From: Burkholderiales bacterium
GTDB taxonomy: Bacteria > Pseudomonadota > Gammaproteobacteria > Burkholderiales > Burkholderiaceae_C
DNA length: 64,000 nt
Assembly: GCA_016213205.1 (NCBI GenBank)
Contig: JACRAZ010000042.1
Coordinates: forward strand, 62,001-126,000
Direction: 5' to 3'
Under the pieces are notes generated by a model that saw nothing but the letters and a program-made list of their open reading frames with translations, ran no database searches and had not been told where the DNA came from. Both the position numbers and the translations under genes were made by a program. The first letter of the stretch is position 1. Each line of letters begins with the position of its first letter. Positions 1-64,000 of the stretch are shown piece after piece.

Positions 1-627
1 GCGCCCCTGGACGATCTGCTCTCGCAGATGGCCGAGCACGGCCGCTCGCGCTACCCGGTGTGCCGTGCCGGCCTGGACGATGTGGTGGGCGTGGTCGAGG
101 CGCAGACGCTGCTGCAGCCGCTGGCACGCGGCCAGCGGCCCGACATCTCGCAGCTGATGCAGCCGCCGGTGTTCGTGCCCGAAACCCTCTCCGGCATGGA
201 GCTGCTCGACCACTTCCGCGCCACCAGCGCCGAGCTGGTGTTCGTGGTGGACGAGTACGGCGCGGTGCAGGGCGTGATCACCGTGCGGGATGTGCTGGAG
301 GCCATCACGGGCGAGTTCAGCACCCCCAGCGCCGACGATGCCTGGGCCGTGCGCCGGGCGGACGGCAGCTGGCTGATGGACGGCCTGATCCCGGTGCCCG
401 AGCTGAAGGACAGGCTCGAGCTCAAGCAGCTGCCCGAGGAGGACCGCGGCCGCTACAACACGCTGGCCGGCATGGTGATGCTGCTGCTGGGCCGGCTGCC
501 GCACACCGCCGATGTGGTGGAATGGGAGGCTTGGCGTTTCGAAGTCGTCGATCTCGACGGCAAGCGCGTCGACAAGGTGCTGGTGTCCCGCCTCGACACC
601 ACCGAATCAGAAAGACCGAATCCATGA
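1..627 (+). CDS. CorC/HlyC-type CBS-domain protein, C-terminal part (5' truncated by window edge)
   Basis: The frame is open from base 1, so the gene begins outside the window. What remains is the end of a paired CBS module (the stretch around FVVDEYGAVQGVITVRD is typical) followed by the small CorC_HlyC transporter-associated domain, which includes GRYNTLAGMVM and ends near KRVDKVLV. In this family an N-terminal CNNM membrane domain or a cytosolic CorC layout precedes these parts; the missing 5' end leaves that open. Such proteins are linked to magnesium/cobalt efflux or membrane integrity. The stop overlaps the start of the sapC-like gene (ATGA), so the two are probably co-transcribed. Confidence 0.85.
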   Translation, partial: APLDDLLSQMAEHGRSRYPVCRAGLDDVVGVVEAQTLLQPLARGQRPDISQLMQPPVFVPETLSGMELLDHFRATSAELVFVVDEYGAVQGVITVRDVLEAITGEFSTPSADDAWAVRRADGSWLMDGLIPVPELKDRLELKQLPEEDRGRYNTLAGMVMLLLGRLPHTADVVEWEAWRFEVVDLDGKRVDKVLVSRLDTTESERPNP

Positions 628-1403
628 TCAACGAAAACCTGCACAAGAAGCCCGTGGCGCTGGATCGCGTGAAGCACCGCGACCTGAAGATCGACCGCAA
701 CGCACGCGACATGACCCGCAACAAGGCGCTGAACGCGTTCTTCGTGGCCGCGGGCGAGTTTGCCGAGGCCTGCAAGGACTTCCCGGTGGTGTGGGTGCCC
801 GCCGGCCAGGACGCCCAGGGCAAGCACCAGGTGGCGCCGATCGCGGTGTTCGGCCTGCAGGCGGGCCAGAACCTGTGCATCGACGCGGCCGACCGCTGGC
901 GCGTGCGCTACGTGCCGGCCATGCTGCGCACCTTCCCGTTCGCCATGGCCCGCACCTCCGACACCGAGATGCTGGTGTGCGTGGACGAAGACTGGGTGGG
1001 CCTGTCCACCGAGCGCGGCGAGCCGCTGTTCACGCCCGACGGCCAGCCCACCGAGCTGACGCTGGCGGTGAAATCGCAGCTCGAGCAGCTTGAAATGGAC
1101 ATCGAGCGCACCCGCCAGTACGGCGCCAAGCTGGTAGAGCTGGGCCTGCTGCGCGACATGCAGTTCGACGCCACGCTGCCCGATGGCAACAAGGTGCAGG
1201 TGACCGGCTTCCTGACCATCGACGACGAGAAGCTGGGCGCGCTGTCGGACGCGCAGCTGATGGAGCTGGCCCGCAGCGGCCTGCTGGGCCTGATCCACGC
1301 GCACCAGATCTCGCTGTCCAACATGAACCGGCTCGCCGAATGGCATGCCGAGCGCGTGGCGGCTGCCGCGCCGGCCAGCGCCCAGCCCGCGGCCAACACC
1401 TGA
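624..1403 (+). CDS. SapC family protein
   Basis: A 259-residue protein matching the SapC family: an N-terminal ALDRVKHRDLKI segment, a central FPFAMA motif and a C-terminal KVQVTGFLTIDDEKL region. The family was named for a Campylobacter S-layer-associated protein, but in proteobacteria its role is unsettled, and no enzyme motif is visible. There is no signal peptide, so it is probably cytoplasmic. The ATG overlaps the preceding stop, which implies translational coupling to the CorC-like gene. The C-terminus is an Ala/Pro-rich tail. The gene runs convergently into the chemotaxis operon, with 34 bases between the stops. Confidence 0.8.
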   Translation: MINENLHKKPVALDRVKHRDLKIDRNARDMTRNKALNAFFVAAGEFAEACKDFPVVWVPAGQDAQGKHQVAPIAVFGLQAGQNLCIDAADRWRVRYVPAMLRTFPFAMARTSDTEMLVCVDEDWVGLSTERGEPLFTPDGQPTELTLAVKSQLEQLEMDIERTRQYGAKLVELGLLRDMQFDATLPDGNKVQVTGFLTIDDEKLGALSDAQLMELARSGLLGLIHAHQISLSNMNRLAEWHAERVAAAAPASAQPAANT

Positions 1404-1437
1404 GGCCGGTAGCGCGTGCGGCCCGGGCGCGTGCCGC

Positions 1438-2505
1438 TCAGCCGGCCGGTGCCGCACCGCCGTAGAGCATGATCTCGCGCGCGATGCCGCGCAGCGGCAC
1501 CTGGCGCTCCACCGCGCCACGTTTGACCGCCTCGTGCGGCATGCCGTAGACGACGCAGGATTCCTCGTCCTGCGCCAGCGTGCGGGCGCCGGCCTGGCGC
1601 ATCTCCAGCAGGCCACAGGCACCGTCGTCGCCCATGCCGGTCATGATGATGCCCAGCGCGTTCGGGCCCGCGCTGCGCGCCACCGAGCGGAACAGCACGT
1701 CCACCGAAGGCCGGTGGCGGCTGACCAGCGGCCCGGGCACCACCTCGACGAAGTACTGCGCCCCGTCGCGCCGCAACAGCAGGTGCGCGCCGCCCTGGGC
1801 GATCAGGGCCTGGCCTGGCAGCACACGGTCGTGGGTCTGCGCTTCCTTGACCGTGATCTCGCACTGCCGGTCCAGCCGGTTGGCGAACTCGCGGGTGAAC
1901 TTCTCCGGCATGTGCTGCACCACCACGATGCCCGGGCACAGGCGCGGCAAGGCGCCGAGCACCAGTTCCAGGGCCTGCGTGCCGCCGGTGGAGGTGCCGA
2001 TGGCGACGACCCGCTCGGTGGTCTGCAGCAGGGCGCCGCGGGTGTCCGCGGCGGGCAGGATCACGTCGGCCGAGTGCCTGGCCGCCGCCTGCAGCGAGCG
2101 CAGGTTGGCGCGCGCGGCGGCCCGCACGGCGTTGATGAGGTCGTCGGCCGCGTCGCTCAGGAACTGCTTGAGCCCGAGCTTGGGCTTGGTGATGATCGCC
2201 ACCGCGCCGGCGGACAGCGCCGCCAGCGAGGTCTGCGCCCCGGCTTCGGTGAGCGTGGAGCAGATGACCACCGGCGTCGGCCGTTCGGCCATGAGCTTGC
2301 GCAGGAAGGTCAGGCCGTCCATGCGCGGCATCTCGATGTCGAGCACGATGACATCGGGCCACTGGGTCTGCATGCGGGCCATCGCCAGCAGCGGGTCGGC
2401 CACGGCGCACAGCACCTCGATGCCGGGGTCGGCCTGCAGCAGGCCGGAGACCACCTGGCGAACCACCGCCGAGTCGTCGACCACCATCACCTTGATGCGT
2501 GTCAT
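1438..2505 (-). CDS. cheB: CheB protein-glutamate methylesterase/deamidase
   Basis: 355 residues. An N-terminal receiver domain carries Asp56 in [10 protein letters not shown] linker leads to the methylesterase domain with its catalytic triad: Ser172 in GTSTGG, His198 in VVQHMP and an Asp in GMGDDG at about 293-294. It removes methyl groups from chemoreceptors after phosphorylation by CheA, opposing CheR. The start at 2505 was preferred over an in-frame ATG at 2511 because AGGAAGG lies 6 bases upstream of 2505, and because this ATG overlaps the cheD stop as ATGA. It is the last gene of the chemotaxis operon. Confidence 0.95.
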
Positions 2506-3014
2506 GGCCATCCTTCCTGCGCCTGCTGCGGGGCAGGCTTGACCTGCAGCGACCAGACGTCGCCGCAGCTCGTGTCGAAGACGATCTGCCGGTGGCCTTC
2601 GCCGAACAGGCTCTCCGAGACGATCGGGATGCCGTGCGCACGCAGCAGCGCGCGCGCCGCGTCGCCATTGCGCTGCCCGACGGTCATGGCCCCGGCGGCC
2701 GTCTGCCCCGGAAACATGTTGCCGCCGCCGAAGATCTTGCCCTGGCACTGCTGCGGTGCAATGCCCCATTGCGCGAGCAGGCGCAGGATCAACTGCAGCG
2801 CCTCGCTACCGTAGCGGCCGTCGAGTTCGCCTGCCGATGCAGCGCCACGCTCGGGCAGCAGGAAGTGCGACATGGCCCCGGCACGCGTGGGCGGATGCCA
2901 CAGCGTGATCGAGACGCAGGAGCCCAGCAGCGTGCGGATGCGGTAGTTCGCCACGCCCACGAACAGCTCACCAGGCTGCAGGTTCACATCGATCAGGATG
3001 GGGTCGGCGGCCAC
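2502..3014 (-). CDS. cheD: CheD chemoreceptor glutamine deamidase
   Basis: About 170 residues. CheD hallmarks are present: [11 protein letters not shown] with the catalytic Cys, a SHFLLPE segment with the His, and KIFGGGNMF. CheD deamidates receptor glutamines and in some bacteria interacts with CheC; no cheC is seen here. The start is uncertain. I chose a GTG at 3014, just after the cheR stop (coupled). The frame stays open to a TTG at 3047 inside cheR, which would add 11 residues. The stop overlaps the cheB start. Confidence 0.9.
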
Positions 3015-3015
3015 G

Positions 3016-3819
3016 TCATGCCGGCTTGCAGTAGATCGACGCGGCAACCTGCTCCAGCTCGCCGCTGATGTGGTTCAGGCTCTCGGAGTGGCCGATGCAG
3101 AGGTGGCGGCCTGGCTTGATGGTCGCACTCACCCGGGACACCACGCCGCGCTTGGTCTCGTCGTTGAAGTAGATCATCACGTTGCGCAGGAAGACCAGGT
3201 CGAACAGCCCCAGGTCGGGCAGCGCTTCGTTGAGGTTGGCGCGCGCAAAGCGGACCCGGCTGCGCACCTGCGGGTCGATCAGCAGGCGCCCCGCGTAGGG
3301 CCCGGTGCCCTTCAGGCAGAAGCGGCGCAGGTAGTCCGGCGGCACGTGGCGGGCGCGCTCCATCGAGTAGAGGCCGCGCGCGGCGTTCGCGATCATGCTG
3401 GCGCTGATGTCGGTGCCCAGCACCTCCCACGGGGCGTCGCCCAGGCAGTCGACCAGCACCATGGCCATGCTGTAGGCCTCCTCGCCGCTGGAGCTGGCGG
3501 CACTCCACACGCGCAACGGCTGCCCGCGCTCGCGCGCGGCCAGCGCCTGCGCGCGCAGGAACTCGAAGTGCTTGATCTCACGGAAGAAGTAGGTCTCGTG
3601 GGTGGTCAGCAGGTCGAGCGCCAGTTGCCGTTCGTCGGCATGCTGGTCCGACGTGATCAGCTGGAAGTACGCCTCGTAGCTGTCGAGCTGGTGATGGGTC
3701 AGGCGCTTGCCCAGGCGGCCGGCCACCAGGGCCTGCTTGGCGCTGGACAGCGTGATGCCGGCCGCGTCGTAGATGAAGCGCTGGAAGCGGCCGAACTCGG
3801 CCTGGGTGATCGATGGCAT
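3016..3819 (-). CDS. cheR: CheR chemoreceptor methyltransferase
   Basis: 267 residues from an ATG that leaves the expected CheR length. The N-terminal all-helical domain (FGRFQRFIYDAAGI) is followed by HETYFFRE and the SAM-binding region, including VWSAASSSGEEAYSMAM, TDISASM and LRNVMIYF. It methylates glutamates on the two receptors encoded in the same operon, using S-adenosylmethionine. The frame is open a further 40 residues upstream into the cheW tail, but those residues do not look like CheR. The spacer to cheW is 46 bases. No C-terminal NWETF-type tether is visible on the receptors here, so CheR probably docks directly on the methylation helices. Confidence 0.93.
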   Translation of the reverse strand: MPSITQAEFGRFQRFIYDAAGITLSSAKQALVAGRLGKRLTHHQLDSYEAYFQLITSDQHADERQLALDLLTTHETYFFREIKHFEFLRAQALAARERGQPLRVWSAASSSGEEAYSMAMVLVDCLGDAPWEVLGTDISASMIANAARGLYSMERARHVPPDYLRRFCLKGTGPYAGRLLIDPQVRSRVRFARANLNEALPDLGLFDLVFLRNVMIYFNDETKRGVVSRVSATIKPGRHLCIGHSESLNHISGELEQVAASIYCKPA

Positions 3820-3865
3820 GGCTGGACCGCCTGCGGGCCTGGATGATGTCGATGCCCCGGCCCCC

Positions 3866-4423
3866 TCAGGCCGCCACCAGCTCGGCCGCGGCGGCCGTCC
3901 GGCCCATGGCCCCGATCTCGTCGGGCGATAGCACTTCACGCACGTTGAGCACGATCACGAACTTGCCGTTGACCTTGGCAATGCCCTCGATGAAGTCGCT
4001 GCGGATCTTGGTGCCGAAGTCCGGCGGCGCCTCGATCTCCGCGGCCGGGATCTCCAGCACGGCCTGCACGGCATCGACCACGATGCCCACGTTCTGCTGC
4101 GGGCCGTTGGCCTGGTGATCGACCTCGGTGATCACGATGCAGGTGCTCTTGGTGACCGCGGTGGACGGCCGCGCGAAGCGCACCGACAAGTCCATCACCG
4201 GCACCACGGCGCCGCGCAGGTTGATGACGCCGCGGATGCACGCGGGCATCAAGGGCACCTCGGTCAGCCCGGCGTACCAGATGATTTCCTTGATGCACAG
4301 GATGTCGATCGAGAACATCTCGGTGCCGAGCGTGAAGGTGAGGTACTGCTTCTCCTCCGCCACCGCACCGCGCGAGGCCGGCCCGGCGCGGGCCGTGACC
4401 GATGCATTGAGCACTTCGTTCAT
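3866..4423 (-). CDS. cheW: CheW chemotaxis coupling protein
   Basis: 185 residues forming a single CheW domain: YLTFTLGTEMFSIDI, then IRGVINLRGAVVPVMDL and a C-terminal KVNGKFVIVLNV strand. It bridges CheA to the receptors. A strong AGGAG lies 8 bases before the ATG. The first 25 residues are a low-complexity extension before the domain. It sits 12 bases after the poly-HAMP receptor gene and upstream of cheR, a standard arrangement. Confidence 0.95.
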   Translation of the reverse strand: MNEVLNASVTARAGPASRGAVAEEKQYLTFTLGTEMFSIDILCIKEIIWYAGLTEVPLMPACIRGVINLRGAVVPVMDLSVRFARPSTAVTKSTCIVITEVDHQANGPQQNVGIVVDAVQAVLEIPAAEIEAPPDFGTKIRSDFIEGIAKVNGKFVIVLNVREVLSPDEIGAMGRTAAAAELVAA

Positions 4424-4435
4424 GGCCGGCTCCTG

Positions 4436-7400
4436 TCAGAACTTGACGAACTGCGTCGGGTCCACCGCGCCAGCGGGTGCCGCGGCCAGCGCGACCTCCG
4501 CCTTGGTGGGGGTGGCCTTGGCCGAACCGGCCTTGGCGGCGGCCACGGCCTTGCGCATCGTGACGCTGGCGTTCAGTGATTGCGCCGTGCCGTCGAGCCG
4601 GAAGAACGACATCGTCTGCTGCAACTGCTCGGCCTGGCTGCTCATCTCCTCGGAGGTGGCTGCCAGCTCTTCCGCGCTCGAGGCGTTCTGCTGCGTCGTC
4701 TGGTTCAGCTGGCTCACCGCCGAGTTGATCTGGCCTACGCCGGAGGATTGCTCGGTCGATGCGGCGCTGATCTCTTGCACCAGCTCGGAGGTCTTGCGGA
4801 TGCTGGGCACCATCTGCTCGAGCAGCTTGCCGGCCTTCTCGGCCAGCTCGACGCTGCTGCCTGCCACCTCGCCGATCTCCTGTGCCGCCACCTGGCTGCG
4901 CTCGGCCAGCTTGCGCACCTCGGCGGCCACCACCGCGAAGCCCTTGCCGTGTTCACCGGCGCGCGCGGCCTCGATGGCGGCGTTCAGCGCCAGCAGGTTG
5001 GTCTGCGCGGCGATGTCGTCGATGATGCCGATCTTCTTGGCGATCTGCTTCATCGCCGCCACGGTGGCGTTGACCGATTCACCGCCGTCGGCTGCATCGG
5101 TGGCGGCCTTGCTCGCCATGCTCTCGGTGACCTTGGCGTTCTCGGTGTTCTGCGCGATCGAGGAGGTCATCTGCTCGATCGAGGCACTGGTTTCCTCCAC
5201 CCCCGCGGCCTGCTCGCTGGCCGCCTGCGAGAGCGATTGCGCGGTGGCACTCACCTGCTCGGAGGCGCTGGCCAGGGCCTGCGCGCCGGCGTTCACGTCG
5301 GTCACCACCTGCGTGAGCTTCCTGAGCATGGCGTTGACGGCCAACTTCAGGTCGTCCCAGGTGCCTTCGTAGCTCTTGCGCATCGACATCGTCAGGTCGC
5401 CTGCCTGCATCGCGCCGAGCACCTCGCGCAGTTCCTGCACCGGCGTGTTCACCGCCACCATCACGCCGTTGAGGCCTTCGACCACCTTGCGGTAGTCACC
5501 GCGCTGGCGGCTGGCGTCCACCCGCACGTCGAGCTGGCCGCTCACCGCCGCGCCGGACAGCGTGTTGGCATCGGCCACCAGCGCGTTGATGGCCTTGTTG
5601 ATGTTGATGAGGCTCTTGGCCAGGATGTCGTTCTCGGAACGCACCTTCACCACGGTGGACAGGTCGCCCAGCGAGATGGCCTGTGCGGTGCTGGCCTGCG
5701 CGTTGGTGGCCTCGATGCAGGCATTGAGGTTGTTCTTGATGACGTTGTACTGGCCCTTGTAGTCGGTGGTGATGGGCGGTGGGATGTCGCCCTTGGCGAT
5801 GCGGTCGACATACTCGGCCGTGACGTTCAGTGGGTTGACGATGTTGGTCACCACCGCGTTCACGCCCATGACCAGCTGGTGCCAGCCACCGACGAAGAGC
5901 TCGGCGTTGGCCCGCTTGTCGAGCTGGCCGTCGGCCGCGCCCTGGATGATGATGTCGGTCTGCGCGAGTAGGTCGGTCATCGTCTTGACCATGGCGTTCA
6001 GGTTGGCCTTGATGGTGTTGAAGTCGCCGTTGTAGTTGTTGGTGATCTGCGGCGGGATCACGCCCTTGGCGATCCGGTCGACGTAGTCGGCCGTGACGTT
6101 CAGTGGGCCGATCACCGCGTCGAGCGTGTCATTGACGCCTTGCACGATCTTGCGGTAGTCGCCCTTGTGCTTGCTGGCGTCGGCACGGGTGGCCAGCTTG
6201 CCTTCGACGGCGGCCTTGGCCAGCAGGTCGGCATCGGCGATGAGTGCCTTGATGTTCACGCGGACCTGCTCGATGGTGTCGTTGATGAAGCGCTTCTTGC
6301 CGGGGAAGGTTTCCAGCGCGGCGTCCATGTTGCCCTCGCCGAACTCCTTGATGCAGGCCATGGCCTTCTTCTTCACGGCAATGTGGCCGAACACCATGTC
6401 GTTCACGCCCTTGGCCATGGTGGCGTAGGCGCCGTGGAAGCGGGCGTCGGGGATGCGCGCGTCGATGTCGCCCGCGTCGTGCTGGGCCGACATGCTGTTC
6501 ATCTCGGCGATCAGCCCGTTCAGCGCATCGATGCAGTTGTTGAGGTTGTTCTTGATGGCGTTGAAGTCGCCGCTGTAGTTTTCGCTGATCTTCGGCGGGA
6601 TCACGCCCTTGGCGATCTGGTCGACATAGTCCGCGGCCACGTTCAGCGGCCCGATCACCGCGTCCAGCGTGTCGTTGACACCCTTGACCACGGTGTGGAA
6701 GTCGCCCTCGTGCTGGCTGGCATCGGCGCGCGTGGCCAGCTTGCCTTCGACCGCGGCCTTGCTCAGCGCAGCAGCGTCGTCGATCATCCGGCGCACGGCG
6801 GCCTGCACCAGCACGACGGCGCGCGCCACTTCGCCGATCTCGTCCTTGGCGTCGGCCTTCAGCGTGAACTTGAAGTCACCCTTGGCCATCTGCTGCGCCG
6901 CACCCACCATCTCGTTCACCGGCCGGGTGATCGAGCGGGTGATCAGGAGGGCGAGGACCACGCCGAGCAGCACCCCGGCGCCGGCCATTGCGAGCAGCAG
7001 CGTGCGCGTCGACGCGGCCGACGTTTCGGCCGCGGCACCGACCTGCTCGGCCAGTTCGGACTGGTAGTCGACGAAGTCGTTGGTGGCCTTGGTGAAGGCA
7101 TTGAAGCTCGGCCGATAGTCGCCGTTGAAGTGCTTGGTGGAGTCCTCCCACTGCTTGGCGCGGGCGAACTCTTCGAGCTTGGACGACGAGTCGGCGAACG
7201 CCTTGCGCGCCGACTTCATGCTCTCCAGCAGGTTCTTGCCCTTGTCGCCGAAGCTGAACTTCTCGAGCACATCGAAATCCTTGGCCAGCTTGCCGCGCGC
7301 GGTGGCGATCTGCTCGATCTCGACCCGGGTCGACTCGTCGGACTTCAGGATCAGCATGTTGCGATGGAAACGGCCGATCTCGTTGAGGTTGTCGGTGATG

Positions 7401-7567
7401 TCGTTGGCCACGCGGGTCTTGACGATCTTGTCCTTGACCAGGCCGTTGATGTCGGCCTGCAGTTCGCCGACGCGCAGAGTGCCGATGGCGGCGACAACAA
7501 CCAGCAGCAGCAGGGCCACGGCGAAGCCGAGCCCCAGTCGCATGCCGATTCTCAGATTGTTGAGCAT
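4436..7567 (-). CDS. Methyl-accepting chemotaxis protein with a long poly-HAMP-like repeat region
   Basis: 1043 residues, about twice the usual receptor length. Transmembrane segment at 11-30, a short helical periplasmic domain at 31-185, and a second transmembrane segment at 190-210. A classical HAMP follows at about 211-262 ([18 protein letters not shown]). Residues about 263-750 are a string of related HAMP-like units with recurring phrases ([15 protein letters not shown], DYVDxIAKGxIPP, IKxNLN). The signalling hairpin has its tip at about 847-891 ([20 protein letters not shown]). The C-terminus ends in an Ala/Lys-rich tail without an NWETF-like pentapeptide. A strong AGGGGAAA precedes the start. 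The ligand cannot be read from sequence. Confidence 0.93.
5726..6766 (-). repeat. Internal repeats encoding HAMP-like units of the large chemoreceptor
   Basis: Three related blocks are visible. Residues 268-343 (bases 6539-6766) and 449-524 (5996-6223) are closest, sharing [30 protein letters not shown] and IAKGVIPP. Residues 558-614 (5726-5896) form a diverged third copy ([19 protein letters not shown]). A weaker echo begins at residue 671. The pattern points to intragenic duplication of a HAMP pair. Confidence 0.8.
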
Positions 7568-7657
7568 GATGTTTCCCCTGAAAGGTGAAGACGTAACGAA
7601 GCCAGAAAGTGGTGATGCGGGATGCGAATCGCGGTTGGCGCGCCTCGCCGGAGTGGT

Positions 7658-9832
7658 TCAGGCTGGCACCTCAATGGAGCGGCCATGGTGGGCCGCCCCC
7701 TTTCTCGCACTGCTCACGCAGCGACCGACCAGCGCCGGGACATCCAGGATCAGTGCCACCTCGCCGTTGCCGAGGATCGTGGAGCCGCTGATGCACTTGA
7801 TGTGGCTGAACATCGGGCCCAGCGGCTTGATGACGGTCTGGAACTCGCCAAGCAGCGAATCGACCACCAGGCCGGCCTTCTGCTCGGCATGCTTGAGCAC
7901 GACGATGTTCTCGCCCCGCGTTGGCGCCCCGCGCAGCGAGAACATCTCGCGCAGCCGCACGAAGGGCAGCACCTGCCCGCGCAGGTTGGTGTAGTCGTGG
8001 CCGGGCTCGGCCGAGAAGGCGACGCATTCCTCGATCGAATCGAGCGCGATCGCGAACACCGACTTGCCCACACCGACCAGGAAGCCGTCGATGATGGCCA
8101 GCGTCAGCGGCAGGCGCACCGTGACCTTGGTGCCCACGCCTTCCGCGCTGCTGATGTCCACGCTGCCCCGCAGCGCGGTGATGTTGCGCTTGACCACATC
8201 GAGCCCGACGCCGCGGCCCGACAGGTTGGTGACCTGCTCGGCCGTGGAGAAGCCGGGCTCGAAGACCAGCGCGTACACCTCGGCATCGCTGAGCGCGCGC
8301 CCGGGCGCGACCAGCCCGCGCTCGATGGCCTTGGCCAGGATGCGCTCGCGCCGCAGGCCGCCGCCGTCGTCCTGCACCGTGATCACGATGCTGCCGGAAT
8401 CGTGGCAGGCGTCCAGGCGCAGCGTGCCGTGCGCCGGCTTGCCGCGCGCGCTGCGCTGCTCGGCGGGTTCGATGCCATGGTCCATCGCATTGCGCACCAG
8501 GTGCATCAGCGGGTCGCCGATCATCTCGATCACGGTCTTGTCGAGTTCGGTGTCTTCGCCGCTGACCACCAGCGCAATGTCCTTGCCCAGCTCGCGCGAT
8601 ACGTCGTGCACCACGCGCTGGAAGCGGGCGAAGGTGGCGCCGATCTTCACCATGCGCAGCTGCAGCGCGCTGTCGCGCACTTCCTCCACCAGCATCGACA
8701 GCCGCGAGGTACTTTCCTGCAGCTCGGTGTTCTGCGCACGGCGCGCGATCATGTTCACGTTGGCGCCGGCGATGATCAGCTCGCCCACCAGGTCGATCAG
8801 CTGGTCCAGCTTGTCGGCATCCACCCGCACCGAGCGGTTCTCGCGCGGCCCGGCCTCGCGCACCTGCTGCTGCCGTGTCAGCGCAGCGTCCACCACCTCG
8901 GGTTGCACCGAGCCCTGCTCGACCAGGATGGCCCCAAGCGGCTTGGCCGGCGTTGCGCACTGGGTGTTCAGCGCCGCATCCAGCTCCAGCGCCGTGAGCG
9001 TGCCGCAGCGCACCAGCATCTCGCCCAGGCGGGCGGCATCGGCCTGCTGGTCCAGCAGCTGCGCGTAGGCCTGCAGCCGGCTGTGCGGTGGCAGGATGCG
9101 CAGGACGCAATCGTCGCGCACGAACTCGAACACGTTCTCGATCGTGGCCTTGTCGGCGGTGGTCTCGTAGGCGATCTCGAAACCGAGGTAGCAGGCTTCC
9201 GGGTCCATCGCCCGGGCCTCGGGCAGGCCGTCGGTCACCGTGACGATGCCGACGATGCGGCCCAGCGTGGCGAGGTAGCGCACGAAGGCCAGCGGATCGA
9301 GCCCATGGCGCAGCACCTCGGCGCCGAAGCGCACCGAGATGTGCCAGGTGTCGGTGGCGGTTGCGTCCGGTGCGTCCGGCGAGGCGCCCTTGGCGGGCGC
9401 GGCGGGCGCTCCGGCCTGGTCGGGCGGCGGTCCGCCGGCCGGCGCCAGCAGGGCCTGCAGGCGGGCCACCAGCGGCAAGCCCTGCTGCGTCAACCCGGCA
9501 TCGGGTTCTCGCTGGCCCGCGGCCACGGCGTCCACCAGGGCCTGCATGTGGTCGCGCGAGGCCAGCAGCAGCTCGACCAGGCCTTCGCTGACCGGCAACT
9601 GGCCGGACCGTACCCGGTCGAGCACGCTCTCCACGCCGTGGGTGAAGGCGACGATGGGCTCCAGGCTGAACAGCCCGGCCGAGCCCTTGATGGTGTGCGC
9701 GGCGCGGAAGATCGCGTTGACCAGCTCGTCCTTCTCGGCGGCCTGGTGCACCACGAGCAGCGAGGCCTCCATGTCGGCCAGCAGCTCGCGGCTTTCGGCG
9801 ATGAAGGTCTGCAGGGCAAGGTCGAGGTCCAT
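7658..9832 (-). CDS. cheA: CheA histidine kinase with an inserted MshEN-like motif pair
   Basis: 724 residues. P1 domain with phospho-acceptor His46 in AAHTIKGSAG. A Pro/Ala linker (130-160) is followed by a P2-like segment (162-250). Residues 268-321 are unusual for CheA: two consecutive 24-residue motifs starting RLGEMLV and PLGAILV, which match the MshEN/GspE N-terminal pattern. Then come P3 (dimerisation, from 335), P4 with N box HLVRNAMDHG (444-453), G1 QDDGGG (487) and G2 SGRGVGLDVV (538), and a C-terminal CheW-like P5. It phosphorylates CheY and CheB. One base separates its start codon from the STAS gene stop region, so translation is coupled. Confidence 0.95.
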   Translation of the reverse strand: MDLDLALQTFIAESRELLADMEASLLVVHQAAEKDELVNAIFRAAHTIKGSAGLFSLEPIVAFTHGVESVLDRVRSGQLPVSEGLVELLLASRDHMQALVDAVAAGQREPDAGLTQQGLPLVARLQALLAPAGGPPPDQAGAPAAPAKGASPDAPDATATDTWHISVRFGAEVLRHGLDPLAFVRYLATLGRIVGIVTVTDGLPEARAMDPEACYLGFEIAYETTADKATIENVFEFVRDDCVLRILPPHSRLQAYAQLLDQQADAARLGEMLVRCGTLTALELDAALNTQCATPAKPLGAILVEQGSVQPEVVDAALTRQQQVREAGPRENRSVRVDADKLDQLIDLVGELIIAGANVNMIARRAQNTELQESTSRLSMLVEEVRDSALQLRMVKIGATFARFQRVVHDVSRELGKDIALVVSGEDTELDKTVIEMIGDPLMHLVRNAMDHGIEPAEQRSARGKPAHGTLRLDACHDSGSIVITVQDDGGGLRRERILAKAIERGLVAPGRALSDAEVYALVFEPGFSTAEQVTNLSGRGVGLDVVKRNITALRGSVDISSAEGVGTKVTVRLPLTLAIIDGFLVGVGKSVFAIALDSIEECVAFSAEPGHDYTNLRGQVLPFVRLREMFSLRGAPTRGENIVVLKHAEQKAGLVVDSLLGEFQTVIKPLGPMFSHIKCISGSTILGNGEVALILDVPALVGRCVSSARKGAAHHGRSIEVPA

Positions 9833-9833
9833 G

Positions 9834-10169
9834 TCAGTGCTTCCGTCTGGCGGGTGCGCGGCCGGGCGGTGGCAGGGCCTCGTCGCCGAAGTGGCTGGTC
9901 AGGTTCAGCAGCGTCAGCACGTCGGCCACCACGGCGCTGGGCGCCTGCAGGCGCAGCGGGCGCTGCTGTTGCAGCGCCTCCTGGCGGGCCAGCAGCAGCA
10001 GCTGCAGGCCGGCGGTGTCGATCTCGGTGACACCGGAGAGGTCCAGCAACTCGGGCCGCGGGCTGCCGAGCAAGGCCTGCTTGAGCTCGGCGGCGCGAAA
10101 GATCGTGAGTTCGCCGTCGAGCGCCAGCGCCGGTGTCGGCGCCGCCTTCTTGGGTTGTCGGGTGGCCAT
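9834..10169 (-). CDS. STAS-domain protein (anti-sigma-antagonist / MlaB type)
   Basis: 111 residues with one STAS domain: an N-terminal ALDGELTIFRAAELK strand-helix, then LLDLSGVTEIDTAGLQLLL. Thr52 occupies the place where SpoIIAA-type antagonists carry the phosphorylatable Ser. A basic, Pro-rich C-terminus follows. It lies between cheY and cheA in the operon. STAS proteins in such positions may be regulated by phosphorylation or bind kinases or receptors, but the partner here is unknown. No anti-sigma kinase gene is visible nearby apart from cheA itself. Confidence 0.85.
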   Translation of the reverse strand: MATRQPKKAAPTPALALDGELTIFRAAELKQALLGSPRPELLDLSGVTEIDTAGLQLLLLARQEALQQQRPLRLQAPSAVVADVLTLLNLTSHFGDEALPPPGRAPARRKH

Positions 10170-10214
10170 GGAGGGGTTCCTGGTGGTTGTTCGGGGGCGC
10201 CGCGGTGCAGCGCG

Positions 10215-10583
10215 TCAGGGCAGGCAGAGCTTCTTCACGGCGCCCAGCAGTTGTTCGGGCTGGAAGGGCTTGACGACCCAGGCCCGCGCACCGGCGGCCT
10301 GGCCTTCGCGCTTGCGCGCCTCCTGGGATTCGGTGGTGAGCATGATCACGGGCGTGAACTTGTAGGCCGGCATCTGCTTGACGGCCTTCACGAAGCTGAT
10401 GCCATCCATGCGGGGCATGTTCACGTCGCTGATGATCAGGTGCACCTTCTGGCCGGTGAGCCGGGCCACCGCATCCTGGCCGTCGCGGCCCTCGATCACG
10501 TCGTAGCCGGCGCTCTTGAGCGCCATGCCGACCACGAGCCGGACGGATTCGGAGTCATCGACGATCATGATGGTCTTGGGCAT
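10215..10583 (-). CDS. cheY: CheY-like single-domain response regulator
   Basis: 122 residues, receiver domain only: acidic pair IMIVDD at the N-terminus, phospho-acceptor Asp53 in IISDVNMPRMDG, switch Thr in MLTTES and the conserved Lys in VVKPF. As CheY it would carry the CheA signal to the flagellar switch, though a motor protein gene is not in the window. AGAGGA lies 7 bases before the ATG. The start is 9 bases after the stop of the upstream receptor gene. Confidence 0.93.
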   Translation of the reverse strand: MPKTIMIVDDSESVRLVVGMALKSAGYDVIEGRDGQDAVARLTGQKVHLIISDVNMPRMDGISFVKAVKQMPAYKFTPVIMLTTESQEARKREGQAAGARAWVVKPFQPEQLLGAVKKLCLP

Positions 10584-10591
10584 GGGGTCCT

Positions 10592-11815
10592 CTAGAAGAA
10601 GGTGATCTCGGTGTCGCCCGCGGCCTGGACTTCGCCGCCGTCGTGGACGACATGCTGGTCGGTCATGACATAGGCCTTCTTCAGCTCGGCCAGGAAGGCC
10701 TGCGGGTCCGGCGCGCGCAGGGCACCGTCGCGCGCGTGCTGCAGCGCGCTCTGCTCGAAGGGGCGGGGCAGGTGCTCGATGTTCGTGCGCACCTGCGCCA
10801 TGATCTGGCCCACCCGGTCCTGGAACTGCAGCTGCACCAGCGCCTCGTTGATCTCGCAGCGGATGCCCACGCTCTCGTTGCGCAGCAGCGAGCTGGCGCG
10901 CAGCAGGGCGTCGGTGAGCGCGCGGAAGTCGGCCAGCACGCGGCCGATGGAGGCTTCGGCCACCTGCAGCGATCCGTCCTCGAGCCGGACCGAATCGGTG
11001 ACCACCTGGCGCGTGCGGGTGATGGCCTGGCTGATCACGGCGGCCTTGTCTGCGATGCGCCGGCCGGTCTCGCCGGAGCGCGTGGAGAGCATGCGGAACT
11101 CCTGCGCCACCACCGCGAAGCCGCGGCCGGCTTCTCCGCTGCGTGCGGCCTCGATGGCCGCGTTCAGCGACAGCAGGTTGGTCTGCTGGGCGATCTTGGC
11201 CACGTCGGCGGCCATGTCCTGCAGCTCGCTGGTGAAGCGGTCCAGGCCCTGCACGTCGCCCAGCATGGTGGCCAGGCCGTTCATCGCGTTCTTCAGCGAG
11301 GCCAGCACGGTGGCCAGCTCCGTCTCGCTGCGCTCGAACACGGCCACCATGCCGTGGTCGGCATCCTCCACGGTGCGGGTTTCGACGTTGGCGGCCTCGA
11401 CGGCGGCGTCGAGCTTGCTGTTGATGCCCGCGAAGCGGCGCGCCAGTTCGGTGACGGCGACTTCCATCTGCCGGCGCGAGGCTTCGAGGTGGCCGCTCCA
11501 GATGGGTGACACCTGCTCGGTGAACCGCTGCTGGCCGGCAAGGTAGCGCGAGAGCGCCTGCTGCAGCGCCCGCTGCCGGCGCGCCAGGTGCAGCCCGATG
11601 GCCACGCCGGCGGCGGCCAGGCCGAGCGCCAGCACCAGGCTGGCGGCCTGCCAGCGGCCCTGCAGCACCACGGCCAGGGCGGCGGCGAGCCCCAGGCCGA
11701 CCGGGCCTGCCAGCGGCGGCGCAGACCCCAGCGTGCCATGCGGGTGCGCTTCCAGGAGAGCGGGGCTGTCAGTCCTGGCACCGGCGGATGGGGCGGGGTG
11801 GGTGTCGATGGACAC
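10592..11815 (-). CDS. Methyl-accepting chemotaxis-type protein, first gene of the che operon
   Basis: 407 residues from a GTG with AAGAG six bases upstream. The frame continues far upstream, but only as the complement of vanA. Two hydrophobic stretches at about 40-58 and 62-80 form a membrane hairpin with almost no periplasmic loop, so it probably senses intracellular or membrane signals. There is no clear HAMP. The signalling region includes [21 protein letters not shown] and [13 protein letters not shown]. The C-terminal part ([16 protein letters not shown]) resembles the short receptors found at the head of che operons in this group. It ends in an acidic tail with no CheR-tether motif. 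Confidence 0.88.
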
Positions 11816-12005
11816 GGCGAACTCTTGGAAGGCTCTCGGGGTGATGCAGTACCTATCGGGTATTCCCCGGGCCGTGATGAGCGCGAGATCTGTCGCGAGA
11901 TTGCTGCAGCGCATCAAACGGGCACTCAAGTTTTCGTCCCCGCTGCCGAGGGGGTGGGGCGCTCGATCGGCGTGGTCCGCCGATGCCGACGCGGGTTTAC
12001 CCGTG

Positions 12006-12035
12006 TTGCCGGCGCTTGAGGGCAGAATGAATACT
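12006..12035 (+). promoter_or_regulatory. Possible vanA promoter
   Basis: TTGCCG (12006-12011) and AATACT (12030-12035) are spaced 18 bases apart and each match the sigma-70 consensus at four of six positions. The palindromic operator starts three bases downstream, where a bound repressor would block initiation. Assigned by eye. Confidence 0.35.
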
Positions 12036-12037
12036 CG

Positions 12038-12047
12038 TTGTATACAA
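12038..12047 (+). promoter_or_regulatory. Perfect palindrome TTGTATACAA, probable GntR-family operator
   Basis: A ten-base perfect inverted repeat lies 15 bases before the vanA start, just after the likely -10. FCD-type GntR repressors typically bind short palindromes with a TTGT/ACAA-like outline. The product of the downstream GntR gene, located between vanA and vanB, is the obvious candidate ligand-responsive repressor. Confidence 0.6.
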
Positions 12048-12061
12048 ACAGAGGCGAAACC

Positions 12062-13153
12062 ATGGCTTCCTTTCCGATGAACGCGTGGTACGCGGCGGCC
12101 TACGACGTGGAGCTGGGGCGCAGCCTGCTGGCTCGCACCATCTGCAACCAGAAGATCGTTTTTTATAGGAAGGAAGACGGCAGCCCGGTGGCGCTGGAGG
12201 ATGCCTGCTGGCACCGCCTGCTGCCCTTGTCGCTGGGCCGCCTGCAGGGCGACCAGGTGGTCTGTGGTTACCATGGGCTTGTATTCAATGAAGGCGGTCG
12301 CTGTACTCATATGCCCTCGCAGGCCTCGATCAACCCCTCCGCCTGCGTGCGCAGCTTCCCGGTGCTGCAGAAGCACCGCCTGGTCTGGGTGTGGCCTGGC
12401 GATCCGGCGCTGGCCGACCCAGGGCTGGTGCCCGACCTGCACTGGAACGACGACCCGGCCTGGGCCGGCGACGGCAAGCTCATCCAGGTGAAGTGCGACT
12501 ACCGCCTGGTGATCGACAACCTGATGGACCTGACGCACGAGACCTTCGTGCACGGCAGCAGCATCGGCAACGCGGCGGTGGCAGAGGCACCGTTCGTGGC
12601 TACCCATGGCGAGCGCTTCGCCACCATCACGCGCTGGATGGAGAACATCGAGCCACCGCCGTTCTGGGCCGGGCAGATCCGCCATGCGCGGGCTTATGTC
12701 GGGCCGGTGGATCGCTGGCAGATCATCCGTTTCGAGGCCCCGTGCACGGTGACGATCGATGTCGGCGTGGCCGAAGCCGGCAGCGGCGCACGTGGCAGCG
12801 AGGGCCGGCCCGGCGATCGCAGCCGCGGCGTCAATGGCCAGGTGCTCAACACCATCACGCCCGAGACGGACGGCAGCTGCCACTACTTCTGGGCCTTTGC
12901 CCGCAACTACTGCCTGGGCGAGCAGCGCCTGACGCACGAGCTGCGCGAGGGCGTCTCGCGCATCTTCCGCGAGGACGAGGCGGTGCTGGAGGCACAGCAG
13001 CGCGCGATCGACGAGCGCCCCGGCTACAGCTTCTACAACCTGAACATCGATGCCGGCGCGATGTGGGCCCGCCGCCTGATCGACCGCCGCATCGCGGCCG
13101 AGGCCCCGGTGGGACCCGGCGGCGCACGCACCATCCCGCTGCGGGCCGCATGA
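12062..13153 (+). CDS. vanA: Vanillate O-demethylase, Rieske oxygenase subunit
   Basis: 363 residues. The N-terminal Rieske domain shows the Cys-x-His and Cys-x2-His ligands in [11 protein letters not shown] and VVCGYHG. The catalytic domain has the mononuclear iron motif [12 protein letters not shown]. The opening [14 protein letters not shown] is typical of VanA. The enzyme oxidatively removes the methyl group of vanillate to give protocatechuate and formaldehyde, using electrons from VanB. GAGG precedes the ATG. The stop overlaps the start of the GntR gene (ATGA), and vanB follows it. Related Rieske demethylases act on other methoxy-aromatics, so the exact substrate is inferred from the vanB pairing. 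Confidence 0.9.
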
Positions 13154-13923
13154 ACGGCGCCAGCCTGCCCCGCGAGCCCGAGGCCGACGAGACCGGCAGC
13201 TCGCAGACCGTGCGCGCCCAGCTGCGCCTGCGTGGGCTGATCCTCGGCGGCGAGCTGCCGCCCGGCCAGCGCATCCCCGAGCTGGCGCTGGTGGAGCGGC
13301 TGGGCGTCTCGCGCACGCCGGTGCGCGCCGCGCTGATCAAGCTGCAGGAAGAGGGCCTGCTCGAGGCGCTGCCCGGCGGCGGCTTCGGCGTGCGCGAGTT
13401 CAGCGAGACCGACATCCACGACGCGATCGAGCTGCGCGGCACGCTCGAAGGCCTGGCCGCCCGCCTGGCCGCCGAGCGGGGGGCCGGCGCCGTGGTGCTG
13501 GCCGGCCTGCGCGATTGCCTGGCGCGCATCGACGCGCTGCTGCACGAGGGCAGCTTCACCGAGGCCGCGTTCGGCGGCTATGCCGAGCAGAACGGCCGCT
13601 TCCACCGCCTGCTGGCCGAGGCGGCCGGCAGCACCCTGGTGCAGCGCCAGATCGAGCGCGCGGCCACGCTGCCGTTTGCCTCGCCCAACGGCTTCGTGCT
13701 GCTGCGCACCAGCGGCCCCGATGCCCGCGACACGCTGGTGGTGGCCCAGCAGCAGCACCACAGCGTGGTGGAGGCCATCCAGCAACGCGAGGGCGCCCGC
13801 GCCGAGGCCGTGATGCGCGAGCACGCGCGCATCGCCCACCGCAACCTGCGGGATGCACTGCAAACCCACCAGGGCCTGCAACACCTGCCTGGCGCCCGCC
13901 TGATCCGCCGCGCCGGCCACTGA
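13150..13923 (+). CDS. vanR: GntR/FCD-family transcriptional regulator, probable VanR
   Basis: 257 residues. A winged-helix N-terminus ([34 protein letters not shown]) is followed by an all-helical FCD ligand domain with metal-binding-type residues ([25 protein letters not shown]). This is the architecture of VanR repressors, which release DNA when vanillate binds. The start overlaps the vanA stop, and the gene lies between vanA and vanB, so the repressor is co-expressed with the enzyme it is likely to control (negative autoregulation). Confidence 0.85.
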
Positions 13924-13940
13924 ACCACGGGACACCCGCC

Positions 13941-14957
13941 ATGCGCCAATCCACCGAATGGGCCCCGGCCCGCGTGCACCATGTGGCCGACCTGAGCCCC
14001 ACGGTGCGCGAGATCACCCTGCGCCCCGAGCACGGCACGCCGGCCTGGCAGCCCGGCAGCCACCTGCGGGTGCAGGTGCGCCTGCCTGCGGCCGAAGCCG
14101 GTGCCCCCGAGCGGCTGGACACGCGGCACTACTCGCTGGTGAACATGCCGGGCGAGGGCCTCTGGCGCATTGCCGTCAAGCGCACCGAGCCCAGCCGCGG
14201 GGGCTCGCGCTTCATGGCCGCGCTGCAGGTGGGTGATGTGCTGCTGGTGCAGGGCCCGGACAACCACTTCGCGCTGCCCGCCGGGCCGGCACCCACGCTG
14301 CTGGTGGCCGGTGGCATCGGCATCACGCCGCTGCTGGGCATGGCGCGGGCGTTGGCCGAGCGGGGCGAGCCGCCGCGCCTGCTGTATGCCGCGCGCACGG
14401 CGGCCGAATTCGTCTATGCGGATGAACTGCGTGCGCTGCTGGGCGATCGGCTGGTCACCCATGCCAGCGACCAGCGGCAGCGCATCGACCTGGCGCGCGA
14501 GATCACCCAGTTGCCGCCCCACGCGCAACTGCTGGTGTGCGGCCCGCTGCCGCTGATGCAGGCCGCGCAGCAGGCCTGGGCAGCCGCCGGCCGCCCGCCC
14601 GAGGCGCTGCGCTTCGAGACCTTCGGGGCCAGCGGCGAGCGGCCGGCCCAGGCCTTCCGGGTGAAGCTGCCGCGCCACCGCCTCGAGCTGGACGTGCCGC
14701 CGCAGCTGAGCCTGCTGCAGGTGCTGCAGGACCACGGTGTGGAGGTGCTCTCCGATTGCCGGCGTGGCGAGTGCGGGCTGTGCGCGCTGGATGTGCTGGC
14801 CGTCGAGGCCGGCCAGATCGACCACCGCGACGTGTTCTTCGATGCCGAGCAGCGCCGCGCCGGCCGCCAGCTGTGCGCCTGCGTGTCGCGCGTGGCCGGC
14901 GAGGGCGCCACCGTGGTGATCGACAGCGCCTGGCGGCCCGACACCTTGGCCGCCTGA
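13941..14957 (+). CDS. vanB: Vanillate O-demethylase reductase subunit
   Basis: 338 residues with the phthalate-dioxygenase-reductase layout: an FMN-binding barrel (DTRHYSLVNMP), an NAD-binding domain (LLVAGGIGITPLLGMA, LLVCGPLPLM), and a C-terminal plant-type 2Fe-2S ferredoxin domain with ligands in SDCRRGECGLCALDV and a fourth Cys in QLCACVS. It passes electrons from NADH to the VanA Rieske centre. It starts 17 bases after the regulator gene. Confidence 0.92.
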   Translation: MRQSTEWAPARVHHVADLSPTVREITLRPEHGTPAWQPGSHLRVQVRLPAAEAGAPERLDTRHYSLVNMPGEGLWRIAVKRTEPSRGGSRFMAALQVGDVLLVQGPDNHFALPAGPAPTLLVAGGIGITPLLGMARALAERGEPPRLLYAARTAAEFVYADELRALLGDRLVTHASDQRQRIDLAREITQLPPHAQLLVCGPLPLMQAAQQAWAAAGRPPEALRFETFGASGERPAQAFRVKLPRHRLELDVPPQLSLLQVLQDHGVEVLSDCRRGECGLCALDVLAVEAGQIDHRDVFFDAEQRRAGRQLCACVSRVAGEGATVVIDSAWRPDTLAA

Positions 14958-14999
14958 GGCCCGCCCGCCACCCCCGAACCCGGCGCGGCGGGCCATGCC

Positions 15000-15020
15000 C
15001 ATGGCAGGCTTCTTGCCATG
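15000..15020 (+). terminator. Hairpin downstream of vanB
   Basis: CATGGCA (15000-15006) and TGCCATG (15014-15020) form a perfect seven-base-pair stem with a seven-base loop, 43 bases after the vanB stop. No T-run follows, so it could be a weak terminator, an RNA-stabilising stem or a protein site. Confidence 0.35.
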
Positions 15021-15134
15021 CCAGCATGCGATAACTGCTATCGAAGCCCGATGCCGGCGCTTGGGGCTTGCGCGGGGGTATCGTGCCGCCGCTGCATCGC
15101 ACAATCCCTCCCGTTCCAACCCAGGAGACTTGGC

Positions 15135-16301
15135 ATGATCAACCGTCGTCAGCATCTGCTGGCCCTTGCCGCCGCCACCACGCTGGCTGCCGGCACGGCG
15201 CAGGCCCAGAGCGATACCGTGAAGGTGGGCGTCATCCTGCCGATGACCGGGCCCTCGGCCTCCACCGGCCGCCAGATCGATGCCGCCATCAAGCTGTGGA
15301 TGGCGCAAAGCGGCGGCAAGGCCGGTGGCAAGAAGGTCGAGGTCATCGTCAAGGACGACGCCGGCGTGGCCGACACCACGCGCCGCCTGGCGCAGGAACT
15401 GGTGGTCAACGACAAGGTGGTGGCACTGGCCGGCTTCGGCCTCACGCCGCTGGCGCTGGCCACCGCGCCGATCGCCACGCAGAGCAAGACACCGATGGTC
15501 GTGATGGCGGCGGCCACCTCGGCCATCACCGAGGCCTCGCCCTTCATCCTGCGCACCAGCTTCACGCTGCCGCAGGCGGCGGTGGGCATTGCCGAGTGGG
15601 CGCCGAAGAACGGCATCAAGAAGGTCGTGAGCCTGGTCACCGACTACGGCCCCGGCAACGATGCCGAGAAGTACTTCACCGAGCGCTTCATCCTCAACGG
15701 CGGCACCGTGATGGAGAAGCTGCGCACCCCGCTGCGCGGCGCCGATTTCGCCCCGGTGCTGCAGAAGGTGCGTGATGCCAAGCCCGACGCGTTGTTCGTC
15801 TTCCTGCCCTCGGGCCAGGGCGCGCAGTTCATGAAGCAGTTCGGCGAGCGCGGGCTGGACAAGGCCGGCATCCGCCTGATCGCCACCGGCGACGTGACCG
15901 ACGACGACCAGCTCAACGACATGGGCGACGTGGCACTGGGCGTGGTGAACTCGCACCACTACTCGGCCGCCCACCCCAGCGCGGCCAACAAGAAGTTCGT
16001 GGCCGATTTCCAGGCCGCCAACAAGTTCCGCCCCAACTTCATGGCCGTGGGCGGCTACGACGGCATCCGCCTGATCTTCAGGGGCCTGGACACCACCAAG
16101 GGCGCCGGCGGCGAGGCACTGCTCAATGCGATGAAGGGCCAGATCTTCGAAAGCCCGCGCGGCCAGATCCTGATCGACGCGCAATCGCGCGAGATCGTGC
16201 AGGACATCTACATCCGCAAGGTCGAGCGCAAGGACGGCCAGCTCTGGAACATCGAGTTCGACGTGCAGAAGGCGGTCAAGGACCCCGGAAAACTCAAGTA
16301 A
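15135..16301 (+). CDS. Branched-chain-amino-acid-type ABC transporter substrate-binding protein
   Basis: 388 residues. Sec signal peptide (MINRRQHLLALAAATTLAAG, cleavage near AQA-QS), then a Leu/Ile/Val-binding-protein fold beginning VKVGVILPMTGPSAS and containing KVEVIVKDDAG, ILRTSFTLPQ and GGYDGIRLI. Such proteins bind amino acids, but in Burkholderiales very often aromatic acids. Standing directly after vanAB, an aromatic ligand is plausible but not shown. A strong AGGAG precedes the ATG. It heads a complete importer operon. Confidence 0.9.
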   Translation: MINRRQHLLALAAATTLAAGTAQAQSDTVKVGVILPMTGPSASTGRQIDAAIKLWMAQSGGKAGGKKVEVIVKDDAGVADTTRRLAQELVVNDKVVALAGFGLTPLALATAPIATQSKTPMVVMAAATSAITEASPFILRTSFTLPQAAVGIAEWAPKNGIKKVVSLVTDYGPGNDAEKYFTERFILNGGTVMEKLRTPLRGADFAPVLQKVRDAKPDALFVFLPSGQGAQFMKQFGERGLDKAGIRLIATGDVTDDDQLNDMGDVALGVVNSHHYSAAHPSAANKKFVADFQAANKFRPNFMAVGGYDGIRLIFRGLDTTKGAGGEALLNAMKGQIFESPRGQILIDAQSREIVQDIYIRKVERKDGQLWNIEFDVQKAVKDPGKLK

Positions 16302-16443
16302 CCCCCCGGAGCGCCTTCGGCGCCTCCCCCTGGCGCAGGCGTGCACTGCGCTTCGCGTGTGCTGGGGGCCACGCCAGCGGCCCGGCTGAGCCGGTTCCGC
16401 GGCGTGCGCTTGATGGGGCTGTTCACTATCACCATCGCGACTT
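16302..16443 (+). repeat. Palindrome-rich intergenic element between the binding-protein and permease genes
   Basis: GGAGCGCC (16309-16316), a TTC loop and GGCGCCTCC form an imperfect stem. A second GC-rich segment follows (TGCACTGCGCTTCGCGTGTG). Similar GC-rich stretches recur between genes in Comamonadaceae-like genomes, so this may be a repetitive extragenic element. In this operon position the stem could also lower expression of the membrane genes relative to the binding protein. Confidence 0.35.
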
Positions 16444-17316
16444 GTGCTGACACTTCTGTTTGATGGCGTGGCCTACGGCATGCTGCTGTTCGTGCTGTCG
16501 CTCGGGCTGGCGGTGACGATGGGGCTGATGAACTTCATCAACCTGGCCCATGGTGCCTTTGCGATGGCGGGGGGCTACATCCTGGTGGTGCTGATGCAGA
16601 AGGCCGGCTGGCCCTTCCTGGCCTGCCTGCCGGCGGCCTTCGTGATCACCGCGGTGGTGGGCGGCCTGCTCGAGCGCAGCGTCTACCGGCCCATGTACGG
16701 CAAGCCGCACCTGGACCAGGTGCTGTTCTCGATCGGCCTCACGTTCATGGCGGTGGCGGCGGTGGACTACGTGATGGGCAGCTCGCAGCAGAACATCCAG
16801 CTGCCCGACTGGCTGCGCCAGCGCTTCGAGTTCGGCTCCGGCGCGCTCACGCTGGGCATGGGGGCGTACCGGCTGTTCATCGTGGCCACCTGCGTGGCAC
16901 TGGCACTGGCGCTGCAGGGCGTGCTCACCCGCACGCGCTTCGGCAGCCGCCTGCGCGCGGCGGTGGACGACCCGCGCGTGGCCGCCGGCCTGGGCATCCC
17001 GGTGAACCGCGTGTTCCTGCTCACCTTTGCGGTGGGCTCGGGCCTGGCCGGCCTCGGTGGTGCGCTGGGGGCCGACATCTTCGGCCTCGACCCGAGCTTC
17101 CCGCTCAAGTACATGGTGTACTTCCTGATCGTCTGCGCGGTGGGCGGCACCAGCTCGATCACCGGCCCGCTGGTGGCGGCGCTGGTGCTGGGCATCGCCG
17201 ACGTGATGGGCAAGTACTACGTGCCCAAGCTGGGCGCCTTCATCGTGTATGTGCTGATGATCGCCATCCTGCTGTGGCGGCCGCAGGGCCTGTTCTCGCG
17301 CGAGGGCAGGCAATGA
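16444..17316 (+). CDS. livH: ABC transporter permease, LivH type
   Basis: 290 residues, GTG start. Eight or so hydrophobic segments; the LivH signature MNFINLAHGAFAMAGGY near the N-terminus and a C-terminal LWRPQGLF. It forms the translocation channel with LivM. The stop overlaps the livM start (ATGA). Confidence 0.92.
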   Translation: MLTLLFDGVAYGMLLFVLSLGLAVTMGLMNFINLAHGAFAMAGGYILVVLMQKAGWPFLACLPAAFVITAVVGGLLERSVYRPMYGKPHLDQVLFSIGLTFMAVAAVDYVMGSSQQNIQLPDWLRQRFEFGSGALTLGMGAYRLFIVATCVALALALQGVLTRTRFGSRLRAAVDDPRVAAGLGIPVNRVFLLTFAVGSGLAGLGGALGADIFGLDPSFPLKYMVYFLIVCAVGGTSSITGPLVAALVLGIADVMGKYYVPKLGAFIVYVLMIAILLWRPQGLFSREGRQ

Positions 17317-18281
17317 AGGTGTCGGCGAAGCTGCTCGCGCCCTCGAAGTGGCGCCCCTGGGAGTTCGTGCTGTGGGCCGTGATCTGGGCCATGCCGTTCC
17401 TGTTCGGCCAGCACGCTGCGCTGATCAACGAGATCGCGATCCTCGCGCTGTTTGCGCTCTCGCTCGATCTGATCCTGGGTTACGCCGGCATCGTCTCGCT
17501 GGGGCATGCGGCCTTCTTCGGTGTTGGCGCCTATGGTGCGGCGCTGTTCGCCAAGCACGTGATGCCCGACCCGCTGGTGGGCCTGGCCGTGGGCACCGCG
17601 CTGGGGGCGCTGCTGGGCATCGTCACCAGCCCGATGATCGTGCGCGGCACCGACCTCACGCGGCTGATGGTCACCATGGGCGTGGCGCTGGTGCTGCTGG
17701 AGCTGGCCAACAAGTTCGACAACATCACCGGCGGTGCCGATGGCCTGCAGGGCGTGATGATGGGCGCGTTGCTGGGCCGCTTCGAATTCGACCTCGGCGC
17801 GCGCGTGGCCTCGTTCTATTCTCTGGCGGTGCTGTTCATCGCCTTCTTGCTGCTGCGCCGCATCGTGCACTCGCCGCTGGGCATCTCGATGCAGGCCCTG
17901 CGCGACAACCGCCTGCGCGTGATGGCACTGGGCATGACGGTGCAGGGCCGCCTGGCCGCGGTGTACACGCTGGCCGCGGCGCTGGCCGGCGCCGCCGGCG
18001 CGCTGCTGGCGCAGACCAGCGGCTTCGCCTCGCTGGACGTGCTGGAGTTCCACCGCAGTGCCGACGTGATGCTCGCGCTGGTGATCGGTGGCGCCGGCTG
18101 GTTGTGGGGCGGGCTGGTGGGCGCCATCGCGTTCAAGGTGATGCACGACCTGCTCTCGGCCTACACGCCACAGTACTGGACCTTCTGGATCGGCCTGTTC
18201 CTGGTGGTGCTGATGCTGGTGGGCCGCGAGCGGCTGTTCCGGCCGGCGCGCTGGTTCCGGCGCGGGGGAGGGCAGGCGTGA
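17313..18281 (+). CDS. livM: ABC transporter permease, LivM type
   Basis: 322 residues from an ATG overlapping the livH stop. Multiple membrane segments; the LivM-type motif ILGYAGIVSLGHAAFFGVGAY lies near residues 50-70, and an ALRDNRLRVMALG loop contacts the ATPases. The stop overlaps the GTG of livG (GTGA). It pairs with LivH to form the heterodimeric channel. Confidence 0.92.
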   Translation: MKVSAKLLAPSKWRPWEFVLWAVIWAMPFLFGQHAALINEIAILALFALSLDLILGYAGIVSLGHAAFFGVGAYGAALFAKHVMPDPLVGLAVGTALGALLGIVTSPMIVRGTDLTRLMVTMGVALVLLELANKFDNITGGADGLQGVMMGALLGRFEFDLGARVASFYSLAVLFIAFLLLRRIVHSPLGISMQALRDNRLRVMALGMTVQGRLAAVYTLAAALAGAAGALLAQTSGFASLDVLEFHRSADVMLALVIGGAGWLWGGLVGAIAFKVMHDLLSAYTPQYWTFWIGLFLVVLMLVGRERLFRPARWFRRGGGQA

Positions 18282-19081
18282 GCGAAGTCGTGCTTGAAAC
18301 CCGCAAGCTCGTGAAGCGTTTTGGCGGCATCACCGCCACCAACAACGTGTCGATGACGATCACGCGCGGCGCGCGCCATGCCCTCATCGGCCCCAACGGC
18401 GCGGGCAAGACCACGCTGATCAACCAGCTCACCGGCGTGCTGCCGCCCACCGAAGGCCGCGTGCTGCTGCGCGGCCAGGACATCACCGACCTGGCGCCGC
18501 ACAAGCGCGTGGGCCTGGGGCTGGTGCGCACCTTCCAGATCAACCAGCTGTTCGGCTCGCTCACGCCGCTGCAGAGCCTGGCGCTGGCGGTGGCCAGCCG
18601 GCGCAATGCGGCGCACCGCTGGTGGCAGCCGATGGGGCGGGATGCCGAGATCGCCGCCGAGTGCGAGCAGTTGCTGGCGCAGTTCCGCCTCACCGAGCAT
18701 GCCGACCGGCCCACGCGCGAGCTGCCCTATGGCAAGCGCAGGCTGCTGGAAATCGGCCTCGCGGTGGCCCAGCAACCCAGCGTGCTGCTGCTCGACGAGC
18801 CCGCCGCCGGCGTGCCCGGCAGCGAGCGGCAGGACATCCTCGACACCGTGGCCGCGCTGCCGGCGGATGTGTCGGTGGTGCTGATCGAGCACGACATGGA
18901 CCTCGTGTTCAGCTTCGCCAAGCGCATGACGGTGCTGGTCAACGGCACCGTGCTCACCGAAGGCACGCCCGAGCAGATCGCGGCCGATCCGCAGGTGAAG
19001 GCGGTGTACCTGGGCGATTCGATGGCCGGCATCCGCGACAACCCCCACGCGATGGCGCAATACGAGGCCAAGCATGGCTGA
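18278..19081 (+). CDS. livG: ABC transporter ATP-binding protein, LivG type
   Basis: 267 residues, GTG start. Walker A GPNGAGKTT; Walker B LLLDEPAAGVPGSE; H-loop IEHDMDLVF. The usual LSGG signature is replaced by LPYGKRR, a variant common in this subfamily. It hydrolyses ATP to drive import. It overlaps livF by eight bases. Confidence 0.92.
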   Translation: MSEVVLETRKLVKRFGGITATNNVSMTITRGARHALIGPNGAGKTTLINQLTGVLPPTEGRVLLRGQDITDLAPHKRVGLGLVRTFQINQLFGSLTPLQSLALAVASRRNAAHRWWQPMGRDAEIAAECEQLLAQFRLTEHADRPTRELPYGKRRLLEIGLAVAQQPSVLLLDEPAAGVPGSERQDILDTVAALPADVSVVLIEHDMDLVFSFAKRMTVLVNGTVLTEGTPEQIAADPQVKAVYLGDSMAGIRDNPHAMAQYEAKHG

Positions 19082-19784
19082 CCCCCTCCTGCAGGTGCAG
19101 GGCCTGACCTGCGGCTACGGCGATTCGGTGGTGCTCACCGACGTGGGCTTCACGCTCGCTGCCGGCCGCTCGCTGGCCCTGCTGGGGCGCAATGGCACCG
19201 GCAAGACCACGCTGATCGACACCCTGGTGGGCGTGACGCGCCGCCACGCCGGCACCGTGCGCCTGGCCGGCCGCGAGATCCAGGCCCTGCCGGTGTACGA
19301 GCGGGCCGGTGCCGGCCTCGGCTGGGTGCCGCAGGAGCGCAACATCTTCAAGTCGCTCACGGTCGAGGAGAACCTCAGCGCCGTGGCCCGGCCCGGCGCC
19401 TGGGATGCGACGCGCGTGTTCGAGCTGTTCCCGCGCCTGGCCGAGCGCAAGAAGAACCTGGGTACCCAGCTCTCCGGTGGCGAGCAGCAGATGCTGGCCT
19501 TCGGCCGTGCGCTGGTGCTCAACCCCAAGCTGCTGCTGCTGGACGAGCCGCTGGAGGGCCTGGCCCCCATCATCGTGGAAGAGCTGCTGCGCGCCATCCG
19601 GCGCGTGGCGCGCGAGGAGGGGCTGTCGTCCATCGTCGTCGAGCAGCACCCGCACATGGTGCTGGGCGTCACCGACGACGCGATCGTGCTCGACCGCGGC
19701 GGCATCGCCTACCGCAACACCAGCGAAGCGCTGCTGGCCGAACCGGGGCTGCTCGACCCTTGGCTCGGCGTCAGCGCACACTGA
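19074..19784 (+). CDS. livF: ABC transporter ATP-binding protein, LivF type
   Basis: 236 residues. Walker A GRNGTGKTT, signature LSGGEQQML, Walker B LLLDEPLEGLAP, H-loop VEQHPHMV. LivF proteins normally show GxGKTT with this short length. It completes the five-gene importer with the binding protein, LivH, LivM and LivG. Confidence 0.93.
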   Translation: MADPLLQVQGLTCGYGDSVVLTDVGFTLAAGRSLALLGRNGTGKTTLIDTLVGVTRRHAGTVRLAGREIQALPVYERAGAGLGWVPQERNIFKSLTVEENLSAVARPGAWDATRVFELFPRLAERKKNLGTQLSGGEQQMLAFGRALVLNPKLLLLDEPLEGLAPIIVEELLRAIRRVAREEGLSSIVVEQHPHMVLGVTDDAIVLDRGGIAYRNTSEALLAEPGLLDPWLGVSAH

Positions 19785-19795
19785 TATGTCGACCC

Positions 19796-19812
19796 CGGCC
19801 GTCTGGCGGCCG
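19796..19812 (+). terminator. Hairpin after livF
   Basis: CGGCCG (19796-19801), loop TCTGG, CGGCCG (19807-19812): a six-base-pair GC stem 11 bases after the livF stop. It may end the transporter operon, though there is no T-run. Confidence 0.3.
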
Positions 19813-19882
19813 CCCCCAAGGGGCCGCGAATCCGGACCGGGCAACCCGGATCCGGTTTCGCCCTTCGATCTGCACTGCCCCT

Positions 19883-19899
19883 GGTCGCCATTGGCGACC
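19883..19899 (+). promoter_or_regulatory. Perfect hairpin in the leader of the MetE-like gene
   Basis: GGTCGCC, loop ATT, GGCGACC: a seven-base-pair stem 33 bases before the ATG. It could be a terminator for the upstream operon or a leader structure. I see no cobalamin or SAM riboswitch motif around it. Confidence 0.35.
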
Positions 19900-19931
19900 T
19901 GTCCCAACGGACACCTGACCAGGAGATTCCC

Positions 19932-21056
19932 ATGACCCTTCGCACCACGCCCCCGTTCCGCGCCGACCACGTCGGCAGCTTCCTGCGGCCGAAGTACCTG
20001 CTCGATGCGCGCGAGCAGCGCGCCCGCGGCGAGATCAGCGCCGAGCAGCTGCGCGCGGTGGAGGACAAGGCGATCACCGAGATCGTCACCTTCCAGCGCG
20101 ACGTGGGCCTGCAGAGCATCACCGACGGCGAGTTCCGCCGCACCTACTTCCACATCGATTTCCTCGAGCAGCTGGGCGGCGTGAAGACCGACATCCCGGT
20201 CACGATCAAGAAGCCCGACGGCACCGAGGAGCTGGCCCCGCCGGTGATGCGCGTGATCGACAAGGTGCGCCACGTGAAGGACATCCAGCGCGCCGATTTC
20301 GAGTACCTGAAGTCGCAGGTGGATGCGCTGGCGCCCGGCGCCACGCCCAAGGTGACGATTCCGTCGCCCACGATGCTGCACTTCCGCGGCGGGCGGGCCG
20401 GCATCAGCAAGGAAGCCTACCCCGAGCTGGACCCCGCGTTCTACGACGACGTGGCCCGCGCCTACGGCGACGAGCTGCGCAGCCTGTACGACGCCGGCTG
20501 CCGCTACGTGCAGATGGACGACACCAACCTGGCCTACCTGTGCGACGACAAGATGCGCGAGGCCGCGCGCCAGCGCGGCGACGATCCCAACGAGCTGCCG
20601 CACCGCTATGCCGGCTTCATCAACAAGGTGGTGGCGCACAAGCCTGCCGGCATGACGCTGGCCATGCACCTGTGCCGTGGCAACTTCAAGAGCACCCATG
20701 CCGCGGCCGGCAACTACGAGCCGGTGGCCGAGGCACTGCTGTCCGAGATGAACCTGGACGCGTACTTCCTGGAATACGACGACGACCGCTCGGGTGATTT
20801 CCGCCCGCTGCGCTACCTGCCCAAGGGCAAGATCGTCGTGCTGGGCCTGGTGACCACCAAGTTCGGCGAGATGGAAAGCAAGGAGACGCTCAAGCGCCGC
20901 ATCGCCGAGGCCGCCGAATACGCGCCGCTGGACCAGCTTGCCTTGAGCCCGCAGTGCGGCTTCAGCAGCACCGTGCACGGCAACAACATCGCGGTGGAGG
21001 CCCAGCGCGCCAAGCTGCGCCTGGTGGTCGAGGTGGCGCAGGAGGTGTGGGCCTGA
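19932..21056 (+). CDS. Cobalamin-independent methionine synthase (MetE C-terminal) family methyltransferase
   Basis: 374 residues, the size of the stand-alone MetE C-terminal catalytic domain (YxjG/YxjH type). It opens with RADHVGSFLRP. Zinc-site residues are visible as His and Cys in MHLCRGN and in the later SPQCGFSS segment, and YVQMDDTNLAY marks the barrel. Homologues transfer methyl groups from methyl-folates or other donors to thiols such as homocysteine, but many family members have no assigned substrate. AGGAGA precedes the ATG. The neighbourhood (vanillate demethylation, Liv transporter, enoyl-CoA hydratase) leaves its true role open. Confidence 0.85.
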   Translation: MTLRTTPPFRADHVGSFLRPKYLLDAREQRARGEISAEQLRAVEDKAITEIVTFQRDVGLQSITDGEFRRTYFHIDFLEQLGGVKTDIPVTIKKPDGTEELAPPVMRVIDKVRHVKDIQRADFEYLKSQVDALAPGATPKVTIPSPTMLHFRGGRAGISKEAYPELDPAFYDDVARAYGDELRSLYDAGCRYVQMDDTNLAYLCDDKMREAARQRGDDPNELPHRYAGFINKVVAHKPAGMTLAMHLCRGNFKSTHAAAGNYEPVAEALLSEMNLDAYFLEYDDDRSGDFRPLRYLPKGKIVVLGLVTTKFGEMESKETLKRRIAEAAEYAPLDQLALSPQCGFSSTVHGNNIAVEAQRAKLRLVVEVAQEVWA

Positions 21057-21092
21057 GCATGGGACACTGATCGCCCCGAGAGGAGACCCGCC

Positions 21093-21866
21093 ATGTCCGA
21101 AGCCCTGGTCCAGATCGCCACCGCCGGCGCGGTGCGCACGCTCACCCTGAACCGCCCCGCCGCATTGAACAGCTTCACCGCGGCGATGCATGCCGAGTTG
21201 CGGGCGGCGCTGGAAGCGGCGGCGGCCGATGCCGCCGTGCGCTGCGTGGTGCTCACCGGCGCGGGCCGCGGCTTCTGCGCCGGGCAGGATTTGAACGACC
21301 CCGAGATGAGCGATGTCGAGGCCGTGGTCGACACGCTGTACAAGCCGCTCGCGCTGAGCCTGCGCAGCTACCCGGTGCCGGTGATCGCGATGGTCAACGG
21401 CGTGGCCGCGGGTGCCGGCGCCAACCTGGCGCTGAACTGCGATTTCGTCATCGCCGCGCGGTCGGCCGCCTTCATCCAGGCCTTCAGCAAGATCGGCCTG
21501 GTGCCCGATTGCGGTGGCACCTGGCTGCTGCCGCGCATCGTGGGCCGCGCCCGGGCCATCGGCCTGGCGATGACGGGCGACAAGCTCCCGGCCGAGGAGG
21601 CCGAGCGCATCGGCATGATCTGGCGCTGCGTGGACGATGCCGCGCTCGGCGAGACCACGATGGCGCTGGCCCACAAGCTGGCGGCGCTGCCGGCCCGGGC
21701 GCTGGCGCAGACCCGCCAGCTGATCGACGCGGCGATGCCGATGGACTACGCCGCCGCGCTGGGGCAGGAAGCCCGCGTGCAGGGCGAGATGAGCCGCGCG
21801 GGCGACTTTGCCGAGGGCGTGGCCGCCTTCCTGGCCAAGCGCGCGCCGGTGTTCAAGGACCGCTGA
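21093..21866 (+). CDS. Enoyl-CoA hydratase/isomerase, PaaG-like
   Basis: 257 residues, crotonase fold. CoA- and oxyanion-hole segments are visible as RGFCAGQDLND and NGVAAGAGANLAL, followed by GLVPDCGGTWLLP. The GQDLND form and the acidic position in VPDCGG resemble PaaG, which isomerises the ring-epoxide of phenylacetyl-CoA, but generic enoyl-CoA hydratases look similar. AGGAG precedes the ATG. It follows the MetE-like gene by 36 bases and runs convergently into the thioesterase gene. Confidence 0.85.
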   Translation: MSEALVQIATAGAVRTLTLNRPAALNSFTAAMHAELRAALEAAAADAAVRCVVLTGAGRGFCAGQDLNDPEMSDVEAVVDTLYKPLALSLRSYPVPVIAMVNGVAAGAGANLALNCDFVIAARSAAFIQAFSKIGLVPDCGGTWLLPRIVGRARAIGLAMTGDKLPAEEAERIGMIWRCVDDAALGETTMALAHKLAALPARALAQTRQLIDAAMPMDYAAALGQEARVQGEMSRAGDFAEGVAAFLAKRAPVFKDR

Positions 21867-21868
21867 AC

Positions 21869-21886
21869 CGCGGCCGCCCGGCCGCG
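21869..21886. terminator. Strong hairpin in a convergent intergenic gap
   Basis: CGCGGCC, loop GCCC, GGCCGCG: seven GC-rich pairs starting three bases after the hydratase stop and ending 14 bases before the thioesterase stop. Symmetric placement between convergent genes suggests a bidirectional transcription end; no T-run is present. Confidence 0.4.
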
Positions 21887-21900
21887 CCGGGCAGAGTGTC

Positions 21901-22350
21901 TCAGGCGTCCGGCGGGTTCAGGATCTGCGGGCCGATCTTCAGGATGCCGCTCACCCGTAGGCACGGCACGCCGTCGGCCTCGACCAGGCCCTGCGCGAAC
22001 ACCATGTTGCGCGTGACACGCAGCACCTGGGCCTCGCCCTGCAGCCAGGCGCCCCGCGGCGCGGCGGCCAGGTAGTCCAGCTGCAGGCTGATGGTGGGCA
22101 GGAAGCGCAGGCCCACCTCGGTGCTCTTGCGGTGCACGGTCATCGGCAGCAGCATGTCGGCAAAACTCGCCAGCATGCCGCCGTGGCAGTTGCCCAGCGG
22201 GTTGCAGTGGCGCGGCTCGACCCGCAGGCCCATGTGCACTTGCCCGCCTTCGTTGCGGATGTACAGCGGCCCCACGTGGTTGATGAAGTCGCCGCCCATC
22301 GGCAGGCGTTCGAAGCCGGGCGGAATGTCGGGGTGCTGCGGGCTGCTCAT
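21901..22350 (-). CDS. PaaI-type hotdog-fold thioesterase
   Basis: 149 residues. The hotdog core is recognisable in HCNPLGNCHGGMLASFADMLL, where the Gly-Gly after His starts the long helix, and in ISLQLDYLAAA. It would hydrolyse acyl- or aryl-CoA esters. The start overlaps the stop of the transglutaminase-like gene (ATGA), so both are one transcription unit. Confidence 0.85.
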   Translation of the reverse strand: MSSPQHPDIPPGFERLPMGGDFINHVGPLYIRNEGGQVHMGLRVEPRHCNPLGNCHGGMLASFADMLLPMTVHRKSTEVGLRFLPTISLQLDYLAAAPRGAWLQGEAQVLRVTRNMVFAQGLVEADGVPCLRVSGILKIGPQILNPPDA

Positions 22351-23018
22351 CGGGGCTGGGTCTCGCGGGCCACGTCGGCCAGGAAGTCGGCGGCCGCCTC
22401 GGCCGGGTCGTCGACCAGCATGTACGGGTAGTGCACCGCGAAATCAGCCCGGATCTGGTCGAGCGGCATGTCGTCGAAGCTGCCGCGCTGGTGCACGTAC
22501 TCCATGTGCCGGTTGCCGGATTTGTCGAACGGGTGGTAGATCGAATCGTCGCGCCCGTTGAACTCCAGTGGCAGCAGGCCGAAGCGGTCGCACAGCTCCA
22601 CGTTGAACGCGGGCGTGGCCTTGCGCCAGGCGCCGTCCAGGTACAGGTCGGTGTAGCCGTGCCAGTAGAACAGGTCGGTCTTCATGCGCTCGCGCATGCG
22701 GGCCGTGCTCAGGTGGTTGCGCACGTCGGCAAAACCCAGCCGGGCCGGGATGCCCGCCGCGCGCGCCGCCGCGGCCAGCAGGGCGGCCTTGGTCACGCAC
22801 CAGCCCACGCCGATCTCGAGCACCGTGCTGGCACGCATGCCGCGCACCGAGAGCTCGATGCGGTAGGGGTCGTAGCGGAAGCCGTCACGCACCGCGTAGT
22901 ACAGCGCCACCGCGCGGGCGGTGTCGTCGGTGCCTTGCGCGTGCTGCGCGGCGAAGGCCCTCACGGCCGGGTGGTCGCTGTCGATCAGCGCGGTGGCTTG
23001 CAGGGTGGCGGGTGTCAT
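22347..23018 (-). CDS. Transglutaminase-like domain protein
   Basis: 223 residues with a transglutaminase-like (cysteine-protease fold) core: Cys in GVGWCVTKAALL, His in YWHGYTDLYLDG, followed by WRKATPAFN where the triad Asp/Asn is expected. No signal peptide is visible, so it is cytoplasmic. Such small proteins may act as peptidases or amidases; no substrate is known. It is translationally coupled to the thioesterase and diverges from the DsbA-fold isomerase gene across 122 bases that should hold both promoters. Confidence 0.8.
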   Translation of the reverse strand: MTPATLQATALIDSDHPAVRAFAAQHAQGTDDTARAVALYYAVRDGFRYDPYRIELSVRGMRASTVLEIGVGWCVTKAALLAAAARAAGIPARLGFADVRNHLSTARMRERMKTDLFYWHGYTDLYLDGAWRKATPAFNVELCDRFGLLPLEFNGRDDSIYHPFDKSGNRHMEYVHQRGSFDDMPLDQIRADFAVHYPYMLVDDPAEAAADFLADVARETQPR

Positions 23019-23140
23019 CGGGGCGGCAAGGCGGCTCGCGGTCGCCTGGGTGACGCTGGGGTGTCGAGTTTGGGACTAGGCTCGGTCGCCCGCTGTCACA
23101 CGGGCGCCACCACCCGCCGAACTGCCCCCGGAGCCACCGC

Positions 23141-23752
23141 ATGATCGAGTGCTTCTTCGACTGTTCCAGCCCCTGGACCTGGCTGGCCTTCCACAACCTG
23201 CAGCCGCTGGCCGCGGAGCTGGGCGTGCCGGTGCAGTGGCGACCGGTGCTGGTGGGCGGCATCTTCAATGCGGTGAACCCCAGCGTGTACGAATCGCGCG
23301 AGAAGGGCGTGCCCGCCAAGCAGGCCTACCTGCGCAAGGACCTGCAGGACTGGGCGCGCCACTGCGGGCTGCAGATCGTGTTTCCGCCGCGCGTGTTTCC
23401 CGTCAACAGCGTGAAGGCGATGCGGGGCTGCCTCTGGCTCGCGCCCCAGGGCCTGCTGGTGCCGTTTGCCAGCGCGGTGTTCGAGGCCTACTGGCGCCGC
23501 GAGGAGGACATCTCGCAGGATGCGGTGCTCGCGGCCCTGTGCCAGCGCCTGGGCATCGCCCCCGCGGCCTTCTTCGAGGGCATTTCGCAGCCGTCGATCA
23601 AGGCGCAGCTGAAGGCCAACACCGACGAGGTGATCGCGCGCGGCGGCTTCGGCTCGCCCACGATCTTCGTCGGCGGGGACGACATGTACTTCGGCAACGA
23701 CCGCCTGCCGCTGGTGCGCGAGGCGGTGCTGCGGCGCCTGGCCGCGGGCTGA
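23141..23752 (+). CDS. 2-hydroxychromene-2-carboxylate isomerase-like (DsbA/kappa-GST fold)
   Basis: 203 residues. The thioredoxin-like fold starts IECFFDCSSPWTWLAF, with Ser in the SSPW position used by HCCA isomerases to bind glutathione. NSVKAMRGCLWL and a C-terminal GSPTIFVGGDDMYFGNDRL are family hallmarks. HCCA isomerase acts in naphthalene catabolism, but many homologues have other glutathione-dependent roles. GGAG precedes the ATG. Its TGA directly abuts the stop of the convergent gene. Confidence 0.82.
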   Translation: MIECFFDCSSPWTWLAFHNLQPLAAELGVPVQWRPVLVGGIFNAVNPSVYESREKGVPAKQAYLRKDLQDWARHCGLQIVFPPRVFPVNSVKAMRGCLWLAPQGLLVPFASAVFEAYWRREEDISQDAVLAALCQRLGIAPAAFFEGISQPSIKAQLKANTDEVIARGGFGSPTIFVGGDDMYFGNDRLPLVREAVLRRLAAG

Positions 23753-23758
23753 TCAGCC
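23747..23758. other. Palindrome GGCTGATCAGCC shared by two abutting stop codons
   Basis: The isomerase stop TGA (23750-23752) and the complement stop of the convergent gene (23753-23755) form TGATCA inside a 12-base perfect palindrome. There is no intergenic space, so transcripts of the two genes must overlap or terminate inside coding sequence. Confidence 0.6.
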
Positions 23759-24313
23759 GTCCGCGCGCGGGCTGTCGGCGGGCGGGCGCAGGGTGATGCG
23801 CACCGTGGGTGCGTCCTGCGGCGTGATCTGCGCATACAGCCGCAGCTGGTCGGCCAGTGCGCGCAGGCGTTCGGCCATGCGGTTGGTCAGTGCCACCATC
23901 AGCTTGGCGCCCACGCGGGGCTCCTGTTCGACCAGCGCTTCCAGTGCCTCGCGCGAGAGGCCGGCCGCCTGCACCGCAGAGGCCGCGGTGCAGGTGGACG
24001 AGCGGGGTGAGCCATCGAGCAGGCTCATCTCGCCGATGATGTTGCCCGGCCCCAGCACCGAGGCCGGCACGCCGGCGCTGTGGCCGGTCTCGACCACCAC
24101 CTCGCCGGCCAGCAGCAGCAGCAGGTGCGCCGGGTCGTCGGGCGCGCCCTCGCGGAAGACCACCGTGCCGCGCGGGATGTGGATCAGGTGCATGCGCTGC
24201 ACCACCTGGCGGATCTCGGCCTCGCTCATCGCCAGCATCGCGCTGGGCGTGCGCAGCAGGCGGCAGGCCAGATCGGCCAGCGCAGGGGTTTCGGTGAGGG
24301 GGCGTGGGGTCAT
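23753..24313 (-). CDS. Cyclic-nucleotide-binding (Crp/Fnr-type sensor) domain protein without HTH
   Basis: 186 residues. The cNMP-binding barrel covers about 40-150: LIHIPRGTVVFREGAPDD, LLLAGEVVVETG, then the phosphate-binding cassette-like GNIIGEMSLLDGSPRSSTC. A long helix follows (LMVALTNRMAERLRAL), but no helix-turn-helix, so it is not a DNA-binding regulator by itself. It may act as a soluble sensor subunit. Partner unknown. Confidence 0.8.
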   Translation of the reverse strand: MTPRPLTETPALADLACRLLRTPSAMLAMSEAEIRQVVQRMHLIHIPRGTVVFREGAPDDPAHLLLLLAGEVVVETGHSAGVPASVLGPGNIIGEMSLLDGSPRSSTCTAASAVQAAGLSREALEALVEQEPRVGAKLMVALTNRMAERLRALADQLRLYAQITPQDAPTVRITLRPPADSPRADG

Positions 24314-24498
24314 GGTGCTGCTTTCATGCTGCCGTGCCGCGGCCGCTTGCGAGGGCCGGCCCGGTGGGAATCTGCCGGCACGCTACGCCCCGGGCGCGCC
24401 TGCCGCAAGAGGAAAAGCAGCCGTGCCGGTCTCCCGCCGCCCACCTGCGGGGGGGTGCGGGAACCGCCGGCGCGCCGCGGTTACCCAAGCAGCCTGGC

Positions 24499-25167
24499 TC
24501 AGGCGCCGTGGAAGCGCGCGAACTCGTCCAGCGCCGCGCGCCGCGTGCGCAGCGCATTCACCGGGTGCGCCGGGTTGCGCAGCCCGATGGCCATGCCGCA
24601 GAACAGCATGCGCTCGGGCGGCAGCGCGAGCACGCGGCCGATGGTCTGCGCATAGGTGGCCCAGCATTCCTGCGCGCAGCTGTCGTAGCCCTCTTCCTGC
24701 AGCAGCAGCATCACGGTCTGCAGGAACATGCCCAGGTCCGACCATTGCGGCGGGCCCATGCGCCGGTCCACCGAACAGAACAGCGCCATCGGTGCACCGA
24801 AGAACTCGTAGTTGCGTGCAAACCAGCGCAGCCGGACAGGCTTGTCCTCGCGGGCGATGCCCATCGTGGCATACATGTCCTCGCCCACCTGGAAGCGGTA
24901 GTCGCGGTAGGGCGACACCAGTTCCTTGGGGTAGACGTCGTAGTCCATCGGCTCGCGCTCGCCCGAGGCCATGCGTTGCTGCACCAGGGCCTTCAGCTCG
25001 GCCAGCGGCTCCCCCGCGAACACATCGATGTGCCAGGGCTGCAGGTTGCCGCCCGAGGGCGCGCGCGAGGCCCGTGCGAGCACGCGACGGATCACCTCGC
25101 CAGGCACCGGGTTGGGCAGGAAATCGCGGATCGACGAGCGGCGCTCGACGGCATCGGCCACATTCAT
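24499..25167 (-). CDS. Nitroreductase family protein (FMN-dependent)
   Basis: 222 residues. FMN-binding motifs: ERRSSIRDFLPNPVP at the N-terminus, ARASRAPSGGNLQPWHI, and near the C-terminus MLFCGMAIG. The GPPQWSDLGMFLQTVMLL segment identifies a widespread proteobacterial subgroup of nitroreductases (about 220 residues). Likely substrates are nitroaromatics or quinones with NAD(P)H. The start gives the full family N-terminus; the frame continues upstream only through the promoter region. Divergent from the acyl-CoA dehydrogenase gene. Confidence 0.88.
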   Translation of the reverse strand: MNVADAVERRSSIRDFLPNPVPGEVIRRVLARASRAPSGGNLQPWHIDVFAGEPLAELKALVQQRMASGEREPMDYDVYPKELVSPYRDYRFQVGEDMYATMGIAREDKPVRLRWFARNYEFFGAPMALFCSVDRRMGPPQWSDLGMFLQTVMLLLQEEGYDSCAQECWATYAQTIGRVLALPPERMLFCGMAIGLRNPAHPVNALRTRRAALDEFARFHGA

Positions 25168-25366
25168 CAGCCAGGCTCCGGCAAAAGGGGAAGGGCATGA
25201 CGATACCCCGGATGACAAGCCCCGCGCTGGCGACCAAGATGCGGGCAGCGCACACCGGTGCCCGTATGCACGCGCCGAGCCGGCCCGAGCGGCCCCGGTG
25301 CGACCCGCCGCCCGCCGGGCCGCGCCAGGCGGCGAGGTCCGGAACGCCCACCCCGAAGGTATCCCC

Positions 25367-26542
25367 ATGAGCCTGCCCGACACCCCGGACGCACCGCACT
25401 ACTTCAGCCCCGAGCACGAGGCCTTCCGCCGCACCATGCGCGACTGGGTGGCGCGCGAACTCACGCCCCATGCCCATGCATGGGACGAAGCCGGCAGCTT
25501 CCCGCGCAGCCTGTACCGCCAGGCCGCCGGGATCGGCCTGCTGGGCCTGGGCTACCCGGAGGCGCTGGGCGGCACGCCGGCCGACATCTTCTACACCCTG
25601 ATCGCCAGCGAGGAACTCGCCCGCGCCGGCTGCGGCGGGCTGCAGGCCTCGCTGCTGTCGCACAGCATCGGCCTGCCGCCGGTGCGCGACCACGGCGGCG
25701 AGGCCCTGCAGCGCCGCGTGATCCCGCCGGTGCTGGCCGGCGAGAAGATCGCCGCGCTGGCCGTCACCGAGCCGGCGGGCGGCTCGGACGTGGCCGCCCT
25801 GAAGACCACCGCGGTGCGCGAGGGCGAGCACTATGTCGTCGAGGGCGAGAAGGTTTTCATCACCTCCGGCATGCGGGCCGACTTCATCACCTGCGCGGTG
25901 CGCACCGAGCCAGGCAGCAAGGGCCCGAACGGCATCTCGGCGCTGCTGATCGAAGGCGACACCCCCGGCCTGGAGCGCACCGAGCTCAAGAAGATGGGCT
26001 GGTGGGCCAGCGACACCGCGCACCTGCGCTTCAACCGCTGCCGCGTGCCGGTGGCCAACCTCATCGGCACCGAGCACCGGGGGTTCCGCATCTTCATGAC
26101 CAACTTCAACGCCGAGCGCCTGGGCATGGCCGCTCTGGCGGTGGGTTATGCGCAGGCGGCCTTCGACGAGGCCCTGGACTGGGCGCGCCAGCGCAGCACC
26201 TTCGGAGCGCTGCTCAGCGAGCGCCAGGTCATCCGCCACAAGCTGGTGGACATGCTGCGCCTGATCGACGCCGCACGCTGCCTGGTGTACGACCTGGCCT
26301 GGCGGGTCGAGCACCGGCACGGCGACCCGGCCCAGCTGGTGGCCCGCATCGCGCTGGCCAAGGTGCAGGCCACGCAGGCGATGCAGTTCTGCGCCGATGC
26401 GGCGGTGCAGATCCTCGGCGGCATGGGCTTCATGCGCGGCACCAGGAGCGAACGCATCTACCGCGAGGTGAAGGTCATGATGATCGGCGGCGGCTCCGAA
26501 GAGATCATGAAGGACCTGGCGGCACGGCAACTGGGCCTGTGA
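25367..26542 (+). CDS. Acyl-CoA dehydrogenase
   Basis: 391 residues, full family length. Helical N-terminus, middle domain with AVTEPAGGSDVAALKTTA and VEGEKVFITSGMRADF (flavin contacts), C-terminal helices with RQRSTFGALLSERQVI and AVQILGGMGFMRGTRSERIYR. The catalytic base is probably the Glu in GGGSEEIM. It oxidises an acyl-CoA to the enoyl-CoA and reduces ETF. AAGGT lies before the ATG. Chain-length preference cannot be judged. Confidence 0.92.
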   Translation: MSLPDTPDAPHYFSPEHEAFRRTMRDWVARELTPHAHAWDEAGSFPRSLYRQAAGIGLLGLGYPEALGGTPADIFYTLIASEELARAGCGGLQASLLSHSIGLPPVRDHGGEALQRRVIPPVLAGEKIAALAVTEPAGGSDVAALKTTAVREGEHYVVEGEKVFITSGMRADFITCAVRTEPGSKGPNGISALLIEGDTPGLERTELKKMGWWASDTAHLRFNRCRVPVANLIGTEHRGFRIFMTNFNAERLGMAALAVGYAQAAFDEALDWARQRSTFGALLSERQVIRHKLVDMLRLIDAARCLVYDLAWRVEHRHGDPAQLVARIALAKVQATQAMQFCADAAVQILGGMGFMRGTRSERIYREVKVMMIGGGSEEIMKDLAARQLGL

Positions 26543-26599
26543 CGCGCCCCGCCACCCGGCGGCCTGCACACCCCGCCATGTCCCCCCAGGAGGCTGAAG

Positions 26600-27085
26600 A
26601 TGAGCACGGACCCTGCCACTGTCACGCTGCGCGAGATCACCGCCGAGACCGTGCTGGCGGTCTGCAGGTTGTCGGTGCACGAGGCGCAGAAATCCTTCGT
26701 GGCGCCGAACGCGGTGTCGCTCGCGCAGGCACTGTTTGCGCCCGAGGCCTGGTACCGGGCCATCTACGCCGGTGACGAACTGGCCGGATTCGTGATGCTG
26801 GAAGACCACTCGCTGCGTTCGCCGCCACCGGACCGGCCCGACGTGGGGGTGTGGCGCCTGATGGTCGATGCGCGCTTCCAGGGGCGGGGCATCGGCGCTG
26901 CCGCGCTGCGCCAGGTCATCGCGCATGTGCAGTCGAAGGGCCTGTTCTCCCGGCTCGAGTTGTCCTACGTGCCCGGGCCCGGGTGCCCGGAGCCGTTCTA
27001 CCGAAGCCTGGGCTTCCGGCCCACCGGCCGCATGGATGGCCAGGAAGTGGTGCTCGAACTGCCGCTCGCGCCGCCGGCCGCGTAG
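26600..27085 (+). CDS. GNAT-family N-acetyltransferase (BltD/spermidine-acetyltransferase-like)
   Basis: 161 residues. Acetyl-CoA-binding signature VDARFQGRGIGAAALRQVI, preceded by a VWRLMV beta strand and followed by EPFYRSLGFRPTGRMDG. The N-terminal LREITAETVLAVCRLSV is like polyamine or aminoglycoside-type GNATs. AGGAGG lies 6 bases before the ATG. It stands alone, 57 bases after the acyl-CoA dehydrogenase. Confidence 0.85.
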   Translation: MSTDPATVTLREITAETVLAVCRLSVHEAQKSFVAPNAVSLAQALFAPEAWYRAIYAGDELAGFVMLEDHSLRSPPPDRPDVGVWRLMVDARFQGRGIGAAALRQVIAHVQSKGLFSRLELSYVPGPGCPEPFYRSLGFRPTGRMDGQEVVLELPLAPPAA

Positions 27086-27152
27086 CCTGCCTGGCGGGTG
27101 ACGTGCCGCGGTGCCTGGACCGATACTGCACCCCGCCAACCGGAGGATCCCC

Positions 27153-27731
27153 ATGAACCTTTTGCCTTCCGCCAGACGCGGTCTGCTGGTGCTGGCGGCG
27201 CTGGCCGCATGCCCCTGGGCCGGCCAGGCCGCACCGAACGAGGTGGTGCAGGCCCAGCGCGCGGCCATGGAACCGATGGCCCAGTTCGACGGGCTGTGGC
27301 GTGGCACCGCCAAGGTGCTCACGCCAGACCGGCGGCAGGTGGAACTGGTGCAGACCGAGCGCGTGGGCCCCATGCTCGGCGGGGCGATCCGGGTCATCGA
27401 AGGCCGTGGCCATGGCGCGGATGGCGATCTGCAGTTCAACGCCTTCGCCGTGATGTCCTACGACCCGGCCGCCAAGACCTACAGCCTCAAGTCCTGGGCC
27501 GAGGGCCGCGAAGGCAGCTTCCCGGTCGAACTGCGGCCCGATGGCTTCATCTGGTCCATCAAGGCCGGGCCGGCAACCATTCGCTACACGGCCACGGTGA
27601 AGGACGGTGTCTGGACCGAGATCGGCGAGCGCCTGATGGAAGGGCAGCCGCCGATGCGCATCTTCGAGATGTCGGTGCGCAAGCTGGGGCCCAGCGGCTG
27701 GCCGCAGGAAGGCGCCGTGCCGCCCAAGTGA
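27153..27731 (+). CDS. Secreted lipocalin-like protein, DUF1579 type
   Basis: 192 residues from an ATG with GGAGG upstream. A signal peptide covers residues 1-24 (LLVLAALAACPWAGQAA). The mature part is an antiparallel beta pattern opening FDGLWRGTAKVLTPD and containing RVGPMLGGAIRVIEGRG and YDPAAKTYSLKSWAEGREG, which is how DUF1579-like small barrels look. No catalytic residues are recognised. Possibly a periplasmic binder of a small hydrophobic molecule. Confidence 0.75.
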   Translation: MNLLPSARRGLLVLAALAACPWAGQAAPNEVVQAQRAAMEPMAQFDGLWRGTAKVLTPDRRQVELVQTERVGPMLGGAIRVIEGRGHGADGDLQFNAFAVMSYDPAAKTYSLKSWAEGREGSFPVELRPDGFIWSIKAGPATIRYTATVKDGVWTEIGERLMEGQPPMRIFEMSVRKLGPSGWPQEGAVPPK

Positions 27732-27884
27732 ACGGCCCGCCCGGCCGGCCCCCGCGGCGGGTGGCAAAGCCGCGCTGTTCATGAAGGACTTCGCGTTGCG
27801 CACGCTGCCGGGCGGCGGGCGAGCGGCGTGCGGCCCCAGAATCGACGGACTCCACAGCCGCTGAAGTTCGACGCCCGCCACCGC

Positions 27885-29036
27885 ATGACCTTGTTCCAGA
27901 GCTGCCGCCAGGCCGCCGCGGCCCCGGGCCGGCCCCTGGCCGCGCTGCTGCTCGAAGCCTTGCGACTGCGGTTCGGTGGCAACCGGCTGGGCCTGTCCGA
28001 GTACATGGACTTCCGCCTCCACGAGGCCGATCTGTCGGGTGCCGACAAGGCCATGTTCGGCGGCGCGCGCGCGCAGGCCGTGCTCGAGGAACTGCTGATC
28101 GACGATTACGCACGCTTCCTCAGCCTGGACAAGCTGAGCATGTATGCCTTGCTGCGCGGCCACGGCTTTGCGGTGCCCGCTCTGCGGGCCACCTACCGCA
28201 GCCTGCGGCCGTCCAGCGTCACGCAGTTGCACACCCCGCAGGCGCTGGCTGCGTACCTGCGTGCACCGGGCGCGCTGCCGGTGTACCTGAAGCGCTCGTT
28301 CGGCGCCTATGGCCGCGGCAACCGGCTGGTCACGGGGCTGCAGGGCGACTCGATCGTGTTCGGCAATGCCGACACCGTGCCCTTGGCCGAGTTCTGCGCC
28401 TCGCTGGACGATGGGCGCAGCCTGGGCTGGCTGCTGCAGCAGCCGCTGCAGCCGCATGCCGAGATCGTGGCGCTGACGGGCACCCGCAAGATCTCCGGCC
28501 TGCGCGTGCACAGCTTCCTCACGCCGCGTGGTGCGCGCCTGACCCGGGCCATCTTCAAGATCAATGCCGGCGAACTGGACTCCGACAACTTCGAGCACGG
28601 CGCCAGCGGCAACCTGCTCGGGGCGGTGGACATCGACAGCGGACGCATCGTGCGCAGCATCGCGGGCACCGGCGCCGGCCAGCGCGTGAACCCGCCGCAC
28701 CCGGTCACCGGCCGCGCGCTCACCGGCTTCGTGCTGCCGCACTGGCCCGCGGTGCGTGAGCTGGTGCTCGATGCGCACCGCGCCTTCCCCGGCTTCATCT
28801 GCCCCGGCTGGGACATCGCCCTGTGCCCCGAGGGGCCCGTCATCATGGAGGTCAACGCCTTCGGCGACATCGACCTCTCCCAGCATGCCTGCCGCCGCGG
28901 CTTCCTGGACGACGAGTTCCGCGCCTTGCTGGCCGAGCGGGGCCTGCTCCCGCTGCTGCGGCCCGGTGCCGCGGGCCTGCATCGTTCACCCAGGAACCAC
29001 CGGCTGGGCCGGCGCAAGCACCACTGGCCCTGGTAG
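27885..29036 (+). CDS. ATP-grasp ligase of the sugar-transfer-associated (TupA-like) type
   Basis: About 383 residues from the ATG at 27885; a GTG at 27828 would add 19. The ATP-grasp fold is visible as LPVYLKRSFGAYGRGNRLV (nucleotide-binding lysine and Gly loop), LQQPLQPHAEI, LRVHSFLTPRGA and the metal-binding end PVIMEVNAFGDIDLSQ. The closest known group is the alpha-L-glutamate-ligase-related/TupA family, found beside genes that attach amino acids to sugars or polymers. It should form an amide via an acyl-phosphate. The C-terminus is very basic (HRLGRRKHHW). The next gene, a Mur ligase-Pth fusion, is the likely partner. Confidence 0.8.
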   Translation: MTLFQSCRQAAAAPGRPLAALLLEALRLRFGGNRLGLSEYMDFRLHEADLSGADKAMFGGARAQAVLEELLIDDYARFLSLDKLSMYALLRGHGFAVPALRATYRSLRPSSVTQLHTPQALAAYLRAPGALPVYLKRSFGAYGRGNRLVTGLQGDSIVFGNADTVPLAEFCASLDDGRSLGWLLQQPLQPHAEIVALTGTRKISGLRVHSFLTPRGARLTRAIFKINAGELDSDNFEHGASGNLLGAVDIDSGRIVRSIAGTGAGQRVNPPHPVTGRALTGFVLPHWPAVRELVLDAHRAFPGFICPGWDIALCPEGPVIMEVNAFGDIDLSQHACRRGFLDDEFRALLAERGLLPLLRPGAAGLHRSPRNHRLGRRKHHWPW

Positions 29037-29254
29037 GCGAGGGCGCCTGCCGGCGTCCGCAGCGGCCGCTTCCCAGCACTGCGTCACGCTTTCCGGCGCG
29101 CCCGCAGGGGGCGCCGATGCTAAGGTCCCACGGTGCCCGCCGTGGCCGGCCCCGGCCGGCGCGCCACGGGCACGGACGATCGTGCCGCCGAGGGCTTGGG
29201 AACGCATCGACTCACCGGCTCGGCGCCGGCCGGGTCGCGCTCGACGACTGCCAG
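29037..29254 (+). promoter_or_regulatory. Intergenic region before the Mur ligase-Pth gene
   Basis: 218 GC-rich bases with no gene. GATGCTAAGGT (29117-29127) might hold a -10, with TTTCCG (29090-29095) upstream, but the spacing is too long for a normal sigma-70 promoter. I see nothing decisive, so read-through from the ATP-grasp gene remains possible. Confidence 0.3.
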
Positions 29255-31186
29255 ATGAACCTGAAGAAATGGGGCGATGCCCTGGCCTGGCGCGTCCGCG
29301 CCCGGGTGGGTGACCAACGCATCGACAACGCCATCCTGCACCTGGCGCGCCTGTGGCGGCCGCTGCTGCGGCGGCCCACCTTCATCGCGCTGGCCGGCAG
29401 CGCCGGCAAGACGACGGCCAAGGAACTGCTCGCCGGCATCCTGGCCACCCACCAGCGCGGCGTGGCCAACCCCGGCACCTTCAACATGCTGCAGCACCTG
29501 GGCCAGACGCTGCTGAAGGTGGCGCCCTGGCACCACCACTGCGTGATGGAGCTCAGCGAAGACCAGCCCGGCGTGATGGACCGGATGCTGCCGCTGCTCA
29601 AGCCCAGCATCGCGGTGATGACCGTGGTGCGCGACGACCACCTTGCGGCGTTCGGCTCGCGTGACCAGCTGGTGCACGAGATGCTGCGCGTGGTGCAGTG
29701 CCTGCCGCCCGAGGGCATGGCGGTGCTCAATGCCGACGACCCGGTGGTGCTGGGCATGGCCGCGCAGTGCCGCGCACGCGTGCTCACCTTCGGCACGGCG
29801 GCCGGCGCCGACCTGCGCGCCGACGAGATCCAGGCCGCATGGCCCCGGCGCCTGACGATGACACTGCACTTCCGTGGCCAGCGCCTGCGTGTCGCCACGC
29901 GGCTGTGCGGCGAGCACTGGGTGCCCTCGGTGCTGGGGGCCGTCGGCGGGGCGCTCGCCTGCGGGCTCACGCTCGAGGCCTGCGCCGCCGCGCTGGCCGC
30001 GGTGGAACCCTTCGAAGGGCGCATGCAGCCGGTGGTGCTGGCCGATGGCGTGACCTTCATGCGCGACGACTTCAAGGCCCCGTGCTGGGGCATCGACGCC
30101 AGCGTGGCCTTCCTGCGTGATGCGGACGCACGCCGCAAGGTGGTGGTGCTGGGCGAGCTGTCCGAGGTTCGCTCGGGCAAATCGGCCACCTACAAGGCGG
30201 TGGCGCGCCAGTTGCTGGCGGTGGCCGACGAGGTGGTGGTCGTGGGGCCCTGGGCCACCGAGGCGCTGGCGGCCAGCGGCAGCGTGCCCGGCCGGCGCGT
30301 GGTGGCCTTCATGAGCGTGCAGCAGGCCTCGGACCACGTGAACGCCCAGGCCCGGCCGGGAGATCTGGTGCTGCTCAAGGGCTCGATCAAGCAGGACCAC
30401 CTGCAGCGCATCCTGCTGGCCCGGCTGGGCCGCTGGACCTGCTGGATCGACGATTGCCGCATGATCCGCTTCTGTGCCACCTGCTCCGAGAAGGACCGCG
30501 CCAGCCCGCAGGCCGCTGCGGTGCAACCCGCGCCGCTGCCGCTGGCCGAGGGCGGCCCCTTGCGCCAGCCGCCGGTGGCGGCGGATGAATGGCTGGTGGT
30601 CGGGCTGGGCAACGATGGTCCGGCCTACCAGGACACGCCGCACAACATCGGCTTCGACCTGGTGGACCACCTGGCGCGTGCGCACGGGCTCGTCTGGCAG
30701 CAGGACACGGCAGCCTGGGTGGCCCGCGGGCGCATCGGCGGGCGGGCGCTGTGCCTGTTGAAGCTGCGCACGCTGATGAACCTCTCCGGCCCAACGCTGC
30801 AGCACATCGCCCGGGCGGCGGGCATTTCAGCGCGCCAGATCGTGCTGGTGCACGACGACCTGCACCTGCCGCTGGGCACCGTGAAGGCACGTGCGCACGG
30901 CGGCGCAGGCGGCCACAAGGGCGTGGCATCGGTCCTCGGCAGCTTCCAGACCGATGCGATCCGCCGGATCAAGATCGGCGTGGCGCCGGCGGTGCCGGTG
31001 CTGGACCTGCCGGCCTATGTGGTCGCGCCGTGGCCCGAGGCGCTGCGGCCCGTGCTGGAGCAGAGCCTGGTGCTCGCGGTGGACCGCCTGCTCACGCTGA
31101 AAGAGGCGGAGCCGGCGCCGCAACGCCCGCCCGCAGCGCCGGTGGCTGGTGGCCCGGCACATCCGGCGCGCCAAGTCCACCCCTAA
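29255..31186 (+). CDS. MurF-like Mur ligase fused to a peptidyl-tRNA hydrolase domain
   Basis: 643 residues in one frame. Residues about 40-395 resemble the central and C-terminal domains of MurF: P-loop GSAGKTT (48-54), NPGTFNML, a MELSEDQPG strand, AVLNADDP (156-163), EGRMQPV and VVVLGELSEVRSG. The UDP-MurNAc-binding N-terminal domain is absent. A Cys-rich stretch (396-410) and a linker lead to a complete Pth domain (445-615). It has WLVVGLGNDGPAY, His463 in TPHNIGFD, LMNLSG, Asp534 in LVHDDLHLP and RRIKIGV. The Asn of GGHNG (Asn114 in E. coli Pth) is Lys555. Inferred role: ATP-dependent amide bond formation coupled to acyl-tRNA or acyl-ester handling. Confidence 0.85.
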   Translation: MNLKKWGDALAWRVRARVGDQRIDNAILHLARLWRPLLRRPTFIALAGSAGKTTAKELLAGILATHQRGVANPGTFNMLQHLGQTLLKVAPWHHHCVMELSEDQPGVMDRMLPLLKPSIAVMTVVRDDHLAAFGSRDQLVHEMLRVVQCLPPEGMAVLNADDPVVLGMAAQCRARVLTFGTAAGADLRADEIQAAWPRRLTMTLHFRGQRLRVATRLCGEHWVPSVLGAVGGALACGLTLEACAAALAAVEPFEGRMQPVVLADGVTFMRDDFKAPCWGIDASVAFLRDADARRKVVVLGELSEVRSGKSATYKAVARQLLAVADEVVVVGPWATEALAASGSVPGRRVVAFMSVQQASDHVNAQARPGDLVLLKGSIKQDHLQRILLARLGRWTCWIDDCRMIRFCATCSEKDRASPQAAAVQPAPLPLAEGGPLRQPPVAADEWLVVGLGNDGPAYQDTPHNIGFDLVDHLARAHGLVWQQDTAAWVARGRIGGRALCLLKLRTLMNLSGPTLQHIARAAGISARQIVLVHDDLHLPLGTVKARAHGGAGGHKGVASVLGSFQTDAIRRIKIGVAPAVPVLDLPAYVVAPWPEALRPVLEQSLVLAVDRLLTLKEAEPAPQRPPAAPVAGGPAHPARQVHP

Positions 31187-31299
31187 GCGCAACACCCGCG
31201 CAGCGATAACCTGCCCCCCGGGCGGCCGCTGCCCGGCGCCCGATTGGGGCTGCCGGCGTGGCCCGACCTCCGCGAACCGCGTCGCCAGGGAAGGGGCCG

Positions 31300-32247
31300 A
31301 TGGCAGGACAACGACAACCCGGCACGGTGTGCGCCGCCGATGGCTGCAGCATCGACACCGGCACCCTGTGCCGCTGGGACAGCCCGCGCCCGGGCCCGGC
31401 CGGTGCCGCCTTGCAGGGCCTGCTGGCCGGCGGCGCGGCGCCGCCCGAGGAGGGCGTGCAGATCGTGCTCACGCCGCTGCAGCTGGCCGCGATCCTCGAG
31501 CGCGAGTCGATCGAGCAGGCCGGCACGGTGAAGCAGCGCCTGTGGGGCGCGGTCACGGTGATCGGCGGCGCGCTGGAACTGGTGGGTGCGGGGGCCCTGC
31601 TGCTCACGCCCGAACCCACCACGCTGAGCAAGGTGGCCGGCGCCGCGCTGGGGGCGCACGGGCTGGACCCGGCCGGCACCGGCCTGCGGCAGATCGTCTC
31701 GGGCCGGCCCGAGACCTCGCTCACCGCCGGCGCGGCCCGGGCCGCGGCCCTGTCGATGGGCGTCAGCGAGCAGAACGCCGAGCGCATCGGCCTCACGGTG
31801 GACATCGCGATCCCGATGCTGCTGGGCCTGGCCGGCGCGGCGCGGGTGCTGGCGGTGCGCCGCGGTGCCATCAGCCTGGCCGCCGAAGAGGCCGCCGGTG
31901 GCCACACCCTGGCCCGCCACGTGGGCCGCACCGAGGCGCAGCTGCGTGCCCGGCTGGCCGCCGAGCCACGCATCCGCGCGGCCACCAGCTTCCACAGCCT
32001 GGCCGAGGCCGAGCGCTGCGTGGCCGAGGCCTTGCGCGCCCACCAGGCCGCCATCAAGGCCTGGGCCAGGCTGGCCGCGCCGGGCGAGCGGCTGCCGCTG
32101 GCCCACGACGCCGGGCGCGTGGTGGGCTTCGGCGTGCTGCGCGGCGGCCATGGCGTGCAGCAGATGTCGCGCCTGGTGGTGGTGCTGCGCAAGGTGCAGA
32201 ACAATGGGCGCACCTACTTCGTGCTGACCGCCTACCCCAAGCCCTGA
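31300..32247 (+). CDS. Polymorphic toxin with C-terminal RNase A-like (CdiA-CT type) domain
   Basis: 315 residues from an ATG with AGGGAAGG upstream. Residues about 55-190 form a helical, Gly/Ala-rich pre-toxin region (LTPLQLAAILERESIEQAG, RLWGAVTVIGGALELVG, GLRQIVSG) of the kind seen in effectors delivered to other bacteria. Residues 197-315 match the bacterial RNase A-like toxin: GGHTLARHVGRTEAQLRARL, SFHSLAEAE and the end TYFVLTAYPKP. His202, His207 and Thr310/Tyr312 are candidate active-site residues. No signal peptide is seen, so secretion would need another system (T6SS or a fusion partner), not in the window. The immunity gene follows after seven bases. Confidence 0.82.
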   Translation: MAGQRQPGTVCAADGCSIDTGTLCRWDSPRPGPAGAALQGLLAGGAAPPEEGVQIVLTPLQLAAILERESIEQAGTVKQRLWGAVTVIGGALELVGAGALLLTPEPTTLSKVAGAALGAHGLDPAGTGLRQIVSGRPETSLTAGAARAAALSMGVSEQNAERIGLTVDIAIPMLLGLAGAARVLAVRRGAISLAAEEAAGGHTLARHVGRTEAQLRARLAAEPRIRAATSFHSLAEAERCVAEALRAHQAAIKAWARLAAPGERLPLAHDAGRVVGFGVLRGGHGVQQMSRLVVVLRKVQNNGRTYFVLTAYPKP

Positions 32248-32254
32248 CCTGCCT

Positions 32255-32593
32255 GTGAACGCAACCGGCCCCGTGCCCCATCCCTATGCCCACCTGGCCA
32301 GCCTGCTGGCCGCCTGGTTCCACCAGGACTTCGACCTCGCCGGTCCCACCGCCGAAGCCGTGGCCGAGGCCTACCGCCGCGCCACGCGGGCCGACGAAGT
32401 GGCGCGCGCGGCGCAGGACATCGAGCGCTTCCTGCACGACCATGCGGGCCTGCCGCCGGCGCAACTGGGCGCGCGTTTCGACTCCCTGTTCGAGCCCGAG
32501 GTCGACCCGCTGGGCTTCGCGCCCTCGGTCGAGGCATTCCTGCGTGCCGTGCAGCGCGTGCTGCAGGCGCCGCCCGCTCCACCATCGCGCTAG
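32255..32593 (+). CDS. CdiI-type immunity protein
   Basis: 112 residues from a GTG seven bases after the toxin stop. The sequence LASLLAAWFHQDFDLAG, followed by an acidic helical part (RAAQDIERFLHDH), is the pattern of the CdiI_2 contact-dependent-inhibition immunity family (consensus around YFHQDWD). It should bind and neutralise the RNase A-like domain encoded upstream. The assignment rests on both sequence pattern and position. Confidence 0.82.
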   Translation: MNATGPVPHPYAHLASLLAAWFHQDFDLAGPTAEAVAEAYRRATRADEVARAAQDIERFLHDHAGLPPAQLGARFDSLFEPEVDPLGFAPSVEAFLRAVQRVLQAPPAPPSR

Positions 32594-32651
32594 GGTTTGC
32601 TCACGCGGGTCAGCGCCGTCGTGCAAACTGGCCCTGGCATGGGTGGCATGA

Positions 32652-32798
32652 GCACCACCACCCCGGGGCCAGGGCCTGCGCCGCTTCATGCTCGGCACGC
32701 GCGATGCGCACGGCCTGTACCGCCAGTTCGGCTTCACGCCGCTGGCCGCGCCGGACCGGATGATGGAAGCGCTGCGACCCGACATCTACCAGACCCGA
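32652..32798 (+). pseudogene. Remnant of a GNAT acetyltransferase C-terminus
   Basis: From 32670 the plus strand encodes QGLRRFMLGTRDAHGLYRQF, followed by GFTPLAAPDRMMEALRPDIY. That is the C-terminal third of a common GNAT family, in which this segment forms the last helix and strands. An in-frame stop lies at 32649-32651, no start codon or acetyl-CoA-binding region precedes it, and the frame runs on without the expected stop. The 5' two thirds are absent, apparently replaced by the toxin-immunity pair. Confidence 0.6.
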
Positions 32799-32826
32799 CC
32801 ACCCCACCGAACCTGGAACCCACCCC

Positions 32827-33474
32827 ATGAAACTCATCGGCATGCTCGATTCGCCCTACGTGCGGCGCGTGGCCATCTCGCTGCAACTGCTGGGGCTGCG
32901 CTTCGAGCACCAGTCCTTGTCGGTGTTCCGCAACTTCGACGCGTTCGCACGCATCAACCCGGTGGTCAAGGCGCCCACCCTGGTGTGCGACGACGGCGAG
33001 ACGCTGATGGACTCCACCCTGATCCTCGACCTCGCCGAGGCACTGGCCCGCCCGCGCAGCCTGATGCCGGCCACCGTGGCAGAGCGCCAGCACGAGCTGC
33101 ACCTGATCGGCCTGGCGCTCGCGGCCTGCGAGAAGAGCGTGCAGATCGTCTACGAACATGGCCTGCGGCCACCGGAGAAGCTGCACGAACCCTGGCTGGC
33201 GCGGGTGACGGGCCAGATGCTCGCGGCCTTCGGCGCACTGGAGCAGGCCCTCGCGCAGCGGCCGGCACTGGCGGCCAGTGCCGAGCGCTCCGATCGGCTC
33301 ACGCAAGCCGGCGTGAGCCTCGCGGTGGCCTGGCACTTTGCGCGCCGCACGCTGCCTTCGGCACTGCCGGAAGCGGGCTTTGCGCGCCTGGCCGCCTTCT
33401 CGGCCCAGGCCGAGGCGCTGCCCGAGTTCGCGGCCGCGCCACATGGCGACGGCACCGTGGCGCAGCGCACCTGA
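32827..33474 (+). CDS. Glutathione S-transferase family protein
   Basis: 215 residues. The N-terminal thioredoxin-like half has LDSPYVRRVAISL (candidate glutathione-contacting Ser), cis-Pro in VVKAPTLV and the Asp-Ser motif MDSTLILDL. The C-terminal half is helical. Typical of small bacterial GSTs used in stress defence or aromatic catabolism. The stop overlaps the next gene (TGATG). Confidence 0.85.
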   Translation: MKLIGMLDSPYVRRVAISLQLLGLRFEHQSLSVFRNFDAFARINPVVKAPTLVCDDGETLMDSTLILDLAEALARPRSLMPATVAERQHELHLIGLALAACEKSVQIVYEHGLRPPEKLHEPWLARVTGQMLAAFGALEQALAQRPALAASAERSDRLTQAGVSLAVAWHFARRTLPSALPEAGFARLAAFSAQAEALPEFAAAPHGDGTVAQRT

Positions 33475-34055
33475 TGCAAGGGATGACACCCGCGACGACA
33501 GGCCCTGCCACGCCCCCCGGCCAGGTGCTGGCGGTGGCGGCCAGCCCGGCGCACGGCTTCTCGAAGCCGGCGCAGGCCTGCATCGAACTGCTGGCCGGCC
33601 TGGGCGTGGCGGGTGACGCGCACTGCGGCCGCACCGTGCAGCACCGTTCGCGGGTGGCGCAAGACCCCACCCAGCCCAACCTGCGCCAGGTGCACCTGCT
33701 GCAGGCCGAACTGTTCGACGCGCTGGCGCCACGGGGCCACCGGCTGTCGCCGGGCGACATCGGCGAGAACATCACCACCCGCGGCATCGACCTGCTGGCG
33801 CTGCCGGTGGACACGCTGCTGCACATCGGCGCTCAGGCGGTGCTGCGGCTCACCGGCCTGCGCAACCCCTGTGCGCAGCTCGATGGCTTCCAGCCCGGGC
33901 TGATGGCCGCGGTGCTCGGCCGCACGCCGGACGGGCGCCTGGTGCGCAAGGCCGGCGTGATGGCCGTGGTGCTGGCCGGCGGCCGGGTGCAGCCGGGCGA
34001 CACCATCGGCCTGGTGCTGCCGGCCACGCCGCACCGGGCGTTGGAGCGCGTGTAG
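33474..34055 (+). CDS. MOSC-domain protein
   Basis: 193 residues; a second in-frame ATG at 33483 would give 190. MOSC hallmarks: HGFSKPAQ, a GVAGDAHCGRTVQHRS region, GDIGENITTRGIDL, and LRNPCAQLDGF with the conserved Cys of the Pro-Cys motif. MOSC domains bind or transfer sulfur on molybdenum cofactor, or act in metal-sulfur chemistry (YiiM-like proteins). It overlaps the GST gene stop, so both are co-translated. Confidence 0.85.
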   Translation: MQGMTPATTGPATPPGQVLAVAASPAHGFSKPAQACIELLAGLGVAGDAHCGRTVQHRSRVAQDPTQPNLRQVHLLQAELFDALAPRGHRLSPGDIGENITTRGIDLLALPVDTLLHIGAQAVLRLTGLRNPCAQLDGFQPGLMAAVLGRTPDGRLVRKAGVMAVVLAGGRVQPGDTIGLVLPATPHRALERV

Positions 34056-34137
34056 CCCCGCCGGTTGCGGTAGCCTCGCCGGTGCCGGCCACCCGTGGCG
34101 CCGGCCCCTGCCTGCCATCCGCACCCGGAGACCCGCA

Positions 34138-34899
34138 ATGCCCCCCTGGCTGCCACCCGACTATGCGCTGCTGATCGCGGGCGCGGTGTTGGCCGGCTTC
34201 GTGCAGGGCTTGTCGGGCTTTGCGTTCGCGATGGTGTCGATGTCGGTCTGGGTCTGGGGCCTGGAGCCCCGCGTGGCCTCCGTCATGGCGGTGTTCGGCG
34301 GCCTCACCGGCCAGGTGTTCGCCGCGGTGCAGATGCGCCGCCCGTTGCGCCTGGTGGTGCTCTACCCCTTTCTGCTGGGTGGGGCCCTGGGCGTGCCGGT
34401 GGGCGTGGCGTTGCTGCCGCACCTGGATGCGGTGCTGTTCAAGGCCGTGCTGGGCACGCTGCTGGTGGTGTGCTGCCCGCTGATGATGATGGCGCAACGC
34501 CTGCCCCGGCTGGACCACGGCGGCCGCCTGGCCGATGCGCTGGCCGGCGCTGCCGGCGGCGTGATGGGCGGCTTCGGCGGCTTCACCGGCGTGGTGCCGG
34601 CGCTGTGGTGCACGCTGCGCAACTTCGACAAGGACCTGCAGCGCACGGTGATCCAGAACTTCAACCTGGCCGCGCTGGCCGCCACGATGGCGGCCTACCT
34701 GGCCACCGGTGCCGTCACCGCGCCGATGCTGCCGATGTTCGCGGTGGTGGCGCCAGCGCTGCTGATCCCTTCCCTGCTGGGCACACGGCTGTACATCGGG
34801 CTGAGCGAACTGTCGTTCCGCCGCGTCGTGCTGGTCTTGCTCACCGCCTCCGGGGTGGCGATGATCGCCGCTTCCTGGCCCACACTGTGGTACCGATGA
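34138..34899 (+). CDS. TauE/SafE-family membrane exporter
   Basis: 253 residues with about eight hydrophobic segments. The family outline is clear: an N-terminal LSGFAFAMVSMSVWVWG, and an internally repeated second half beginning MGGFGGFTGVVPALWCTLRNFDK. The family exports sulfite, sulfoacetate or similar anions across the inner membrane. GGAGA precedes the ATG. The stop overlaps the start of the next gene (ATGA). Confidence 0.85.
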   Translation: MPPWLPPDYALLIAGAVLAGFVQGLSGFAFAMVSMSVWVWGLEPRVASVMAVFGGLTGQVFAAVQMRRPLRLVVLYPFLLGGALGVPVGVALLPHLDAVLFKAVLGTLLVVCCPLMMMAQRLPRLDHGGRLADALAGAAGGVMGGFGGFTGVVPALWCTLRNFDKDLQRTVIQNFNLAALAATMAAYLATGAVTAPMLPMFAVVAPALLIPSLLGTRLYIGLSELSFRRVVLVLLTASGVAMIAASWPTLWYR

Positions 34900-35333
34900 T
34901 GGCAAGCAAGACGATTCTGGCGATCCTGGGTCTGGCCGCGCTGGCCGCTGCGGGCTGGCATTACCGCGACACCGAGCCGCTGCGCAGCTTTCTGCACCCG
35001 GCGCGTGGGGCGGCCGGTGCTGCCGCGGGGGGCACGGGGGGCGCCGCGGGCCCGGGCCGCGGCGCCGCGGCGTCGCAGTTCAAGCTGCTGCGCAAGTGCG
35101 TGAAGGACGGCCAGCCCACCTACACCGACGATGCCTGCCCGCCCGGCAGCCAGGAGCAGCCGATGACCGGCGGTGCCGTCACCGTGCTGCCGGCCCTGCG
35201 CGAGGCGCCCACGCTGAAGCTGCCCAGTGCGGCCGGCCCGGCGGCCTCGGGCCCGTCGCTGCGCGAGGCGCTGCTGCCGCCCGGCAATGACAACCTGCGC
35301 GACAAGCGCATGGAACGGGTCATCCAGCAATGA
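34896..35333 (+). CDS. Small membrane-anchored protein with DUF4124-like segment
   Basis: 145 residues. An N-terminal hydrophobic helix (ILAILGLAALAAAGW) and a Gly/Ala-rich linker precede a KCVKDGQPTYTDDACPPGSQ segment, which matches the DUF4124 pattern with two Cys framing YTD. A charged C-terminus follows. Probably anchored in the inner membrane facing the periplasm. Function unknown. It overlaps both neighbours by four bases (ATGA), giving a three-gene unit with the exporter and the jacalin-like gene. Confidence 0.7.
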   Translation: MMASKTILAILGLAALAAAGWHYRDTEPLRSFLHPARGAAGAAAGGTGGAAGPGRGAAASQFKLLRKCVKDGQPTYTDDACPPGSQEQPMTGGAVTVLPALREAPTLKLPSAAGPAASGPSLREALLPPGNDNLRDKRMERVIQQ

Positions 35334-35836
35334 GGGCCCGCCACCCCAGCCGCCTGGCGGCCGCCCTGCTGGCCGTGCTGGCCCTGGCCCCGGCGGTGCA
35401 GGCCGGCGGGCTCACCGTGATGGGGCCCTCCGGGGGCTTTCGCGGCCGCGAGTTCTCGGAGTGCACGCTGGCCGGCACGGGCGAGCCGCGCACGATCACC
35501 GAGCTGCGTGTGCGGGCCGGCGCCTTCGTGGATGCGATCCAGCTCGTCTACAGCGACGGCAGCACCAGCCCCTGGCACGGCGGCCGCGGTGGCACGCTGC
35601 ACACCATGGTGCTGGCCCCGGACGAGCGCATCGTGGTCATCGGCGGCAAGTACGGCGACTTCATCGATTCGCTTTACGTCAGGACGAGCAAGGGCCGCAG
35701 CCAGGTCTTCGGTGGCCGGGGCGGCAAGGCGGTGTTCCATTACGCCGCGCCGCCGGGCATGTGGCTGCACGGGGTGTGGGGCCTGGCCGGCCGCCACGTC
35801 CAGGCGCTGGGCGCCTGCGTGTTCGACCCGCGTTGA
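35330..35836 (+). CDS. Secreted jacalin-like lectin-domain protein
   Basis: 168 residues. Signal peptide 1-25 (AALLAVLALAPAVQA). The rest is one jacalin-like beta-prism: MGPSGGFRGREFSE, ITELRVRAGAFVDAIQLVY, HGGRGGT, IGGKYGDFIDSLYVRT and FGGRGGKAVFHY. Jacalin domains bind carbohydrate, so it may coat surface polysaccharide or act with the neighbouring beta-helix protein. Its stop abuts the stop of that convergent gene without a gap. Confidence 0.78.
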   Translation: MRARHPSRLAAALLAVLALAPAVQAGGLTVMGPSGGFRGREFSECTLAGTGEPRTITELRVRAGAFVDAIQLVYSDGSTSPWHGGRGGTLHTMVLAPDERIVVIGGKYGDFIDSLYVRTSKGRSQVFGGRGGKAVFHYAAPPGMWLHGVWGLAGRHVQALGACVFDPR

Positions 35837-35839
35837 TCA
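35834..35839. other. Abutting convergent stop codons (TGATCA)
   Basis: The jacalin-like gene stop (35834-35836) and the complement stop of the beta-helix gene (35837-35839) touch and form a six-base palindrome, the same arrangement as at 23750-23755. Confidence 0.6.
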
Positions 35840-37768
35840 GAACCCCGCCGCCTTGGCCAGCGGCAGCCAGGTGGCCAGCGCCCCGAGGTCGGTGACCTGG
35901 CCGTTGAAGGCCGGCCCCAGCGCATACAGGCGCCCGCCCGCCGCGGCCAGGTAGGTTTGCGTGGCCGCGTAATAACGGTAGTAGTAGCCGGAGAGGCGGC
36001 CGCTTGTCACGTGGCCGGGCACGAGCTGCGGGTAGTGGCGTTCGGCGTAGTTGAACAGCCGGTCCGCGTCGGCCTCGCTGCCCAGCAGCGCGCCGGCGGT
36101 GGCGGTGCCGCTGCGCGGGGCGCCCAGCCGGTCTTCGCTGCCTTGCTGGGCCTGCGCCACCGCCATGCCGACGAGCGGGCTGCCCGCACGCGGCAGCAGC
36201 GCGCTGAGCACGCTGCTGGCCATGGCCGCAAGGCTGCTGCCATCCACCGCCCCCCCGGTGATCGGCGAGCTGCCGCTGCCCGCCACCGGCAGGCGCGAGG
36301 CGCTGCCTTCGGGCAGCGGGCTGCAGCCCTCGGCCGGCAGGGCACGGCCGCCGTTCCACCAGAAGTTGCCGTTCATCACGAGCGTGGCGTTGCCGTCCAG
36401 CAGGTTCAGCGGGCAGGGCACCACGCCACCGCTGCCGGCGCCGAAGCTGCCGCCCTCGGCGCTGAACAGGTTGTTCGCGATCGTGAGGTTGGCACTGCGC
36501 AGCACCTTGTTCACCGGCGCCGGGGCCCGTGCCCCCACGCCCCAGCAGGGGTCCACGGTCACGTAGTCCTGCACCGCGGCGTCCCAGAACTGGCAGTCGC
36601 TGCCGGCGCCGTCGGTGGCGCCGAGCACGCGGCTGTCGTGCACGCGAATCGCGTCGCCGCCATAGATGGTGCCGCCGTCGCTGGGCGGCTGGTAGGCCGT
36701 GGTGAAGACGATGCTGTTGCCCACCGCCACGCAGTCCTGGCAGCCCGAGAACTCCAGCGCCGCCTCGCGCGCATCGACGATCAGGTTGTTGCGCGCCACG
36801 GTGCGCAGGGCCTCGTAGTCCCAGCGGCCGTCGGCCGAGAAGTAGTAGGTGGCGTCGGTCTCCTCGCCGCCCAGCTCGACCCGGCGCACGCGGTAGAAGG
36901 TGTTGCTGTCGTAGAGCACGTCCACCGAGCCGCCCTTGGCCTCGATGCCGAGCCCGCCGCCGGTGCGCGCCACCAGGTTGCGGCAGAACGCGGCGCGGTG
37001 CACGCCCACGTTGTCGATGCCGTGGCGGGTGGTCTGGCTCACGCTGCTGTCCAGCACCCACAGGTCCTGGACCTGGTTGAACTTCATGCCGTCCATGCTG
37101 AGGCTCTCGCTCGTCTCGCCATCACGCTCGTGGCGGTCGAACAGGTTCTGCACCGTCACCCGCCGCACCAGGATGTGGTGCGAGGGCTCATAGCGGCCGT
37201 ACACGCTGGTGTCGAGCTGGCCATTGCGCAGCGCGCTCTGGCGTGCATCCAGCGCCGCACCGGCCACGTGGATGCCGGCCGCGGCCTGCAGCGGCTGCGG
37301 GTCGGCATGCGCCTGGCCGTTCCAGGTCCCCACCTGCGGTGGCCCGATCGTGAGGCCCTCGATCGCGATGTACGAAACCCCCAGCAGGTTGATGCCCTGG
37401 CCCAGCACGGTGGCGTTGGGCCGGCCATCGGCCGCCACGATCCAGATCGGGTGGGCCGGGCCGCGTTGCAGGCGCTGCGCGTAGACCTCGGTGCCCAGCG
37501 TGTCGGCATAGGTGCCCGGCGCCAGGCGGATGCGCACCGGCTGCGTGGGGTGGCGCGATTGCGCGGTGCGCAGCGCCTCGCGCAGGCCCGCGGTGCCCTG
37601 CGCGGGGCTGAGCTCGATCGTGACCCAGGCCGATTCGGCGATGCTGTCGACGAACGCGGTGTCCTGGCAGTTGGCGGCCTGGGCGCCGGCGCTGGCCAGG
37701 CACAGGACGAGGGCGATGCGGCCTTGCACGTGCAGGCGGCGGGACGGGTGCGAGGCGAAAGCGGACAC
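35837..37768 (-). CDS. Secreted right-handed parallel beta-helix protein with YYYRYY C-terminal domain
   Basis: 643 residues from a GTG with GGAG seven bases upstream; the frame continues about 39 residues further without a better start. Signal peptide near 1-30 (IALVLCLASAGAQAA). The body has repeated Asn/Ile-rich turns of a pectate-lyase-like beta-helix (IAIEGLTIG, NNLIVDA, NLTIANNLFS), with start phrases like RIRLAPGTYAD that mark the DUF1565/pectin-lyase fold. The last 80 residues (LFNYAERHYPQLVPG, SGYYYRYYAATQTYLAAAGG) form a separate module I recognise from secreted proteins of Betaproteobacteria. Likely a polysaccharide lyase or adhesin; catalytic residues were not identified. Confidence 0.75.
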   Translation of the reverse strand: MSAFASHPSRRLHVQGRIALVLCLASAGAQAANCQDTAFVDSIAESAWVTIELSPAQGTAGLREALRTAQSRHPTQPVRIRLAPGTYADTLGTEVYAQRLQRGPAHPIWIVAADGRPNATVLGQGINLLGVSYIAIEGLTIGPPQVGTWNGQAHADPQPLQAAAGIHVAGAALDARQSALRNGQLDTSVYGRYEPSHHILVRRVTVQNLFDRHERDGETSESLSMDGMKFNQVQDLWVLDSSVSQTTRHGIDNVGVHRAAFCRNLVARTGGGLGIEAKGGSVDVLYDSNTFYRVRRVELGGEETDATYYFSADGRWDYEALRTVARNNLIVDAREAALEFSGCQDCVAVGNSIVFTTAYQPPSDGGTIYGGDAIRVHDSRVLGATDGAGSDCQFWDAAVQDYVTVDPCWGVGARAPAPVNKVLRSANLTIANNLFSAEGGSFGAGSGGVVPCPLNLLDGNATLVMNGNFWWNGGRALPAEGCSPLPEGSASRLPVAGSGSSPITGGAVDGSSLAAMASSVLSALLPRAGSPLVGMAVAQAQQGSEDRLGAPRSGTATAGALLGSEADADRLFNYAERHYPQLVPGHVTSGRLSGYYYRYYAATQTYLAAAGGRLYALGPAFNGQVTDLGALATWLPLAKAAGF

Positions 37769-37821
37769 GGCAACACTCCGTGGCAGTGGTCGGCGTGCCC
37801 CGATTCTGCCGGCCAAGGGTG

Positions 37822-37901
37822 TGCGTACGCTGCCACCGTGGTGCGCCGTCAGCGCACTACTGCACTTTGTAGTTGGCGAAGCCATCGTGTTTGCGTACGC
37901 T
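37822..37901. promoter_or_regulatory. Two copies of TGCGTACGCT in a divergent promoter region
   Basis: The ten-mer, containing the palindrome GCGTACGC, occurs at 37822-37831 and 37892-37901, exactly 70 bases apart, between the divergent beta-helix and HD-GYP genes. ACTAC and GTAGT (around 37856-37873) form an inverted repeat between them. Paired sites about seven helical turns apart suit a dimeric regulator, perhaps with looping. Confidence 0.4.
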
Positions 37902-37982
37902 CACGCGCAATCAAGTGCAACGCAGGGCTGCGCAGGGTGGCGTCGAACACCCGCGCGGCCGCTCGGCAGGGAGGCCGAAGCG

Positions 37983-39248
37983 ATGGGAGCATTGCCACTG
38001 CAGGAACAGACGGGCCTGGCCAATCCGCACATGGTGTCCGCCATCATGCAGGCCAGCGGTTCCCGCACGTTCATCGCCACCCAGGACATCCTGGACGAGC
38101 GTGGCAACAAGCTCTGGGCGCGTGACCAGCCGGTGACGTATTCATTGCACCAGCGCCTGCTGGAGCGCAAGCTGAAGGCCCCGATCGAGTCCTGCCTGCG
38201 CGCGGAAGACGGCGTGACCGTGGTGCACCTGCGCGACGGCCTGCAGGCCTTCGTCGAATCCGACCATGCGCTCGCCCCGGCCGTGCGGCGCCATGCCGAG
38301 CTGCTGCTGCGCGAGGTGTCCTACCTGCCCTTGCACTCGGCCATGCAACTGCTGCTGACCACCGTGCAGACCACCCGGCCGGCGGTGTTCGACCATGCCG
38401 TGGCCTCGCTGGCGGTGGCCGGGGCCATGGCGGTGGAGGGCGGGCAGGAGCGCTTCGACCTGCGGCTGGCCATGCTGGGCGGCCTGCTGCACGACCTGGG
38501 CGAGATGTACCTCGACCCGCAGTACCTGGACATGTCACGCCCGCTGGACCTGCAGGGCTGGCGCCACGTGGTGTCGCACCCGCTGATCGGCCAGATGCTG
38601 ATCACCCAGCTCACCGACTACCCGCCCGCGCTGGCGGCAGCGGTGGCCCAGCACCACGAGCGGCTGGATGGCAGTGGCTACCCCGCGCGCAGTGCGGGCG
38701 CTGCCGTCTCGGACCTGGGCCGCCTGCTGGGGCTGGTGGAGGCCGCGCTGGGCATCACCGCGGCGCGGTCGGCGCCGCTGTCGCGCGCGGCGCTGGCGCT
38801 GCGCCTGGTGCCCGGCGAGTTCGACAACCGGGGTATCGGCTTCATCACCAGTGCGGCCCGTGCCGCGAACGAGAACCTCAGCGCCGCCTTGCAGGGCCAG
38901 GCCGGTGAAGGCCTGCCCGAGCGGCTGGCCGTGCTGTGCGGGCAGATCGATGCCGCAATGCTGATGGCCGAGCACATGGCCACCGGCCAGGCCCCGGCAG
39001 CCATCCGCCAGGTGTGCAACCGGCTGCAGCATCGGTTGCAGCGGCTGCAGGTGGGCACGCGGGCGATGGGCCTGTGGTCGCCGTTGGCCGGCAGTATGCA
39101 GCCGCTGGACTGGTTCGAGCTGCAGGCCGCGCGCCGCGAGCTGGAGTTCCGCCTCGGCAGCATCCGCCAGGAGTGCCTGTGGTCGCACACCGGCCTCAGC
39201 GCCGAGGAAGAGAAGGCGCTCGAGCCGCTCTGGGCCGCGCTCGGCTGA
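37983..39248 (+). CDS. HD-GYP-type phosphodiesterase-like protein with altered HD motif
   Basis: 421 residues. The N-terminal 130 residues have no clear domain. The HD domain shows FDHAVASLAVAGAM, LLHDLGEMYLDPQYL, HPLIGQML and the GYP signature QHHERLDGSGYPARS, the set expected for cyclic-di-GMP phosphodiesterases. The usual HDxGK reads HDLGE, so a conserved Lys is Glu. The C-terminal 130 residues are helical. No receiver or membrane segment is present, so activity may be controlled by the N-terminal region. Activity is uncertain because of the substitution. Confidence 0.75.
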   Translation: MGALPLQEQTGLANPHMVSAIMQASGSRTFIATQDILDERGNKLWARDQPVTYSLHQRLLERKLKAPIESCLRAEDGVTVVHLRDGLQAFVESDHALAPAVRRHAELLLREVSYLPLHSAMQLLLTTVQTTRPAVFDHAVASLAVAGAMAVEGGQERFDLRLAMLGGLLHDLGEMYLDPQYLDMSRPLDLQGWRHVVSHPLIGQMLITQLTDYPPALAAAVAQHHERLDGSGYPARSAGAAVSDLGRLLGLVEAALGITAARSAPLSRAALALRLVPGEFDNRGIGFITSAARAANENLSAALQGQAGEGLPERLAVLCGQIDAAMLMAEHMATGQAPAAIRQVCNRLQHRLQRLQVGTRAMGLWSPLAGSMQPLDWFELQAARRELEFRLGSIRQECLWSHTGLSAEEEKALEPLWAALG

Positions 39249-39351
39249 CGCCGCCCCGTCGGGCGCCCTGTTTTTGGGCCATGATCCGGGAGTCAGTGGC
39301 GGCGCGCCCACGCGCGCCGCGAGCCCTGCCTTACCCTCTGGAGAACCATCG

Positions 39352-42300
39352 ATGTCTGCACTCGGCAACTACAGCCCCGCAGCGGTCAGCGCCGTCAAGG
39401 CCATCTCGTACACCTTCCGTGCCGCGCCCACGGCCGATATCGTGCTGTGGGCCGTCAACAGCTTCAATGCCGGCGGCAGCCCGGCCCAGTTGCTGGACAC
39501 CGTGTTCAACCTGTCGGTGCCGCAATCGCCGTTCTCGGCCTACGCCGCGAGCTCGACCAACGCCGCGTTCTGCACCGCCTTCGTCGAGAACTTCACCTTC
39601 GGCAGCGGCATCAGCAATGCCACCAAGGCCGCCTGGGCCAGCGAACTGGTGACGCTGCTGGCGGCCTACCCGTCGCGGGGTGCGTTCACGGTGGCCGTGA
39701 TCGGGCTGATCGACAACTACAGCGGCAGCGATGCCGACATCCTGGCGCTGAAGAACACGCTGGCCGCCCGTGCCGAGGCCGCGGCGGCCTATGCACAGTC
39801 GCCCGCCGGCGCGGTGTACGACGGGCAGGGCTGGACCCAGTTGCTCGCACCGCTGCTGCCGCCGCCCACACCCACCTATGCGCTCAGCGCCAACGTCAGC
39901 AGTGTCAACGAAGGCGGCACCATCCTCTACACGCTGCAGACCACCAACGTGGCGGCCGGCAGCAGCATCGCCTACACGCTGGCCGGCACCGGCATCACGG
40001 CCGGCGACGTGGTGCTGGGCCAGCTCGGCGGCACCATGGTGATCAACAACGCCGGCGTGGGCACGGCGGTCGTCACCCTGGTGAGCGACCAGCTCACCGA
40101 AGGCACCGAAACCCTGCGCCTGCTGCTGAGCAACGGCCAGGGCCAGGTGGACGTCACGGTCAACGACACCAGCGTCGCGCCGCCGCCGCCGGCCACCTAT
40201 GCGCTGTCGGCCAACGGCACCGCGCGTGACGAGGGCACCGATGTCGTCATCACGCTGACCACCACCAACCTGGCCGCCGGCACGGTGGTGAACTACACGC
40301 TGTCGGGCAGCGGGCTCACCACCGCCGACCTGGCCAGCGGCGTGCTGTCGGGCAGCTTCATCGTCGGCGGGCAGGGCACGGCCAGCGCCATCATCGGCCT
40401 GGTGGCCGACGCGCTGACCGAAGGCACCGAGACCCTGCGCCTGCAACTGACCGGCGGCCTGGGCCAGATCGACGTGACGATCAACGACACCAGCCTCACG
40501 CCGGCGCCGGTGGGCACGCCCGACACGGTGATCGTGGCCGACAACATGGCCAACAACGCCGCCCATGCGCCGGGCTCGGCCGCCGAGGGCGAGATCGCCA
40601 TCAACACCTACCTGAACCACGACCTGCTGAACCAGGCCGGCGTGGACGACGTGCGCATGACGATCGTCGCGCTCAAGGCCACCAACGCCACGGCCGGAGC
40701 ACCGGCCGACAACACCAACCAGAGCGCCGACCGTGCCAACGTGCCGCAGGTGAGCAACCAGACGCTGTTCACCTTCGACACCGGGCTGCTGACCGACCGC
40801 GTGGACTACAGCGCCGAGACGGGCAAGATCGTCGCGGTGATCAGCATCGAGCTGCCACCGGCCACGCAGTACGTGCTGGTCAACGACAACGGCACCGACA
40901 ACGTCTTCAATCAGGCCACCGACCGCATCGACACGCTCAAGCATGTCGAGGAGGTGGTGGCCTCAGCCGGTGGCGGCGTGCTCGACCTGACGAACTCCGA
41001 GACCGAGTGGCTGATCAACTTCAGCCGCAACTTCACCCCGGCCACCGACATCAACACCACCACCGACCGGGCCACCCACCGCATCGAGATCAGCAACCTG
41101 CTGACCGGCGTGCCCTACGAGCGCAGCTACATCGACTACCGCGACGGGGGCCAGAACGCCAACGCCCTGCAGCCCACGGCCGCCTGGACCAGCGTGCAGG
41201 GCAGCGACCATGCCGAGACGCTGGTGTTCACCAGCCACGAGTCGCTGGAGGCGCGCACCAACGTGCTGCGCGGCGGCAACAACAGCGTGAAGTTCAACGA
41301 GCTCACGCGCAGCATCCTGGTGGATGTGAGCCTCACGCCCTGGGTGGCCAGCACCAACCTGGCCGACAACACCAACAGCACCGGCACCATCACCGCCACC
41401 ACCACCTTCACCAATGGTGACGGCGTCACGCCGCTGTCGGGCAACACCAACGTCATCAGCTCGCACACGCCGGACAACAACATCGCCGCCGGCAGCCTGG
41501 CGATCGTCGCGTCGCAGGACGCCGAGGACGCCATCAGCTTCGCCAGCAGCCCCTTGCCCAAGTGGTTCGTGCTCGGGCAATCGAGCGGCGGCACCGACAG
41601 CGTCGGCGTGCGCCTGGCCGCAGGCCCGTCCACCAACGCGCTGCAGCTCAGCGGGTTCGAGTTCCTGCGCGACAACGGCGCCTCTGACGATGTCTACGAG
41701 ATCAGCAGCATCTTCAAGGCCACGCAGGGCAGCCCGCGGCTCACCGACGGCGTTGCCAACGACCACGACACCATCCGCCTGGCCACCGAGGCGCTGGGCT
41801 CCTCGGCCGTGGGCGGCGCGGTGGGGGCGGTGAACCTGGGCACGCTCATCGGCGCGGCGCCGGGCTTCAATGTCGATTTCGACGTGCTGGACCTCAGTGC
41901 CGTCACCGCCAGCGCGCTGCTTGCCACGGGCACGGCGGGCACCGACGACGAGCTCGTCGTGGGCCCGCTGGGCACGCTGGGCGCGGTGGCGCAGTTCGAG
42001 ACCCTGGTGCTGACCAACAGCTCCAACGACAAGGGCAACGTGCTCACGCTGGACCTGGACGCCGGCGTGGTGAAGGCCGGCGCCACCACCTTGTTCGCCT
42101 ACGGCGGCTCGGTGCTCAGTGCCGGCGGCCTGGTCTACAACACCGCCGGCCAGGCCGGTGCCGTGGCGCCGATGAACACCGGCATGCACATCACCGTGGT
42201 CGACACCACCGCCGGCCCGGGCGGCACGCTCTGGGGCGGCAGCGCGGCCGACCTGCTGACCGGCGGCGCCGGCAACGACATCCTGCGTGGCGGCAACGGC

Positions 42301-43227
42301 AACGACACCCTCAGCGGCGGCGTTCCGCCCGGCAACCCGAGCTTCGCCGAGACCTGGACCTTCACGATCAGCGGCACGCCCGATGCGGTGGCCAACCCCT
42401 CGAACCGGATCACGATCGCGATGACGATCGACGGCACCGGCCTCACGCTGGCCGAAGCGCCCGGCGATGACACGAGCTACGGCGACGGCAACGGCACCTT
42501 CGCCGACGGCACGGCCACCGCACTTATCGGCACCGCGATGGCGGCGCTGATCAACGCCAACCTGGCCACCATCAACGCCGGCCCGGGCACCGGCACGCTC
42601 ACCGGCGCCAGCTTCAATGCCGGCAACAACCAGGTGACCCTGACCTTCGCGGCGGGTGTCAACGCCAACGATGCGGTGACCTTCCTGCTGGCCAGCGGGG
42701 CGTCGCCCGACGGCGGCAACTTCGCGCTCTCGGCCGGCGTCAACGTGAACGGCGGCAACGGCGGCAATGACACCTTCGTGTTCGAGAAGACCGGTGCGCT
42801 CAACGGCTCCGACCTGATCAACAACTTCACCGCCGCATCGGACAAGCTCGATGTCTCGGCCTTCGCCGGGGCGGCGATCTCGGCCGCCTCGACCTCGATC
42901 AACGCCACCACCGGGGGCACGTTCGCGGGCGTGGCCACCACGGCCGAGTTCATCTACAACAAGGCCCTGGGCCAGATCTCCACGGCCGACTTCGCCACTA
43001 CGGCCACCGCGGGCAAGTTTGCGCTGCCCGACGGCACGCGTTGCGTGGTGGCGGTCACGGCCGACCCCACCGGTGCCCGGGGCGACGCGGCCAACACCGC
43101 GGTGTCGCTGTACTTCGTGGAGAACGGCGCGGCGGCGGGCCTGGGGGACCTGTCGGTGTCGCTGGTGGGCACCATCACCGGCCCGGTGGAGCTGACGCTG
43201 GGCGAGATCTACACCGCGCTGACCTGA
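39352..43227 (+). CDS. Large secreted RTX protein with Calx-beta repeats
   Basis: 1291 residues, no Sec signal peptide, as expected for type I secretion. An N-terminal helical region (1-165) is followed by two Calx-beta-like repeats at about 175-385, each ending LTEGTETLRL...NDTS. A long beta-rich, Asn/Thr-rich body follows. Calcium-binding RTX nonapeptides at about 963-990 (GGAGNDILRGGNGNDTLSGG) are split by about 150 residues from a last NGGNGGNDTFVFEK. It ends with an SLVGTITG region that may carry the secretion signal. Probably an S-layer-like or adhesive surface protein. The T1SS genes are not in the window. Confidence 0.8.
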   Translation: MSALGNYSPAAVSAVKAISYTFRAAPTADIVLWAVNSFNAGGSPAQLLDTVFNLSVPQSPFSAYAASSTNAAFCTAFVENFTFGSGISNATKAAWASELVTLLAAYPSRGAFTVAVIGLIDNYSGSDADILALKNTLAARAEAAAAYAQSPAGAVYDGQGWTQLLAPLLPPPTPTYALSANVSSVNEGGTILYTLQTTNVAAGSSIAYTLAGTGITAGDVVLGQLGGTMVINNAGVGTAVVTLVSDQLTEGTETLRLLLSNGQGQVDVTVNDTSVAPPPPATYALSANGTARDEGTDVVITLTTTNLAAGTVVNYTLSGSGLTTADLASGVLSGSFIVGGQGTASAIIGLVADALTEGTETLRLQLTGGLGQIDVTINDTSLTPAPVGTPDTVIVADNMANNAAHAPGSAAEGEIAINTYLNHDLLNQAGVDDVRMTIVALKATNATAGAPADNTNQSADRANVPQVSNQTLFTFDTGLLTDRVDYSAETGKIVAVISIELPPATQYVLVNDNGTDNVFNQATDRIDTLKHVEEVVASAGGGVLDLTNSETEWLINFSRNFTPATDINTTTDRATHRIEISNLLTGVPYERSYIDYRDGGQNANALQPTAAWTSVQGSDHAETLVFTSHESLEARTNVLRGGNNSVKFNELTRSILVDVSLTPWVASTNLADNTNSTGTITATTTFTNGDGVTPLSGNTNVISSHTPDNNIAAGSLAIVASQDAEDAISFASSPLPKWFVLGQSSGGTDSVGVRLAAGPSTNALQLSGFEFLRDNGASDDVYEISSIFKATQGSPRLTDGVANDHDTIRLATEALGSSAVGGAVGAVNLGTLIGAAPGFNVDFDVLDLSAVTASALLATGTAGTDDELVVGPLGTLGAVAQFETLVLTNSSNDKGNVLTLDLDAGVVKAGATTLFAYGGSVLSAGGLVYNTAGQAGAVAPMNTGMHITVVDTTAGPGGTLWGGSAADLLTGGAGNDILRGGNGNDTLSGGVPPGNPSFAETWTFTISGTPDAVANPSNRITIAMTIDGTGLTLAEAPGDDTSYGDGNGTFADGTATALIGTAMAALINANLATINAGPGTGTLTGASFNAGNNQVTLTFAAGVNANDAVTFLLASGASPDGGNFALSAGVNVNGGNGGNDTFVFEKTGALNGSDLINNFTAASDKLDVSAFAGAAISAASTSINATTGGTFAGVATTAEFIYNKALGQISTADFATTATAGKFALPDGTRCVVAVTADPTGARGDAANTAVSLYFVENGAAAGLGDLSVSLVGTITGPVELTLGEIYTALT

Positions 43228-43343
43228 CGGCGCACCGGCGGCCGCCGCCGCCGGTTCATCCGGGTGCAGGGTGCGGGCCGATCCGCGGCTGGTGCACACT
43301 GCGCCGGTGCCGTTGCACCCCATGTCTCGGAGGATTGGCATCG

Positions 43344-43892
43344 ATGCGTCAGGAACAGACCTTGTCCCCGGCCGTTTGGCTGGCCAGCGGGCCGATCGTC
43401 ATCCACAACGCGGCCTCGGTGCTGCAGGCCTTCCAGCCCGGCACGACCCGCGTCGTGCGCTTCATCGGCCCGCACCGGCTCTACCGGGCCGCGGGCTGGG
43501 ATGCCAAGAGCGGCCGCATGGCCTCGGCCTACGGCAGCTGGTGGGCCGACGAGCACGCCCTCGCGCAGATCGGGGCGCGCATCGAGCGCTTCGAGGGCTT
43601 CCTGCCGCCGGAGCTGCTCAAGCGCGCCTGGCCCGCGCAATTCCGTGGCGCCGCGGCGCTGTGCGAGGACTGGAACGACCTGCGCGAGATGTTCCGCCTG
43701 GACCTGCCGCCGCGGGAGGAACTCACCGGCGTGGTGGGGCTGGCCGCGCCGCAGCCGCAGCGCTCGACGCTGGACCCCGCCCAGCGCCGCACGCCGCTGC
43801 TGGCCGGGGGCGGCGAGCAGGTGTTCTTCAAGCGCACCCCGGCGCTCAATGCGATCAACCCGCTGTGGGTGCACGCCGAAACCCTGTGGTGA
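43344..43892 (+). CDS. Hypothetical protein with LYR...GSWW motif
   Basis: 182 residues, not recognised. GGAGG lies 10 bases before the ATG. Features: a short N-terminus, a predicted alpha/beta core with VVRFIGPHRLYRAAGWDAKS and ASAYGSWWADEHALAQIG, then LCEDWNDLREMFRLDLPP and a C-terminal VFFKRTPALNAINPLW. No signal peptide or membrane segment. The LYR...GSWW arrangement recalls nucleotide- or NAD-binding toxin folds, but I cannot assign it. It sits alone between two secreted-protein genes. Confidence 0.6.
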   Translation: MRQEQTLSPAVWLASGPIVIHNAASVLQAFQPGTTRVVRFIGPHRLYRAAGWDAKSGRMASAYGSWWADEHALAQIGARIERFEGFLPPELLKRAWPAQFRGAAALCEDWNDLREMFRLDLPPREELTGVVGLAAPQPQRSTLDPAQRRTPLLAGGGEQVFFKRTPALNAINPLWVHAETLW

Positions 43893-44051
43893 GACCCCTC
43901 GCCCAGGGGGGCGCCGGCCCCGGTTTGACGAACGGCCAGCCGGCGCGGACGGGCGGCAGCGTGCGCGACAACTGATTACAGATGAAGTGAGCGTCGCTGC
44001 CAAAGAATGAGCACAGGGTTCGGGAGGACCGGTGTTCACAGGCTCGACAGG

Positions 44052-44067
44052 CCCCGGGTTGCCGGGG
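44052..44067 (+). other. Hairpin in the leader region of the secreted beta-helix gene
   Basis: CCCCGG, loop GTTG, CCGGGG: a perfect six-base-pair stem about 85 bases before the ATG in a 260-base intergenic stretch. Otherwise that stretch shows no clear promoter. Confidence 0.25.
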
Positions 44068-44152
44068 TGGGGCCGCTGCATGCCGGATGCCGTGAGCGAT
44101 CGAGCCGCCGACCTTCATCGCAATCGACGGGCGCATCGCCCCGGAGGAATCA

Positions 44153-46678
44153 ATGCACATTCGCAAGTCGATGTCCTGGCAGGCCATGCTGGTCTGCGCA
44201 GGCCTGTCATGGGCCGGCCTGGCCACCGCCAACACGGTGGCGGTGAGCGCCGACCCGCTGCCCAACCAGACGCTCACCGTCACCACCACGGCGGCCACCA
44301 CCACCACCACCACCCAAACCTTCCCGCGCGGCAGCGTGCTGCGGCTGCAGGCCTCGCCCACGCCGGGCTACGGCTTCGTGGCCTGGGGCGGTGGCTACTG
44401 CATCGGCACCACGCAGCCGTGCACGCTCACCTTGTCGGGCGACCGCACGGTGACGGCGCGCTTCGGCCCCCTCCTCAATGTCAGCGTCACCGGCCCGGGG
44501 CGCGTGAGCTCCCAGCCCAGCGGCATCAATTGCGGCGCCGATTGCACCGAGGCCTACAGCCAGGGCACCAGCGTCATGCTGACGGCAGTGCCGGACGCCG
44601 GCCAGAGCTTCACCGGCTGGGGTGGCGCCTGCAGCGGCAGCGGCCTCACCTGCAACGTCAGCATGAGCGCGGCGCGCAATGTCAGCGCCACCTTTGCCGC
44701 GGCCACCGAAACCCGCTACACCCTGGGTGTGGCCGTGGTGGGTGGCGGCAGCGTGTCGTCCACGCCGGCGGGCATCAGCTGCGGCAGCGACTGCAGCGAG
44801 TCCTACCTCGCCAACACCAGCGTGAGCCTGGTGGCCACGCCGGCCGCGGGCCAGGTGTTCAGCGGCTGGGGCGGCGCCTGCACCGGCACCGGTGCCTGCA
44901 CGGTCAGCATGACCCAGGCGCGCAGCGTCACGGCCAGCTTTGCCGCGGCGCCGGTGAGCCAGTTCACGCTGAGCGTGGCGGTCACCGGTTCGGGCAGCGT
45001 GTCGTCCACGCCGGCGGGCATCAGCTGCGGCAGTGACTGCAGCGAGACCTACGCCAACAACACCAGCGTCACCTTGACGGCCACGCCGGCCGCGGGCCAG
45101 GTTTTCAGCGGCTGGAGCGGCGCCTGCACGGGCACCGGCGCCTGCATGGTGAGCATGACCCAGGCGCGCAGCGTCACGGCGAGCTTCAGCGCGGTGGTGT
45201 CCACCGGCCCGGTGTACTACTTCTCCGACTGCCAGACCGGCGCCGTGGCCGGCTGCGTGCCCGGCAACAACGCCAACCCGGGCACCAGCCCCTCGGCACC
45301 GAAGCAAACCCTGGCAGGGCTCGATGTCAACAACCTGCCGGCCGGCACCCAGCTGCTGTTCGCCCGGGGCGGCGCCTGGACCAACTTCAACGTCCAGTTG
45401 CGCAACCTGAACGTCACCGCGACTGCGCCGCTGGTGTTCGATGCCTATGGCAGCGGCCCCGCACCGTGGATCAAGGCCGGCGGCATGTTCTACGCGTTCC
45501 AGTTCGGCACCTTCCAGGACACGGCCAACGACGGCGGCTACACGATCCGCAACCTCAAGCTCGACGGCCTGGGCGCGGCCGGCGTCTGGGGCCTGCACCT
45601 GCGCAACGACGTGCACCACGTGCTGATGGAGAACCTGGAGATCACCGGCTTCGAGCTGGCCGTGCACACGGTAGGGGCCACGGTGGGCAACAACTTCATC
45701 TTGCGCAACTCCAACATCCACCACAACCACGAGATGGGCCTGCTGGGTGACGGCTACGACTCGGTGATCGAGGGCAACACCTTCGCCGACAACAACTTCT
45801 CCGGCAGCGCCTTCAGCCACGCCATCTACCTGGGTGGGCACGGCAGGAACTTCATCGTCCGCAACAACACCTTCACCAACAACTCGCGCGTCAATGGCGT
45901 GTGCACCGGGGGCAACTTCACGGTGCACGGCCAGTGGGACGGGCTGCTGGTGGAAGGCAACACGATCCAGCAGGACGCCTCGGCTGGGGGCTGCTACGGC
46001 ATCTCGGTCAACTCGGCCTACGACTCGCCCGAGTGGTTCCGCAACCTCGTGGTGCGGGGCAACCGGATCGTGAACCTGGGCAACTGCTCGATCTGCCTCA
46101 CGTCCGCCCCCGGCGCCATCGTCGAGAACAACCTGGTCGTCAACACCCAGGCGAGCTACCACGCGGCCATCCTGGTTCCCGACCGCACGCCCGGCCCGGG
46201 CGACGATGTGGACACCGGGGCCATCGTGCGCAACAACACGATCTACCTGTCCCAGCCCACCGCCTGGAGCGAAGGCATCGCGCTGCGCCCGGGTTCGGGC
46301 ACCAACCAGCAGGTGGTCTCGAACCTGATCTACTTCGGCGCCGCCACCGATCCGACGCACCGTTGCTACAACGTCGGCGCCTTGTCCAACTTCGTCGCGT
46401 TCGACAACAACCTCTGCCACCACGCCGGCAACAACGGCACCTTCAGCAACGTCTACGGCACCCTGGCGGCCGCGCGCGCAGCGGGCTTCGACCTCAACGG
46501 CCTGAGCAGCGACCCGCTGTTCGTGGCCCTGCCGGCCCTGTCCAACGGCTGGAACGACCAGATCCAGGCCGCCAGCCCGGCCACCGGCCGCGGCCATGCC
46601 ACCCGCAGCAGTGCGCGCGATCGCCTGGGCGTGACACGCTCCGTGCCCAGCATGGGGTCGCGCGAGCCCGCCCGCTGA
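44153..46678 (+). CDS. Secreted protein with bacterial (InlB-B/PKD-like) repeats and a beta-helix domain
   Basis: 841 residues with GGAGGAA before the ATG. Signal peptide 1-26 (AMLVCAGLSWAGLATA). Four related repeats of about 80 residues span 30-345, with signature phrases GSGSVSSTPAGISCG, CSETYANNTSVTLTATP and GWSGACTGTG. Their paired Cys suggest disulfides. Residues 360-800 are a right-handed beta-helix with repeated Asn-rich turns (GNNFILRNSNIHHNHEMG, NFIVRNNTFTNNS), like polysaccharide lyases or adhesins. Catalytic residues not identified. The stop lies in the loop of a hairpin. Confidence 0.8.
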   Translation: MHIRKSMSWQAMLVCAGLSWAGLATANTVAVSADPLPNQTLTVTTTAATTTTTTQTFPRGSVLRLQASPTPGYGFVAWGGGYCIGTTQPCTLTLSGDRTVTARFGPLLNVSVTGPGRVSSQPSGINCGADCTEAYSQGTSVMLTAVPDAGQSFTGWGGACSGSGLTCNVSMSAARNVSATFAAATETRYTLGVAVVGGGSVSSTPAGISCGSDCSESYLANTSVSLVATPAAGQVFSGWGGACTGTGACTVSMTQARSVTASFAAAPVSQFTLSVAVTGSGSVSSTPAGISCGSDCSETYANNTSVTLTATPAAGQVFSGWSGACTGTGACMVSMTQARSVTASFSAVVSTGPVYYFSDCQTGAVAGCVPGNNANPGTSPSAPKQTLAGLDVNNLPAGTQLLFARGGAWTNFNVQLRNLNVTATAPLVFDAYGSGPAPWIKAGGMFYAFQFGTFQDTANDGGYTIRNLKLDGLGAAGVWGLHLRNDVHHVLMENLEITGFELAVHTVGATVGNNFILRNSNIHHNHEMGLLGDGYDSVIEGNTFADNNFSGSAFSHAIYLGGHGRNFIVRNNTFTNNSRVNGVCTGGNFTVHGQWDGLLVEGNTIQQDASAGGCYGISVNSAYDSPEWFRNLVVRGNRIVNLGNCSICLTSAPGAIVENNLVVNTQASYHAAILVPDRTPGPGDDVDTGAIVRNNTIYLSQPTAWSEGIALRPGSGTNQQVVSNLIYFGAATDPTHRCYNVGALSNFVAFDNNLCHHAGNNGTFSNVYGTLAAARAAGFDLNGLSSDPLFVALPALSNGWNDQIQAASPATGRGHATRSSARDRLGVTRSVPSMGSREPAR
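44748..45190 (+). repeat. Tandem 246-base repeat within the secreted beta-helix gene
   Basis: Two near-identical copies start at 44748 and 44994, each opening GCAGCGTGTCGTCCACGCCG and encoding one Cys-containing domain of about 82 residues. Two more diverged copies lie upstream. The high nucleotide identity implies recent duplication or ongoing recombination. Confidence 0.75.
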
Positions 46679-46683
46679 CGGGC
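46670..46683 (+). terminator. Hairpin with the stop codon in its loop
   Basis: GCCCG (46670-46674), loop CTGA, CGGGC (46679-46683); the TGA stop of the beta-helix gene is the loop. The same design occurs at 50314-50330. No T-run follows. Confidence 0.35.
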
Positions 46684-46869
46684 TGAAGCTGCCCCAGGCG
46701 GGGCCGGGCCTGGTCGGGCGGACAAGGCCTGGTCCGGTCCGGCCTCGGCACCGATCTCGTCGGGCCGGCACCGCAAGGTGGCCGGCCCGATGCACTTTCG
46801 GCCGCCGCGCATCCAGGGGCAAACCGGTTCGGCCACGCGCCGATGGCGAGGGCGCGGCAGAATGCTGCG

Positions 46870-47970
46870 ATGTCCCGGACTCATACCCCTGATGGCCGCG
46901 TGGACGATGTCCACGGCCTCGTCTACCCCTGCGGCCCGGCGCCCGAGCCCGGCCAGGTGAAGGCAGTGCTGCCCGGCCTGCTGTGGCTGCGCATGCCGCT
47001 GCCCTTTGCGCTGGACCACATCAACCTGTGGGCGATCGCCGACGAGGACGAGCAAGGCCCCGGCTGGGCCATCGTGGACACCGGCACCAAGACACCCGAG
47101 GTGGTGGGCGCCTGGCGCCAGCTGATCGCGCCCGATGGCCCGCTGGCGGCCACCCCGCAGGGCGCGCGCATCACGCGCATCTTCGTCACCCACATGCACC
47201 CGGACCACATCGGCATGGCCGGCTGGCTGACGCGCAAGTTCCAGTGCCGCCTGTGGATGACGCGGCTGGAGTACCTGCAATGCCGCACGCTCGCGGCCGA
47301 CACCGGGCGCGAGCCGCCGGAGGAGGCGATCCGCTTCTACCGCCAGTGCGGCTGGCCCGAAGAGGCGCTGGACGTCTACCGGGCCCGCTTCGGCAGCTTC
47401 GGCAAGGTGGTGCATGCGCTGCCCGACAGCTTCCGGCGCCTGACGGACGGCCAGCAGTTCCGCATCGGCGACCACCTCTGGCGCGTGGTGGTGGGGCGTG
47501 GCCACTCACCCGAACACGCCTGCCTGCTGTGTGATGAACAGCAGGTGCTGATTTCCGGCGACCAGGTGCTGCCGCGCATCTCATCGAACGTGTCGGTGTT
47601 CCCGATGGAGCCGGATGCCGACCCGCTGGGCGACTGGATCGCCTCGATCGAGCACCTGCGCCGCATGCTGCCCGACGAACTGCTGGTGCTGCCAGCGCAC
47701 AACGAGCCCTTCCGAGGCCTGCACAAGCGGCTGGACCGTCTGGCCCATGGGCATGATCGCGGGCTGGAGCGCCTGCGCCGCACGCTGGCCGAGCCCAAGC
47801 GGGCGATCGATGTGTTCGGCGCGCTGTTCGCACGGCCGATCGACATCCGCAGCGAGGTGCTGGGCATGGCCACCGGCGAGAGCCTGGCGCACCTGAACTA
47901 CCTGCTGGCCCGCGAGGAGATCCTGCGGGAGCGCGGCCCGGACGGCATCCAGCGCTACCGGGTGAAATGA
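46870..47970 (+). CDS. Metallo-beta-lactamase-fold hydrolase
   Basis: 366 residues from the second in-frame ATG; an earlier start at 46843 would add nine unlike residues. Metal motif THMHPDHIGMAGW, upstream DTGTKTPE, then GRGHSPEHACL, LISGDQVLP and LLVLPAHNEPF supply the remaining His/Asp ligands. A C-terminal helical extension (LAHGHDRGLERLRRTL) is typical of glyoxalase II-like and LACTB2-like enzymes. The substrate could be an acyl-thioester, lactone or nucleotide. Stands alone. Confidence 0.85.
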   Translation: MSRTHTPDGRVDDVHGLVYPCGPAPEPGQVKAVLPGLLWLRMPLPFALDHINLWAIADEDEQGPGWAIVDTGTKTPEVVGAWRQLIAPDGPLAATPQGARITRIFVTHMHPDHIGMAGWLTRKFQCRLWMTRLEYLQCRTLAADTGREPPEEAIRFYRQCGWPEEALDVYRARFGSFGKVVHALPDSFRRLTDGQQFRIGDHLWRVVVGRGHSPEHACLLCDEQQVLISGDQVLPRISSNVSVFPMEPDADPLGDWIASIEHLRRMLPDELLVLPAHNEPFRGLHKRLDRLAHGHDRGLERLRRTLAEPKRAIDVFGALFARPIDIRSEVLGMATGESLAHLNYLLAREEILRERGPDGIQRYRVK

Positions 47971-48043
47971 GCTTGCCCTCGGCACTGGCTTGTCAGGGCG
48001 CTGTAGTCCTGGCTGCCTACAGTGCGGCCTTTCACGACACCTG

Positions 48044-49372
48044 ATGGGCTCCATGGATCCCAAGCTCCCGCGGCCCGGCGAAGTGAGCCTCCTGCCGGCA
48101 CAGGTGCGGGTCGGTCACCATGTCCGCATACCACTGGGCTGGCTCGACAACCCGTTCATGACCTCGTCCTTCCTGCTGCGCACCGAGCAGCAGGTGCAGC
48201 GCGTGCGCGCGCTGGGCATCGCGGTGTACTGCGATCCGGCCCGGTCGCAAGCGCCGGTGCCGCCGCTGGCTGATGCCGAGCGACGCACCGAGGCACCCAC
48301 CGAGCAGGTCATCACGCAGGCGGCCGAACCGGGCATTGAACCGGGCACCGAACCTGGCGCTCGCGCCGAAGTCGAACCGCCCGCGCCCGGTTCAATGGCC
48401 GCGCTGCAGGCGCGCCTCGACCAGACGCAGCAACGCTTCAGCCAGGCCGCCGAGCGTGCAGGCACGGCATTGAAGGAACTGGATGCGCGCCCCCAGGAAT
48501 GCATCGAGGCCGTGGCCGATCTGGCAGGCGAATCGGTCGAGACCCTGCTGAGCGACCCGAACGCGGCGGTGATGCTGATGGTCGCGCAATCCCACCAGCG
48601 CAGCGATGCCGCGCATGCCCTGTCGGTGATGACGATGGCGCTGCTGATGGCCCAGCAACTGGGCATCGACAACGACGAGGCCAAGCTGATCGCCATGGGT
48701 GCGATGCTGCACGACGTGGGCAAGGCCACGCTGCCCCTGTCCATCCTGCGCAAGACCGAGCGCAACCGGCACGAGGAGGCGGTGTACCGCCAGCACCCGC
48801 GGCGCGGGCACGACCGTCTGTCCGGGCTGGGCGTGGACGTGCCGCCGCCCGTGCTCGACGCGGTGCTGCACCACCACGAGCAGGTGGGCGGGGCCGGCTT
48901 TCCCGACGGGCTGAGCGGCGCCGACATCCGGCTGGCCGCACGCATCACTGCGATTGCCGATCGCTTCGACGTCCTCACCAACCCGATCGACCCTGCGCGC
49001 AGCATGTCACCCTTCGAGGCCCTGGCGCAGATGTGGGCGCGCGACCGGGGCGCGCTGGACGAAGCCTTGCTGCAGCACTTCATCGCGTCGCTCGGCATCT
49101 ACCCGCCTGGCACGCTGGTGCGGCTGAACGACGGCCGCTCGGGTGTGGTGGTGGTGGCCGCACCGGCGGGGGCCCGACGCTGCCCGCAGGTGCTGGTGTA
49201 CGACCCGGCGGTGCCGCGGCGCGATGCCCAGATCATCGACCTGGCCAACCCGGCCATGGCCGGCAGCCTGGCCGTCGAGGCGGCGATGCGGCCCCAGGAC
49301 CGCCCCGAGGACGAGCTGGACTACCTGCTGCCGCGCCGCCGCATGAGCTGGTATGCCGCATCGGTGGGCTGA
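48044..49372 (+). CDS. HD-GYP protein with N-terminal DUF3391-like domain
   Basis: 442 residues from ATG 48044; ATG 48053 is an alternative. An N-terminal segment (VSLLPAQVRVGHHVRIPLGW, then FLLRTEQQVQRVRALG) resembles DUF3391, which often precedes HD-GYP domains. A Pro/Glu linker and coiled helix follow. The HD-GYP domain has MLHDVGKATLPLSIL, YRQHPRRGHDRL and HHHEQVGGAGFPDG, where GYP is replaced by GFP. The C-terminus is a beta-rich extension (GTLVRLNDGRSGVVVV). Probably degrades cyclic-di-GMP. Confidence 0.85.
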   Translation: MGSMDPKLPRPGEVSLLPAQVRVGHHVRIPLGWLDNPFMTSSFLLRTEQQVQRVRALGIAVYCDPARSQAPVPPLADAERRTEAPTEQVITQAAEPGIEPGTEPGARAEVEPPAPGSMAALQARLDQTQQRFSQAAERAGTALKELDARPQECIEAVADLAGESVETLLSDPNAAVMLMVAQSHQRSDAAHALSVMTMALLMAQQLGIDNDEAKLIAMGAMLHDVGKATLPLSILRKTERNRHEEAVYRQHPRRGHDRLSGLGVDVPPPVLDAVLHHHEQVGGAGFPDGLSGADIRLAARITAIADRFDVLTNPIDPARSMSPFEALAQMWARDRGALDEALLQHFIASLGIYPPGTLVRLNDGRSGVVVVAAPAGARRCPQVLVYDPAVPRRDAQIIDLANPAMAGSLAVEAAMRPQDRPEDELDYLLPRRRMSWYAASVG

Positions 49373-49498
49373 CACCCTCCGGCCGGTGGATGCCGGCGAG
49401 AACTCTGCCACCAAGGTTCTGCGGGTTACAAGCCGAACGGGGCTATCATCGCGGCTCGGGCAAGGGTTGGCAGCTCGTCGCTGGAGGGCGAGGACACT

Positions 49499-50323
49499 TT
49501 GAAGTCGAGCACCATCATCGCTGCATCACTGATGTGGCGCCGCAACACAGGCAACATGCTGGTCGAGAACCCGCGTATCGACCTGTTGCCAGATGGCGCG
49601 CCCGGCCCCCGCCGCTTCAAGATCAAGGTGGCCGACCAGAAAGGCCGCCGCGGCCTGGTGGACAGCCTGCTGCGGCATCGCTACGCCTGGCGCGGCTACA
49701 CCGGCGCCGGCCTGCCGACCGACCCCTCGGTCAACAAGTTCACGCTGGCGGCGATGGAAAACGATGCCTCCATCGGCACCATCACCGTGTCGTTCGATGG
49801 CCCGCAGAAGCTCGCCAGCGACGATTCCTTCGCCGAAGAAGTCAACGCGCTGCGCAGCCAGGGCCGCAAGCTGTGCGAATTCACCAAGCTCGCGGTCGAT
49901 CCCACCACCGCCACCAAGCGGGTGCTGGCCGCCTTGTTCCACGTGGCCTACATCGTGGCGCACCGCATCCGTGGCTTCGACACCCTGCTGATCGAGGTGA
50001 ACCCGCGCCACGTGCGCTACTACGAGCGCATGCTGGGCCTCAAAGTGATCGGCAGCGAGCGGCTGAACCGCTCGGTGCGCGCGCCGGCGGTGCTGCTGTC
50101 GGTCGATTTCTCCTGGGTGCTCAGCCAGATCGGCGAATTCGGCGGCCAGCCCGAACGTGCCGCCACCGAGCGTTCACTGTTCCCGTTCGCCTTCTCGCTG
50201 ACCGAAGAGGCCAGCATCATGGCCCGCATGAAGGCCGTGCAGGAAATGCGCGATCGCCAGGACGGCAAGCCCGACGACGAGCGCGAGGAAGAACACCTGC
50301 CCTCGGACCTGATGCCCGGCTGA
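49499..50323 (+). CDS. FeeM-type N-acyl amino acid synthase / acyltransferase (GNAT-like fold)
   Basis: 274 residues from a TTG with GAGGGCGAGG upstream; the next ATG (49532) has no ribosome site. Core features of the FeeM/LuxI-related acyltransferases: RRFKIKVADQ, LVDSLLRHRYAWRGY, DASIGTITVSFDGP, CEFTKLAVDP (the first-step beta strand and glutamate), IRGFDTLLIEVNPRHVRYYE and LGLKVIGSERL. Family members transfer fatty acids from acyl-ACP to amino acids; in exosortase-bearing bacteria a related group exists. A C-terminal acidic tail (DDEREEEH) follows. Products could be lipid signals or membrane components. Substrate unknown. Confidence 0.78.
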   Translation: MKSSTIIAASLMWRRNTGNMLVENPRIDLLPDGAPGPRRFKIKVADQKGRRGLVDSLLRHRYAWRGYTGAGLPTDPSVNKFTLAAMENDASIGTITVSFDGPQKLASDDSFAEEVNALRSQGRKLCEFTKLAVDPTTATKRVLAALFHVAYIVAHRIRGFDTLLIEVNPRHVRYYERMLGLKVIGSERLNRSVRAPAVLLSVDFSWVLSQIGEFGGQPERAATERSLFPFAFSLTEEASIMARMKAVQEMRDRQDGKPDDEREEEHLPSDLMPG

Positions 50324-50330
50324 GCCGGGC
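50314..50330 (+). terminator. Perfect hairpin enclosing the stop codon, between convergent genes
   Basis: GCCCGGC (50314-50320), loop TGA, GCCGGGC (50324-50330). The loop is exactly the stop codon of the acyltransferase gene. The AcuI-like gene ends 15 bases further on the other strand, so this stem may stop both transcripts. Confidence 0.45.
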
Positions 50331-50344
50331 CGCGGTGCCGGCCT

Positions 50345-51331
50345 TCAGCGCCGCACGTCCACCACGGTGCGGCCGCGCACCTGGCCCTCGATGAGCCGGG
50401 GCGCGTAGCCGATCACCTCCGTCAGCCCGATCTCGGTGACCATCGATTCCAGCCTGGCCAGGTCGAGGTGGCGCGCCATCAGGTCCCAGGCCTCGGCGCG
50501 CTGGGCGTTGGGCACGAAGACGCTGTTGATGCCGTACAGCGTCACCCCCCGCAGGATGAAGGGCATCACGGTGGTCGGGAAGTCGCCGCCCTGGGCCAGC
50601 CCGCAGGCGGCCACCGCGCCGTTGAACCGCGTGGCCGCGCAGGCATTGGCCAGCGTGTGGCTGCCCACCGTGTCCACCACCCCGGCCCAGGTTTCCTTCT
50701 GCAGCGGCTTGCCGGGCTGGGTGAATTCGTTGCGATCCACCACGCGCGCGGCGCCCAGGCCACGCAGGTAGTCGGCCTCCTGCGGCCGGCCGGTGGAAGC
50801 CACCACGGCGTAGCCCAGCGCGCCCAGCAGCGCCACCGCGATCGAGCCCACGCCACCGGCGGCACCCGTCACCAGCACCTCACCGTCGCCCGGCTGCAGG
50901 CCGTGGCGCTGCAAGGCCCGCACGCACAGCGCGGCCGTGAACCCGGCGGTGGCCACGGCCATCGCGCTGCGGGGCGTGAACGGGGCCGGGATCTTCAGCA
51001 GCCAGCCGGCGTCGACCCGCTGGCGCTGGGTGAGGCCGCCCCAGTGGTTCTCGCCCAGGCCCCAGCCGGTGACGACCACCTGGTCGCCGGCATGCCACTG
51101 CGGGCTGCGGCTGGCGGCCACGGTGCCGGCCAGGTCGATGCCCGGCACCAGCGGCCAGGTGCGCACCACGGCGCCCTTGCCGGTGATGGCCAGCGCATCC
51201 TTGTAGTTCAGCGTCGAGTAGGCCACGTCAACCGTCACGTCGCGGTCGGGCAGGCGCGCATCGTCCATGTCGACGAGCTCGGCGCGGGTCTTCTTGTCCT
51301 CGGTCTGTGAAAGCAGCAGGGCTTTGAACAT
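50345..51331 (-). CDS. acuI: AcuI/YhdH-family zinc-free MDR oxidoreductase (acryloyl-CoA reductase-like)
   Basis: 328 residues from the internal ATG at 51331. MDR fold: STLNYKDALAITGKG, GDQVVVTGWGLGE, the Rossmann motif VTGAAGGVGSIAVALLGALG (NADPH) and RGVTLYGINSVFVPN near the end. AcuI reduces acryloyl-CoA to propionyl-CoA and handles 3-hydroxypropionate or DMSP breakdown; the broader family is quinone-oxidoreductase-like, so the substrate is inferred. Convergent with the acyltransferase gene. Confidence 0.85.
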   Translation of the reverse strand: MFKALLLSQTEDKKTRAELVDMDDARLPDRDVTVDVAYSTLNYKDALAITGKGAVVRTWPLVPGIDLAGTVAASRSPQWHAGDQVVVTGWGLGENHWGGLTQRQRVDAGWLLKIPAPFTPRSAMAVATAGFTAALCVRALQRHGLQPGDGEVLVTGAAGGVGSIAVALLGALGYAVVASTGRPQEADYLRGLGAARVVDRNEFTQPGKPLQKETWAGVVDTVGSHTLANACAATRFNGAVAACGLAQGGDFPTTVMPFILRGVTLYGINSVFVPNAQRAEAWDLMARHLDLARLESMVTEIGLTEVIGYAPRLIEGQVRGRTVVDVRR

Positions 51332-51353
51332 GGCAGGTGTCTCCGCAGGGGGT

Positions 51354-52157
51354 TCAGGCGCCGTGTCGCAGCGCCCAGCGTTCAATGATGCCTGCAAGCG
51401 CGGCCAGCCCGTCGGTCAGGGCGGCCGGCCCGGGCTGCAGGATCAACGGGGACTTGATCTCGTGCAATTCGCCGTCGCGCACCGCCGGCACCTCCTGCCA
51501 GCCCGGGCGCGCGGCCACGTGTTCGGGCCTGAACTTCTTGCCGCACCAGGAGCCGATGATGATGTCCGGCGCCGCACGCACCACCTCCAGCGGGTCGGCC
51601 ACGATGCGGTCGCGCCCCAGCCCGGCCGCGGCACGCTGCGGGAAGATGTCGATGCCGCCAGCCAGGCCCACGAGCTCGCTGACCCAGCGGATCGCGCTGA
51701 TCTGCGGCGAGTCCCATTCCTCGAAGTACACGCGCGGCCGGCGCGGCAACCGCGCGGCCGAGGCGCGCACCGCGGCCAGCCCTTCCTCCAGGCGCTGCAC
51801 ATAGGCCGCGGCCTGTTGCGGCGCGCCCACCAGGGCCCCCAACCGCAACACGTAGCCGAGGATGCCCTCCACGCTGCGGTGGTTGCTGATCCACACCTCC
51901 ACGCCGGCGCGCACCAGCGCGGCGGCGATGTCGGCCTGCATGTCGGAGAAGCCGATCGCCAGATCGGGCGCCAGCGCGAGGATGCGGTCGATGCGCGCGC
52001 TGGTGAATGCGCTGACACGCGGCTTCTCGCGCCGCGCCGCGGCCGGGCGCACCGTGAAGCCCGAGATGCCCACGATGCGGTGCTGCTGGCCCAGCGCGTA
52101 CAGCACCTCGGTGGGCTCCTCGGTGAGGCAGACGATGCGTTCGGGCAGCGCAGGCAT
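51354..52157 (-). CDS. BtuF-like cobalamin/iron-complex binding protein without signal peptide
   Basis: 267 residues. Periplasmic-binding-type fold (class III): RIVCLTEEPTEVLYALGQ, RVSAFTSARIDRILALAPDLAI, and YFEEWDSPQISAIRW. The sequence begins directly with the first beta strand and shows no signal peptide or lipobox, as in several annotated cobalamin-binding proteins of this group. If it acts in the cytoplasm it may be a carrier or sensor rather than a transporter component. No TonB receptor or ABC genes lie beside it. Confidence 0.78.
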   Translation of the reverse strand: MPALPERIVCLTEEPTEVLYALGQQHRIVGISGFTVRPAAARREKPRVSAFTSARIDRILALAPDLAIGFSDMQADIAAALVRAGVEVWISNHRSVEGILGYVLRLGALVGAPQQAAAYVQRLEEGLAAVRASAARLPRRPRVYFEEWDSPQISAIRWVSELVGLAGGIDIFPQRAAAGLGRDRIVADPLEVVRAAPDIIIGSWCGKKFRPEHVAARPGWQEVPAVRDGELHEIKSPLILQPGPAALTDGLAALAGIIERWALRHGA

Positions 52158-52238
52158 GCATGAATTCTGCCGGCATACAGCTTTCCCTACACCCGGCACT
52201 GGGGCTGCCGTGTAGGATCCCGCCAGGGAGCCGAACGA

Positions 52239-53366
52239 GTGACCGGGCCACTGGTACTGATCGTTGACGACAATCCCGAGAACCTCACGGTCATCGGGGA
52301 ACTGCTGCAGCCGCATTGCGCGGTGCGCGCGGCCAACAACGGGGTGCGCGCGCTCAAGCTCGCTGCGCTGGCGCCCCAGCCCGACCTGATCCTGCTCGAC
52401 GTGATGATGCCCGAGCTCGATGGCTACCAGGTGCTGCAGCAGCTGCGCACCGACCCGGCCACGAGCGACATCCCGGTGATGTTCCTCACCGCGCTGGACG
52501 ACCAGGCCGACGAGGAACGCGGCCTGCGCCTGGGCGCGGTGGACTACGTCACCAAGCCCATCCACCCGCCGATCCTGCTCGCACGCGTGCGCACGCAGCT
52601 CGAGCTCAAGCATGCGCGCGACCTGATGCGCGACCGCAACGCCTGGCTCGAGGCCGAGGTGGCGCGCCGCATGGGCGAGAACCAGCTGGTGCAGGACGTG
52701 AGCATCCACGCGCTGGCGCGGCTGGCCGAGATCCGCGACCCGGAAACCGGCAACCACCTGCTGCGCACCCAGGGCTACGTGCGGGCGCTGGCACGACGGC
52801 TGCGCAAGCACCCACGCTTCGCGGCCACGCTCAACGAGCACACGATCGAGCTGCTGGCCAAGTCCGCCCCGTTGCACGACATCGGCAAGGTGGGCATCCC
52901 CGACCACATCCTGCTCAAGCCCGGCAAGCTCGATGCGCAGGAGTGGGCCATCATGCAGACCCACGCCCAGCTTGGCGCCGAGGCCATCGAGCACGCCGAG
53001 ACCGATGTCGCCCGGCCGGTGGAGTTCCTCACCATCGCCAAGCAGATCGCGCGCAGCCACCACGAGCGCTGGGACGGCAAGGGCTACCCCGACGGCCTGG
53101 CCGGCGACGCGATCCCGGTGTCCGCACGGCTGATGGCGATTGCCGATGTCTTCGACGCCCTGATCTCCCGCCGCGTGTACAAGCCGCCGTTTCCCCACGA
53201 GCAGGCCTACCAGATGATCATCAAGGAACGCGGTCTGCAGTTCGACCCCGATGTGGTGCAGGCCTTCATCGATGGTTATGACGAGTTGCGCACGATCGCC
53301 GATGCCCATGCCGATTCGGACGAAACCGTCGCGGCCAAGGTGGCCAGCGTCGGAGGCACGCGCTGA
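52239..53366 (+). CDS. Response regulator with HD-GYP output domain
   Basis: 375 residues, GTG start with GGGAG upstream. The receiver domain has the acidic pair in LIVDDNPENL, Asp54 in LILLDVMMPELDG and the Lys of YVTKPIHPP. The HD-GYP domain has full signatures: LHDIGKVGIPDHIL (His about 213) and SHHERWDGKGYPDGLAG (about 274). It should hydrolyse cyclic-di-GMP when phosphorylated. The hybrid kinase gene starts four bases after its stop, so the kinase is the probable donor. Confidence 0.92.
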   Translation: MTGPLVLIVDDNPENLTVIGELLQPHCAVRAANNGVRALKLAALAPQPDLILLDVMMPELDGYQVLQQLRTDPATSDIPVMFLTALDDQADEERGLRLGAVDYVTKPIHPPILLARVRTQLELKHARDLMRDRNAWLEAEVARRMGENQLVQDVSIHALARLAEIRDPETGNHLLRTQGYVRALARRLRKHPRFAATLNEHTIELLAKSAPLHDIGKVGIPDHILLKPGKLDAQEWAIMQTHAQLGAEAIEHAETDVARPVEFLTIAKQIARSHHERWDGKGYPDGLAGDAIPVSARLMAIADVFDALISRRVYKPPFPHEQAYQMIIKERGLQFDPDVVQAFIDGYDELRTIADAHADSDETVAAKVASVGGTR

Positions 53367-53369
53367 TGA

Positions 53370-56300
53370 TTGGCCACTCGCCTCGTGTCCGGTAGTGCAC
53401 CGCCCCCCGCCCGCCCGGCCGCGCTGGTGCGCGGCCGAGGCCAGCTGTTGCTGGCCGCCGTGCTGGCGGCGCTGGCCATCGTGCTGCTGGTGGGCGCGGG
53501 CGTGCGGGCCACGTTCCGGGGCCTGCGCGAAACCGAAACCGCGCGCCTGGCCGCCGTGGCCGAACTGCGGGTGGGCCAGGTGGCCGGCTGGCTCCAGCAG
53601 CGCGAGGCCTCGGCCCAGTTCGTGGCCCAACACCGCCCCTGGGGCGACCTGTTCAGGCGCCAGCGCGCCGGTGATGCGGCGGCCGCTGCGGCGCTGGCCG
53701 CTCAACTGACCGACTATGCGCATGCGCACCGGGCGCAGGCCGGTGTGCTGGTGGCGGCCGACATGCTGTCCGGCGTCGCAGCCGTGACCGGGCTGCCGGT
53801 CTTCGGGCCGGAGACACGCGTCGCTGCCGAAAGGGCGCTGCGCACCGGGCGGCCGCAGCGCACCGATTTCGCCGGCAGCGAGGCCGAGGGCGGCCCCTGG
53901 ATCGACCTGGTGGCGCCGCTGCCGGAAGGCAGCGAACCGGCCCGCGCGGTGGTGGTGCTGCGCTTCGACCTGCGCACCGACATCCTGCCGATGCTGGCCA
54001 CCTGGCCAGTGCCCAGCGAGTCCGCCCAATCACGCCTGGTGCGGGTGCGCGAGGGCATGCTGGTGGGGGTTCGCGCCGCCGCGTCCCAGCCACTGGCCAG
54101 ATCGGACAACCTGGTGGCGCGGGTGGCCCGCCGCGAGGCGCCGGCCGGCCAGGTGATCGAGGCCGTCGATTTTCGCGGCACCCCGGTGCTGGGCATGGTG
54201 CGTTCGGTGCCCGGCACCGATTGGTACCTGTCCACCACCGTCGCGCGGCGTGATCTGCTGCTGCAGAGCCTGCGCCAATCGGCCTGGATCGGCGCCAGCG
54301 GCGTGCTGGCCCTGATGATGGTGGGTGCCGGCGCCTACCTGCTGCGGGCGCGGCATGCGCTGCAGCTCGCGCTGCATGCGCAGGCCGAACGCCAGCGCGA
54401 GGAACTGCGGCGCGACGAGGAAGCCGCGCGCCGGCTCATCTTCTTCGAGCACTCGCGCGACGCGGTGTTCGTGGTCGACCAGCATGCGCGGGTGCTGGAG
54501 GCCAATGCCAGCTTCCTGCAGCTGCTGGGCCTGGACGCCGAGGCGCTGGAGGCGCTGCATGTCTGGGAGTTCGACCCGAACTACCCGCGTGAACGCGCGC
54601 TCAGCGTGATGTCGATGGTCTTCCCCGAGCGCCAGACCTTCGAGACCCGCTGGCGTGCGCGCAGCGGCGCGATGGTGGATGTGGAGATCAGCGTCAACCG
54701 CGTGCAGGCCGGCGGTCGGCGGCTGGTGCTGTGCGTGGCGCGTGACATCACCGCCCGCAAGAGCGCCGACCAGATGCTGCGCAAGCTCTCGCTGGCGGTG
54801 GAGCAGAACCCGAACGGCATCGTCATCATGGACACCGAGGGCCGCATCGAGTACGTGAACGAGGCCTTCGAGCGCATCAGCGGCTGGCGGCGCTCGGAGG
54901 TGCTGGGCCGCAACCCGCGGCTGGAGGCCGCGCAGCAGGTCAACCCCGAGTTCCACGCCGCGATGATGGCGCTGGGCGACAAGCGCGAGGGCTGGTCCGG
55001 CGAGCACATCGAGTACCGCAAGAACGGCGAGCCCTACCACGAGTACCTCTCGGTGCTGCCGCTGCGCGAGCCCGACGGCAGCGTGACGCACTTCGTCGCG
55101 ATCGAGGAAGACATCACCGAGCGCAAGCGCATCGAGGCCGAGCTCGCGCGCCACCGCGAGCACCTGGAAGAAGTGGTGGCCGAGCGCACACAGGCGCTGC
55201 AGCAGGCGGTGCAGGCGCATGCGCAGAGCGAGCTGCGCCTGCAGGCGCTGAACGAACAGCTGGTCTCGGCGCGCGACCGGGCCGAAGCCGCCAACCGCGC
55301 CAAGACGGCCTTCCTCGCGAACATGAGCCACGAGATCCGCACGCCGATGAACGCGATCATCGGCCTGACCCACCTGATGCAGCGTGACCAGCGCAGCCCC
55401 GCCGATGCCGAGCGCCTGAACAAGGTGGCCGAAGCCGCGCACCACCTGCTCGACGTGATCAACGACGTACTCGACCTCTCCAAGATCGAGTCCGGCAAGC
55501 TGCGGCTCGAGCGCACCGAGTTCCCGATCGACGCCGTGCTCGGCCGCTGCTGCGCGCTGCTGGCCGAGCGGGCGCGCGCCAAGGGGCTCGAGCTGGTGAT
55601 CGATGTCGACGGCGTGCCGCCCAGCCTGGTGGGCGACCCCACCCGCCTGTCACAGGCGCTGCTCAACCTGATGAGCAACGCGGTGAAGTTCACCGAGCAG
55701 GGCTGGGTGCGCCTGCGCTGCGAATGGCTGGACACGCTGGCCGATGGCCGCATCGAGCTGCGCTTCTCGGTGCAGGACACCGGTCTGGGCGTGCCGGCCG
55801 ACAAGCTCGGCGGGCTGTTCCGCGCCTTCGAGCAGGCCGACAGCTCCACCACCCGGCGCTTCGGTGGCACCGGCCTGGGCCTGGCCATCACCCGCCGGCT
55901 GGCGCAGCTGATGGGCGGCGAAGTGGGCGTCGAGAGTATCCTGGGGGCGGGCAGCCGCTTCTGGTTCACGGCCTGCCTGGAGCGTGGTGTGCTGGAAGAA
56001 GCCCCGCCCATCGCCGCGGCCGGCCAGGGCCCTCGCGTGTTGCTGGTCGAAGACCTGGCCCCGGCGCGCGAGGCCATCACCAGCATGCTGGAGCGCCAGC
56101 ACCTGAAGGTGCTGGCAGTGGACACGCTCGACCAGGCGATGGCGAAATTGCGTTCGGCCCCACCCGGTCCGGCAGACGAGACAGGCCCTGCAGTCGAGGC
56201 CAGTTTTGCACTGCTGGTGTGCGAATGGCCGCTGCCCGACGCGGGCGAACTCTTCAATGCGGCGGCGGTGCGCCAGGCCGCGACGCTGCCTGACCTGCGT

Positions 56301-57638
56301 TGCGTGGCGCTGTGCGCCACCGATGAGGCGCGCCAGGCCCAGACCGCACTGGAGGCCGGCTTCGACCTCGTGCTGGCCAAGCCCGTCACCTATTCCGGCC
56401 TGCGCGATGGCCTGCAGCGCCTGCTGCAACCGGCGTCCGTGAAGGCTGGCGCAAGCGCAACGGCGGGTGCGTTGGCCGAACGGCCCGACTTCGGCGGCCT
56501 GCGCGTGCTGCTGGCCGAGGACAACGGCATCAACCAGGAGGTGGCGGTCGAGCTGCTCAAGGCCGTGGGCCTGCAGGTCGACGTCGCCGCCAATGGGCTC
56601 GAAGCCGTGGCCTGCGCCCAGGACGGCGACTACGCGCTGATCCTGATGGACGTGCAGATGCCCGTGCTCGATGGCCTGGGCGCCACGCGCGAGATTCGTG
56701 CGCTGCCCGACCATCGCCAGACGCCGATCCTCGCCATGACGGCCAATGCCTTCGGCGACGACCGCGAGGCCTGCCTGGCCGCCGGCATGAACGACCACAT
56801 CGGCAAGCCGGTCGATCCGCAGGTGCTTTATGCCGCGTTGTCGCGCTGGATGCCCACGCCCGCGCCGGCGGTGGCCGCCGGCGCCGCTGCGCCCGCCGCC
56901 GGCGAGCCGGCGGACGACGGCAGTTCGCCCGCGGTGCGGGGGCCATCGGCCGGGCCGGTGGCTGGGGCCGAGCGTGCAAGCCTTGCGCCCGCGGAGGCCG
57001 GCGCGCCGGCGCTGTCCATCCCGGGCATCACGATGTCGCGCGCGCTGTTGTACCTGCCGGGCCGCAACGATGTGTTCCTGCGCGTGCTGCAGCAGTTCAC
57101 CGAGAACTACGCCGATGCGCTGGCCGGCCTGGCGCCGCTGCTGGCGGCGCGCCAGTACGGCCAGGCCCGCGCGCTGGTGCACGCGCTGCGTGGCGCCTGC
57201 GGTGCCATCGGCGCCACCGCGCTGCTGGCCAGCGCCGAGGCCCTGGAGCAGATGCTCAAGCCCGAGGCCACCGAACGCGATCCCGACCGCGTGGTGACGG
57301 CCGCCCATGCCCTGCAGGGCGAGCTGGCGGCGCTGCTGGCCGCCATCCGGCAGCAGGTGGAGCCGGGTGATGCCTTGCCGACGGCCAGCGTGCCGGCCGA
57401 GCAGGTGGAGGCGGCCTGCGAAACCATGGACCACCTGCTGCGCGTGGCGGACTTCAGCGCCAACGCGCGCCTGCGCGAGCTGATGCCGCTGCTGCGCGCC
57501 GGGTTGGGCCAGGCCACCACCCACCGCATGGACGAGGCGCTGCGGCGTTATGACCACGAGGCCGCGCTCGCCGCGTTGCGGGCGAAGCCGCCGCGCCCGG
57601 CGGAAGGGCCGGCCGATCCGGCCGCGCCGCAGGCCTGA
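53370..57638 (+). CDS. Hybrid sensor histidine kinase with PAS domains, two receivers and an HPt domain
   Basis: 1422 residues from a TTG four bases after the response regulator stop; a GTG at 53385 is an alternative. Transmembrane segments at about 33-52 and 308-327 flank a periplasmic sensor. PAS domains lie at about 355-460 and 475-590, then a coiled coil. HisKA has its His in ANMSHEIRTPMN (about 654), and HATPase follows (NLMSNAVKF, DTGLGVP, GTGLGLAI). Receiver 1 (about 890-1020) has Glu where the phospho-Asp should be (LLVCEWPLP). Receiver 2 (about 1045-1165) is intact (LILMDVQMPVLDG). The C-terminal HPt is at about 1220-1330 (LVHALRGACGAIGA). The pair probably controls c-di-GMP turnover. 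Its last codons lie in a tandem repeat. Confidence 0.92.
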   Translation: MATRLVSGSAPPPARPAALVRGRGQLLLAAVLAALAIVLLVGAGVRATFRGLRETETARLAAVAELRVGQVAGWLQQREASAQFVAQHRPWGDLFRRQRAGDAAAAAALAAQLTDYAHAHRAQAGVLVAADMLSGVAAVTGLPVFGPETRVAAERALRTGRPQRTDFAGSEAEGGPWIDLVAPLPEGSEPARAVVVLRFDLRTDILPMLATWPVPSESAQSRLVRVREGMLVGVRAAASQPLARSDNLVARVARREAPAGQVIEAVDFRGTPVLGMVRSVPGTDWYLSTTVARRDLLLQSLRQSAWIGASGVLALMMVGAGAYLLRARHALQLALHAQAERQREELRRDEEAARRLIFFEHSRDAVFVVDQHARVLEANASFLQLLGLDAEALEALHVWEFDPNYPRERALSVMSMVFPERQTFETRWRARSGAMVDVEISVNRVQAGGRRLVLCVARDITARKSADQMLRKLSLAVEQNPNGIVIMDTEGRIEYVNEAFERISGWRRSEVLGRNPRLEAAQQVNPEFHAAMMALGDKREGWSGEHIEYRKNGEPYHEYLSVLPLREPDGSVTHFVAIEEDITERKRIEAELARHREHLEEVVAERTQALQQAVQAHAQSELRLQALNEQLVSARDRAEAANRAKTAFLANMSHEIRTPMNAIIGLTHLMQRDQRSPADAERLNKVAEAAHHLLDVINDVLDLSKIESGKLRLERTEFPIDAVLGRCCALLAERARAKGLELVIDVDGVPPSLVGDPTRLSQALLNLMSNAVKFTEQGWVRLRCEWLDTLADGRIELRFSVQDTGLGVPADKLGGLFRAFEQADSSTTRRFGGTGLGLAITRRLAQLMGGEVGVESILGAGSRFWFTACLERGVLEEAPPIAAAGQGPRVLLVEDLAPAREAITSMLERQHLKVLAVDTLDQAMAKLRSAPPGPADETGPAVEASFALLVCEWPLPDAGELFNAAAVRQAATLPDLRCVALCATDEARQAQTALEAGFDLVLAKPVTYSGLRDGLQRLLQPASVKAGASATAGALAERPDFGGLRVLLAEDNGINQEVAVELLKAVGLQVDVAANGLEAVACAQDGDYALILMDVQMPVLDGLGATREIRALPDHRQTPILAMTANAFGDDREACLAAGMNDHIGKPVDPQVLYAALSRWMPTPAPAVAAGAAAPAAGEPADDGSSPAVRGPSAGPVAGAERASLAPAEAGAPALSIPGITMSRALLYLPGRNDVFLRVLQQFTENYADALAGLAPLLAARQYGQARALVHALRGACGAIGATALLASAEALEQMLKPEATERDPDRVVTAAHALQGELAALLAAIRQQVEPGDALPTASVPAEQVEAACETMDHLLRVADFSANARLRELMPLLRAGLGQATTHRMDEALRRYDHEAALAALRAKPPRPAEGPADPAAPQA

Positions 57639-57717
57639 GGCCCGGGCCCACCGCGCCGCAGGCCTGAGGCCCGGGCCCACCGCGCCGCAGGCCTGAGGCC
57701 CGGGCCCACCGCGCCGC
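57624..57717 (+). repeat. 29-base tandem repeat, 3.2 copies, spanning the kinase stop codon
   Basis: Copies at 57624-57652, 57653-57681 and 57682-57710 are identical, and seven bases of a fourth follow. The unit contains GGCCTGAGGCC, where GGCC/GGCC can pair around TGA. The first copy supplies the last codons and stop of the kinase gene, so the array adds two further potential stems after it. May act as a terminator cluster. Confidence 0.9.
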
Positions 57718-57741
57718 CCGGCGCCGGCTGGGCAGGCCGGA

Positions 57742-58590
57742 TCAGTAGCGGTAGACGCCGCGCCCGCTCTTGCGGCCCAGCCAGCCGGCGGCCACGTACT
57801 CCTTCAGCAGCGGGGCGGGGCGGTACTTCGAATCGGCGAACTCGTTGAAGTAGACGTTCATCACCGCCAGGCACACGTCCAGCCCCACCATGTCGGCCAG
57901 CGCCAGCGGGCCGATCGGCTGGTTGCAGCCCAGCTTCATGCCGGCATCGATGTCCTCGGCCGAGGCCAGGCCCTCGGCCAGCACGAAAAAGGCCTCGTTG
58001 ATCATCGGCACCAGGATGCGGTTGACCACGAAGCCGGGCGCGTTCTTCACCGTGATCGGCGTCTTGCCCAGGGTCTTGGCCAGCGCGGCCACCGCGTCGT
58101 GGGTGGCGTCGCTGGTCTGCAGGCCGCGGATGATCTCCACCAGCGCCATCATCGGCACCGGGTTGAAGAAGTGCATGCCGATGAAACGGTCGGCCCGCTG
58201 CGTGGCCGCGGCCAGCTTGGTGATCGAGATCGAGCTGGTGTTGGTGGCGATCACCGTCTCGGCCGGCAGCAGCGCGTCGAGCTGGCCCAGGATCTTGAGC
58301 TTGAGCGCCTCGTTCTCGGTGGCGGCCTCGATCACCAGCTGCGCGGCCTTCAGGTCCTCGTAGTTGGTGGAGCCCTTGATGCGGGCCAGCGCCGCGTCCT
58401 TCTCGGCCGGCGTCATCTTGTCCTTCTTGATCAGCCGGTCCAGGCTGCCGGCCACGGTGCCCAGGCCGCGCAGCACCGCTGCATCGTTGATGTCGACCAT
58501 GACGACCTGGATGCCGCACACGGCGCAGGCCTGTGCGATGCCGTTGCCCATGGTGCCGGCGCCGACGACGCCTACGGTGGTGATGCTCAT
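57742..58590 (-). CDS. 3-hydroxyacyl-CoA (3-hydroxybutyryl-CoA) dehydrogenase
   Basis: 282 residues. NAD-binding motif VGVVGAGTMGNGIAQACAV, catalytic His in GMHFFNPVPMM, and Asn in KNAPGFVVNRIL. A helical C-terminal domain includes ADMVGLDVCLAVM and the end GWLGRKSGRGVYRY. Oxidises (S)-3-hydroxyacyl-CoA to 3-ketoacyl-CoA; PaaH in the phenylacetate pathway is similar. GGAG precedes the start. Upstream, across 104 bases, is the divergent hydrolase gene. Confidence 0.93.
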   Translation of the reverse strand: MSITTVGVVGAGTMGNGIAQACAVCGIQVVMVDINDAAVLRGLGTVAGSLDRLIKKDKMTPAEKDAALARIKGSTNYEDLKAAQLVIEAATENEALKLKILGQLDALLPAETVIATNTSSISITKLAAATQRADRFIGMHFFNPVPMMALVEIIRGLQTSDATHDAVAALAKTLGKTPITVKNAPGFVVNRILVPMINEAFFVLAEGLASAEDIDAGMKLGCNQPIGPLALADMVGLDVCLAVMNVYFNEFADSKYRPAPLLKEYVAAGWLGRKSGRGVYRY

Positions 58591-58694
58591 GTCGATTGCT
58601 CCGTGAAGGGGTTGCGATGTTGCGGTGCAGCGAATTATCCGGCCGGGTATCGTCCGGCGCATCCGGATCGTTGCGGCCGGCGTATGGAACGGGA

Positions 58695-59579
58695 ATGAAA
58701 GTTGTCTGGATCGTCAGTGGCCTGGTCGCCCTGCTGGTGGCGGTGGCCGGCCTGGTGGCGGCTTCGCCGGCCGCGGCGCTGAACCTGCTGGCCGCGGTGG
58801 ACAGCCGCCGCGTTGCCGAGGGCCAGGCCTACGGCCCGCTGGCGCGCCAGCGCTACGACCTGTACCGCCCGGCCGGTGCCGCGCCGGCCGGGGGCTGGCC
58901 CTTGGTGCTGTTCTTCTACGGTGGCGCCTGGAACCGTGGCGAGCGGGCCGACTACCGCTTTGTCGGCGAGGCGCTGGCCGCGCGCGGCATCGTCGTGATG
59001 GTGGCCGACTACCGGCTGCACCCCGAGGTGCGTTACCCGGATTTCCTGCGCGACGGCGCGGCGGCCACCGCGCATGCACTGGCGATGGCCGGGCAATGGG
59101 GTGCCAGCCCGCGCCGCCTGGTGCTGATGGGCCACAGCGCCGGCGCCTACAACGCGGCGATGCTGGCGCTCGATGCCCGCTGGCTGCGGGAGGCCGGCCA
59201 TCGGCCGGCGGTGCTGGCGGGATGGGTCGGCCTGGCCGGGCCCTACGATTTCCTGCCGATCACCACGCCGGAGGTGCAGGCGGTGTTCCACCTCCCCGCC
59301 GTGCCGCCCGATTCGCAGCCCATCCGCCATGTGGGCGCAGCACCGTTGCCGGCGCTGCTGGCCGCCGGCCTGGCCGATGAGCGCGTGAACCCGCTGCGCA
59401 ACACACGCCAGCTCGCTGCCGCGTTGCGCCAGCAGGGCGCGCCGGTGCAACTGCGTGAATACGCGGGCCTGGACCATGGCCGCGTGCTGGCCGCGCTGGC
59501 CAGGCCGCTGCAGGGCCTGGCGCCGGTGCTGGACGACGTGGCCGGCTTCGTGCTCGGCCTGCAGGACACCGGGCCCTGA
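58695..59579 (+). CDS. Alpha/beta hydrolase (carboxylesterase, BD-FAE-like) with N-terminal membrane anchor
   Basis: 294 residues. An N-terminal hydrophobic segment (VVWIVSGLVALLVAVAGLVA) could be a signal anchor. Oxyanion hole FFYGGAWNRG, nucleophile Ser in LMGHSAGAYNAAML, acid in the AGLADERVNPL region and His in GLDHGRVL near the C-terminus. Typical of small carboxylesterases of the esterase/lipase HSL branch. Substrate unknown. Runs convergently into the thiolase gene. Confidence 0.85.
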   Translation: MKVVWIVSGLVALLVAVAGLVAASPAAALNLLAAVDSRRVAEGQAYGPLARQRYDLYRPAGAAPAGGWPLVLFFYGGAWNRGERADYRFVGEALAARGIVVMVADYRLHPEVRYPDFLRDGAAATAHALAMAGQWGASPRRLVLMGHSAGAYNAAMLALDARWLREAGHRPAVLAGWVGLAGPYDFLPITTPEVQAVFHLPAVPPDSQPIRHVGAAPLPALLAAGLADERVNPLRNTRQLAAALRQQGAPVQLREYAGLDHGRVLAALARPLQGLAPVLDDVAGFVLGLQDTGP

Positions 59580-59622
59580 GCAAGCGCGTTTCGGCGCACG
59601 TTGCCGCATCGGCACCGGTCGA

Positions 59623-60810
59623 TCAGCAGCGCTCGAAGATCGCCGCGATGCCCTGGCCACCGCCGATGCACATCGTCACCAGTGCATAGCGCCCGCCGGT
59701 GCGCTGCAGCTCGTACAGCGCCTTGGTGGTGATGATCGCGCCGGTGGCGCCCACCGGGTGGCCCAGCGAGATGCCCGAGCCATTGGGGTTCACCTTGGCC
59801 GGGTCCAGGTCCAGGCTCTTGCTCACCGCGCAGGCCTGGGCCGCGAAGGCCTCGTTGGCCTCGATCACATCGAGGTCGCTCACCTTCAGGCCGGTGCGCT
59901 TGAGCACCAGTTGCGTGGCCGGCACCGGGCCGATGCCCATGATGGTGGGCTCCACGCCGGCGTGGGCATAACCCACCAGCCGCGCCAGCGGCTTCAGGTT
60001 GCCGGACTTCAGCGCCTCGCCGCTGGCCAGCACCACCGCGCCGGCACCGTCGTTGATGCCCGAGGCATTGCCGGCGGTCACCGTGCCGTCCTTCTTGAAC
60101 GCGGGCTTCATCTTGGCCAGCGTTTCCAGCGTGGTGTCGGGCTTCACGTGCTCATCGGTCACGAACTGGACCGTGCCCTTGCGGGTGACGATCTCCACCG
60201 GCGCGATCTGCTCGGTGAAGCGGCCGGCGGCAATTGCCGCGGCGGCGCGGCGGTGGCTTTCCACCGCCAGCTCGTCCATCTGCTGGCGCGTGATGCCGTA
60301 TTGCTCGGCCACGTTCTCGGCGGTGATGCCCATGTGGATCTTGTGGAACGGGTCGTGCAGGATGCCCACCATGTAGTCCAGCAGCTGCGCGTCGCCCATG
60401 CGGGTGCCCCAGCGTGCGCCGGGCATGAAGTAGGGCCCGCGCGACATGCATTCGGCACCGGCGCCCAGCGCCAGCTCGCAATCGCCCAGCATCACCGCCT
60501 GCGCGGCCGAGACGATGGCCTGCAGGCCCGAGCCACAGAGCCGGTTCACGTTGAAGGCCGGGGTTTCCTTGGGCACGCCGGCATTCACCGCGGCCACGCG
60601 GCCGAGGTAGGCATCACGCGTCTCGGTGGGGATCACGGTGCCCATGGCCACGTGGCCGATCTGTGTGGCCGCCACGCCCGAGCGGGCGATCGCGGCCTTG
60701 ATGGCGGTGGTGGCCAGGTCCACCGGCGGTGTGTCCTTCAGGGTGCCGCCGAAGGTGCCGATGGCGGTGCGGGCCGCCCCCACCACATAGACTTCGCGTG
60801 CTGCGCTCAT
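59623..60810 (-). CDS. Acetyl-CoA acetyltransferase / 3-ketoacyl-CoA thiolase
   Basis: 395 residues, full thiolase length. Nucleophile Cys92 in NRLCGSGLQA; the second catalytic set is GHPVGATGA and the C-terminal CIGGGQGIA. NEAFAAQA is also present. Length and motif set resemble BktB/AtoB types used in PHB synthesis or acetoacetyl-CoA and beta-ketoadipyl-CoA cleavage. AGGAG precedes the ATG. The dehydrogenase at 57742 probably provides its ketoacyl-CoA. Confidence 0.93.
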   Translation of the reverse strand: MSAAREVYVVGAARTAIGTFGGTLKDTPPVDLATTAIKAAIARSGVAATQIGHVAMGTVIPTETRDAYLGRVAAVNAGVPKETPAFNVNRLCGSGLQAIVSAAQAVMLGDCELALGAGAECMSRGPYFMPGARWGTRMGDAQLLDYMVGILHDPFHKIHMGITAENVAEQYGITRQQMDELAVESHRRAAAAIAAGRFTEQIAPVEIVTRKGTVQFVTDEHVKPDTTLETLAKMKPAFKKDGTVTAGNASGINDGAGAVVLASGEALKSGNLKPLARLVGYAHAGVEPTIMGIGPVPATQLVLKRTGLKVSDLDVIEANEAFAAQACAVSKSLDLDPAKVNPNGSGISLGHPVGATGAIITTKALYELQRTGGRYALVTMCIGGGQGIAAIFERC

Positions 60811-60928
60811 GCTGTGCTCCTGCTGTTTCAGGGAAATCGGGAATGATTGCGCAGCCTACCCCCGCGCCTTGTCAACAGGCTGACAGCGTGGCTTTCACCC
60901 GCACCGGCCTGCAAGGGATTCGCCCGCA

Positions 60929-61627
60929 ATGAACAACCCCCCCGTGATCGTGCTCACCGGCGCCTTCGGCGCGCTGGGCCAGGCCGTGGCCCGGCGGCTG
61001 GCCGAAGGGGGCGCCCGGCTCGCGCTGCTTGATGCCGCGCCCAGCGCGCCGCCCCATGTGGCGGACCACCATGCCGGCCAACTGCTGCTGGCGGGCGTGG
61101 ACCTCTCGCAGCCGGCGGCCGCGCAGGCGGCCGTGGCCTCGGTGCTGGCCCGGTACGGCGCGATCGACGGGCTGGTGAACATCGCCGGCGGCTTCCGCTG
61201 GGAAACCGTGCAGGACGGCAGCGCCGCCACCTGGCAGGCGATGTTCACGCTGAACCTGCTCACCGCGGTGAACGCCTGCCAGGCCGTGCTGCCCGCGCTG
61301 CGCGCGCGCGGCGGTGGGCGCATCGTCAACATCGGCGCCGGCGCGGCGGCCAAGGCGGCGGCCGGCATGGGCGCCTATGCCGCATCGAAGGCCGGCGTGC
61401 TGCGCCTCACCGAGGCGCTGGCCGAGGAAACCAAGGACCAGGGCATCACGGTCAACGCGTTGCTGCCCTCGATCATCGACACCCCCGCCAACCGGCGCGA
61501 CATGCCCGAGGCCGACTTCAGCCGCTGGGTGCCCCCGCAGGACCTGGCCGAGGTGGTGGCCTTCCTGCTGTCCGACGGGGCGCGCTCGATCACCGGCGCC
61601 GGCATCCCGGTTTCGGGCCGGGTGTGA
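60929..61627 (+). CDS. Short-chain dehydrogenase/reductase
   Basis: 232 residues. Nucleotide-binding Gly motif TGAFGALGQAVARRL, NIAGGF, catalytic YxxxK in MGAYAASKAGVLRL, and a C-terminal GARSITGAGIPVSGRV. Typical classical SDR with NAD(P) and an unknown alcohol/ketone substrate. It precedes the ketopantoate-reductase-like gene by 25 bases, likely one operon. Confidence 0.87.
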   Translation: MNNPPVIVLTGAFGALGQAVARRLAEGGARLALLDAAPSAPPHVADHHAGQLLLAGVDLSQPAAAQAAVASVLARYGAIDGLVNIAGGFRWETVQDGSAATWQAMFTLNLLTAVNACQAVLPALRARGGGRIVNIGAGAAAKAAAGMGAYAASKAGVLRLTEALAEETKDQGITVNALLPSIIDTPANRRDMPEADFSRWVPPQDLAEVVAFLLSDGARSITGAGIPVSGRV

Positions 61628-61652
61628 TGGCCATTCGCTCAGGACTGGACGC

Positions 61653-62636
61653 ATGAAGGTCTGCATCATCGGCGCCGGCGCGATCGGCGGCTTCATCGGC
61701 ACGCGGCTGGCAGCCACGGGGGGCCACAGCGTCAGCGCGCTGGCGCGCGGCGCCACGCTGGCGGCCCTGCGCACGCACGGCTGGCGGCTGCAGCAGGGCG
61801 GGGCGGTGCTGCAGAGGCCCTGCCAGGCGTCGGATGACGCCGCGGCCCTGGGCCCGCAGGACCTGGTGGTCGTTGCCGTGAAGGCGCCGGCGCTGGCCGC
61901 GGTGGCCGCCGGCATCGCGCCGCTGCTGGCGCCGCACACGTGGGTGCTGCCGGCGATGAACGGCGTGCCCTGGTGGTTCGGCCCCGCGCTGCCGGCGCTG
62001 GGCCCCGAGCCGCTGGCCAGCGTGGACCCGGGGGGCGCCATCGCCCGGGCCATCCCGCTGCCGCAGGTGATCGGCTGCGTGGTGCACGCCAGCGCGGCGG
62101 TGGCCGAGCCGGGGCTCGTGGTGCACAAGATGGGCCAGGGCCTGATCATCGGCGAGCCGCTGGGCGGGTTGACGCCGCGCGTGGCCCAGCTGCGCGAGGC
62201 GCTGGCCGCCGCCGGCTTCGAGGCCACGGCCTCGGCCGACCTGCGGCGCGACGCCTGGTACAAGCTGTGGGGCAACCTGGTGATGAACCCGGTCTCGGCG
62301 CTCACCGGCGCCACGGCCGACCGCATCCTCGACGACCCGCTGGTCGCCGGCTTCTGCGCCGCCGCGATGAGCGAGGCCGCCGCGGTGGGCGCGCGCATCG
62401 GCTGCGCGATCGAGCAGAGCCCGGCCGACCGCAACGCCGTCACGCGCAAGCTGGGGGCCTTCAAGACCTCGATGCTGCAGGACGCCGAGGCGGGCCGGCC
62501 GATCGAGCTGGACGCCATCGTCGCCGCCGTGGCCGAGATCGGCCGCCGCGTGGGCGTGGCCACGCCGAACATCGATGCGCTGCTGGGCCTCACGCGGCTG
62601 TTCGGCCGCGTGCACGGCCTGTACCCGGCGGCCTGA
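61653..62636 (+). CDS. 2-dehydropantoate 2-reductase (PanE/ApbA family)
   Basis: 327 residues. N-terminal Rossmann motif CIIGAGAIGGFIGTRLA, the catalytic-region Lys in WYKLWGNLVMNPVSALTGA and a C-terminal helical domain (AGRPIELDAIVAAV). PanE reduces ketopantoate in pantothenate synthesis, but many paralogues reduce other 2-oxo acids. As it stands in an operon with an SDR and near acyl-CoA genes, a catabolic paralogue is possible. Confidence 0.85.
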   Translation: MKVCIIGAGAIGGFIGTRLAATGGHSVSALARGATLAALRTHGWRLQQGGAVLQRPCQASDDAAALGPQDLVVVAVKAPALAAVAAGIAPLLAPHTWVLPAMNGVPWWFGPALPALGPEPLASVDPGGAIARAIPLPQVIGCVVHASAAVAEPGLVVHKMGQGLIIGEPLGGLTPRVAQLREALAAAGFEATASADLRRDAWYKLWGNLVMNPVSALTGATADRILDDPLVAGFCAAAMSEAAAVGARIGCAIEQSPADRNAVTRKLGAFKTSMLQDAEAGRPIELDAIVAAVAEIGRRVGVATPNIDALLGLTRLFGRVHGLYPAA

Positions 62637-62649
62637 ACCGCAGCGCACG

Positions 62650-64000
62650 ATGGGCAAGGACTTCGCGTCGATGGAGGACAGCAACCGCTGCGCCAACCCC
62701 AGCATCCATGAGCTCTCCGATCCGGCCCGGCGCCAGTGGCTGCGCGGCGGGCTGGGCGCCACCGTGGGCTCGCTGCTGGCCCCGCTGGCGCACGGCGTGC
62801 AGCCGGCCACCGACGAGGCCCCTCCCGGCCCGCCGCCCCCGCCCTTGCTGGGCTTCACGGCGGTGCCGGTGTCCAGCGCCGATGCGGTGCGCGTGCCCGA
62901 GGGCTACACCGCCCAGCCGCTGGCCCCCTGGGGCGATCCGGTGGGCCTGCCCGGGCGCATGCCGGCCTTCAATCCCGATGCCGGCAACACCGGTGCCGAG
63001 CAGGAAGCCCAGTTCGGCATGCACCACGACGGGCTGCACTACTTTGCGCTCGAGGGTTCTCGCCGCGGGTTGCTGGTCATCAACCACGAGTACGTGGACC
63101 CGGGCCTGCTGTTCCCCGACGGCATGCGCAGCTGGACGGCCGACAAGCTGCGCAAGGCCCAGGCCGCGCACGGCGTGGGCGTGGCCGAGATCGCCTTGCG
63201 CGCCGATGGCCAGTGGGCGCTGGTGCGGCCCTCACGCTATGCGCGCCGCATCACCGGCGCCACGCCGATGCAGGTGCAGGGGCCGGCGGCCGGCCACGCG
63301 CTGCTGAAGACCGAGGCCGACCCGACCGGCCGGCGCGTGCTGGGCACGCTGGGCAATTGCGCCGCCGAACGCACGCCCTGGGGCACCTACCTCACCGGCG
63401 AGGAGAACTGGATCTACCTGTTCGCCGCCACCGAAGACCCCGATGCGCACCAGCAGCGCTGGGGCCTGCGCAAGGGCGTGGCCGCGCGCTGGCACGAGTT
63501 CGATGCGCGCTTCAACGCCACGCGCCATCCGCACGAGCCCAACCGCTTCGGCTGGATCGTCGAGATCGATCCCTACGACCCCACGTCCACGCCGGTCAAG
63601 CGCAGCGCGCTCGGCCGCGCCGCGCACGAGGGCGCCACCGTGGCGATGACGCGTGATGGCCGCGCCGTCGTCTACATGGGCGAGGACGCGCGCTCCGAGT
63701 ACATCTACAAGTTCGTCAGCCGCGACCGCATGCAGCCCGGCGGCGCCAAGGCCAATGCCACGCTGCTGGACCACGGCACGCTGTACGTGGCGCGTTTCGA
63801 GGCCGACGGCCGTGGCCGCTGGCTGCCGCTGGTGCAGGGCCAGGGCCCGCTCACGGCGGCCCGCGGCTTTGCCGACCTGGGCGAGGTGCTGGTGAAATCG
63901 CGCCAGGCCAGCGACGCGCTCGGCGCCACCAAGATGGACCGGCCCGAGTGGGTGGCGGTGGACCCCCGCACCCGCGAGGTGTACTGCGCGCTCACCAACA
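62650..64000 (+). CDS. PhoX-type phosphatase (DUF839), 3' truncated by window edge
   Basis: 450 residues are present and the frame is still open at base 63999. An N-terminal twin-arginine signal RRQWLRGGLGATVG is followed by a Pro linker. The mature domain has PhoX hallmarks: VINHEYVDPGLLFPD, TWGTY-like GTYLTGEENWIYLF, FGWIVEIDPYDP, AVVYMGEDARSEYIYKFVS and DRPEWVAVDPRTREVYCALTN. Tat-exported PhoX enzymes are calcium-dependent alkaline phosphatases induced by phosphate starvation; no pho-box was identified. It follows the PanE-like gene by 13 bases. Confidence 0.88.
   Translation, partial: MGKDFASMEDSNRCANPSIHELSDPARRQWLRGGLGATVGSLLAPLAHGVQPATDEAPPGPPPPPLLGFTAVPVSSADAVRVPEGYTAQPLAPWGDPVGLPGRMPAFNPDAGNTGAEQEAQFGMHHDGLHYFALEGSRRGLLVINHEYVDPGLLFPDGMRSWTADKLRKAQAAHGVGVAEIALRADGQWALVRPSRYARRITGATPMQVQGPAAGHALLKTEADPTGRRVLGTLGNCAAERTPWGTYLTGEENWIYLFAATEDPDAHQQRWGLRKGVAARWHEFDARFNATRHPHEPNRFGWIVEIDPYDPTSTPVKRSALGRAAHEGATVAMTRDGRAVVYMGEDARSEYIYKFVSRDRMQPGGAKANATLLDHGTLYVARFEADGRGRWLPLVQGQGPLTAARGFADLGEVLVKSRQASDALGATKMDRPEWVAVDPRTREVYCALTN

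Follow-up and report, generated by a model that had tools for sequence, protein, structure and literature searches.

A Mur-type ligase fused to a peptidyl-tRNA hydrolase domain in Burkholderiales, and a possible tRNA-dependent route to amide bonds

One gene of a Burkholderiales genome carries, in a single polypeptide, the core of a Mur-type ligase and a peptidyl-tRNA hydrolase (Pth1) domain. The fusion is genuine: homologues with the same architecture occur in other genomes, and an assembly artefact is rejected on that ground. Several functions can be envisioned for such a protein. The one that we favor, tentatively and with distinctly less than even confidence, is that of a two-step, tRNA-dependent amide ligase acting on a surface-polysaccharide precursor. 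The features concerned lie in the window, by which we mean the whole stretch of 64,000 nucleotides that was analyzed, and are as follows.

27828..29036, plus strand: ATP-grasp gene, PF14397, sugar-transfer associated (Pfam E 6.6e-24)
29255..31186, plus strand: fused gene of 643 aa, with Mur-type ligase core, four-Cys motif and Pth1 domain
29255..29377, plus strand: basic N-terminal helices, residues 1-41 (net charge +7 by charge count)
29393..29944, plus strand: Mur_ligase_M, the ATP-binding P-loop domain, residues 47-230 (Pfam E 5.2e-28)
30017..30385, plus strand: Mur_ligase_C, residues 255-377 (Pfam E 8.5e-16)
30440..30484, plus strand: four-Cys motif CWIDDCRMIRFCATC, residues 396-410, between ligase and Pth domains
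30593..31090, plus strand: Pth1 domain (Pept_tRNA_hydro), residues 447-612 (Pfam E 3.6e-40)

Architecture and distribution of the fused gene

An earlier note on this DNA had read 29255-31186 (+) as a Mur ligase and a Pth in one unbroken frame, and this is borne out: the frame is open for 643 codons, and every motif named there (GSAGKTT, NADDP, GLGNDG, HNIGFD, MNLSG and HDDLHLP) is present in its translation. All three Pfam families (PF08245, PF02875 and PF01195) exceed their cut-offs in the window protein. The hydrolase part scores 138.2 against a cut-off of 27 for PF01195 and 125.8 against 100 for the NCBIfam model TIGR00447 (Pth). Among the NCBIfam models, that of MurF (TIGR01143) lies nearest to the ligase part; its score of 191.6 bits stays below the cut-off (288.6), and the match begins at profile position 59; the UDP-MurNAc-binding N-terminal domain of MurF is therefore absent, as had been claimed. 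Its position appears to be taken by the basic helices (residues 3-18 and 20-37 in the AlphaFold2 model), which may have some role of their own. At E<=0.01, the domains that Pfam found in the window protein are Mur and Pth alone, with no lantibiotic-dehydratase domain.

The AlphaFold2 model, whose input alignment included 15 fused homologues, has a mean pLDDT of 85.7 and a pTM of 0.81, with values below 50 confined to residues 420-436 and 619-643. The best PDB matches returned by Foldseek are MurF, and MurF supplies the best solved relatives by sequence as well; two Pth structures (TMt 0.85 and 0.88) are among the matches listed.

The Mur-Pth order was found in 15 proteins from 7 genomes, which is to say the window protein and 14 homologues in 6 other genomes, with up to four copies in tandem. 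One further protein, in genome G1084, has the reverse order, Pth-Mur (L141:9653-11572, minus strand), and ends just past the four-Cys motif. The two possibilities that the earlier note had held against itself, a sequencing error joining two genes and homologues encoded always as separate genes, both give way before these fused proteins, which its proposed search for the same domain pair has brought to light. An assembly error or a chance fusion without function could draw on a sample of 20 other genomes of the genus, all of which lack the fusion, but it is refuted by the 15 same-order proteins and the reverse-order one, and we give it next to no probability.

The fusion is nonetheless rare, and strict E limits would miss distant members. 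In a sample of 60 genomes (the window genome with 20 others of its genus, 15 of its family and 24 of its order, some of them incomplete), it occurs in the window genome only (1/60); none of the 20 other genus members has it, several of these being incomplete. The window genome is counted in every sample, and the family, order, class and phylum samples overlap. With a single-protein query at E<=1e-32, 4/399 genomes of the family sample gave strong matches, the window genome among them, and G070, G274 and G064 hold fused genes in tandem; gene calling and a Pth search put the number of fused copies in G070 at four. An alignment query at E<=1e-60 matched 4/399 genomes of the order sample, where the window genome and G591 have the fusion and the match in G518 and G722 is confined to the ligase part. 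The same query matched 5/369 in the class sample: fused genes in the window genome and G1120, the reverse-order fusion in G1084, and ligase-only matches in G880 and G1107, the last with unfused four-Cys Mur ligases in tandem (L140:8525-11199). In the phylum sample it matched 5/398, with the window genome fused and four genomes of one genus matching in the ligase part only.

Wider searches added one locus. A contig scan with the single-protein query gave 17 stretches, none confirmed as a relative; with the alignment query, the best 80 of at least 544 relatives include one locus that matches into the Pth part, a Propionivibrio MAG holding four tandem fused genes. A mobile-element origin was considered as well: a pattern scan of viral contigs found no relative, and of 103 plasmid matches, all of them partial, not one reached 80% coverage of the query.

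The fusion is extra to the housekeeping set, since the window genome also holds a stand-alone Pth and two further matches to Mur-type ligases, and all 7 fused G genomes searched (G1084 included, Propionivibrio outside the count) have one unfused Pth each. All six genomes with the unfused ligase only (G518, G722, G880, G1107, G1205 and G1225) have a single Pth, and a dedicated Pth is therefore not obligatory.

Where several copies stand in tandem, they pair across genomes. G070_3 groups with Prop_4 (support 100/98) and G070_2 with Prop_3 (support 90/96), at ligase-part identities of 73 and 74%. The copies therefore diverged before the G070 and Propionivibrio lineages separated, and they were kept; such early divergence would fit, as expected, a different specificity for each copy. 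Copies 2 and 3 of Propionivibrio have 375 identical bases in common (L035:6373-10198), which suggests either gene conversion or a fault in the MAG assembly.

Sequence features of the ligase and hydrolase domains

Behind the ligase, all 16 fusions carry the consensus CWxx[DE]Cx5Cx2C. Four cysteines spaced identically or almost so occur in 7/7 unfused relatives and in 0/6 MurFs (the MurF set being the 6 sequences obtained from 16 loci given), and the motif is also present in 3/3 unfused relatives added later. The ligase tree splits the six MurFs from the four-Cys group with support 100/100. Judged from these alignments, the motif, a possible metal knuckle, marks a Mur subfamily distinct from MurF.

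The C domain differs as well. Where 6/6 aligned MurFs have DDxYNANPxS, the fusions have RDDxKAPxW in 15 of 16 cases (the exception is G1084); the window protein reads RDDFKAPCW. From this replacement, the nucleophile is probably not the dipeptide used by MurF. K52, E99 and H129 are kept in 16/16 fusions, and the ligase looks like a working enzyme with a different nucleophile. The P-loop of the G1084 protein is degenerate (GSFAKTA), and its ligase may differ from the others. Loss of the Mur carbamylated lysine was considered as a further clue and dropped, that column being K in only 2/6 aligned MurFs.

Well-supported branches of the ligase tree force three gains or losses of the fusion: 14 fused proteins form one clade, G1120 sits next to unfused G518, and G1084 next to unfused G880. 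All fused domains lie on one side of a branch of the Pth tree (support 94/87); given the long branches of G1120 and G1084, this does no more than suggest that the Pth partner arose once.

Residues of the Pth domain are given here in E. coli numbering. N10, H20, N21, N68, D93 and H113 are kept in 16/16 fusions; N10, H20 and D93 have been described as crucial in Pth (PMC4929431). M67 is M in 12 of the 16, and in the Pth part the 14 other normal-order fusions are 33-51% identical to the window protein. The positions of K105 and R133, the residues that clamp the tRNA 5' phosphate in Pth, stay basic in 15/16 (R12/K3/A1) and 16/16 (K13/R3), respectively.

Other positions have changed throughout or nearly so. 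N114, which is N in 13/13 housekeeping Pths, is replaced in 16/16 fusions (R14/K2), the reverse-order G1084 protein having R like other fusions. R19 has become P and E94 has become D in 15/16, each being kept in G1084, and none of the 16 retains H138 of the GHPG motif. The domain looks like a working or a modified hydrolase, and with the changes at N114, R19 and H138, it may have a different ester as its substrate or may be inactive.

Gene neighborhoods and co-occurrence

The ATP-grasp gene, which may start instead at ATG 27885, ends 218 bp upstream of the fused gene on the same strand. A promoter-like site was not found in 27600-31400, and shuffles gave the same result (mean 0.1). Two ATP-grasp relatives adjoin the fusions in each of G070, Propionivibrio and G591, and two adjoin the unfused ligase gene of G518; in G064, G274 and G1120 the ATP-grasp gene lies away from the fusion. 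Limits of neighboring genes on GC-rich loci come from our own seeded gene calling.

Across genomes, ATP-grasp_ST is over cut-off in 6/6 normal-order fused genomes (Propionivibrio outside the set), while G1084 (85% complete) was found to have neither ATP-grasp_ST nor XrtA. In a sample of 80 family genomes, 4/80 are over cut-off, made up of 3/3 fused genomes and 1/77 others (hypergeometric p 4.9e-5, a value that ignores shared ancestry, G064 and G274 being of one genus); at the loose limit of E<=0.001, 26/80 have some match. The XrtA exosortase is likewise over cut-off in 6/6 normal-order fused genomes searched, against a background of 66/250 family genomes over cut-off and 117/250 with some match at E<=0.001. 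The enrichment has a p of 0.0045 on four fused family members, again ignoring shared ancestry.

XrtA-associated exopolysaccharide clusters surround relatives in three genomes: G591, Propionivibrio and unfused G518. In G591, the fusion lies within one 19.9-kb stretch with TIGR03098, 3099, 3100, 3101 and 3694 genes; the stretch holds two ATP-grasps, an XrtA-associated decarboxylase, an AMP-ligase, hydrolases 1 and 2, a carrier-protein gene (PF00550), an exosortase-associated acyltransferase and a two-domain GNAT protein. After the fused array of Propionivibrio come the genes of hydrolases 1 and 2 (TIGR03100 and 3101) and that of a carrier protein (PF00550). G518 has an XrtA-system glycosyltransferase nearby and XrtA about 10 kb away, and the annotated surroundings of an unfused relative on a Gemmobacter plasmid (L120) include glycosyltransferases and a pyruvyl transferase. 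At the window locus, the ATP-grasp/fusion pair stands alone, outside any XrtA cluster, and XrtA is on another contig. Taken together, the gene context of the relatives argues that the family most likely serves surface-polysaccharide assembly.

Some further neighbors may be recorded here. An asparagine-synthase-type amidotransferase lies beside the unfused four-Cys ligase of G880 (L139) and another about 5 kb from that of G518 (L122). A valyl-type aminoacyl-tRNA synthetase gene is found about 6 kb from the former (L139:45-2753), and a class II synthetase gene that includes an editing domain lies at some 5 kb from the latter (L122:2374-4080); these synthetase genes are probably housekeeping and their proximity coincidental. 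In G070, a GNAT/FemAB-like gene before the array (L031:4660-5815) appears split over two frames in the draft assembly. Directly downstream of the fusion in the window, 31258-32247 (+) encodes an RNase A-like CdiA-CT toxin domain (PF18431, E 4e-35), and the small ORF that follows (32255-32593, +) could, as a guess, encode its immunity protein. A long ORF at 39274-43227 (+), of 1317 aa, resembles on visual inspection a secreted protein with repeats.

Proposed reaction, alternatives and known systems

Mur ligases activate a carboxylate as an acyl phosphate, to which an amine is then added, and Pth1 enzymes need an N-blocked aminoacyl-tRNA, which is just the product to be expected of a ligase acting on aminoacyl-tRNA. 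Ligation that depends on tRNA, followed by removal of the tRNA, would be the simplest chemistry to require both domains in one chain. In the first step, the Mur core with ATP would activate as an acyl phosphate a carboxylate that belongs either to a precursor of the surface polysaccharide or to a peptide growing from it. The free amine of an aminoacyl-tRNA would attack, yielding an N-acyl-aminoacyl-tRNA that is chemically a peptidyl-tRNA. In the second, the Pth domain would hydrolyze the ester, releasing the tRNA and a new carboxylate ready for the next cycle. Divergent tandem copies might each add a different residue, and the ATP-grasp ligase or ligases might prime or cap the chain. The reaction itself, the use of aminoacyl-tRNA, the order of the steps, the acceptor and a metal at the Cys motif are what we infer.

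Besides this match of product to substrate, for which PEARLs offer a precedent, tRNA-dependent ligation gains from the carriage of Pth in both orders with three gains or losses, from the kept Pth residues together with the basic K105/R133 positions, from the replaced motif of the Mur C domain, from the status of the fusion as an addition to the housekeeping enzymes, and from the co-occurrence with ATP-grasp_ST and XrtA, the XrtA-associated neighbors in G591 and Propionivibrio and the cross-genome copy pairs. Counting against it are the altered Pth pocket and the lone Pth of unfused-ligase genomes; the degenerate P-loop of G1084, a genome in which neither ATP-grasp_ST nor XrtA was found; the position of the window locus outside an XrtA cluster and the three remote ATP-grasp genes; and the frequency of loose-limit ATP-grasp_ST and XrtA matches in the family.

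Other readings are conceivable. The Pth domain could be a specificity module or a non-catalytic one, which, with no hydrolysis, holds tRNA so that the ligase receives its aminoacyl end, or regulates the ligase; CRS2, a plant splicing factor, is a Pth homologue that works without hydrolysis, and its solved structure is among the sequence matches of the window protein. The changes at N114 and H138 in 16/16 fusions fit such a role, but retention of N10, H20, D93, N68 and H113 in all of them, despite 33-51% identity, would be unusual in a dead enzyme, and we think it unlikely. Distinctly unlikely too is an editing or clean-up role, in which the ligase would use free amino acids and the Pth domain would rescue aminoacyl-tRNAs accidentally N-acylated by a promiscuous ligase or by neighboring GNAT-fold enzymes. 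GNAT (PF13480) proteins do occur at no more than about 5 kb from the G070 and G591 fusions and from the unfused G518 gene, and genomes with the unfused ligase only manage on one Pth; yet the role would be redundant with the unfused Pth that all 7 fused genomes searched possess, and it leaves the changed Mur C-domain motif unexplained.

To much the same degree, it is improbable that the Pth fold now serves a different ester or thioester, for example an aminoacyl group on an XrtA-cluster carrier protein or on a sugar, with no tRNA involved. The N114 to R/K and R19 to P replacements, the loss of GHPG, and the carrier-protein genes of the G591 stretch and after the Propionivibrio array would suit such a substrate, but not the K105 and R133 positions that stay basic in 15/16 and 16/16. 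The earlier note had suggested that amino acids or peptides might be moved or salvaged from tRNA onto an acceptor. Salvage, with Pth freeing peptides from peptidyl-tRNA and the ligase attaching them to an acceptor, agrees with one chain carrying both activities, as predicted from its domains; drop-off peptides from peptidyl-tRNA are of mixed sequence, however, and the cross-genome pairing of tandem copies suggests defined substrates, so that we consider it very improbable. The direction from tRNA to acceptor survives in tRNA-dependent ligation, which would nevertheless be new synthesis with Pth acting last. That note had also overlooked the four-Cys motif, the ATP-grasp neighbor, the tandem arrays, the N114 to R/K change and the exosortase context.

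An extension of tRNA-dependent ligation, which we regard as doubtful, is that arrays of up to four genes encode an ordered oligopeptide written onto an XrtA-type exopolysaccharide from charged tRNA, without ribosomes, each enzyme using a single kind of aminoacyl-tRNA. If tRNA-dependent ligation is right, the fold of a housekeeping peptidyl-tRNA hydrolase would have gained a biosynthetic role, a second and unrelated enzyme family would join PEARL-like chemistry, and the chemistry of the exopolysaccharides associated with XrtA/PEP-CTERM would become accessible to tests. Zoogloea and Aquincola are reported to require exopolysaccharide and PEP-CTERM genes in order to form flocs (PMC9012009, PMC9850573). 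The G591 fused protein, like that of the window, exceeds the curated Pth cut-off (two fusions scanned); automatic annotation may therefore call such proteins plain aminoacyl-tRNA hydrolases, a naming that may hide the fusion family.

The component families are known. Nothing in the literature searched appears to describe the architecture, the four-Cys Mur subfamily or the tandem arrays, and the earlier note likewise knew of no description of the domain pair; most subscription papers lay outside this search. Within that scope, no paper was found for the domain pair, for the four-Cys ligase or fusion family in an exosortase context, for exosortase with Mur ligase, for exosortase with ATP-grasp and exopolysaccharide, for peptide aminoacyl-tRNA ligase with peptidyl-tRNA, or for Pth Lys105 with Arg133.

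The protein can be compared with several known systems. The P-loop Mur core and C domain are common to MurF and the window protein, whereas the UDP-MurNAc domain and DDxYNANPxS belong to MurF and RDDxKAPxW and the four-Cys tail to the window protein. With Pth1 it shares the fold and N10, H20 and D93, but in the 15 normal-order fusions Pth is the C-terminal domain of a ligase, and the fusions differ in N114 (R/K), R19 (P in 15/16) and the lost GHPG. In cyanophycin synthetase CphA, an ATP-grasp ligase works with a Mur ligase and free amino acids are used; CphA is one chain with no Pth, whereas the ATP-grasp of the window is a separate PF14397 gene, and the window protein scores only 41.2 against a cut-off of 877 with NF010623 and 31.4 against 850 with TIGR02068. 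Mur ligases adjoin some cyclodipeptide synthases according to a paper in which peptidyl-tRNA hydrolase does not occur (PMC2922099).

Two further systems use aminoacyl-tRNA. FemABX enzymes draw on it, without the ribosome, in making surface polymers (PMC12945691), but they have a GNAT fold and move the aminoacyl group from tRNA to the acceptor, a polarity opposite to the one proposed here. PEARLs are lantibiotic-dehydratase-like (PMC11212132) and have an ATP-grasp-like site; in them, a carboxylate is phosphorylated, the amine of an aminoacyl-tRNA attacks, and the tRNA is hydrolyzed (PMC11962472). The proposed reaction of the fusion would follow the same three steps as PEARLs such as BhaBC and TglB, though with a Mur-type ligase, a Pth domain of its own and no lantibiotic-dehydratase domain.
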